A DNA stretch of 34,482 nt, taken from Candidatus Methanoperedens sp. (GTDB lineage Archaea; Halobacteriota; Methanosarcinia; Methanosarcinales; Methanoperedenaceae). Below the pieces are notes generated by a model, which ran no database searches, was not told where the DNA came from, and saw nothing but the letters and a program-made list of their open reading frames with translations. Position 1 is the stretch's first letter. Every line of letters begins with the position of its first letter. The position numbers and the translations under genes are program-made. Shown piece after piece: positions 1-34,482 of this stretch. Location of the stretch: positions 1 to 34,482 of the forward strand of contig JAPZAV010000009.1 of assembly GCA_027460465.1 (NCBI GenBank), in the 5' to 3' direction.

Positions 1-1
1 A

Positions 2-1531
2 TGGGACAGGCTTCGTGCCCTTAAAAAGACCATCAAGAAAACACCTCTGCAGATGCTGCTTCGAGGGCAGAACCTGGTGGGGTACAGGCACTATTCAGAT
101 GACATCGTGATAAAGTTCGTTGAACATGCAGCAGAAACAGGTATAGATATCTTCAGGATATTCGATGCTGTCAACGATATCAGGAACATGGAGGTTTCGA
201 TAAAAACAGCAAAGCGCGTTGGTGCGCATGTGCAGGGTACTGTGTGCTATACCATCAGTCCCGTGCATCCCATTCCGCTGTATGTGAAGATGGCAAAGGA
301 ACTCGAAAAGCTGGGATGCGACTCCCTGTGCATCAAAGATATGGCAGGTCTTATTTCCCCAAGGAACGCCTTTGATCTTGTAAAAGCCCTTAAAAAAGAG
401 ATCGACATTCCCGTAGACCTGCATTCACACTGCACGAGCGGGATGGCTCCGATGAGCTATCTCTATGCTTGTGAAGCAGGAGTGGATATCCTGGATACCG
501 CTTTCTCGCCTTTTGCATGGGGAACATCGCAGCCGCCTACAGAGACCACTGTTGCTGCGCTGCAGGGCACTCCCTATGATACCGGTCTTGACCTCATCCT
601 GCTCACAGAGATCAAAAAATACTTTGAGGAGATAAAAGAGAGATACCGCGGCATCCTTGACCCTATCTCAGAAAGGATTGACACGAACGTATTGAAATAC
701 CAGATCCCGGGCGGCATGCTCTCCAATCTTGTCTCGCAGTTAAAAGAACAGAACGCGCTTGATAAATACGAAGCAGTCCTTGCCGAGATGCCAAAAGTAC
801 GGGAGGAACTGGGGTATCCACCTCTTGTTACACCCACAAGCCAGATCGTGGGCACCCAGGCAGTGCTCAATGTGCTCCTGGGAGAGCGCTACAAGGTCGT
901 GCCAAAAGAGGTCAAGGACTATGTTAAGGGACTGTACGGGCGCACACCTGCTCCGATAGGTAAGGAGATCCTGACAAAAATTCTTGGAGATGAAAAACCC
1001 ATAACATGCAGACCCGCAGACCTTATCCCTCCGGAACTTGACAGGATCACAAAGGAAGCACATGCGCTCGGGATCGTTAAAAAACCGGAGGATATCCTCA
1101 CGTTCGCCCTTTATCCTGCGATAGCCCCAAAATTTTTGCGCGGTGAAATGAAGGAAGAAGCACTTGAAGTTCCCAGGGTCACTGACGGGAAAACTCAATC
1201 TGCACTGCCCACTGAATTCAAGGTCGAAGTGGACGGTGATGTGTTCAGTGTGAAGATAATGTCAGCGGGAGGGGGGATGTCTGTCAAGCCTGTGGAGGCA
1301 GAAAGCCCGAAAACGCTGGATGGCGCGATCAATGCAAGCATGCAGGGCATGGTCCTGAAGATAAAAGTCAAGAAAGGCGATGCTGTTAATAAAGGCGATG
1401 TTGTGATGATACTTGAAGCCATGAAGATGGAAAACAATATCCATGCCTCTCATGGCGGTATTGTTAAGGATATTCTTGTAAAGGAAGGCAGCACTGTGGG
1501 CGCAGGAGATGCTCTGCTTATAATCAGGTAA
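2..1531 (+). CDS. pycB: Pyruvate carboxylase subunit B (5' end cut by window edge)
   Basis: This is the carboxyltransferase plus biotin-carrier subunit, which moves the carboxyl group from biotin to pyruvate to make oxaloacetate. The frame is open to the left edge, with family-like residues before the first Met at 53 (LQMLLRGQNLVGYRHY), so that Met is internal and the true start lies outside. Visible features are FRIFDAVND, the metal-binding DLHSHCTSGMAP segment, and a C-terminal biotinyl domain with EAMKMEN, whose Lys lies about 35 residues from the end. pycA follows after 3 bases, then birA, giving one operon. The related oxaloacetate decarboxylase alpha chain is the main alternative; the adjacent biotin carboxylase and absence of decarboxylase membrane subunits favour pyruvate carboxylase. 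Confidence 0.93.
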   Translation, partial: WDRLRALKKTIKKTPLQMLLRGQNLVGYRHYSDDIVIKFVEHAAETGIDIFRIFDAVNDIRNMEVSIKTAKRVGAHVQGTVCYTISPVHPIPLYVKMAKELEKLGCDSLCIKDMAGLISPRNAFDLVKALKKEIDIPVDLHSHCTSGMAPMSYLYACEAGVDILDTAFSPFAWGTSQPPTETTVAALQGTPYDTGLDLILLTEIKKYFEEIKERYRGILDPISERIDTNVLKYQIPGGMLSNLVSQLKEQNALDKYEAVLAEMPKVREELGYPPLVTPTSQIVGTQAVLNVLLGERYKVVPKEVKDYVKGLYGRTPAPIGKEILTKILGDEKPITCRPADLIPPELDRITKEAHALGIVKKPEDILTFALYPAIAPKFLRGEMKEEALEVPRVTDGKTQSALPTEFKVEVDGDVFSVKIMSAGGGMSVKPVEAESPKTLDGAINASMQGMVLKIKVKKGDAVNKGDVVMILEAMKMENNIHASHGGIVKDILVKEGSTVGAGDALLIIR

Positions 1532-1534
1532 GAT

Positions 1535-3022
1535 ATGTTCAAGAAAGTGTTGATTGCCAACCGGGGAGAAATCGCAATCCGCATCATGCGTGCATGCAGG
1601 GAGCTCGATATAAAGACCATTGCCGTGTATTCCGAAGTTGATAAGCATGCACTTTTTGCAAAATATGCGGATGAGGCGTATTACATAGGTCCCGCGCCTG
1701 CAAGCCAGAGCTATCTGAATATGGACAATATATTTGACGTGGCGCACAGAACTGGCTCTGAAGGGATTCATCCAGGCTATGGTTTCCTTGCAGAGAACCC
1801 TGAATTCGCACACAGATGCGAGAAAGAGGGGATCATATTCATTGGCCCTACGAGCAGGGCAATCGAAAGCGTTGGAAGCAAGATAGAGGCAAAGAAAACA
1901 ATGAAGGCTGCCGGGATCCCTGTAATACCGGGGAGCGAGAACGATATCGATGATTTCGATGAAGCCCTTGATATCGCTCAGAACATAGGTTATCCTGTGA
2001 TCATAAAAGCATCTGCAGGCGGCGGCGGCATCGGGATGAAAGTGGTCAGAAAAAACACGGAACTCGTGGAGATGATCGAGTCAGCACGCTCGGTTGCAAG
2101 ATCAACGTTCGGGGATGCCACAGTGTTCATAGAAAAGTATCTTGAAGAACCAAGGCATATTGAATTTCAGATCCTTGCCGATTCCCATGGTCATATCATC
2201 CATGTGGGAGACCGCGAGTGCTCCATCCAGAGAAGGCATCAGAAACTGATCGAAGAATCCCCTTCCCCTATCATGACACCTGAACTGAGAAAAATGATGG
2301 GGGGCGATGCTGTGAAGGCAGCTGCTGCGATTAATTATACCAATGCAGGCACGATAGAGTTCCTTTATTCAAAAGGGAACTATTATTTCCTTGAGATGAA
2401 CACACGGCTTCAGGTTGAACATCCTATAACAGAAGTGGTAACAGGCGTGGATCTTGCAAAGGAGCAATTAAGGATAGCATCAGGTGAAGAGTTAAGCTTC
2501 AGACAGGAAGACATAAAGCAGACAGGATGGGCCATAGAGTGCAGACTCAATGCAGAAGACCCTCTGAACAACTTTACCCCTTCGCCTGGAAAGCTTCGGA
2601 GATATCGTTCGTCAGGCGGCCCAGGCGTGCGGGTGGACAGCGGAGTTCATACAGGATATACCATTACTCCGTTCTACGATTCGCTGATCTCGAAACTCAC
2701 GGTCTGGGGAAGGGACAGGAACGAAGCAATAGCACGGATGAAGCGTGCGCTATACGAGTATATCATCGTCGGGGTAACCACAAACATTCCTTTCCACAAA
2801 GCTGTTATGAATAACGAATATTTCAGGCGCGGTGAGCTGACCACGCATTTCATAGACGACCATAACATCATTGCAGAGGTTGAGAAGATCGTGGAAGCTG
2901 AGAAAGAGAAAGGTGCGACACTGGCTTCTGCCATCGGTGCAGAGGATAAGAAAGTAGCAGCAATCACTGCAGCTGTGGGTGCCTATATTCAGGCCAGGGA
3001 GCGAAATGAATATAAGAGATAA
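1535..3022 (+). CDS. pycA: Pyruvate carboxylase subunit A (biotin carboxylase)
   Basis: The 495-residue ATP-grasp enzyme carboxylates the biotin carried by PycB using ATP and bicarbonate. It begins [17 protein letters not shown], typical of biotin carboxylases, has the glycine-rich ATP loop [10 protein letters not shown] near residue 164, and the catalytic segment [16 protein letters not shown] near residue 285. The C-terminal part, after about residue 445, is a lysine/glutamate- and alanine-rich tail beyond the conserved core. Length fits the stand-alone subunit of the two-subunit archaeal enzyme. The gene starts 3 bases after pycB, and its end overlaps the start of birA by 17 bases, which suggests translational coupling. 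Confidence 0.95.
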
Positions 3023-4001
3023 AATAAAAGATAAGATATTGGATAAATTGATCGCAGATGAAGGAGAACCTGTTTCAGGCGAGAAACTTGCAAAAGAGCT
3101 TTCTATCTCCAGATCTGCTGTCTGGAAAAATATCAAGGCATTAAGAGATGAGGGATATATGATCGAATCTTCCACGAATCTTGGTTATTCGCTTGTGAGT
3201 TCACCTGATACACTGTCATCTGCCAGGATCAAAGCAGGGCTTGAAACAAAATTGATAGGAAAGGATATCGAGTACTTCAAAGAGACCGAAAGTACGAATA
3301 CAATAGCCAGGGAAATAGCAGGCTCTGTGGACGAAGGAACAGTTGTGATAGCAGAGTCTCAGACTGGAGGACGTGGACGCCTGGGTCGGAAATGGATCTC
3401 ACCTGAAGGAGGCATCTGGTTTTCCATAATCCTCAAACCGAAAATTCAGCCCGTGCATGCACCGAGGATAACGCTTCTGGCAGGTGTGGCTGTTGCAAAG
3501 ACCATCAGCACTTATGGACTTGAGGCAAGGATCAAATGGCCGAATGATGTGCTTATTTCTGGAAAGAAGGTCTGCGGCATACTTACAGAGATCGAAGCCG
3601 AGATGGATCTGATAGATTATTGTGTGGTGGGGATAGGCATAGATGCCAACGTGGATACAGAGTCGTTCCCTGAAGAGATACGGCAGAACTCCACATCCCT
3701 GAAAAAAGAACTCGGACATGAGATAGCCAGGGTCGAGTTCGTGCAGAAACTTCTTTCGGAATTCGAATCCCTCTACCTGAAATTCCAGAAAGAAGGATTT
3801 CCACCAATCCTGGAAGAATGGAGAGAAATGTCGGCAACGATAGGAGAATGGGTAAAGATAACGACCCAGAGCAAGACCGTATACGGCGAGGCAATCGGAG
3901 TGGATAATGAGGGGGCACTGATCCTTGAGACAGGTGAAGGCAGACTTGAGAAGATAGTGGCAGGGAACTGTGAACACCTGAGAAGAGGACAGGGTGCCTG
4001 A
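3006..4001 (+). CDS. birA: Biotin-[acetyl-CoA-carboxylase] ligase with N-terminal helix-turn-helix
   Basis: BirA activates biotin with ATP and attaches it to the acceptor lysine of PycB, the only acceptor seen here. An N-terminal winged-helix domain ([19 protein letters not shown], about residues 22-40) indicates a bifunctional ligase/repressor. The catalytic loop [10 protein letters not shown], the segment [16 protein letters not shown] and a C-terminal SH3-like domain follow; total 331 residues. The ATG at 3006 is preceded by AGGGAG about 5 bases upstream and is preferred to a start at 2979, which would lie deeper within pycA. Co-transcription with the carboxylase implies coordinated supply, and the DNA-binding domain makes autoregulation by biotin possible, although I see no clear operator. 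Confidence 0.92.
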
Positions 4002-4003
4002 AA

Positions 4004-4025
4004 AAGCGAGAAAATATTCTCGCTT
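4004..4025 (+). terminator. Hairpin just after birA
   Basis: A perfect 9-bp inverted repeat (AAGCGAGAA and TTCTCGCTT) with a 4-base loop starts 2 bases after the birA stop. No T-tract follows directly, so it may be an mRNA 3'-end stabilising structure instead of a terminator. Confidence 0.4.
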
Positions 4026-4035
4026 GAGCGTAAAC

Positions 4036-4042
4036 TATAAAT
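4036..4042 (+). promoter_or_regulatory. TATA-like box for a candidate small RNA
   Basis: The sequence TATAAAT is centred about 26 bases before 4065. Archaeal transcription normally starts about 25-26 bases after the TATA centre, which would place the start at the first base of the hairpin at 4066. Confidence 0.4.
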
Positions 4043-4065
4043 GGTCTCCTCATCAATATATATTT

Positions 4066-4130
4066 AAGTGGGCAGTTGATTCTGTTTTTACACCACCACC
4101 ATAATCCCAAACTGCCCGCTTTTTCCTTTT
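4066..4130 (+). ncRNA. Candidate small RNA: closed hairpin with T-rich end
   Basis: The arms AAGTGGGCAGTT (4066-4077) and AACTGCCCGCTT (4110-4121) pair over 12 positions with one G-U pair, enclosing a 32-base loop that contains ACCACCACCA. The T-rich stretch TTTTTCCTTTT follows the 3' arm, as in an intrinsic terminator. Together with the correctly spaced TATA-like box this forms a self-contained transcription unit of about 65 bases. It could instead be a terminator or leader element of the archaeosortase operon. I know no named RNA family that matches. Confidence 0.4.
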
Positions 4131-4153
4131 ATGAAAAAATGCAGCAACTACGC

Positions 4154-4168
4154 TATAAAATTATATAC
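4154..4168 (+). promoter_or_regulatory. TATA-like region of the archaeosortase operon
   Basis: TATAAAATTATATAC lies 27-41 bases upstream of the ATG at 4195. Transcription starting about 26 bases downstream would leave a leader of only some 5-15 bases, consistent with the absence of a Shine-Dalgarno sequence. Confidence 0.4.
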
Positions 4169-4194
4169 TATGCAAACCCGTAAGTAATAAAAAC

Positions 4195-5010
4195 ATGATC
4201 GTAAGTATACTCTGGCTTGCACTCAGCCTGCTCGTTATATCATCCATTATTCCAAAAGATAACAAATTCAAACCAGCGGTGGCAGGAGCGGGCTGGGCAA
4301 TTTTTTCTATACACTGGGCACTTCAGTGGCAGACGTATGCGCAAATGAGCGACTATGTTAATCTTGTTGTAACTGTGCTGGCTGCGATCATCTGTATATT
4401 CCTGGGTTATGTGCTGATTACACAGGACAGAAGGCTTCTTAAAGACATCAACGGCATAAATACTGCAGAATCCCTCTTTATGGTCACAACCGCAGCGGCA
4501 ACTGGAGGCATCTTTTATTTTGCCTTTTCCGAAATCCCTGCAATGAACAAATGGATCATCACAGCAGTAACTGATCAGACCATATGGGTTGCCTCGGCGC
4601 TCGGGGTGATGATAACCAGAATGGACTGGAACCTGATAGCGGTCAATGGACATGAAGTCGAAATAATCCTTGCATGCACTGCGATCGAGAGTATTGCCCT
4701 TTTCACCGGTATTATCGCAAGCGTCAGTGCTCCATTTATGAGAGCTGGAAAGGCATTCCTTGTATCTGTTCCCGTGATCTATGGTCTGAACCTGATCAGA
4801 AATGTATTTGTGGTTGATGCCTACGGGAGCACCTGGTTTGGAGATCCTGAGACCAGTTTTTATATCGCTCACACGATTATCGCAAAAACAGGTTCACTTA
4901 TCGCATTATTCATCATAGCTTATGTGGTTTTGAAAATACTTCCTGAGATCATAGACATGATAGATGGTGTTTTGAATCTTATCGGGGGTATCTTCAAGAA
5001 TGCTGGCTAA
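4195..5010 (+). CDS. artA: Archaeosortase (ArtA-like transpeptidase)
   Basis: This 271-residue polytopic membrane protein is expected to cleave surface proteins bearing a C-terminal PGF-CTERM-type signal and pass them to a lipid anchor. Exosortase/archaeosortase catalytic features are present: Cys161 in ILACTAIES, Arg202 in LIRN and His226 in YIAHTII, each near or within a predicted membrane helix. Length fits the family. It overlaps the decarboxylase gene by 11 bases and is followed by the synthase gene; archaeosortase A genes next to phosphatidylserine-type synthase and decarboxylase are a known arrangement, tying the protein to lipid headgroup supply. No protein with a recognisable PGF-CTERM tail is encoded in this window. 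Confidence 0.85.
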   Translation: MIVSILWLALSLLVISSIIPKDNKFKPAVAGAGWAIFSIHWALQWQTYAQMSDYVNLVVTVLAAIICIFLGYVLITQDRRLLKDINGINTAESLFMVTTAAATGGIFYFAFSEIPAMNKWIITAVTDQTIWVASALGVMITRMDWNLIAVNGHEVEIILACTAIESIALFTGIIASVSAPFMRAGKAFLVSVPVIYGLNLIRNVFVVDAYGSTWFGDPETSFYIAHTIIAKTGSLIALFIIAYVVLKILPEIIDMIDGVLNLIGGIFKNAG

Positions 5011-5632
5011 GGGTTCTTATTCCTGGATCGGAGCTGCGATCCTTTTTACTTTAATTTCAGGTTATATCTCGATGATGTCAGGAGGGTTCTTATCCCGTTT
5101 ATTCAGGTTTTTTTTTATCCTGGGTTTCTTATTGACCATTTTCTTTTTCATATTTTTTCGCGATCCAGAGCGCAAACCTCAGGGCGGCGAAGACGATGCA
5201 GTTTCACCTGCTGATGGAAAGGTGATAACCCTGGATGGTAGATGTATCTGCATTTTCATGAATATCTATGATGTGCATGTGAACCGCGCTCCGCTTGCAG
5301 GCAGGATTACCGTGATCGATTACAAGCCTGGTGGTTTTATTCCTGCCTTTTTCAAGGATTCGGATATTAACGAGCGAAATCATGTTGTAATAGAAACAGA
5401 GTATGGAACTGTTGAGTTATTCCAGATCGCAGGGATTTTAACCAGGCGCATTGTATCGTACATCAGCGAAGGAGGGCATGTGAAAAGAGGAGAACGCATC
5501 GGCATGATCCGCTTCGGCTCGCGAGTGGATGTACATATCCCTGAAACATATGAGTTCACGGTCAAATTGAACGCTACAGTGAAGGCAGGAGAGACCGTGA
5601 TCGCTATGAGAAAAGAAAAGATCAGGCGGTAA
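5000..5632 (+). CDS. asd: Archaetidylserine decarboxylase (PSD family)
   Basis: The enzyme decarboxylates archaetidylserine to archaetidylethanolamine, the ether-lipid counterpart of phosphatidylethanolamine. The 210-residue protein starts with two hydrophobic segments (about 10-30 and 36-54), then FRDPERKP, the SPADGKV segment and NIYDVHVNRAP, all typical of the short PSD family. Ser174 in RFGSRVD is the expected self-cleavage site generating the pyruvoyl cofactor. The gene overlaps artA by 11 bases and is followed after 1 base by the synthase that makes its substrate. Confidence 0.9.
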   Translation: MLAKGSYSWIGAAILFTLISGYISMMSGGFLSRLFRFFFILGFLLTIFFFIFFRDPERKPQGGEDDAVSPADGKVITLDGRCICIFMNIYDVHVNRAPLAGRITVIDYKPGGFIPAFFKDSDINERNHVVIETEYGTVELFQIAGILTRRIVSYISEGGHVKRGERIGMIRFGSRVDVHIPETYEFTVKLNATVKAGETVIAMRKEKIRR

Positions 5633-5633
5633 A

Positions 5634-6299
5634 ATGGGAGAGAACATGGTCAGGCTCATAAGGCCTGCGGATATTATTACGCTCTTCAATGCGATCCTGG
5701 GATTTGCTTCTGTAATAATGGCAGTGGAGGGCGAATCTGAGATCGCTCTTGTTCTTATCCTTGCTGCTGTGATTGGCGATGCCGCGGACGGCGCAGTGGC
5801 GCGGTACACAGGAACAGGTGTCCTCGGCGCGAACCTTGACTCGCTTGCTGATGTGATAGCTTTCGGAGTTGCTCCTGCGACTGCTGCTTTTGTTTTTCTC
5901 AAAGATGGCGGCGCAGTATCATGGATTTTTCCAGGATTCTTTCTGGCATGCGGAACACTGCGCCTTGCAAGGTTCAATGCAGCGGAGAAAAAGGACGGGT
6001 TTGAGGGAGTCCCGATAACTTCAGGAGGTTTTATTGTTGCTCTGTTCCTTCTGGTAAAAGATTATTTTCTATACTCAGGTCATATGTTCATCCTCCTGCT
6101 TGTGATTGTATCGCTGTTGATGGTCAGCACGATCAGTTATCCCAAGTTGAGGAGCCCTTATCTCCTTGCACCCATGGGATTTCTCCTTATCCTGGATATT
6201 GCGGGTTTTAATAGATCAGGCATATCTTTGATATTGTTCATCTTCGCAGTTGCGTATATATTGAGTCCGATCGGAAAGAGGTTTTATGATAGAAATTAA
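5634..6299 (+). CDS. pssA: Archaetidylserine synthase (CDP-alcohol phosphatidyltransferase)
   Basis: The enzyme joins CDP-archaeol and L-serine. It is a 221-residue membrane protein with the CDP-alcohol phosphotransferase metal-binding pattern: Asp49, Asp52, Gly53, Ala56, Arg57, Gly65, Asp69 and Asp73. The stretch between Arg57 and Gly65 is one residue shorter than the usual consensus. The remainder is hydrophobic, with about six membrane segments. Two starts are possible: 5634, directly after the decarboxylase stop, or 5646, which has GGGAGAG 3-9 bases upstream and may be the better initiator. Its 3' end overlaps mptD by 14 bases. Confidence 0.88.
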   Translation: MGENMVRLIRPADIITLFNAILGFASVIMAVEGESEIALVLILAAVIGDAADGAVARYTGTGVLGANLDSLADVIAFGVAPATAAFVFLKDGGAVSWIFPGFFLACGTLRLARFNAAEKKDGFEGVPITSGGFIVALFLLVKDYFLYSGHMFILLLVIVSLLMVSTISYPKLRSPYLLAPMGFLLILDIAGFNRSGISLILFIFAVAYILSPIGKRFYDRN

Positions 6300-6642
6300 T
6301 GAGAGGGATAGAGCAGTGTTTGAAGCAGGGATCAAGCTTGGTGCGCTGTATCATCAGTTTGTGGGAACACCGATCAGCACGGAAACGATAGATGACCTTT
6401 CAAGGGCGATGGAGCAGAGCGTGATCCTCCAGCCGTATGTAAGGAGCGTGAGCGTCATGATAGACCGCGAGATGGTGGAAAAGAGGGAAAATCCAGAGTT
6501 CAGGTACTGCGAACTTGAAGGCAGGATGCTGCATGTGAACCTGCAGATACTGTACAAAAATACGATAGCCTATGCCGAACTTGCGTATGATGAAGGACTG
6601 GATTACCCGATGATGAGCATTAAAAAAATCGAGGAAATGTGA
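6286..6642 (+). CDS. mptD: 7,8-dihydroneopterin aldolase, archaeal type
   Basis: This enzyme converts 7,8-dihydroneopterin to 6-hydroxymethyl-7,8-dihydropterin and glycolaldehyde in methanopterin synthesis. The 118-residue sequence carries the family-like segment FEAGIKLGALYHQFVGTPIS (residues 12-31), followed by SVILQPYVRSV and YPMMSIKKIEEM at the end. Identification rests on recalled similarity to MJ1585, the characterised archaeal enzyme, and on matching length. It overlaps pssA by 14 bases and is followed by a small gene after 1 base. A role in tetrahydromethanopterin supply agrees with a methane-cycling host. Confidence 0.78.
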   Translation: MIEINERDRAVFEAGIKLGALYHQFVGTPISTETIDDLSRAMEQSVILQPYVRSVSVMIDREMVEKRENPEFRYCELEGRMLHVNLQILYKNTIAYAELAYDEGLDYPMMSIKKIEEM

Positions 6643-6643
6643 T

Positions 6644-6850
6644 ATGAATGAAATTGAAGAACAGGCAAGGGCTCAGCTGATGATGATCGAGCAGGTATAT
6701 GCCCTGAAGATCACAAATCGAGATGAGGTTGCCAGGCTCATTGCCGAAAGGGTTGATAATGACAGACAGGTCTTGACGATATGCACCTCACTCAACTCAT
6801 GGGTTCTTCTTAACAAAAAGAAAGGGAACGTTGTCATACCTCTGCTCTGA
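6644..6850 (+). CDS. Small protein of unknown function, last gene of the artA operon
   Basis: I do not recognise this 68-residue soluble protein. Its N-terminal half is helical and charged (NEIEEQARAQLMMIEQVYAL), with a short hydrophobic C-terminus (GNVVIPLL) and one Cys. It starts 1 base after mptD, with GAGG and GTGAT upstream of its ATG, so it is probably translated from the same message. It ends 3 bases before the stop of the convergent nmd3 gene. Tight placement supports a real gene; function cannot be inferred from sequence alone. Confidence 0.65.
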   Translation: MNEIEEQARAQLMMIEQVYALKITNRDEVARLIAERVDNDRQVLTICTSLNSWVLLNKKKGNVVIPLL

Positions 6851-6853
6851 ATC

Positions 6854-7903
6854 TTAATCAGCACAGGGCAGTGCATAGATCCCTTTTGCAGTTTTTATGA
6901 TCTTTATTTCATCTCCTGGCTCTGCGCACAGGAACTCAGGTCTTTTGATAGTGACCGTTTCATAAGATACTGGATCCAGTACCTGGATCGCTGTCTTTTC
7001 ATCAGATATCAGCACAGCAAGGACAGCGTCCTGCTTATTTCCAAGTTTTTTAATCAGCATCAGATCACTGTAGTTCTCGATAAATCTCTTCCCCGTCTCA
7101 AGCTCAATGCCGCTTACCTGCTTTCCGCAGCTTCGGACCTCTATCACGGTATCGTCCACGCTTATAATATCCCCTCGCATGAATTCAGGGAGGCGGAGGG
7201 CGAATGTGATCCTGTACAGATCCTCGCCGTTTTTCTGTCCCACAAGTTTGGGTGATTCCGTGAACCTGCCCCCGAAAGAATCTGTAATAGCCCTGCAGAT
7301 CTGTTTTCCAAGTTTTATCAGCCCTACGTATAAGTCCATGCCTTCATCAAGTTCAACTGTTTTAGCAATGAATGCGAGCCTGTCACCTTTTTCCTGAGCG
7401 CGTGCTGCTACTTCCTCTGCAATGCTGATGCATTTATCGAGTTCTTCCTTTGATGGGATCCTTTTATCAGCCCTTATCTGCACTATGCCTTCAAAATAAC
7501 CTCCAGAGATCCTGCTGCATGTATCGCAGGTCTCCCATGTTATTCTGACTTCGGTATCGAGCCCCGAATCCAGAGATATTCCTCTGATCTCAGCTTTTGC
7601 CCCGGCATGCACCTGATATCTGGAATGATCCAGCTTCTCAGGGATCAGTGTGAGATCAATGTTTCTGGCATCTCTATTTATCCTGAGGTTATCCTTTACA
7701 CAGTCCAGTATGACCTGGTTCTCTGTTTCCTTTGACTGCCATTTTCCTTTCCTGAAAACTGAACCGCATACCGGACATATGGTCGCATAGATCACCAGGG
7801 GACACTCAAGCAGTTTCTTATCCCCAATAAAGCACTGCCTGCATACATTATCAATAAAGATGTCGGTATCATTGCCGCATCTGGGGCAGAATGATCTAAC
7901 CAT
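6854..7903 (-). CDS. nmd3: NMD3-family ribosome maturation protein
   Basis: The archaeal homologue of eukaryotic NMD3, which binds the large ribosomal subunit, is expected to act in 50S maturation. The 349-residue protein starts with zinc-binding Cys pairs FCPRCGND and VCRQC, then CPVCGSVFRKGKW, and has the diagnostic CDTCSRISGGYFEGIVQIR segment near residue 125. The C-terminal third is a beta-rich, OB/SH3-like region. It overlaps the upstream epimerase gene by 8 bases, so both are probably on one transcript. Confidence 0.9.
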   Translation of the reverse strand: MVRSFCPRCGNDTDIFIDNVCRQCFIGDKKLLECPLVIYATICPVCGSVFRKGKWQSKETENQVILDCVKDNLRINRDARNIDLTLIPEKLDHSRYQVHAGAKAEIRGISLDSGLDTEVRITWETCDTCSRISGGYFEGIVQIRADKRIPSKEELDKCISIAEEVAARAQEKGDRLAFIAKTVELDEGMDLYVGLIKLGKQICRAITDSFGGRFTESPKLVGQKNGEDLYRITFALRLPEFMRGDIISVDDTVIEVRSCGKQVSGIELETGKRFIENYSDLMLIKKLGNKQDAVLAVLISDEKTAIQVLDPVSYETVTIKRPEFLCAEPGDEIKIIKTAKGIYALPCAD

Positions 7904-8834
7904 CCTTCAACAGGCTCCTGGCTGTTTCCCTCACGCTGTTCTCTGAATTATGAACAGGATTCCATCCGAGTTTCTGCAGCTTCGCAATGGACAGCAGCAT
8001 CCTTGGAACATCTCCTTTCCATCCCCGCTCCCCACCTGTATAACTGAATCCGACCTTCCTTAATCCCATCTCCTCAACCACTATCTTTCCGATCTCTGTG
8101 GCATCTATGGTATCGTTTGAACCTACATTGAAGATATTTGCCATTTCATCGCTGTTTTTCACTGAGAACAGCATCGCATCCACGCAGTCTGAGACATGGA
8201 GATATGATTTTCGCTGCCGTCCATTTCCCAGGATCGTAAGTGTACCTGGATCAGTCCGAAGCTTATTGATAAAATCCACGATAATTCCGTGAGTGCTCCT
8301 CTGTCCCACGATATTTGCGAATCTGAATATCCAGGATTTCATATCAAAAGTATGGCAGTACGAGGTTATGAGGGCTTCACAGGCAAGCTTTGAAGCACCG
8401 TACAGAGATATCGGGACCAGAGGACCGTATTCCTCAGGTGTGGGGATGAGCTCTGCTTCTCCATATACCGTGGATGTGGATGTGAAGGCTATCCCGCGAA
8501 GCTTATTGACGCGCATCGCTTCCAGCAGGTGATATGTGGCAATGATGTTCTGCTCAAGATGGATCCTGGTGTTCTCTGCTCCAAGGCGAACATCGGGATT
8601 TGCTGCCAGATGAAATACCATATCAGCACCTTTCACGGCTCTCATGAGTTTTTCAAGATCGAGCAGATCGATTTTTATGAATCTGAAATTTTTATCCTGG
8701 ATATGATCTTTGAGGAATTCCATCCTTCCGGAACTGAGATTGTCGAGAACTATTACTTCATCGCCTCGGGCAAGAAGCATATCGACCATATGGCTTCCTA
8801 TGAAGCCTGCGCCGCCTGTTACTATAGTGTTCAT
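7896..8834 (-). CDS. NAD-dependent epimerase/dehydratase (UDP-glucose 4-epimerase-like)
   Basis: This 312-residue extended short-chain dehydrogenase probably acts on a nucleotide sugar used for glycans. It has the nucleotide-binding TGGAGFIGSHMVD motif at its start, an STSTVYGEA active-site segment, and catalytic YGASK. The frame is open upstream to 9002, but homology begins at the Met at 8834. A TATA-like box centred near 8892 would start transcription near 8866, which excludes the Met codon at 8879. Substrate specificity cannot be read from the sequence. It shares a transcript with nmd3, with no evident functional link; N-glycosylation of surface proteins such as the giant cytochrome would be a possible use. 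Confidence 0.87.
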   Translation of the reverse strand: MNTIVTGGAGFIGSHMVDMLLARGDEVIVLDNLSSGRMEFLKDHIQDKNFRFIKIDLLDLEKLMRAVKGADMVFHLAANPDVRLGAENTRIHLEQNIIATYHLLEAMRVNKLRGIAFTSTSTVYGEAELIPTPEEYGPLVPISLYGASKLACEALITSYCHTFDMKSWIFRFANIVGQRSTHGIIVDFINKLRTDPGTLTILGNGRQRKSYLHVSDCVDAMLFSVKNSDEMANIFNVGSNDTIDATEIGKIVVEEMGLRKVGFSYTGGERGWKGDVPRMLLSIAKLQKLGWNPVHNSENSVRETARSLLKDG

Positions 8835-8886
8835 AGATATTCTGCTCAATATGGCTCTTTCTAACTTAACTTTTTTCATATATGAT

Positions 8887-8896
8887 TTAATATAAT
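8887..8896 (-). promoter_or_regulatory. TATA-like box for epimerase-nmd3
   Basis: Read on the minus strand the sequence is TTATATTAAA, centred about 26 bases before a predicted start near 8866. This leaves a leader of roughly 30 bases before the ATG at 8834. Confidence 0.4.
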
Positions 8897-8937
8897 AGAA
8901 AAGCGACAGATATATATGATCTCTGATTAATAACTGC

Positions 8938-8946
8938 GATATAATA
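8938..8946 (+). promoter_or_regulatory. TATA-like box for the TPR/FlhA-C operon
   Basis: ATATAATAC lies in the divergent intergenic region. A start near 8967 would give a leader of about 55 bases before the ATG at 9023. Another TATA-like stretch (ATATATATG near 8912) lies farther upstream, so the exact promoter is uncertain. Confidence 0.3.
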
Positions 8947-8975
8947 CGTGTGGGAGGAATTGGAAAATAAAACGC

Positions 8976-9017
8976 ATGGCGGCTCTTGAAATAAAAAATC
9001 ATACCTCTGGTTCTTGA
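8976..9017 (+). other. Possible 13-codon leader reading frame
   Basis: An ATG near the predicted transcript start opens a frame of 13 codons. Its TGA stop (9015-9017) overlaps a TTG codon at 9014 that is in frame with the big downstream gene. The arrangement resembles start-stop coupling, but there is no well-spaced ribosome binding site, and it may be chance. Confidence 0.2.
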
Positions 9018-9022
9018 CAGCT

Positions 9023-12000
9023 ATGAAATTAAGCGGCATAATTCCATCGGATGAACAATTAAAACTGATACAGGGAGTGGAAGGTGAGTTGCTCCGCCGC
9101 AAGAGGACAGGGAGGATCAGCGGGATAATAGCCCTTGCTGTTGCTGTTCTTCAGGTCATGCTGGTAGCCATTGAGAAAGATTATATTACGAACATCGGGA
9201 ATTTCTTTAACAACTTGATTCATTTTCGTTTTGATGGATTGATCGGTCCGGACGGCATCCCAATCCCGCAGCTGACAGGAATGCTTGTTCTGGCTGCAAG
9301 CGTCGGAACATACTTCCTGTTCAGATGGACGAATTTTATGCTGAAAGAATCCGAGGAGCCTTTCAGATATACATTCTGGATCAAACCCTTTGAGCCTGTA
9401 AAAGATACGCCCGGTAAAAGGTTCGTTCTTAATAAGGATGACCAGTTCAATCTGCTCCATCATGACCTCATGGAAAGATTGAATGATCGAATTCGAAGGT
9501 TGAAGCTGCTTGATGTGGATTCTTTGAAATTGCCGCCAGGCTCAGAAGAATCGCTTACATCCCACATTTATATCAGCGGGCATTATGCAGTTCGGGAGGA
9601 TAAAGACGGCAGGTGGGTCATTCATGTGATGCCGCGCATTCGCATCGGTCCGCCGAGCAGACCGGAAGCCCTTGCAGAACCCGTCAGGTACCCTCTGAAT
9701 GCACAACCAGGCGAAAAATCCAAAGAAATCTTTGAGGATACTCTGAATGCTGTCAGATATAACCAGATGGTTGAGAGGGTTTATTCCAGAGTTGCCACCG
9801 AGATCTACAGACAGATCTTCAGCGACGTGAAGGGAAAGATCAACATGTTCCCCACCGATTATCTGCGTGCAGTCGCCCTCTTTCATGAAGCAAAAGATTT
9901 TGAAAGATCAAATACCGTAGATGCTTATGGCTATGCCATCGGGTTTTACAGAGAATCGAGGCGCCATTTTGATACAAGGCTTTTTGGAAATGTATCGCGG
10001 TTGCTTTTGAGACTGCCATTATTATGGCGTTTTGCTGCAAACTCCCAGATCATGGAAGCAAGAGCGCGGATAGGATACTCAAGATGTCTTATTTACAGAA
10101 GAGGTATCTCTGCTCTATCCGGCAGGTCCCAGAATACCTTATTTGAGATCCCTGATGAACTGGAAAAAAAGGCAATCCCCGCACTGATAAGATTGCACAA
10201 TCAGATCAACAAGAAATGGAAAATAAAATATTATCAGGATGAGAGTAAAGAAAAGCAGAATCAGTACAACACGCTCATGGCTTTCCTGACCTTCCCGAAG
10301 GATTCCTTATTAAAACGCAATCGAAATCTTTTTGATAAGCAAAGGAAGACACTTTTCGATGCATGTGCTGTTGCTGCTTTAGCATACTCGGATCTTAATG
10401 CTGCAGAAAAAGCCAGGAAGTTCCTTGATAACGCCAAAGCTGTTGATCCGGCCTCAAGCCAGGAACACGCCCTCTGGCTCTTAGCAGCTGCAGAAATCGA
10501 ACCTGATATAAACCAGAAGCTGCTTCTCTTCAGGAAAGCAACCGAGGTCGCGCCCAACTTTGAGTACGCTCAGTACCGTCTGGCACAGTATTCCGAGATG
10601 AGATTGCGCCTGAGAAATGAAATAAATAAAGAAAGGGCAGAAAACGTAATCAAGGAATATGATGAGGTTCTCAGGATCAACCCTGGCAACATTGGCTCTC
10701 TGGCAGCTCAAGGCTATCTATTGTGGCTGCTTGGAGATCTGGAAAAAGCAAAGAAAAAATTCGAAGAAGGGAATGAAATCAAGGCAATCGTCAACCGGAC
10801 TTTTGTGGGTGATCTATACTATGGACTGGCACGGATCGAAGCAGAATCCGAAGCAGAATCGGATCCGGGGCAGTTCATCAGACAGCTCAATAGAAGTTAC
10901 GACCTGTATTTGCAGGCAATTTCAGCAGAACCTGCTGTATGTGCCTATTCCCCCACGACAAGCCGACTGGTCGTCAGTTCATATTACGATTATATGGCTC
11001 TTGATATGCTTATTCGGTTCAAAACGTTCAGGGATAAGGTCGAGAGAAAAATCGAAGCGCTTCGCAATAAAGCAAAGAACCGGGAATATGAAAATGAAGA
11101 AGTTTCAGAAAAGACTCTCAACCTGATTCATAGTTTTGTGCTGAATGACTATGGCAATGCGAATCTGAATTACTTTCTCAGGTTCGGTGACCGCGAAAAG
11201 TTAATTGATGCCATGAATGCCTACAGGTCTGCCATCAAGAAAGATTCAGAGAATGCTGTGGCATATTATAACCGTCATATCGCTTATTTATGGCGCAGAG
11301 AGCCCGGCGATGAAGATAAAGTTCCAAAATGTCTGGAAAAGGCTGAAGAGCTTGCTCGTGCATGGCCTGTTGTACGGATCGCGTCGATCAAAACACAGGT
11401 CAGGCAGATCCAATTTTTGATAAATGATAATAATCGCAAAAAGGAAGAAGCAGAGGAAGAATTAAAAAAGAATAATGAAGAGCTCAAAGCTGCTCAGGAT
11501 AAATTGAAAGAAATAAATGAAAAATCCCTGCTGCAAGAAAAGGGAACCGCAGACGAATTATCACGCATAGAAAAGCTGGGTAAAGAAAAAAAAGAGCTCA
11601 ATGAAATGATAAAAAAGCTTGATAGGGAAAAAGGAGAACTCAACAATAAAACTGTAGAACTGAAGGAAGAAATAGTAAAACTGCAAGAATCGTTGCGCGA
11701 GAAAATTTTTCCGAAAATTGACGAAATTCTGGATCAATCCAAATTCATTTCGCTTTCTGAAGGCCTGAAAATAAAATATGACGGAACCGGAGTAAGTGAG
11801 TTCTGTAAGAAGAACATAGAGAAAGATAAACTGGAAGAAAACGACATAGATGCATTGAGAGCCTGGGCTGAACTCTTATCGAATAATACAGAAAAGAAAG
11901 CGCTTGAAGCATCTGAACAGCTATGTCGTTACATTCTGGATTACTATCCTGAGGACTTTGATACATATGTGATCCTTAATGATATTTCCAGATCACTGGA

Positions 12001-13570
12001 GATACGATCAGAAAAGCCCGACTTTGTAAAGAAAGAGGACTGCATAAAGAGAATAAGAACCATTATTGAAAACTGGTTGAATATAGATCCTATCTATTAT
12101 GTTTCATTAATATGGGCCTCACAGTCTGCAGATTTTTTTGATTTCGAAAAACGCGCCGAGATTCTAAAGAGAGCAATCAAATCTGAAAGTGAAAATGATG
12201 TGTATCATAATATGCTGGGAAAAGTATATTCTGATAAAGCTGATTCCTGCGCTGAAGATCAGTGGGAGCACGCGGTTATTGAATGGGAAAAGGCTGCGGA
12301 GGAATATAAAAAAGCGAATCAGATCAAGCCAGAAAACAACGAATATCGCAGCAATTTGAGCAGTGTTTTGCAGAAAGAAGGAGATAGCTTTTTTGATCAT
12401 GATAATTATCAAAAAGCTATTGAAAAATATAAGGAAGTGCTGGAGCTGAAACCAGGCGATGATATTAGCACAAAACTTGATGAGGCAAGATATGCTCTAT
12501 CCTTTGGTAAAAAGGCATTGGATCAGGCATTCCATCCCACGGTAACCCCAATTCCAGTTGAGGTTGCCAATAATCTCGTGCCTTATGTAGCAGATGAAAC
12601 AAGAACAAAGCTAAATCCGATATTGAGCACCCAGGTTGAAAAAATACGGGAAAGAATAAAGATAACAATGGGAGTTGAAATCCCTGGTATCAAGTTCCGA
12701 CAGCAAGAATCCCTGCCTGATGGCCATTATATAATCATGATAAATGAAATCCCGCTCGAATTAAGAATTATCTCGGAAGAAAAGCGGCTTTTCCCTGGCT
12801 CTATGGAAAGCCTCACAGAACTGAAGATCCAGGGAGAGGAGACGACTGATCCCCAGACCGGAGAAAAAGCCTTCTGGATTTCCCGAAATGACTGGGAAAA
12901 AGTGGAAAACGCAGGCTTGAGCCTCTGGGGAATCAGTGAATACATGGTGATCCACCTGGAAGCTGTGATAAGGAAGAACGTGATTGAACTTTTTGGCCAC
13001 CAGGAAATCATGAATATCATGTATGCCAAAGTGCCTGATATCTATGAACGAATGCAGGAAAAACCTGCAGATCTGAGCTTTCTGACCAGTGTTCTCAAAA
13101 GTCTATTGAATGAGGGTGTACCGATCACTGCCCTGGAAGAGATCGTCGAGACTTTCATGCAATTGAAGGAATCTGGAGCAGACCTTTTCACCATCGTTGA
13201 GACGATACGGAGCATTCCAGAAGTCAGACCGGTGCTGCCTGGCAATAATGACAAATATTCTTTCTATCGGCTCGGCGAGCTGGAAAAAGAGATCAATCGC
13301 TTTATCCATAGAACGGATAATCAGCCTGTTCTGGCCATCGAGATAGATAAGTATCAAAATATATTCAAATCAGTGCAGGAAAAAATAGGTTCAACAGGGA
13401 AAGCAGCGATTATCACTGAAAATGCAGAGCTGAGGCCTTTTGTCAGAAAATTGATCGAGCATAAGTTCCCGGATGTTCCTGTTTTATCCGGAAAGGAATT
13501 GCTGCCTGATCTCGAGATCAGGATCGCCGGAGAGCCCGGAAACCCGGAGGGAAAATATGATAAAAAGTGA
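9023..13570 (+). CDS. Giant membrane-anchored TPR/coiled-coil protein with C-terminal FlhA/SctV-like export-gate domain
   Basis: The 1,515-residue protein has two hydrophobic helices (about 32-50 and 84-101). Positive residues before the first (RRKRTGR) suggest that both termini are cytosolic. TPR-like helix pairs follow, clearest near 480-620, 730-780 and 1080-1150, with a strongly charged coiled coil at about 797-900. From about 1171 the sequence resembles the cytosolic domain of FlhA/SctV: IPVEVANNLVPYV, IRERIKITMGVEIPGIKF, LPDGHYIIMINEIPLE, then LKSLLNEGVPITALEEIVE and ELRPFVRKLIEHKFPDVPVL close to the end. The FlhA eight-helix membrane domain is absent. An alternative TTG start lies at 9014. 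The next gene overlaps by 14 bases and carries a related domain. The function is unknown; a ring or scaffold role is only an inference from FlhA. Confidence 0.85.
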   Translation: MKLSGIIPSDEQLKLIQGVEGELLRRKRTGRISGIIALAVAVLQVMLVAIEKDYITNIGNFFNNLIHFRFDGLIGPDGIPIPQLTGMLVLAASVGTYFLFRWTNFMLKESEEPFRYTFWIKPFEPVKDTPGKRFVLNKDDQFNLLHHDLMERLNDRIRRLKLLDVDSLKLPPGSEESLTSHIYISGHYAVREDKDGRWVIHVMPRIRIGPPSRPEALAEPVRYPLNAQPGEKSKEIFEDTLNAVRYNQMVERVYSRVATEIYRQIFSDVKGKINMFPTDYLRAVALFHEAKDFERSNTVDAYGYAIGFYRESRRHFDTRLFGNVSRLLLRLPLLWRFAANSQIMEARARIGYSRCLIYRRGISALSGRSQNTLFEIPDELEKKAIPALIRLHNQINKKWKIKYYQDESKEKQNQYNTLMAFLTFPKDSLLKRNRNLFDKQRKTLFDACAVAALAYSDLNAAEKARKFLDNAKAVDPASSQEHALWLLAAAEIEPDINQKLLLFRKATEVAPNFEYAQYRLAQYSEMRLRLRNEINKERAENVIKEYDEVLRINPGNIGSLAAQGYLLWLLGDLEKAKKKFEEGNEIKAIVNRTFVGDLYYGLARIEAESEAESDPGQFIRQLNRSYDLYLQAISAEPAVCAYSPTTSRLVVSSYYDYMALDMLIRFKTFRDKVERKIEALRNKAKNREYENEEVSEKTLNLIHSFVLNDYGNANLNYFLRFGDREKLIDAMNAYRSAIKKDSENAVAYYNRHIAYLWRREPGDEDKVPKCLEKAEELARAWPVVRIASIKTQVRQIQFLINDNNRKKEEAEEELKKNNEELKAAQDKLKEINEKSLLQEKGTADELSRIEKLGKEKKELNEMIKKLDREKGELNNKTVELKEEIVKLQESLREKIFPKIDEILDQSKFISLSEGLKIKYDGTGVSEFCKKNIEKDKLEENDIDALRAWAELLSNNTEKKALEASEQLCRYILDYYPEDFDTYVILNDISRSLEIRSEKPDFVKKEDCIKRIRTIIENWLNIDPIYYVSLIWASQSADFFDFEKRAEILKRAIKSESENDVYHNMLGKVYSDKADSCAEDQWEHAVIEWEKAAEEYKKANQIKPENNEYRSNLSSVLQKEGDSFFDHDNYQKAIEKYKEVLELKPGDDISTKLDEARYALSFGKKALDQAFHPTVTPIPVEVANNLVPYVADETRTKLNPILSTQVEKIRERIKITMGVEIPGIKFRQQESLPDGHYIIMINEIPLELRIISEEKRLFPGSMESLTELKIQGEETTDPQTGEKAFWISRNDWEKVENAGLSLWGISEYMVIHLEAVIRKNVIELFGHQEIMNIMYAKVPDIYERMQEKPADLSFLTSVLKSLLNEGVPITALEEIVETFMQLKESGADLFTIVETIRSIPEVRPVLPGNNDKYSFYRLGELEKEINRFIHRTDNQPVLAIEIDKYQNIFKSVQEKIGSTGKAAIITENAELRPFVRKLIEHKFPDVPVLSGKELLPDLEIRIAGEPGNPEGKYDKK

Positions 13571-15194
13571 AATTCTGGATCAGATAAAGGTGGCTATTGA
13601 ACTCTCGCCTTCCCTCAGGCATTTTGCTCTTGCAGAGGAAAATAGAGCTTTTAAGAAAGATCTCATGCGATGTCTGGATGATCTGGTATATGACCTCAGG
13701 ATACCTGCAGAAATATCTTTGACCATAACGCCTGGCGAGGACAGGAATAGATTTTCCTTATGCTCGTATCAGGTCAGCATCAACGACAGGAAATGCAGGG
13801 TTCAGGTCCCGACGATAATTCCCGGCGATGTGCATGCCCTGGAGCTGGCAAATTCGATCGCTTATGAGATTCTCCAGAACCGTGAGCTATTATTAACGCC
13901 CCGCCTGTCTGAAAAGATCCAGGAGAAGTGGATAATTGACGGCATGGCATCTATGGAAAGATTCCATGAAATTCTTTTTGAACTTGTTCGAAGAGGGCTT
14001 CGAATTGATCGCGCAAAAGATATCGCATTGAAAGAACAGAGTGAACAGAACTTTGAGAAGAGTTTTGAAGAAATCTTTTACAACCTGGACTCGATAGCTG
14101 TCAAAGTTTTCCTCAGCAATGCTCAGAATGTGAAGACACAATCAGCTGCTGATGACATGTCATTTGAAGGCTTGCTTGATGTTTTGCAGGAGGGACTTTT
14201 TAATGAGCTCGGAATAATTATTCCAAAAGTCAGTATCGATATGGATGAGATACTTGAGGAGAATGATTTCATAATCCAGTTGAATGATGTTCGATTTCCT
14301 CCTATCACTGGCCTTGAACATGATCAATTTTTGGTGAACGATACTGTTGAAAGGCTTCCCCTTATCAATATAAAAGGCAAAAAAGTAATCATCCCCGCAA
14401 GTGGAACCGAAAACGCTATCGTTCAGAATAAAGAGCATGAGTTAGAGATCTGCAAAAAAGCAGGTTTGACTACATGGGGTTCAGGAGGCTTCACCGTGCT
14501 GAACCTTGCTGCCGAGCTCAGGAAAAACGCCGCCCTTTTCCTGACCGTTGAAACCGTAAAATACAGCCTGAAAAAATTGAAATCCAGTTCTCCGGCGTTT
14601 CCAGCGCTTGTGGATGCGGCATCGGAACATCATGATATCATAAGATTGACCCTCATTTTAAGAGACCTGCTGGATGAACAGCTTTCAATAAAAGACCTTC
14701 GAGGGATCCTGGAGAATCTGCTTGCGATCAGTGGTATTACGGACATTGACCAGAGCAAATATGTTGTTTTTTCTCCTCATACTGCAAATCTGTGTTCAGT
14801 TCAGGAAGGGAAAAAAATGGAGGATCTGAACATCATTGATTATTCGAATTGCCTGCGAATGTCGCTGAAGCGATATATTTCGAATAAATATACGAGAGGA
14901 AGCAGTGCTTTGTATGTATTTCCACTGGATCCCGGGATAGAGATGCGGATCAGGAGCACTGATGAGCAGCCACTGACCGATATAGAACGTGAAAAATTGA
15001 TAAAAGCTATTTATGAGGCAATCAAGAATTTGCCGGCAGCAACCACCAATCCGGTCATATTGACGAGTGTGGAGATCAGAAAAAGACTGAGGAACCTGAT
15101 AGAAAAGGAATTCCCGCGTATTGCAGTGCTGTGCTATCAGGAGCTTTTACCTGATCTGAATACTCAGCCGATCGCCAGGATCTCCTGGGATTGA
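13557..15194 (+). CDS. Soluble FlhA-C/SctV-C-like protein, partner of the preceding gene
   Basis: This 545-residue protein has no membrane segment. An N-terminal domain of about 200 residues is unassigned. From about 200 onward it follows the FlhA cytosolic pattern: GLFNELGIIIPKVSIDMDE, then ICKKAGLTTWG, LRDLLDEQLSIKDLRGILEN, and near the C-terminus VEIRKRLRNLIEKEFPRIAV and CYQELLPDLN followed by QPIARI, very like the FlhA/SctV ending. The ATG at 13557 has GGAGGG just upstream and is preferred to the longer open frame from 13473. It overlaps the preceding gene by 14 bases, so the two are surely co-expressed. Its nearer likeness to bacterial FlhA at the C-terminus suggests the pair arose by duplication or joint acquisition. 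No type III secretion or flagellar gene is nearby. Function unknown. Confidence 0.82.
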   Translation: MIKSEILDQIKVAIELSPSLRHFALAEENRAFKKDLMRCLDDLVYDLRIPAEISLTITPGEDRNRFSLCSYQVSINDRKCRVQVPTIIPGDVHALELANSIAYEILQNRELLLTPRLSEKIQEKWIIDGMASMERFHEILFELVRRGLRIDRAKDIALKEQSEQNFEKSFEEIFYNLDSIAVKVFLSNAQNVKTQSAADDMSFEGLLDVLQEGLFNELGIIIPKVSIDMDEILEENDFIIQLNDVRFPPITGLEHDQFLVNDTVERLPLINIKGKKVIIPASGTENAIVQNKEHELEICKKAGLTTWGSGGFTVLNLAAELRKNAALFLTVETVKYSLKKLKSSSPAFPALVDAASEHHDIIRLTLILRDLLDEQLSIKDLRGILENLLAISGITDIDQSKYVVFSPHTANLCSVQEGKKMEDLNIIDYSNCLRMSLKRYISNKYTRGSSALYVFPLDPGIEMRIRSTDEQPLTDIEREKLIKAIYEAIKNLPAATTNPVILTSVEIRKRLRNLIEKEFPRIAVLCYQELLPDLNTQPIARISWD

Positions 15195-15219
15195 GAGATC
15201 AAAAATGGAGTCAGGCCGA

Positions 15220-15750
15220 TCATTTTCCCGGCTTATCCATGCATCCCATGATGACCGCAGGCACAGCGCCAATAGCAGTACAGGTCTCAAGCGAAACCCC
15301 TTTCGAGGTTATATCGAGATGATACTGCGCCATTTCAAATAATCCTTCCGGCAGACCTCTATGCCCCAGTCCTATGAGGAAAAGAAATGACTTCTTTTTA
15401 TTGATCAGTTCCACAAGTGCATCCACATTGATGGTTTTCTCCCTGGCAGGATGCGATGTGGTCACCACTGCAGAGCCGAACTGCGGTTGGAAACCTTTTT
15501 CAGGGAGATCGAACACAAAGAACCTGCCTTTCCTGAACAGCTCTTCAAGATATCTCCCTGAATCGCCTATGGTTGTCCTGTCCTTCACAAAACTCACAAG
15601 TTCCTCTGCTTTCATATTGAAAGGATAATCAAAAAGTGCAAGATTGAACCCGAAGGCAAATGCAACAGGTGCCGCCCTTGCTATGCTCCTGTAATGAGCC
15701 TCATGGACTTTTATTCTGTCATAGGTGTTCACGATACCCAGGGTCAGCAT
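15220..15750 (-). CDS. DUF531 family archaeal protein
   Basis: The 176-residue protein begins MLTLGIVNTYDRIKVHEAHY, which I recall as characteristic of the archaeal DUF531 family. A SPOUT-methyltransferase-like fold is plausible: a glycine-rich segment LIGLGHRGLPEGL near residue 125 and a C-terminal SLETCTAIGAVPAVIMG could form the knotted cofactor site. The exact reaction is unknown. It starts 3 bases after the stop of the speA-like gene on the same strand, so both probably lie on one message. Its stop is 25 bases from the stop of the convergent FlhA-C-like gene. Confidence 0.7.
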   Translation of the reverse strand: MLTLGIVNTYDRIKVHEAHYRSIARAAPVAFAFGFNLALFDYPFNMKAEELVSFVKDRTTIGDSGRYLEELFRKGRFFVFDLPEKGFQPQFGSAVVTTSHPAREKTINVDALVELINKKKSFLFLIGLGHRGLPEGLFEMAQYHLDITSKGVSLETCTAIGAVPAVIMGCMDKPGK

Positions 15751-15753
15751 TAC

Positions 15754-17640
15754 CTATAAATCCATATACGTGTACTGGTTCATGGCATCCTTATAAGTAT
15801 TCAGGATCCCTTCTGCATCGGTTTTGGATAGTCTATTATCCCTCTGTGCCTGAACCAGTTCTGATTCGAACGTCGTAAGAAGACTGTTGGAATTATACTT
15901 GACATAACCCAGGACATCGCAGTTCCTGTCCCCGTTCACGATCTGTTTGATGTGCCATTCTCCCCGGTCGTCCACTATGATATGCGCTTCATTTGCGGCG
16001 CCGAACAGATTGTGATAATCCCCTATCGTATCCTGGTAAGCTCCGAGCATCAGGATCGCCAGATAATAGGAGCCGTTGTTCAACTCATGGAGTTCAAGGA
16101 TCTCCTTGACGTCCTTTAAGTCCACGAATTTATCTATTTCCCCGTCTGAGTCGCATGTGATATCCACTATGGTGCCGTATTCAGCAGGCTTCTCATTTGC
16201 CCTGCTCACAGGCACTATCGGGAACAGTTGCTTTATTGCCCAGAAATCCGGTATGGACTGGAAGATCGAAAAATTGCCGATATATTTTTTTGAGAGGAGT
16301 TTATTGAGATCCTCAAAGTCATCGGACTTGTTTACGTTTTCTCTGGCAAAGCTTGCGGCTTTTTCGCATATCTGATAGAAAAGGATCTCTCCTTTGGATT
16401 TATCCTCAAGTTCTATCTCACCAAGGTTGAACAATGAAAGCAATTCTTCACGGTGCTGGATAGCATCGTGATAATACTCCACATAATTCTTAATGCTGAT
16501 CTCTTTCAATCCATCATAGAATTCCTTTATGATATGCGGCTCATTTCCCTTCAGTTCTATCTGCTTTTTATTGTTGCCGTTCTTATTGCCTTTGATGTTG
16601 ATGACAAGCAGCGAATGGTATGCGCTTAATGCGCGTCCGCTCTCTGATAATATCACAGGATGAGGAACTCCTTCTTCATCACACACATCTTTCAGGGAAT
16701 ACACAACATTATTGGCATACTCCTGTATCGTATAATTGGCGCTTGCGTCCGAAGAGGTCTTACTGCCGTCATAATCTATGCCAAGCCCGCCACCGATATT
16801 GAAATATTTGATGTTTATATGCATATTTCTTATTTTGGCATACACCCTTGCAGCCTCTTTGACCGCCTTCTGTATCCTCCTGATCTCTGTTATCTGCGAG
16901 CCTATATGGAAATGCAGCATCTGCACCTGCTCGATCATATCATAATCAGTAATGGTCTTTATGCAATCCAGCATTTCAGCAGTTGTAAGCCCGAATTTCG
17001 AGGATTCACCTCCGGATTCCGCCCATTTTCCGCTGCCTTTTGAGTACAGTTTCACCCTGATGCCGATCAATGGTTTTACTCCCAGGCTTTTTGAAAGCTC
17101 GAGCAGGCGTTTTGTTTCGCTGTACTCGTCTATGACAATGATCACCTTGTTTTTTAATTTGACCGAGTTCAATGCCAGTTTGAGATATTCATCATCTTTG
17201 AATCCATTGCATATCAGAGCTGCTTCTGGACTGAGTTCAAAGGACAGGGCTGCAAGCAGTTCTGCTTTTGTTCCCACTTCCAGACCGAGATTGAATTTTT
17301 TCCCGGATTTGACGATCTCCTCGATCACCTCTCTGCGCTGGTTCACCTTCATGGGGAACGCGCTCTGATATGTGCTGTTATACTTGAACTCGGATATCGA
17401 GTTGGCAAAGGCTCCGTTCAGTTCCTTTATCTGCGCTTCAAGGATCTGAGGAAATCTGAATAGAATAGGGAATTTTATTTTTTTTGTGGTAAGATGTTCG
17501 ATCACATTTTTTAGATCAATAATCTGAGCGTCCTTTTTTGTTGGTTTGATTATCAGATTACCATTTTTATTAAAAGAGAAATATCCGTTGCCCCATCGTT
17601 CTATTCCATATAGATCTATTGCATCTTCGATTTTCCACAT
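15754..17640 (-). CDS. speA: Biosynthetic arginine decarboxylase, SpeA type
   Basis: The PLP enzyme converts arginine to agmatine, the first step to putrescine and other polyamines. The 628-residue length is close to bacterial SpeA, and the sequence begins with the SpeA-like IEDAIDLYGIERWGNGYFS. The PLP-lysine segment is AFPMKVNQRREV near residue 97, and other barrel motifs are HFHIGSQ, GGGLGIDYDG and SESGRALSAYHS. A DUF531 gene follows after 3 bases. Many archaea use a small pyruvoyl-dependent arginine decarboxylase instead, so this large bacterial-type enzyme is notable and may have been transferred. The divergent 220-base region separates it from the cytochrome gene. Confidence 0.92.
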   Translation of the reverse strand: MWKIEDAIDLYGIERWGNGYFSFNKNGNLIIKPTKKDAQIIDLKNVIEHLTTKKIKFPILFRFPQILEAQIKELNGAFANSISEFKYNSTYQSAFPMKVNQRREVIEEIVKSGKKFNLGLEVGTKAELLAALSFELSPEAALICNGFKDDEYLKLALNSVKLKNKVIIVIDEYSETKRLLELSKSLGVKPLIGIRVKLYSKGSGKWAESGGESSKFGLTTAEMLDCIKTITDYDMIEQVQMLHFHIGSQITEIRRIQKAVKEAARVYAKIRNMHINIKYFNIGGGLGIDYDGSKTSSDASANYTIQEYANNVVYSLKDVCDEEGVPHPVILSESGRALSAYHSLLVINIKGNKNGNNKKQIELKGNEPHIIKEFYDGLKEISIKNYVEYYHDAIQHREELLSLFNLGEIELEDKSKGEILFYQICEKAASFARENVNKSDDFEDLNKLLSKKYIGNFSIFQSIPDFWAIKQLFPIVPVSRANEKPAEYGTIVDITCDSDGEIDKFVDLKDVKEILELHELNNGSYYLAILMLGAYQDTIGDYHNLFGAANEAHIIVDDRGEWHIKQIVNGDRNCDVLGYVKYNSNSLLTTFESELVQAQRDNRLSKTDAEGILNTYKDAMNQYTYMDL

Positions 17641-17670
17641 TTAATTTGATAGCACGTCCTTTAATACTCT

Positions 17671-17680
17671 GTTCTATAAA
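17671..17680 (-). promoter_or_regulatory. TATA-like box for speA
   Basis: The minus-strand sequence TTTATAGAAC is centred about 26 bases before 17650, which would give a leader of about 10 bases before the ATG at 17640. The rest of the AT-rich divergent region (17641-17861) contains another TATA-like stretch, ACTATATATTA at 17774-17784, that could serve the cytochrome gene; nothing else is evident there. Confidence 0.35.
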
Positions 17681-17861
17681 GAAGTACTTATTCAGGTTTA
17701 AAGTTTTCTATCAGAAGTTCTTAGATTTCTGTAACTTCATTTCTCATCGATATTACTGTTATTTTCGAGCTTCACTATATATTACCTCAATCTATTCATT
17801 ATAATTGTTATTATCACCAAAAGTTATTTGTATTTCAGGCATCTTAATTATTTAACAAGAA

Positions 17862-20800
17862 ATGAAAACCCGACAGGAAAATAAGCCTCCACAGGGCTTT
17901 AAAAGACCACTGGCGTTTGTCCTGATCTTATTTTTGGAGATAATGGTTGTTTCATTGATTTTACACCCGCAACCCGTTTTTACAAACGAAGAGAGAATGT
18001 GCGGTGATCTGACTTTTATGGACAGCTCTGGAAATCTCATCTTCGGCACAATTGAAATAAATATGACAGGGGCACCCGGCGATAAAAGATCAAATGTCAG
18101 CTCCATAAGCTGGAAAGACGTCCCAAATGCACGGATATCCTTTGATGCCCTTGAAACAAAGAACATCTCGCTCAGTCTCAGGATATCAGGAGATTCTCAC
18201 AACAGCAACGTGGTGCTTGAGAATTACGGCACTGATATGCCTGCGAATGTCCAGGCGCCGGGCAAACCTGTAAAATACGTGGAGATCAGCGCTGTGAATG
18301 TTTCTTTCTCAGATGCTTCTGTATCAGTGCAGTACACGGATGAAGAGCTGAAAGGGCTGGATGAAAAAAGCCTCTCCTTTTACAGCTACGACGCAGTGAA
18401 CTCGACATGGAGCGAGCTTGCTGCCAGCGTGGATGCCGAGAAAAATATCTTGAGCGCGACTGTAAGCTCGTTATCTGTGTTTTCAGTAGTTGCAAAATCA
18501 CCTGAAAAGGAAACCAGTGCAGCAGGCGTTAATGTAACAGTGCAGGGGGAGGTGATTGATAAGAACTCAAATAAGCTAAGCATCCACATTAAGAAATCCA
18601 GGACAAAAGCCGGTACCATTTCGCATATGCAGACCGGAAGCACCTATAATTTCAATGACATGCCAGCAGGTGAATACATATTATTCGATGCCAGCGACGC
18701 AGAGAAAGTGTCTGCCAGCTTCAAGATCGAAGGTGACTCGTTAAATAGTAAAGTCAGACTGGAGAATTACAGAACCTCAAATCCTGCACCTTCAGATCCA
18801 CCCGGCACTGCCATCAAATATGTTGACATAAACGCAGTAAACATGAATTTCAGTGAAGCAGAAATCAGGATATTTTATTCCGATGCCGAGCTTGGAGGCG
18901 TAGATGAAAGAACTCTCTCGATTGCCCACTACAAAAACGGGGCATGGTTTAAAGAAGCGACTTCTGTGGACGCGGAGAACAATGTTGCGACTGCAACCGT
19001 TACCTCTCTCTCCACATTTGCATTAATCGCTTCAAATACAAGTTACAATGCAACGCTGTTCATCTATGATACAAAGAACAATGCAGATCCGTCAGATGAC
19101 GTACTTGTGAAAACCGCAGGTCTTACGAATTTACCAGCGAACGGAACTACTTTTGATCTTGGATACGCTGGAAGCATCTACAGAAACAGCACGTATTCTG
19201 TTGAACTGCAGATAAGACCCAACAATACCTATGAGTTCGATGCAGACTATACGAAAGAGACTTTCTTCAAGGCTGGCGTTCCATTCAATACGACTGATTC
19301 AGGCGGCGCGCAATATATCATAAACACCACGCTGGTACCAAAGGATGGTGCAAGAACTGAGGATATCTATGTCCACACCAGTTCAAAAACGAATTACAGC
19401 GCAGATGCCAGTGCCTATGAAGTGGGGACGATAGATGGCGACCTTGATATCATAGCGATTGATGATGGCAACAGGGCAGCATACTGGTTCGAGAACGGAA
19501 ATTCATGGAGCAGGGTAGCAATTGAAAGCACCGATCCTGATGGAAAAAATCCTATTGGACTTGCGGTCGGCGATCTTGATAAAGATGGAGATATAGATGT
19601 GGCTTATTCAAATGATCAGCCAAGCATCTTCATACACGAGAACGACGGGACACCAGGAGGTGCAAACTGGGTTCAGAGGGATATCGGCGCCCCTCCTGGC
19701 GGTGGCATACCCTACGGTCTTGCCATAGCAGACCTTGATAACGACGGATACCCTGATATAATCAGCGGGGACGATTCCCAGGATATATACATTTTCAGAA
19801 ACGACGGGACACCGTTTAACAATGCATGGACTTCTACAACAGTCGAAACAGGGATCGGCGGCACGATCTACAAAGTGGCAGCTGCTGATATAGATCAGGA
19901 CGGCGACCTGGATATTGTCGCAGGCGGTAGCACGAACCTTTACTGGTATGAGAACGACGGCACGCCGTTCAACGGAGGCTGGACAAGAAGAACAATAGCC
20001 ACGGGCATAAGCGGCAACGTGTATTCAGTCGCAATCGGCGACCTTGACAACGACGGCTGGCTGGATGTCATCATTGGCAACAGTGCTCAGGACATAATCG
20101 TTTATCAGAACGACGGCACGCCGACAGGATGGGGAGGAGCAAGCTACACGGTCGATGCAGCAGCAGGAGGCACTGTCTTTGATGTCGAGGTGGCGGACAT
20201 AGATGGCGATGGGTATATTGATATCGCTGCAAGCGTCTGGACTGCAGATGATATTCTGTGGTACAGGAACGACGGTACGCCCTTCAATGCTGGCTGGACA
20301 GAGTACACGATAGACAGCAGCACCAACGGCAACAACCCCTACGGCATAGCGATAGGGGACATTGATTCAGACGGCATACCTGATGTCGCTGCAGGGGTTT
20401 CGGACAGGAATATGTACTGGTATCACAACACAGGCTCTCCTGCCTCAGGTGAGTGGACGCCCACAACAGTGACCTCAACTGCGCTGGGCGGAACTCCGTG
20501 GCGTGTTGCTGTGGCAGATATTGATAACGATGCGAACTCCAATATCATAGATTATTATTATAACGCCACTGAAAGTGCAGAGAAAGGCGTGGACGGCGCG
20601 GAGTTCAGCGGATGGGACAACCTCAGCGCGAACACGAACTACTCCTTCTATTTCATCATCACGCCTGATGATGAATGGGGCGATGACGGTTCCAATGATA
20701 CAGTTACATTCTATGCAGGCAATGAAGCTGGGAACTGGTCCTCGCTTTCAGAACCAAAGTTGTTCGGGGCGATAAGGACGCCCATAAAGGTTAAATGGAC

Positions 20801-23800
20801 CTGGAATGCAGGAGCCCTGATCCCTGTGCCTGCAGGCGTCCAGGGCATAGTTGTGAATAAATACGATGCTCTGCTGAACTGCAACATCACAGCCTACAAG
20901 GAGGATGGAACCACAGGGCTCCACTCCATCTATGGGAGTTCGTTCAACTGGAACGATACATACACGAGATTCTATATCGAAACCAGCGCCCTCTCAACCA
21001 AGAACATCTCTGCAAAGTTCAGGATCAGCAACAACTGGACAAATGCTGTTATAAAGATGGATAATAACGGTCTTTTTAATCCTGAATCACAAAACCCCAC
21101 AGGCACGGTAATCAAGTACATTATTGCGAACACAACCAATGCTTCCTACTCAAACGTAGACGTAAGGATAAGCTACACGGATGCTGAGCTCGGATCAGAA
21201 AACGAGACAAATCTCGCGTTGTATCAGTTCACAGGTTCTTCATGGGTTCTGCTTAATACCACAATAGATACAGTGAACAACATCGCTACAGCAGCCACCA
21301 CATCTTTCTCCACCTTCGCTCTTGTGGCTGTCCATGCGCAGATTAAACTCGGTCTCAACAGGTTCGTTATCCTGGATGACGACTTCACAGGGACGCCTGA
21401 GTCAGGGTTCGTGAATCCAGCCTACGGCTCTGGAAGCGGGCAGCCTGGCGGTGGTGGCGATGATGCTGCAAAAGGGAAGACCACAACGATCACAGCATAC
21501 GCTCTCTATCTCGACGATATAGGCATGCCTGTGCAGGGAAAGAACATCACATTTATCTTCTACAGACCCGCAAGTTACGGCGTATTTCAGACGAAATACG
21601 CAATCACAGACTCAAAAGGACTGGCAAATGCCTCAAGCGATGTGGACGATACCTTCTATTATGGACGGTGGAGGGTGAAGGCTGAAAGCGGCAATCTGAA
21701 TGCCGCATCCACCTTCATCTATAACTGGTGGGGCTGCAACTACAACGCAGGATCCTGCGACAGAGACCACAGCGGCAAGACATGGCCCACAGGTGCGCCG
21801 ATCAGTTCGCCTTATTTGAATGGATATGATAGAGTCGTTGATGAGAAAGGCGATCATCAGAGAGCTGGTATCTGCACTGGATGTCACAGATCGTTTGACG
21901 GCACGAACGGCACTGCAAATAATGTCTATCCTTCCACTGCTTCCACGATTCAATCCGGCATCCATACGGGTATCAGATGCGACAATTCAAGCTGCCACAG
22001 CAGTATTGATGCTCACAGGACAAACGCTGTCATAAGCTCCTGCTACGGCGGGGCAGGCTGTCATTCCTTCAGGACGGACGTCTCGAGCAAAACCATACTG
22101 AACGGCATTTTGAGCGGGTATTCAAATTCCACGAGCACTTATAACAAATACCACACTCCAAATTATACAGTACCCTGCGTCATATGCCATGGACCAATGC
22201 ACAACACCACAAAGCCAGATGAATCGCAGAGACTAATACGAAATTCTGATACAGAGTCCTCTCACTGCACAAGCTGCCACTCAGGATACAAAAAGCACAA
22301 CACGAGCGTGAACTGCACCCTGTGCCACAGCGATGATGTGCATGTGATACAGGTGTTCTCTAAAGAGGCAAAGTACGTGAACTACAGCAACACAAGTTAC
22401 AGAGGTAACTGCACAAACTGCCATCAGAACAGTACGTTCTACACAGCGCTCAAATCCCAGCCAAAGGCTGGCAGCCAGAGCGGCAGGGATCCGCCGCAGG
22501 TAGCCGTACCTCTGGAGCACAGCAATGACCCCGCTGCAGGCGCGAAGTGGAACCAGACCTACTGGACCAACAGCGACCAGCTAACGTGGTGCAAGTACTG
22601 CCACGGCGATACTCTTCATGATGCTGCCGCCCTGGGTCGCCCTTCCAAATGGGATGGTAACAATAAAGTGAACTCCTCGATCGGAAACACATCATGGTGC
22701 GCCTCATGCCACTGGCAGGGGTATGCAAACGGCACGAACACGTACAGCGACATGGTGAACACGTTCGCTGTCAACAGCCTTTTAATCCCTCCTGAAATCA
22801 GCGGCAATGCCGCATACGGAGCAAACCAGAGCATCTACGAGTACACCAACCATTCAGGCTACACAAAATATTATCCAGATCTGAACGACTCCTCATGCAA
22901 CCGCTGCCACGGATACCAGTACGGCTTCACAACCATCACCCAGCTCGTGCACAACCTGACCAGGGTAGGAGGAGCGAACTGCGTGAACTGTCACGATCTG
23001 AACGGGATCGTGCTGCTCTCACATATCAATGTAACCACAACCAATGATACGAATGCACTGCACAGGAACCTCAACGCCGGCGCATCAGCCTCCAATGCTT
23101 CGGCTTATTATTCAAACAACAGGCGGTGCTGGGCATGCCACAGCAACGGCAGCGAACCCTCGACACCAAATGCACATCCCACGAAGTACAGGCTCCCGTA
23201 CAACTGCACGAACTGCCATATCCAGGGCGCAGGGCAGAACTTCAACTATACTCCCTCTGCCGTACTCAATGTCACAGAGCATTACTGGAATGGCTCTGAT
23301 ATACACACGCCCGCGGTCTCCACATGCTACGCCTGCCACAACCTGAGCGAGATGATGATCTTTGCAAATGATCCTGACTCAGGAAGCGGCGCCGTGTACG
23401 GCGGAGTGAACGGCGGGAACAACAGCTCAAGCCACTATGGAAAGAAGCGGGCTGATATGAGGAATGGAATAAGCGCGAACTGCTCCTACTGCCACCAGAA
23501 CATAAGCTCTGCATTTGCTTCGGCAATGCTGTATCCAGCTTATAATACCAGCATCTCAAACCACAGTCTGAGGTACAATTCCTCGACTCCATCATGCACT
23601 TCTTCGCAGTGCCACAATACGGGCTGGATGCACAACTCAACGCTTTTCGTCCAGGGTCTGACCCTGCCGAACTCCACGTTCTGTCTTGGATGCCATGGAA
23701 AGAACGCAACCTCAGGTCTTATCAATTTCACAGGAGCGGTCACTTCGATCAAGGAAAAGCATAACAATACCATAAACTGCACTGAATGTCATCAGAATAC

Positions 23801-24776
23801 CAGCAGGGACATACATCCTGAGAAATACCTCCAGCCCAATGCGACATATAACACAAATAATACCACTGCTGTCACCTGCATCACCTGCCACCAGACCTCA
23901 GGCGCTGACTCAAAGCTCTCAAAAGTCCCGCCAAAGATCCCCTCACCTCTGGCGCACAGCGATAATACCTCGAACGGAAGCGTGTGGAACTCAAGCTACT
24001 GGAATTCTGCTCTGACAGCATGTACATACTGCCACAACGATACAAAACACAACGCCACTGCCCTGGGGAGACCTGCGAGCTGGAGAGGGAACAATATCGT
24101 GAACTCAAGCCTCAGCGGAAGCTCATGGTGCGCTTCATGCCATTATCAGGGCTACTCAGGCGGAGGGAAGAACTACACAGACATGACCCAGACGTTCACG
24201 AAAGCCAATCTCTCTGTTCCTCCTGAGATCACGAACGGGACATATGCAACCGGCATCTACAACCGCTCGACGTACTACAATCACTCGCTGAAGGATTACA
24301 GCGACGCTGCATGCAGGCTGTGTCACGGGATCAATCTGTCCTCGAACACGACAGTAACCCCATTCCTGCACAACGTTACCTGGGGCTCATGTACTGGCTG
24401 CCACTATTCATTCGAGGCTATGAACACCACGTACAGACCTGACAGGTATGTGGATTCTTCGCAGTATAATCTGAGCCTGCACCGCTCATTATCCTGCAAG
24501 AACTGCCATCCTGAAGGACACAGGAACATGGGGGCGCGAAAAGCATGCGAGGACTGCCATGCAGTGCAGGCTGACCCGATACCAGATAAGGACAGGCACA
24601 ATATCACGGCAAAGCCGGGCACGTACTTCTATAATGGAACGAATGTGGTGAACATCACGGACTGCACCACCTGCCACAGCGCATCGCTCTACAACAAAGC
24701 GATCGCGACCTACGGATACTGGAAAGAAAAGGACTGCGATTACTGCCACACATACCCTGATAGATATTATGAGTGA
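17862..24776 (+). CDS. Giant extracellular multiheme cytochrome with FG-GAP and PGF-type domains
   Basis: The 2,304-residue protein starts with one hydrophobic helix (about 15-33), a signal peptide or anchor. Three copies of a roughly 165-residue module lie at about 46-212, 222-391 and 988-1158; each ends in a PGF-pre-PGF-like fold (for example GTAIKYVDINAVNMNFSEAE). Between copies two and three, about 503-895, six full DxDxDG calcium-type FG-GAP/VCBS repeats plus degenerate ones suggest a beta-propeller. An Ig-like domain (1160-1288) leads to the heme region (1338-2296) with 24 CxxCH, two CX4CH and one CX5CH motifs. Asn-x-Ser/Thr sites are very abundant. No C-terminal anchor or PGF-CTERM tail is visible. 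Such proteins are known in anaerobic methane oxidisers and are thought to carry electrons outside the cell. Confidence 0.9.
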   Translation: MKTRQENKPPQGFKRPLAFVLILFLEIMVVSLILHPQPVFTNEERMCGDLTFMDSSGNLIFGTIEINMTGAPGDKRSNVSSISWKDVPNARISFDALETKNISLSLRISGDSHNSNVVLENYGTDMPANVQAPGKPVKYVEISAVNVSFSDASVSVQYTDEELKGLDEKSLSFYSYDAVNSTWSELAASVDAEKNILSATVSSLSVFSVVAKSPEKETSAAGVNVTVQGEVIDKNSNKLSIHIKKSRTKAGTISHMQTGSTYNFNDMPAGEYILFDASDAEKVSASFKIEGDSLNSKVRLENYRTSNPAPSDPPGTAIKYVDINAVNMNFSEAEIRIFYSDAELGGVDERTLSIAHYKNGAWFKEATSVDAENNVATATVTSLSTFALIASNTSYNATLFIYDTKNNADPSDDVLVKTAGLTNLPANGTTFDLGYAGSIYRNSTYSVELQIRPNNTYEFDADYTKETFFKAGVPFNTTDSGGAQYIINTTLVPKDGARTEDIYVHTSSKTNYSADASAYEVGTIDGDLDIIAIDDGNRAAYWFENGNSWSRVAIESTDPDGKNPIGLAVGDLDKDGDIDVAYSNDQPSIFIHENDGTPGGANWVQRDIGAPPGGGIPYGLAIADLDNDGYPDIISGDDSQDIYIFRNDGTPFNNAWTSTTVETGIGGTIYKVAAADIDQDGDLDIVAGGSTNLYWYENDGTPFNGGWTRRTIATGISGNVYSVAIGDLDNDGWLDVIIGNSAQDIIVYQNDGTPTGWGGASYTVDAAAGGTVFDVEVADIDGDGYIDIAASVWTADDILWYRNDGTPFNAGWTEYTIDSSTNGNNPYGIAIGDIDSDGIPDVAAGVSDRNMYWYHNTGSPASGEWTPTTVTSTALGGTPWRVAVADIDNDANSNIIDYYYNATESAEKGVDGAEFSGWDNLSANTNYSFYFIITPDDEWGDDGSNDTVTFYAGNEAGNWSSLSEPKLFGAIRTPIKVKWTWNAGALIPVPAGVQGIVVNKYDALLNCNITAYKEDGTTGLHSIYGSSFNWNDTYTRFYIETSALSTKNISAKFRISNNWTNAVIKMDNNGLFNPESQNPTGTVIKYIIANTTNASYSNVDVRISYTDAELGSENETNLALYQFTGSSWVLLNTTIDTVNNIATAATTSFSTFALVAVHAQIKLGLNRFVILDDDFTGTPESGFVNPAYGSGSGQPGGGGDDAAKGKTTTITAYALYLDDIGMPVQGKNITFIFYRPASYGVFQTKYAITDSKGLANASSDVDDTFYYGRWRVKAESGNLNAASTFIYNWWGCNYNAGSCDRDHSGKTWPTGAPISSPYLNGYDRVVDEKGDHQRAGICTGCHRSFDGTNGTANNVYPSTASTIQSGIHTGIRCDNSSCHSSIDAHRTNAVISSCYGGAGCHSFRTDVSSKTILNGILSGYSNSTSTYNKYHTPNYTVPCVICHGPMHNTTKPDESQRLIRNSDTESSHCTSCHSGYKKHNTSVNCTLCHSDDVHVIQVFSKEAKYVNYSNTSYRGNCTNCHQNSTFYTALKSQPKAGSQSGRDPPQVAVPLEHSNDPAAGAKWNQTYWTNSDQLTWCKYCHGDTLHDAAALGRPSKWDGNNKVNSSIGNTSWCASCHWQGYANGTNTYSDMVNTFAVNSLLIPPEISGNAAYGANQSIYEYTNHSGYTKYYPDLNDSSCNRCHGYQYGFTTITQLVHNLTRVGGANCVNCHDLNGIVLLSHINVTTTNDTNALHRNLNAGASASNASAYYSNNRRCWACHSNGSEPSTPNAHPTKYRLPYNCTNCHIQGAGQNFNYTPSAVLNVTEHYWNGSDIHTPAVSTCYACHNLSEMMIFANDPDSGSGAVYGGVNGGNNSSSHYGKKRADMRNGISANCSYCHQNISSAFASAMLYPAYNTSISNHSLRYNSSTPSCTSSQCHNTGWMHNSTLFVQGLTLPNSTFCLGCHGKNATSGLINFTGAVTSIKEKHNNTINCTECHQNTSRDIHPEKYLQPNATYNTNNTTAVTCITCHQTSGADSKLSKVPPKIPSPLAHSDNTSNGSVWNSSYWNSALTACTYCHNDTKHNATALGRPASWRGNNIVNSSLSGSSWCASCHYQGYSGGGKNYTDMTQTFTKANLSVPPEITNGTYATGIYNRSTYYNHSLKDYSDAACRLCHGINLSSNTTVTPFLHNVTWGSCTGCHYSFEAMNTTYRPDRYVDSSQYNLSLHRSLSCKNCHPEGHRNMGARKACEDCHAVQADPIPDKDRHNITAKPGTYFYNGTNVVNITDCTTCHSASLYNKAIATYGYWKEKDCDYCHTYPDRYYE
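22410..22994 (+). repeat. Heme module, copy A (five CxxCH), within the cytochrome
   Basis: This segment covers five heme motifs (CTNCH, CKYCH, CASCH, CNRCH, CVNCH). Shared landmarks with copy B include an xWNxxYW stretch, ALGRPSKW before an NSS motif, a SSWCASCH-type motif and a PPEI segment. The order and spacing match copy B, showing internal duplication. Confidence 0.8.
23877..24404 (+). repeat. Heme module, copy B (five CxxCH), within the cytochrome
   Basis: The five motifs CITCH, CTYCH, CASCH, CRLCH and CTGCH occur in the same order and with nearly the same spacing as copy A, with shared landmarks ALGRPASW, GSSWCASCHYQGY and PPEIT. The copy is shorter than A by about 19 codons. Confidence 0.8.
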
Positions 24777-24955
24777 GGATGCAGATACAAGTTTTCCAAG
24801 GTCTTTGTCAAGGGAACTTCAGGGTATTTTTCTCTAACACTGTCTGGAAGAGCACGCGCAGCTTCACCTATGATCTGGAATTGATGAACTATCCAGGTTT
24901 GAATTAGCTCCTCATAGCTTCCAGTGTATCCAATAGTCTTTCGGTAACTTCTCAT
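24767..24955 (-). pseudogene. HepT-like HEPN toxin remnant, C-terminally truncated
   Basis: Sixty-two residues remain. The segment FQIIGEAARALPDSVREKYPEVP is typical of the HepT (DUF86) family in its conserved core. The family next carries an RNxxxH catalytic motif (the HEPN RX4-6H), but here the sequence diverges after the PEVP segment and stops inside the 3' end of the cytochrome gene. The toxin active site is therefore missing. The start overlaps the MntA-like remnant as ATGA, the usual layout of MntA/HepT operons. The remnant looks inactive. Confidence 0.7.
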
Positions 24956-25043
24956 GGCCGCAAAGTATCTTTCAAAACATGATCTCGAATGCGTGGGCGA
25001 AGCCCTTTTTCTGTTACAATATCAACTTTGAGGGCGCAGTCCA
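24952..25043 (-). pseudogene. MntA-like antitoxin remnant (C-terminal fragment)
   Basis: Only the C-terminal end is recognisable: VDIVTEKGLRPRIRDHVLK resembles the end of minimal nucleotidyltransferases that pair with HepT. The GSxxRG-type catalytic core expected upstream is absent, and the upstream minus-strand frame instead runs antisense to the small membrane gene at 25052. The stop overlaps the HepT start as ATGA. Confidence 0.6.
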
Positions 25044-25051
25044 AACCGTAT

Positions 25052-25237
25052 ATGATCACTGAGACTGAGGTTCGCCTGGTGGCAAGAATTATCTTATTGA
25101 CTTTAGCTGCCAGTATTGCCGTTATGACAGTGCACAACTTCTTTCCAGGCAACTCGGTACTGATAAATCGCCTGGCTGGTGGAATCCTAGGCATTTTGAC
25201 AATCCTGACGATAAGGAAGATTGGTAAAGATTATTAA
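25052..25237 (+). CDS. Small two-helix membrane protein
   Basis: The predicted 61-residue protein begins MITETEVRLVARIILLTLA and contains two hydrophobic stretches, about 9-24 and 33-52, ending in a basic tail (RKIGKDY). I do not recognise the family. The ATG at 25052 is chosen because hydrophobic, protein-like sequence begins there; the longer frame to 24989 overlaps the antisense MntA remnant. The last codons and stop fall inside the 127-bp repeat copy 1. No clear ribosome binding site is visible. Confidence 0.5.
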   Translation: MITETEVRLVARIILLTLAASIAVMTVHNFFPGNSVLINRLAGGILGILTILTIRKIGKDY

Positions 25238-25352
25238 CTGCTAAGATATATAAACCTATAATATAATAATGTTTATGGACTTCCCCTCTTCCTTCGAGAT
25301 CTATCATCCTGTAACACAACATAAGACAGGAAGTCCGTTTACATTTTTCATC
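25226..25352 (+). repeat. 127-bp direct repeat, copy 1, with candidate small RNA
   Basis: This copy matches 31882-32008 at about nine of ten positions, in the same orientation, and has the same length. It contains a TATA-like box (ATATATAAA near 25249), then a hairpin with arms GGACTTCC (25277-25284) and GGAAGTCC (25329-25336), and a T-rich end (ACATTTTTC). The predicted transcription start near 25275 lies at the base of the hairpin. Homology extends well beyond the hairpin on the upstream side, across the promoter. Confidence 0.75.
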
Positions 25353-25425
25353 TAATGCAAAAGTTGAGTACTTCTTAAGGCAATCTCTATTTTAGCTAAA
25401 CGAATATATATTGTCGTTGATCATA

Positions 25426-26082
25426 ATGAACGAAATTATGCATGACAGAGTTAAGAAAATCGCACAGATCATCTCAGAAGTGTCGCATTTAGACGAAACC
25501 GATATGTTTATTCTGCTGACTTTGCTGAAAGACAGCAAGACGACCAATGCTGAGCTTGCAAAAATAATGAATTTTAAGGATGGGAATTCTGTAGCTTATC
25601 ATACACGCACCATGCAGAAAGAAGGAATAATTGATCGATATACTATTATTCCAGAATGGAAGCGTATAGGGCTGGCGACTGAATTTATCATACTGGCAGA
25701 AGCCGAAAATGAAGAACAGCTACTTGAGATTGAGAAAAGACATATAATAATGGCTGATGAATATTCGTCGAAGCAAGGGGATATTGTTGTAACACAGACA
25801 ATTTCAGGCTGTGTCATCCTGCAGGATGTCTATCACTGTTTTGGCGATAAGACGATGGCGGTAATAATTGGTAGGGCAACTTCGGACCAGGATGCTGCGG
25901 TTTATTGCAAGAATTATATTGTTGGCAGGTATCCTGACATCAAAGTGAGCCTGCTCATAAATAAATACAGAACAATAAGGGAATTCTTCATCGATAAACA
26001 TGCCATAGAAAAACTCAAAGAGTTTTTCAAGATAGAGAACAAGGGCGATGTTCTAAAAGAATTGCATGCTTTACCTTTATAG
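25426..26082 (+). CDS. Lrp/AsnC-like transcription regulator
   Basis: The 218-residue protein has an N-terminal winged helix-turn-helix (LDETDMFILLTLLKDSKTTN, then AELAKIMNF) followed by Lrp-type sequence HTRTMQKEGIIDRYTIIPEW. A ligand or dimerisation domain of ferredoxin-like fold is probable downstream, with a longer C-terminal extension than ordinary Lrp. TATA-like ATATATATT lies at 25403-25411, so initiation at 25426 or at the Met codon 25438 are both possible with little or no leader. The stop overlaps the stop of the convergent prenyltransferase gene by 6 bases. Confidence 0.7.
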   Translation: MNEIMHDRVKKIAQIISEVSHLDETDMFILLTLLKDSKTTNAELAKIMNFKDGNSVAYHTRTMQKEGIIDRYTIIPEWKRIGLATEFIILAEAENEEQLLEIEKRHIIMADEYSSKQGDIVVTQTISGCVILQDVYHCFGDKTMAVIIGRATSDQDAAVYCKNYIVGRYPDIKVSLLINKYRTIREFFIDKHAIEKLKEFFKIENKGDVLKELHALPL

Positions 26083-26940
26083 GGGCAACGCCATTGTAAT
26101 CAATAATATAGTAAAGTTTGGTACAGTCAATGCAAGAATCATCCAGTCTTTGAGTCGCTTTCCTTCAGCTACCGGATCGCGTATCAGGATTTTTACGCAT
26201 CCTGCAATAAGTATAGCATAGACTGCGACAGCCAGCCATAAATAATGGTATTTCATGCCTGCATATATCATGGGAATGAGGGGAAGCAATGTCAGTGCAC
26301 TGCACACAGTTGCTGCCCTGCGAATTCCCAGCATTATCGGCAATGAATTAACATCGCCTGCCACATCCTTGAAATCCTTCATGAATGTTAGAGAGAATAT
26401 CAGTACAAATACATATATTGCGACCAGGAGACTATCGTTATTAACAGGCGAATAGATACTCCAGGTGCCAATTGATTCCAGAGCAAAGCATATTGCCATA
26501 TCTGCCATTGCTATGCCGGGTTTATCCTTGAACCGAAATAATGGATGCGAATACATTACACCGCCAACAATTATTCCAATTAAAAGACATGCGAATAGAA
26601 TTAAGCTTAGAACGAGTGCAAGACTGAGAGCGGTTGAAAATAATAACATCATGTATATCCACGCATTATTGACTGAGATCTGACCGGATGCAATGGCTCC
26701 ATTTGATTTGCATATTTTGTCTATCTCGATATCATAGATATCGTTTATTATATCGCATCCGCTGTGAATCATTATTCCTGCAAGGATTACAATAGCTGCT
26801 CTGTAATCCCACACCCCGAAAAAAGCACATGTCACTGCCACTACAGAGATGTCAACAATACTTCCCTTTAATTTAAGGATAGATATGTATGGATTGTTGT
26901 GAAATATTCTAATTAATTCATTAATCGCCCTTGAATTCAT
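26077..26940 (-). CDS. UbiA-family prenyltransferase
   Basis: The 287-residue polytopic membrane protein transfers an isoprenoid chain to an acceptor. Both Asp-rich motifs of the family are present: NDIYDIEIDK near residue 65 and KDFKDVAGD near residue 188. Membrane segments fill the rest. The acceptor could be geranylgeranylglyceryl phosphate (archaeal lipids) or a quinone precursor; the sequence does not settle this. The TATA-like box at 26961-26970 puts the start of transcription at about the ATG, giving a leaderless message. Confidence 0.82.
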   Translation of the reverse strand: MNSRAINELIRIFHNNPYISILKLKGSIVDISVVAVTCAFFGVWDYRAAIVILAGIMIHSGCDIINDIYDIEIDKICKSNGAIASGQISVNNAWIYMMLLFSTALSLALVLSLILFACLLIGIIVGGVMYSHPLFRFKDKPGIAMADMAICFALESIGTWSIYSPVNNDSLLVAIYVFVLIFSLTFMKDFKDVAGDVNSLPIMLGIRRAATVCSALTLLPLIPMIYAGMKYHYLWLAVAVYAILIAGCVKILIRDPVAEGKRLKDWMILALTVPNFTILLITMALPL

Positions 26941-26960
26941 ATTGTATGAATTCTTTTTTG

Positions 26961-26970
26961 TATATAATAC
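26961..26970 (-). promoter_or_regulatory. TATA-like box for the UbiA gene
   Basis: The minus-strand GTATTATATA is centred about 26 bases upstream of the ATG at 26940, so the message is predicted to be leaderless. Confidence 0.45.
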
Positions 26971-27035
26971 ACAACTTTTTTGTTATTTTTTATTTATTTT
27001 TCGTTTTTAGTTAAAATAATTAATAAACCGATAAG

Positions 27036-27048
27036 TTTAAATATATAA
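27036..27048 (+). promoter_or_regulatory. TATA-like box for the structured leader
   Basis: TTTAAATATATAA is centred near 27043. A start near 27069-27070 would produce a leader of almost 180 bases before the downstream GTG at 27249. Confidence 0.45.
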
Positions 27049-27069
27049 CGTGAAATTAAGTTGCAATAG

Positions 27070-27236
27070 TATAGACTGTGCTTGAAAGCAGCATACAGGG
27101 TCCAACACATCTCAATATGGACGAGGTAGAGCTAGGAGGCGGAAATTTGAAAAACTCCCGAAGGCAGAGCAAGTGCATCTCTAAATAACTTAACGCTTGC
27201 TTGCTCATGCCCCGGGAGAAAACAGGAATTTAAGGA
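27070..27236 (+). ncRNA. Candidate structured leader RNA (possible riboswitch or attenuator)
   Basis: Three hairpins can be drawn: one at 27076-27098 with TGCT pairing AGCA, a second with GTCCA (27100-27104) pairing TGGAC (27118-27122), and a long one at 27155-27218 in which CTCCCG pairs CGGGAG and GGCAGAGCAAG pairs CTTGCTCATGCC with one bulged base. GGAG (27136-27139) could pair with CTCC (27155-27158) in competition with the long stem, as in a switch. It ends shortly before the ribosome binding site of the next gene. I compared it from memory with common archaeal riboswitch consensus patterns (fluoride, TPP, cobalamin, SAM, guanidine) and found no match. Confidence 0.45.
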
Positions 27237-27248
27237 GTGAATAAAAAT

Positions 27249-27755
27249 GTGAAGAAAAGTAGTGTAATTAGATTTGGTGTGCTGATAGCTATGATAGTAT
27301 TCGTGGGTGTGCAAGGTCAAGTTGTATCAAGCGTAGATATAAAGGAAAAATCAGTTTACTCCGCTACCACATTTGGAATTTCACAAAGCATGTTGAATGA
27401 AGCACCGGTAATTCTTCTTGTAATCATGGTCTTTATTGCGATTAATGTATACTTTTCTATCAGGGCCTGGCCGTCATGGAAACGTACAGACGATGGCGTC
27501 CTCAGAGCAAAAGCATTTTTAAACAAAGATTTTCTGAATAGAAACTTCATGCTCGTTTTTATTACGGGCGCTTCTTTTGGTCTTCATACTTTTTTGGAAT
27601 TTATCGAGATTTTTGAGTATCCAGAAGCCTGGACGCAGTTCACGCAACAGATACGTATACTATCTCTCTTCACACTAACAGCTTCAATGCTCTTGCTAGT
27701 TCTTTTGGAGTATTACTGGTGCAAGTTACTAATCAGAAAAACTCTGAAAAGATAA
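27249..27755 (+). CDS. Membrane protein of unknown family behind a long leader
   Basis: The predicted 168-residue protein starts VKKSSVIRFGVLIAMIVFVG and has about four hydrophobic segments: a possible signal-like helix (7-23), then about 50-65, 98-115 and 135-155, with a charged loop RAWPSWKRTDDGVLRAKAF between the second and third. The GTG at 27249 is preceded by GGAGTGA (27234-27240), which matches an archaeal Shine-Dalgarno; an earlier in-frame GTG at 27237 lies inside that site. I do not recognise the family. It converges on the CrtC-like gene with 47 bases between stops. The structured leader suggests tight regulation. Confidence 0.65.
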   Translation: MKKSSVIRFGVLIAMIVFVGVQGQVVSSVDIKEKSVYSATTFGISQSMLNEAPVILLVIMVFIAINVYFSIRAWPSWKRTDDGVLRAKAFLNKDFLNRNFMLVFITGASFGLHTFLEFIEIFEYPEAWTQFTQQIRILSLFTLTASMLLLVLLEYYWCKLLIRKTLKR

Positions 27756-27802
27756 CCTGACCATTTTCTGGAATTAGTAACTGATAGTTATAAGGACCAT
27801 TT

Positions 27803-28969
27803 CTATTTTGTTACACCCGCATCACTCACTAAATACTCGTAGAATGCGCTTCCTTTCTCGGTATTATCGTCTTTTTTGTCATCGTCATTATTTTTTTTAT
27901 CTCCAGTGTATTGGATCTTTGCATCATCTTGTTGAAAAGCCATGAAATCAACAAATCCAGTAGCAGAAGCAGGATTGGATCTATTGAAATCGATAACGCT
28001 TTCAGCATTAACAGAAACAATCAGATCCGGGGTTGAAAATACAACCTCTGATGGCCTCTTCCTGTTGAACTTTGACTCAGTTATCCAATCAGTTTCTATG
28101 ATCTTTATTTCATTGCCAGAGTACTCTGCAAGCACCTTTCCGTTATTCTTGTTCAGCAATGTCAGATGTTTATAAGAATAATCACCGTAACCATCACCAA
28201 TCCCCCTGACAGCGTAAGCAACAACCTGGTAATTCTTTGTTGTTACTTCGATCCAGCTCCATCCATGCATATCCATTGGCCATGGGCGGGTACTAACAGG
28301 GATCATATGGTCGAGGTATCCCTCAGCACGACTGATTTTGTATCTCTTGCCATCTAAAAGTATCGAACCGTGAAGAGTCCCATAAGAATGTTCATAAGTG
28401 GTAAAGCTGAGAGGTTGATCCGCATGATCAACTGTCTTGTCTACATTTGTTTGGAAGAACAGATTCATATCTACTTCTTTATTATCTGATAAATATCTTA
28501 AGTAATATCCAGCAACCGCTGAACCATTCATTATTTTTAGACCAACAGGGTACTTGTAATCGACATAAGGTGTGTGTAGCGCTATATACTGATCTATGTC
28601 TGTTCTTGGAACGTAGGTCTCAATATAATTAAAGTCTGTTTCACTATCACTAGAATAGATACCATAGAAGCTGAGCATATGAGAGTATCCTCTAAATAAT
28701 GGAGACTCCTGGTGCCCCAGAACAACAAAAAATCCAACATCTTTTTTTTCATCATCTGATGAGACTAATGTTGCCTTTCCATTCAGGTACCACCATTCCG
28801 CCATAAAGTTTGCACCAAAATCTGTCTCCAGGTTTCCACCTTCTGTGGAATCTGCTTGCTTTGATTTTATTCCAGATGATTCGGCTGATGTGGACACTGT
28901 AAAAAACGCCACAACGAGGACGCTAACTAATAGTCCAAACAATATCTTTTTACTGCCTTTTCTGTTCAT
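27803..28969 (-). CDS. Secreted CrtC/AttH-like lipocalin-fold protein
   Basis: The 388-residue protein begins MNRKGSKKILFGLLVSVLVV followed by AFFTVSTSAESS, a typical signal peptide. The mature part contains MAEWWYLNGKATL, matching the EWWYxxG motif of the CrtC/AttH (carotenoid 1,2-hydratase-like) family, and later MDMHGWSWIEV and EGYLDHMIPVSTRPWP, also family-like. Substrates of non-carotenoid members are mostly unknown. A low-complexity Asp/Lys run (NNDDDKKDDN) near the end may be a linker. The ATG at 28969 has GGTGAG upstream and is preferred to 28987. Its place next to a UbiA gene and an unknown membrane protein may point to isoprenoid or lipid chemistry, but this is inference. Confidence 0.72.
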   Translation of the reverse strand: MNRKGSKKILFGLLVSVLVVAFFTVSTSAESSGIKSKQADSTEGGNLETDFGANFMAEWWYLNGKATLVSSDDEKKDVGFFVVLGHQESPLFRGYSHMLSFYGIYSSDSETDFNYIETYVPRTDIDQYIALHTPYVDYKYPVGLKIMNGSAVAGYYLRYLSDNKEVDMNLFFQTNVDKTVDHADQPLSFTTYEHSYGTLHGSILLDGKRYKISRAEGYLDHMIPVSTRPWPMDMHGWSWIEVTTKNYQVVAYAVRGIGDGYGDYSYKHLTLLNKNNGKVLAEYSGNEIKIIETDWITESKFNRKRPSEVVFSTPDLIVSVNAESVIDFNRSNPASATGFVDFMAFQQDDAKIQYTGDKKNNDDDKKDDNTEKGSAFYEYLVSDAGVTK

Positions 28970-29005
28970 TTTCCTTCTCACCATCATTTATTTTATTCGA
29001 ATACC

Positions 29006-29027
29006 CCGCAGCTTGCTGCGGTTTTTT
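29006..29027. terminator. Perfect hairpin with T-tract, between two minus-strand frames
   Basis: CCGCAG-CTTG-CTGCGG followed by six T on the plus strand looks like an intrinsic terminator, but no plus-strand gene precedes it. On the minus strand it follows directly after the stop of a coding remnant and lies upstream of the CrtC-like gene. A terminal hairpin of a lost insertion sequence is an alternative. Confidence 0.5.
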
Positions 29028-29169
29028 AGTTCACTTTGATCATAAAGAGTCCAATGTATTTAAGAACTTTTCCAAACTCAAACTCATCGTAAGAGTTACA
29101 CTGTTTTCGGATTAGCTTTAAGATTTGGATGAATGTCTCAGCACCATGGAAGTTGCCTAAGTTAGGCAA
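29026..29169 (-). pseudogene. C-terminal gene remnant, possibly transposase-derived
   Basis: Forty-seven codons in one frame read like protein: NLGNFHGAETFIQILKLIRK followed by SYDEFEFGKVLKYIGLFMIK. The frame is preceded by a stop codon a few bases upstream and ends directly at the hairpin at 29006-29027. I could not place it in a family with confidence; the location next to a hairpin and the lack of an N-terminal part suggest the tail of a decayed insertion sequence. TTG is the only candidate start. Confidence 0.35.
29153..29169. promoter_or_regulatory. 17-bp palindrome, possible operator
   Basis: TTGCCTAA-G-TTAGGCAA is a perfect inverted repeat with a one-base centre. It lies about 20 bases upstream of the TATA-like box for the 29226 frame. 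The half-site resembles operators of DtxR-family metal regulators, but it also falls at the start of the coding remnant, so chance or old coding sequence remain possible. Confidence 0.4.
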
Positions 29170-29189
29170 TATTTCTTAATGATGGAAAG

Positions 29190-29198
29190 TTTAAAATA
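29190..29198 (+). promoter_or_regulatory. TATA-like box before the 29226 frame
   Basis: TTTAAAATA is centred at about 29194 and predicts a transcript start near 29220, leaving a leader of about 6 bases before the ATG at 29226. Confidence 0.4.
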
Positions 29199-29225
29199 CA
29201 CCTGAGACTTCAATAGTATCATGTT

Positions 29226-29525
29226 ATGATTGTACCAGAGCTGGGATATCTGGTGGAGCTTAATGTGAGAAGTATGTTTGCTGAATTGAAAGATATTCTT
29301 GGTAAAGAAGAAACTATTATTGGAGGTATTGGTGGATTTATCGCGGCATCCACGCTAACTCACGGTGAAATATCTACAGCTATGTCAGCCATAATCATGA
29401 GAACCTTAGAATTCGGGATTGGAATATACCAGACCAATCCATTAGGTGAATCAAACATAAGTAATTTTAATTGTTGCTCTTGCAAGTCCCGGCGCCACTC
29501 TGATCTATCAAAAAAATGGGGATAA
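29226..29525 (+). CDS. Small membrane-associated protein, probably frameshifted at its end
   Basis: The frame encodes 99 residues. It has a hydrophobic glycine-rich part (TIIGGIGGFIAASTLTHGEI) and then an unlikely basic, Cys-rich tail (NCCSCKSRRHSDL). In the neighbouring frame from 29461 a membrane-helix-like stretch VILIVALASPGATLIYQKNG reads straight into the winged-helix gene at 29527. A one-base shift around 29455-29461 would join all parts into a protein of about 185 residues with a membrane helix and DNA-binding tail. Whether the shift is mutation, sequencing error or two separate genes cannot be told here. Confidence 0.45.
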   Translation: MIVPELGYLVELNVRSMFAELKDILGKEETIIGGIGGFIAASTLTHGEISTAMSAIIMRTLEFGIGIYQTNPLGESNISNFNCCSCKSRRHSDLSKKWG

Positions 29526-29526
29526 T

Positions 29527-29790
29527 GTGATAAAGAGGAAGGAAAGGAGTAGATGGGAGATAATTGAGGATATGCTAACGGTATTAGTGGAGGGCAATAA
29601 ATCGAAAAAGACACGAATTATGCAGAGGGCGTATCTTGATTGGAGAAACTTCAGGAGATATTTTGACTTTTTATTAGAGGAGGGCTTTATTGCAAAATGC
29701 AATAATCTTGATGCAGATAATTATGAACTTACAGAGAAAGGGAGGGAGTTGTTGAAGAGATTGAAGGTAATCGATGAGATTCTGAGTTAG
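29527..29790 (+). CDS. Winged-helix DNA-binding protein
   Basis: An 87-residue sequence from GTG has the archaeal winged-helix pattern: RWEIIEDMLTVLVEGNKSKK for the first helix, TRIMQRAYLDWRNFRRYFDF for the recognition region and ELTEKGRELLKRLK at the end, which closes the wing. Such single-domain regulators are common in archaeal accessory regions. The frame is open upstream to 29461 without an ATG, and the reading VILIVALASPGATLIY suggests a lost upstream part joined with the gene at 29226. Targets are unknown. Confidence 0.65.
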   Translation: MIKRKERSRWEIIEDMLTVLVEGNKSKKTRIMQRAYLDWRNFRRYFDFLLEEGFIAKCNNLDADNYELTEKGRELLKRLKVIDEILS

Positions 29791-29920
29791 AAAGAAGTTC
29801 GAGAATTTCAACTTTAATGATTTCGTTGTCAACCTTTTAAATCTTTATGAATAAAGTCTTTTTCTTTTTCTCAAAGAAAGCAAAGCAAATTTCAGATGGC
29901 AGCAATCAATATAGGGGTGG

Positions 29921-30130
29921 ATGATGCTAGAAACTCCTGAGGAAAGGGTAAAATTATTGAAAGCAGGGTTTACGGGTAAAACAATCGAAAAACTATATAT
30001 TCACTATAACAATTTTAAAATAGTTAGCAATCCTGATTTCATCGAATTGATTGAATTTAATATCCTGCAAAATAAAAGAACCGAGTCAACGTGGGTGCGA
30101 TGCACTTACGCTGCAAGCAGCGACATATAA
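29921..30130 (+). CDS. Small unknown protein with repeated helical motif
   Basis: Sixty-nine residues begin MMLETPEERVKLLKAGFTG and continue KTIEKLYIHYNNFKIV, a compact amphipathic sequence. GGGGTGG lies just before the ATG pair at 29921/29924, supporting translation. The last 15 residues (WVRCTYAASSDI) differ in character, so the original C-terminus may have been lost by truncation. I do not assign a family or function. Confidence 0.45.
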   Translation: MMLETPEERVKLLKAGFTGKTIEKLYIHYNNFKIVSNPDFIELIEFNILQNKRTESTWVRCTYAASSDI

Positions 30131-30426
30131 TTCTTGTTGTTGCATTTTGATTTTATATCGATCATGTTCCAAAGAAGGTGCTGTGGGGGCATCTGTTATA
30201 TGAAACATGCGGCAATATGTCCGAGGACATTAATGCTAATGAGTGGATTGGTAGCGGGATTGAAGTAGGGTTAAAAGCGTTCCTCCAACCCACTCTCTGT
30301 GGATAATGATTTTTGCGGCTATATGAAACTATCTAACAATTTTTATAATAATTGTGGTTATTATCTGCATTTATATGACCATGATAATTGGGTTGATCAT
30401 AAAACCTGAACCCATTTCTGTAAAGT
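30131..30426 (+). other. Stretch without a confident gene
   Basis: Nothing clear is encoded in this part. A weak frame from GTG at 30354 to 30512 would give 52 residues with one hydrophobic helix (VVIICIYMTMIIGLII), but it overlaps the minus-strand pseudogene and has no visible ribosome binding site. No tRNA, CRISPR or known insertion sequence is visible. Confidence 0.3.
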
Positions 30427-30783
30427 TCAGTACAGGGAGGGCAGATTCCTTTTCACGTAATCCGGCAGGTTGGGCTGCAGAACAATTCGATTTAAAAAAT
30501 TCTTGTCGTTAGCGACGGTAGGGGGATCAAGATTCAATGGGCTCAGAATCTCTGAGAGTGGAACAGTCTCTGTAACCAGGACTGGTGAGCGGGCAGTTTC
30601 TAAACCATGTGGCCCAAGGGGTAGATATGGTCAGGCCATGCCCGCTGGTTCATCAAGCTCCAGCATCAAGAACCATTGTGGCTCAACAGCTTCAATGGCA
30701 GCACGTATCTCTTGTGAGAAGGGTGTTCCAATTTTCGTGCCAGCTGCAGTGTCCTGTAACATGCTGCCATGTTTTTCATGCAT
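30427..30783 (-). pseudogene. Minus-strand gene remnant with one in-frame TGA
   Basis: From an ATG at 30783 the frame reads 50 codons (including GTKIGTPFSQEIRAAIEAVE and WFLMLELDEPAGMA), meets TGA at 30631-30633, and continues in the same frame for 67 codons (including GPHGLETARSPVLVTETVPL and NRIVLQPNLPDYVKRNL) to a final TGA at 30427-30429. Residue composition on both sides of the stop is protein-like, unlike the Ser/Arg/Cys-rich plus-strand reading. I do not recognise the protein. A nonsense mutation in a small gene is the simplest explanation; readthrough is possible but not supported by any nearby signal. Confidence 0.4.
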
Positions 30784-30862
30784 TTATAATACAAAATCAG
30801 GTACGGTAGAAACATATGTCAATTGAAACTTACAACAAGTCTACGGGCATTACACCTTGAAT

Positions 30863-31033
30863 TCATCGCCCAAAAAGCAAAATTAATAAAAATAAGGAAA
30901 GAATCAGTATCAATATCGCTAAAATAATCATTTTATTGAGTTTGTTTTGCTTCTTTTTTATAGTTCTTTCTAGTTCAATGAGGTCGTTTGTTAGTCTTTT
31001 TAACTCACTGTACTTTTTTTCTTTTTCATTCAT
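30863..31033 (-). CDS. Small coiled-coil protein with C-terminal membrane tail
   Basis: The 56-residue sequence has a charged helix EKEKKYSELKRLTNDLIELE followed by lysines and a hydrophobic tail MIILAILILILSLFLLILLF that nearly reaches the C-terminus, as in a tail-anchored protein. The frame could also start at 31069, adding 12 residues; neither start has a clear ribosome binding site. Family unknown. It may be membrane-bound with its helix in the cytosol. Confidence 0.45.
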   Translation of the reverse strand: MNEKEKKYSELKRLTNDLIELERTIKKKQNKLNKMIILAILILILSLFLLILLFGR

Positions 31034-31258
31034 CAGAAAAATTCCCGAATTCCCGGTTGTATTTCTCATGCAAAGCGCAAGTTGTTTACAGAATTGATAT
31101 GTCGCCTTTAACGGTGCAGGTTTTTAAATCCATTACAGTTAAAACATAGTTTGTTTATATATATAAATGAGTGCTTACAAGATATGGAATTTCTACTGAA
31201 CCTGTTTTTATGAAAAAATTAGCTGAAAAACCCGGCAGTATGTTAGAGAACACTTCAA

Positions 31259-31777
31259 TTAAGTTACTTCCACAGTATTATCAATTAATACGGTTTGATG
31301 AGAATATAAAATTATTTGGACATTATATTTACCACTTGCAAGTTGTCTAGCAGTATCAGATAAAATAGCATTATTAGTCACGGTATAATTTTCATTTCCA
31401 TTTGTCGAATTAGTAATTATTATCTGATCTCCAACACTGAAACTATTTCCAGAAGTTGAGCGTTTAAATACAGGAGATTCTCCTGCAGGAACTATAGAGA
31501 TACCCCAATCTCCACCTGTCAAACTATCTCCCCCTTTATGCGTTATCTTTATATCAGCAACTCCTGTATCACCATTATTTTTCACATCTATATATGTCAT
31601 TGGAATTTTTTCTAATTTAGAGGTTAACGCAGACGCTTGTGTTATGACGATCGCTGCCAAAAAAACTGTCAATAAGACCATTAAGAGAACTCCAATGATA
31701 GGAGATACTGCTTCCTCATTTTCAACAATTTTTGCTATCTTATTTTTATGTTCTTCTTTTATTATTGATTCTTTCAT
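31259..31777 (-). CDS. Archaeal type IV pilin-like surface protein
   Basis: The 172-residue protein has the archaeal pilin N-terminus: charged leader, then EEAVSPIIGVLLMVLLTVFL, where a prepilin peptidase would cut before the hydrophobic helix. The remainder is beta-rich and polar (YIDVKNNGDTGVADIKITHK and later VTNNAILSDTARQLASGKYN), matching the archaeal pilin N-terminal family (DUF1628-like). It probably forms adhesion pili or other surface filaments. No pilus ATPase or platform gene is seen in this window. The message probably begins with a hairpin directly before the start codon. Confidence 0.85.
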   Translation of the reverse strand: MKESIIKEEHKNKIAKIVENEEAVSPIIGVLLMVLLTVFLAAIVITQASALTSKLEKIPMTYIDVKNNGDTGVADIKITHKGGDSLTGGDWGISIVPAGESPVFKRSTSGNSFSVGDQIIITNSTNGNENYTVTNNAILSDTARQLASGKYNVQIILYSHQTVLIDNTVEVT

Positions 31778-31782
31778 TTTCT

Positions 31783-31799
31783 CTATCCCATGTGGATAG
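31783..31799 (-). promoter_or_regulatory. Hairpin at the predicted 5' end of the pilin mRNA
   Basis: The minus-strand arms CTATCC and GGATAG enclose a 5-base loop and end 5 bases before the ATG at 31777. The TATA-like box predicts transcription from about 31799, exactly the outer base of the hairpin, so it could protect the 5' end or occlude the start region. Confidence 0.4.
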
Positions 31800-31819
31800 G
31801 TATTAAATAAACAATAAAG

Positions 31820-31830
31820 TATATAATATA
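31820..31830 (-). promoter_or_regulatory. TATA-like box of the pilin gene
   Basis: The minus-strand TATATTATATA is centred at about 31825. Transcription is predicted to start about 26 bases downstream, near 31799. Confidence 0.45.
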
Positions 31831-31881
31831 ACCCATTTATATACGTAAGATTATTACCATAATGAGAGTAAAATGAGAGGA

Positions 31882-32008
31882 AAAGATTATTAACTGCTAA
31901 GATATATATACCTAAGATATAATAATGTCTATGGACTTCCCTCCTCCTTCGAGATCTATTATCCTGTAATACAACATGAGAAAGGGAAGTCCGTTTACTC
32001 TTTTCATC
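31882..32008 (+). repeat. 127-bp direct repeat, copy 2, with candidate small RNA
   Basis: The copy matches 25226-25352. A TATA-like box (GATATATATA, 31901-31910) is followed by a hairpin with arms GGACTTCCC (31933-31941) and GGGAAGTCC (31984-31992), extendable by two or three pairs, and then a T-rich end (TTTACTCTTTTC). The predicted start near 31932 is at the hairpin base. No protein-coding frame is shared between copies, so an RNA or a DNA-level element is likely. Confidence 0.75.
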
Positions 32009-32140
32009 CCAGTAATGGGAAAAGTAAAGTTTTATATCTATATATATTTATAATATGTCATTTTGCTGTATAAAGGCTTTTTCAGTTCGGAAAAGGGGCG
32101 TGCCAAAAACCTTTAATACTTAGATTATATATTTACTATA

Positions 32141-32605
32141 ATGGACATTTCAGTTCCGCTCCTGGCAAGCATAATGAACCTTAAAGAAAAATTAAAGGCG
32201 AGGGCTGTAGTACTTCTTGATCCTAAATATCTTAAAGGAGATACTTCGGAGATAGCAGCTGTAAAGACACCAGAAGTAAAAATATCTCTTGAAGAACTGA
32301 CAGAGTATATTAATGAATTTGCTGCTTTTACAAAAAGATTTCTAAGAAATATTAACATTGATGATGAGACAGCACCCAGAACCGTCTACATATCAACTGA
32401 AGATCGAAGGGTGTATCTTTTCCATTTTTTTGTTAGCACAAAAACGTTGAAAGAGCCATTTCCTGTTTACCTTGGAATTACTGTTAAAAAAGATATAGAC
32501 ACAATTAAAACAGGCAAAGAAAATCCATGGGAAATCCCTCAATACGTTTTTGACGCTGCATGGGATAGTATCAAAGAGATACAACAAATATACAGCAGGT
32601 TTTGA
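32141..32605 (+). CDS. Protein of unknown function, 154 residues
   Basis: I do not recognise this protein. It begins MDISVPLLASIMNLKEKLKA, is mixed alpha/beta and soluble, and has no transmembrane helix or Cys. Distinct parts are KTPEVKISLEELTEYINEFA, a hydrophobic strand region VYLFHFFVS, and a C-terminal amphipathic helix (AAWDSIKEIQQIYSRF). Its stop is 13 bases from the stop of the convergent DNA ligase gene. A possible TATA-like box close by suggests a leaderless transcript starting near 32141. Confidence 0.6.
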   Translation: MDISVPLLASIMNLKEKLKARAVVLLDPKYLKGDTSEIAAVKTPEVKISLEELTEYINEFAAFTKRFLRNINIDDETAPRTVYISTEDRRVYLFHFFVSTKTLKEPFPVYLGITVKKDIDTIKTGKENPWEIPQYVFDAAWDSIKEIQQIYSRF

Positions 32606-32618
32606 AAAAACAGCTGCA

Positions 32619-34283
32619 TCATCTTCCCTTCTGCCTGATGTACAGCTGTTCCACTTTTTCTATCGAATCTGCATCCTCAATAGATTTATCTGTTCTCACA
32701 TTGACAAGCCTTGGAAAACGCAGCGCATATCCTGAATTGTAGTTCGGACTTTTCTGTATCTCTTCAAAAGCCACCTCGAACACTACTTTTGGCTCAAACT
32801 CCACATGCACCCCGCTCTCCAGAATAATAAGCTCTTTGAACAGCTTCGTCAGTTCGGAAAGCTGCTCGTCGGTTATACCTGTTGCTACGCGTCCGATAGA
32901 AAGGAACTTATCTGAGTCAGGATCGCGGCAGGCAAGCAGGTATGAACCTATAAAACTTGCTCTTCTCCCTTCCCCCCACTCTCCTCCTATTACTGCAAGG
33001 TCAAGCGTGTCCATAACAGGCTTCAGTTTAAGCCAGTTCTTACCTCTTTTCCCTGGCGTATAAAAAGATCCAGGGTTTTTCAGCATTACCCCTTCATGTC
33101 CTGCATCAAGAGCCTCTTTATAAATCGTTTCTATTTCAGATGTATTATCAGTAATGGTCTGATTAGCCAGAATGCTCTTATCACATACCTCCTCAAGCTT
33201 TTTCCTGCGCTGAACCAGTGGCATATCAATCAGGCTTTCACCGTTCAAATACAGGATGTCAAAAATGTTCAGATAAAGAGGGATCTCAAGTGCGGTAGCA
33301 GAGATATCATATTTCCGCCTGAAACGCTTCAATATCTCCTGGAACGCCATCGGTCTTTTATCACTGTCAAGTGCTACCGACTCGCCATCAAGGATCACCG
33401 TGTTTGCCTTAACGCCTGATCTTACAGATTTCTCAATATCAGGTAAGGAGAAGGTCACGTTTTCAAGCTTTCTGGAATAAATGATTATACTGCTGCCATC
33501 AATATGTATCTGGACGCGCGCACCATCAAATTTCCACTCGACTGCGACCCGACCCATTTCTTCAACTGCCTCCTGTATTCCTTCTGCAACCTGTGCCAGC
33601 ATCATCTTCAAAGGTCTTCCAACCACAACTCCGAGCTTTTCAAGACCGATTGAGCCTTCTTTTTTTGCTGTATGTGCAACATGTCCGAAATCGTTTGTCA
33701 GCATATACCCCCGCTCGATAAGGTCTGGCGAAATATTGAAAGCCAGAGAGATCGCATTCCTTACTATTCCTTCCCCAACTCCTATGCGTAATTCCTCGAC
33801 CGCCAGGCGGGCAATATACACGACCTCAAGCGGCTCTGCTGCAGCCAGAAGATACTGGAGATTCTTTATTTTTGCATCCTGCGACCCTTTTCCCGTCAGG
33901 CTCGCGATCTTCTGGAATCTCTGATATACATCGCGAATGGAAAGTTTTCCTTCTGAGAAGAAATTAACATGTCTTTTACTTGAAGCTATAGCTTTCTCTG
34001 CTGCATGCCCGATGTCTCCTGTCTCCTTCACAAAACCTTCGATGCGCTTGACAGGCAGAGAGGAGATTCTGGATATTGCGGAATAGAGCAGATTCGGTCC
34101 AATTCCGAGCTGCTGCTCGCTCCAGACGGGGAAGACTTTCCCCATGATGAAGCGGGTTACTATCTCAAGCTCGTCATCATCCACTTTCTTGAAGAATTCA
34201 GCGACAACAGATGTCATTTCCAGGGAGCCTGAAATCCCTTCGATATTCTTGCATTCGTTTGCGAACTCTTCAAATGAGGTCAT
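32619..34283 (-). CDS. lig: ATP-dependent DNA ligase, archaeal type
   Basis: The replicative-type ligase seals nicks in DNA. The 554-residue length fits the archaeal family: an N-terminal DNA-binding domain, the adenylation domain with motif I EWKFDGARVQIH (Lys251 is the adenylated residue), the segment VILDGESVALD, EGVMLKNPGSFYTPGKRG and a C-terminal OB domain with KLKPVMDTLDLAVIGGEWGEGRR. The C-terminus ends YNSGYALRFPRLVNVR, then a short helix. ATG at 34283 is the first Met of the frame. A gene fragment lies upstream on the same strand. Confidence 0.94.
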   Translation of the reverse strand: MTSFEEFANECKNIEGISGSLEMTSVVAEFFKKVDDDELEIVTRFIMGKVFPVWSEQQLGIGPNLLYSAISRISSLPVKRIEGFVKETGDIGHAAEKAIASSKRHVNFFSEGKLSIRDVYQRFQKIASLTGKGSQDAKIKNLQYLLAAAEPLEVVYIARLAVEELRIGVGEGIVRNAISLAFNISPDLIERGYMLTNDFGHVAHTAKKEGSIGLEKLGVVVGRPLKMMLAQVAEGIQEAVEEMGRVAVEWKFDGARVQIHIDGSSIIIYSRKLENVTFSLPDIEKSVRSGVKANTVILDGESVALDSDKRPMAFQEILKRFRRKYDISATALEIPLYLNIFDILYLNGESLIDMPLVQRRKKLEEVCDKSILANQTITDNTSEIETIYKEALDAGHEGVMLKNPGSFYTPGKRGKNWLKLKPVMDTLDLAVIGGEWGEGRRASFIGSYLLACRDPDSDKFLSIGRVATGITDEQLSELTKLFKELIILESGVHVEFEPKVVFEVAFEEIQKSPNYNSGYALRFPRLVNVRTDKSIEDADSIEKVEQLYIRQKGR

Positions 34284-34345
34284 ATGCTCTGAATATCTTT
34301 TTGATCATATAATTTATTCCTGTCCGATATCAGAATTAAAAAATC

Positions 34346-34480
34346 CTATGGCGTCAATAAACCGTTGGATTGATTCTCCAGATTTTTTATCCCTTCCTTA
34401 ATAATCTCGAAAAGCTCAGAATCATCATGTTTGAACTTGATAATCCTTCCCCTTCGTTCATCGTAGAATCGTTTCTGTTC
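34346..34480 (-). CDS. 3' end of an unknown gene (cut by window edge)
   Basis: Forty-four residues are visible, in the frame EQKRFYDERRGRIIKFKHDD followed by SELFEIIKEGIKNLENQ, then stop TAG. The lysine- and glutamate-rich content reads as a protein C-terminus; the start lies beyond the right edge. An overlapping 31-codon reading in another frame from an ATG at 34482 ends in a poor composition and is less likely. Family and function are unknown. Confidence 0.45.
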   Translation of the reverse strand, partial: EQKRFYDERRGRIIKFKHDDSELFEIIKEGIKNLENQSNGLLTP

Positions 34481-34482
34481 AT

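Follow-up and report, generated by a model that had tools for sequence, protein, structure and literature searches.

A duplicated type III export-gate domain without its channel in an archaeon suggests reuse of a secretion-machine piece as a scaffold

The window analyzed here, a stretch of 34,482 nucleotides from Candidatus Methanoperedens sp. (assembly GCA_027460465.1, contig JAPZAV010000009.1, positions 1-34,482, forward strand), carries two overlapping genes, A and B, each of which encodes an SctV/FlhA cytosolic domain, a part of the type III export gate. Together with a methanogen operon in which their orthologues lie beside genes for a CHAT protease and a type III-like chaperone, this lone pair suggests that part of a secretion apparatus has taken on a new role as a scaffold for signalling or defence. 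To our knowledge, no type III export gate has been described outside bacterial flagella and injectisomes, and our literature search found no report of the A-B arrangement.

Gate domains of proteins A and B

Gene A opens with ATG and encodes a product of 1515 residues, whose C-terminal domain aligns to positions 329-655 of the 657-position FHIPEP profile (151.5 bits; cut-off 29.1), that is, to the cytosolic part only. The domain also gives whole-domain phmmer matches to solved SctV-C and FlhA-C chains, among them CdsV (6wa6), which matches residues 6-334 of the 346-residue query with an E-value of 7e-25. An earlier note, made from the letters of this DNA, had claimed an archaeal host and a protein at 9023-13570 with two membrane helices, TPR-like repeats, a coiled coil and a C-terminal FlhA/SctV cytosolic domain; all of these hold, the second hydrophobic segment being the weaker (Table 1). 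Among the TPR matches of A, the one at residues 546-577 is weaker than those at 724-755 and 1116-1146. The note had proposed a structure prediction as a check. The AlphaFold2 model of A, built from a two-sequence alignment, has low confidence (pLDDT 51.7); a Foldseek search with it returned FlhA-C or SctV-C in 50 of 50 among the matches listed (best E 9e-10), but TM-scores against these structures reach only about 0.4, and the four-subdomain geometry is therefore not independently proven by the model.

Table 1. Features of the A-B locus, in window positions.
Feature	Position	Strand	Basis
Gene A: two hydrophobic segments, TPR, coiled coil, TPR, SctV/FlhA cytosolic domain	9023..13570	+	ORF, Pfam
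A, membrane-helix-like segment 1, residues 32-50	9116..9172	+	hydropathy 2.66 over 19 residues
A, membrane-helix-like segment 2, residues 81-99, weaker	9263..9319	+	hydropathy 1.42
A, TPR-containing region, about residues 500-800, approximate boundaries	10520..11422	+	Pfam TPR_11 724-755, TPR_17 546-577
A, coiled-coil-like stretch, residues 801-880	11423..11662	+	E/K/R/Q/L-rich, G/P nearly absent
A, C-terminal TPRs, residues 1088-1146, within the stretch shared with the methanogen relative	12284..12460	+	Pfam
A, SctV/FlhA-type cytosolic domain, residues 1173-1496	12539..13510	+	PF00771 E 4.5e-44, solved-structure matches, Foldseek
Shine-Dalgarno-like GGAGGG ahead of gene B, within the end of gene A	13546..13551	+	read from sequence
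Gene B, 545 aa	13557..15194	+	ORF; start agrees with methanogen orthologue
B, N-terminal region, about 190 aa, 50% conserved, no family match	13557..14126	+	sequence comparison
B, SctV-type cytosolic domain, residues 195-542, insert at about 395-425	14139..15182	+	PF00771 E 9.9e-35

The start of gene B overlaps the end of gene A by 14 bases. Protein B matches PF00771 with 120.6 bits against the same cut-off, and its C-terminal end is VLCYQELLPDLNTQPIARISW, as in SctV. The earlier statement that the window holds no type III genes is thereby overturned, with B as a second type III-derived gene. Its N-terminal region is possibly a degenerate partial copy of SctV-C: the best solved-structure match of these 190 residues is a weak one to EscV (E 0.16), and one local score was beaten by none of 200 column shuffles, with other settings giving no separation from the shuffles. 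The AlphaFold2 model of B, from a two-sequence alignment, is poor (pLDDT 32.5).

Profile matches of both proteins begin only at about PF00771 position 315-329, and neither matches the eight-helix membrane part (positions 1-310), whose absence from A had been correctly observed before. Against the whole-protein models for FlhA (TIGR01398, equivalog cut-off 772 bits) and SctV (TIGR01399, 692 bits), A scores 127.8 and 127.7 bits and B scores 86 and 137 bits, all below the cut-offs. A phylogenetic tree separates FlhA from SctV, the injectisome gate, and places the domains of A and B with SctV (support 98/98). Across the two loci that carry the pair, A groups with A and B with B, each at 100/100, and the duplication therefore predates the split. 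Both the tree and the SctV-like C-terminal end of B speak against a flagellar origin. The top plasmid match to A among the matches listed, a plasmid-borne Priestia FlhA considered as a channel-less relative, proved to be an ordinary FlhA of 692 residues in a flagellar operon. By positions mapped from alignments, with inferred numbering, the flagellar chaperone-cleft residues are not kept, nor are two arginines through which YscV touches its partner YscX, and the binding mode must therefore differ.

The Methanoperedens genome was searched family by family, and the two channel subunits looked for are absent from it and from the methanogen genome. The gate subunit FliP/SctR has no match at E ≤ 1 in either (the same search scored above cut-off in four flagellated control genomes), and the switch protein FlhB/SctU was not found in either, the only match being a sub-threshold one of 12 bits. 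A type III system hidden elsewhere in the Methanoperedens genome is thus not supported.

Distribution and genomic context

Orthologues were sought in 232 and 238 genomes of two classes, those of the window's host and of its methanogen relative. Both were found in a single Methanomicrobiales MAG, adjoining each other in the same order; none was found in the remaining genomes of the two classes, and 30 congeners lack the pair. A scan of a genome collection likewise recovered only the methanogen, viral contig scans found no relatives, and PADLOC has no model covering A or B. The archaeal orthologues are intact at 46-55% identity, A showing 46% across residues 1041-1504. The methanogen protein A is without the N-terminal membrane region, and membrane anchoring is therefore not a constant feature. 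The earlier proposal of a co-opted scaffold or docking platform fits the evidence, although the note had overlooked gene B, the conservation of the pair, its link in the relative to a type III-like chaperone and a CHAT protease, and an affinity that is closer to injectisome SctV than to flagellar FlhA.

In this MAG, the pair lies within a contiguous five-gene operon: P0007 (a protein without a name), a CHAT caspase-like protease, A, B and an LcrH/SycD-like protein. The protease matches PF12770 (E 3.4e-13) and has the His-Cys dyad. The LcrH/SycD-like protein, of 155 residues, matches TIGR02552 end to end with 102.5 bits (curated cut-off 104.8), and also matches the solved PcrH, AcrH and SycD; the next-best TPR stretch in either genome reaches 53 bits. 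With a GC3 of 0.40-0.47, against 0.80-0.83 in the upstream mutL/mutS (about 0.8 flanking), the operon is of foreign composition and was acquired by horizontal transfer. A calpain-like gene that follows it was left out of the operon because it lies 730 bases away and differs in composition (GC3 0.66). On plasmids, relatives of P0007 are encoded next to a caspase, a CHAT protein and a papain-type protease; one, on a Pseudanabaena plasmid, lies between conflict-system genes and a caspase, where MoxR and VMAP-C are also encoded.

The window's own locus holds the A-B pair only, with no protease, chaperone or P0007 gene. The sole CHAT gene of the Methanoperedens genome is on another contig, beside eCIS-type genes, and matches to LcrH/SycD in this genome stay at the generic TPR level (best 47.6 bits). 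The pair is known from two loci only, and the protease, chaperone and P0007 genes from one of them. Contamination of the window was rejected because the pair sits between archaeal genes (NMD3, DUF531 and an archaeal pilin) and its composition (GC3 0.45-0.46) matches that of host genes.

A proposed scaffold and its alternatives

SctV/FlhA cytosolic domains form rings, mostly of nine subunits, and bind chaperone-substrate complexes, and the TPR chaperone YscY binds YscV (PMC8213127, PMC9163089, PMC5932034). Against this background, the most likely function is that of an oligomeric scaffold built on SctV-C, to which a chaperone delivers a partner and which, in the methanogen, governs the CHAT protease. 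The ring-forming docking domain, of which there are two copies by duplication, would have been separated from the membrane channel, one copy being joined to a TPR/coiled-coil receptor (A) and the other to a short extra N-terminal region (B). Since SctV-C domains form rings in bacteria, the most likely arrangement of A and B is a ring, either homo- or hetero-oligomeric, which in Methanoperedens the N-terminal segments of A may hold at the inner side of the membrane. In the fuller, Methanomicrobiales form, the LcrH/SycD-like TPR chaperone could deliver its bound partner into the cleft of SctV-C, like type III chaperones, and the CHAT protease, together with a P0007-type partner, would form the output. 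The loading of a chaperone-bound partner, or sensing through the TPRs, may alter the state of the ring, so that the protease is activated or localized. The homology, the duplication, the gene pair, the operon, its transfer and the absence of the two channel subunits looked for are established, whereas we infer ring formation, chaperone docking, protease control and a defence role. That A-B is a mobile type III-derived pair, its SctV docking domain freed and duplicated to serve as a signalling or defence scaffold, has in our judgement about an even chance of being right. The bolder version, in which a gate-ring domain and an LcrH/SycD-like chaperone, recruited outside secretion, form an apoptosome-like scaffold for CHAT signalling that moves horizontally among archaea, is a plausible proposal that we hold more tentatively.

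The domain could instead still serve secretion, though with no type III channel, as a membrane-bound platform that docks chaperone-bound cargo and passes it to an exporter or a surface machine of the archaeon (Sec/Tat, pili or eCIS). Ancestrally, SctV-C serves to dock chaperone-substrate complexes (PMC9163089, PMC5932034), and the membrane-helix-like segments of A, the chaperone kept in the relative's operon and the eCIS-type genes beside a CHAT protein in the Methanoperedens genome agree with such a platform. However, the relative's protein A lacks the membrane region, its operon neighbours are a protease and P0007 rather than export parts, and exporter genes are adjacent in neither locus, which leaves this role rather unlikely, if well short of negligible. 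Less likely still is a conserved housekeeping or stress scaffold with no part in immunity, the CHAT operon being a local accident. The pair's isolation in the window and its host-like GC3 would suit such a scaffold, but it is missing from the 30 congeners and from all other searched genomes of both classes, a patchiness rare among housekeeping genes, and in the relative it sits on an island of foreign composition. As for a decaying remnant of a bacterial type III system, or a contig of bacterial origin misbinned into the archaeon, type III secretion is otherwise bacterial and the assembly is a draft of 176 contigs; yet the two reading frames run uninterrupted for 4.5 and 1.6 kb between archaeal genes, with host-like composition and with intact orthologues in another archaeon. 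This evidence already contradicts the explanation, which we consider highly improbable.

A duplicated, channel-less gate-ring domain accompanied by a type III-like chaperone reveals which piece of the exporter can travel as a module, and A-B offers a minimal system for asking what an SctV ring and a chaperone do alone. If the link to CHAT is true, the scaffold would add a new type of oligomeric sensor or scaffold to prokaryotic caspase-like immunity, and would do so in archaea, in which little is known of such systems.

Comparison with known systems

The MoxR-vWA-VMAP ternary conflict systems (Kaur et al. 2020, eLife 9:e52696), whose description does not mention FlhA in its text, share caspase-like proteases as effectors with the methanogen operon, and the P0007 relative on the Pseudanabaena plasmid sits amid such genes; the archaeal operon, however, encodes no MoxR, vWA or VMAP protein. 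With the LcrH/SycD class II type III chaperones, the methanogen TPR protein shares a fit to the whole model, although it stays just below the cut-off, no translocator genes were seen in its operon and no such chaperone was found beside the pair in the window. FlhA belongs to the same family, and the FlhA and SctV models give A equal scores, but both proteins are far under the FlhA cut-off, have no membrane domain and lie outside the FlhA clade, and the flagellar chaperone-cleft Phe is Thr in A. Compared with SctV (LcrD/YscV/CdsV/InvA/EscV), the archaeal proteins are two side-by-side paralogues without the eight-helix part, with a TPR/coiled-coil N-terminus in A and a different one in B, in a genome where FliP/SctR and FlhB/SctU were not found. 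Nevertheless, their domains are homologous to SctV over the full length of the cytosolic domain and group with it in the tree, and B ends with the SctV-type VLxYQELxPDxxxQPxxRI.

Domains of the export-gate family in proteins A and B

The earlier note had described protein A as a TPR and coiled-coil body joined to the cytosolic domain of the flagellar (FlhA) or injectisome (SctV) export gate. This observation is right, since a Pfam search aligned positions 329-655 of the 657 in the FHIPEP family with residues 1173-1496 (E 4.5e-44), and solved SctV-C and FlhA-C chains covered the entire domain, with Chlamydia CdsV (6wa6, E 7e-25) and Yersinia YscV (7qij, E 5e-23) as the best matches. These profile positions span the cytosolic part only. 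The two hydrophobic segments (residues 32-50 and, more weakly, 81-99), the TPR repeats (Pfam) and the charged, coiled-coil-like stretch (residues 801-880) claimed for it are all present. Both structure predictions used two-sequence alignments as input and are of low confidence. Foldseek with the predicted A structure returned FlhA-C or SctV-C for 50 of 50 among the matches listed, in agreement with the sequence evidence, at TM-scores near 0.4 that do not prove the subdomain arrangement. Homology to the FlhA/SctV cytosolic domain is certain.

Overlooked by that note was gene B, which directly follows gene A, overlaps it by 14 bases and has a Shine-Dalgarno-like GGAGGG that lies within the end of gene A. 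Protein B carries a second FHIPEP-family domain (PF00771, E 9.9e-35), scoring 137 bits with the SctV model versus 86 with the FlhA model and ending in the SctV-type signature VLCYQELLPDLNTQPIARISW. Its residues 1-190 gave no family match, and their resemblance to SctV-C is no more than suggestive.

Features of the window pair and of the related operon (locus L011) in the Methanomicrobiales genome G115
Feature	Location	Strand	Description
Gene A	window 9023-13570	+	1515-aa protein A
Gene B	window 13557-15194		545-aa protein B
P0007	L011 5894-6949		unnamed 351-aa protein
CHAT caspase-like protease	G115:C8 (L011)		PF12770, E 3.4e-13; His-Cys dyad motifs HFIGHG and HACKG
Relative's protein A	G115:C8 (L011)		898 aa; TPR and SctV-C, without N-terminal membrane region
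Relative's protein B	G115:C8 (L011)		544 aa; 55% identity to the window's B
155-aa TPR protein	G115:C8 (L011)		end-to-end match to LcrH/SycD type III chaperone model

Genomic setting and distribution

In the window, the pair is surrounded by genes that are commonplace in archaea (NMD3, sugar epimerase, DUF531, arginine decarboxylase, archaeal pilin, DNA ligase), and the base composition of A and B is that of host genes. Across the whole window genome (2.87 Mb, 100% complete), no further FHIPEP match was found, FliP/SctR is absent and FlhB/SctU has no above-threshold match. The sole CHAT gene of this genome lies on another contig (L032, G000:C173:18001-37646), adjoining eCIS-type genes. Its product ends in a zinc-ribbon-like motif, and two eCIS_core (PF13699) proteins are encoded nearby, so that L032 8951-16380 is an archaeal locus of the extracellular contractile injection type. 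Elsewhere in the window, 17862-24776 encodes a giant multihaem cytochrome of 2304 aa, a secreted-type protein in which a propeller-type front half with FG-GAP repeats is joined to MtrC/MtrF-like domains and numerous CxxCH haem motifs. This cytochrome and the phylum placement suggest that the host is a Methanoperedens-like archaeon. At about 29500-31250, some 1.7 kb lack a convincing ORF and match no Rfam family.

The FHIPEP family was above cut-off in none of 30 congeners, and of 393 genomes sampled from the phylum a single further one matches. Searches of 238 genomes of the window's class and 232 of the relative's class matched only the window genome and G115, a MAG from the SPRUCE site (JACTUA010000006.1). 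The evidence base is two A/B loci and one operon. Such an arrangement is rare, and the literature searched contains no report of it; relatives of the pair may exist in bacteria, the genomes searched being mainly archaeal.

The methanogen operon and ancestry of the pair

In G115, P0007, the CHAT protease, A, B and the 155-aa TPR protein are encoded by five closely spaced genes. The TPR protein scores 102.5 bits with the LcrH/SycD model, below the cut-off of 104.8, versus 53 bits for the runner-up TPR stretch across the two genomes. GC3 is 0.40-0.47 in the operon versus 0.80-0.83 in mutL and mutS immediately upstream, and GC drops from about 0.64 to 0.42 at the border; judged by this composition, the operon is a recent acquisition. 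Shortly past it, L011 14030-15187 encodes a calpain-family (Peptidase_C2) protein of differing base composition, and a 6719-residue open frame packed with TPR-type repeats occupies G115:C6 about 154000-173800.

In a tree of the archaeal domains with ten bacterial cytosolic domains (six FlhA, four SctV), the two A domains form one pair and the two B domains another, each with 100/100 support, which indicates that the duplication is older than the split of the two loci. Both pairs fall on the SctV side, split from FlhA at 98/98. An injectisome-type source is suggested by B's affinity to SctV as well as by the LcrH/SycD-like partner; ten bacterial sequences are too few to single out the exact donor.

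Proposed working mode and relation to conflict systems

In bacteria, the cytosolic domains of SctV and FlhA assemble into mostly nonameric rings that receive chaperone-bound substrates; the ring needs SD3 and SD4, and in YscV the TPR chaperone YscY docks in the SD2-SD4 cleft (PMC8213127, PMC9163089, PMC5932034). By analogy, A and B may form a scaffold ring, to which the SycD-like protein would bring a partner and whose output would be the CHAT protease. For the window's archaeon, the proposal is that the N-terminus of A tethers the scaffold to the membrane. By positions mapped from alignments, neither the residues of the flagellar chaperone cleft (Phe459 is Thr in A) nor YscV arginines 551 and 669, which make contact with YscX, are kept, and the details of any binding must therefore be different. 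Support is good for co-option of the domain, as the earlier note had proposed, and moderate for the specific signalling mechanism.

Neither Pfam nor NCBIfam has a model that matches the P0007 family. A relative with 46% identity adjoins a caspase within a MoxR/VMAP-C locus on a Pseudanabaena plasmid, and others adjoin a CHAT gene (Rhizobium sp. TH2 plasmid) and a papain-type protease (Sporomusa plasmid). With one of these protease types beside it in four of five loci (L011 and plasmid loci L034, L049 and L050 among them), the family is, from its gene neighbourhoods, a putative unnamed partner of caspase-like proteases. These plasmid neighbours tie the methanogen operon to the caspase-like conflict systems described by Kaur et al. 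2020.
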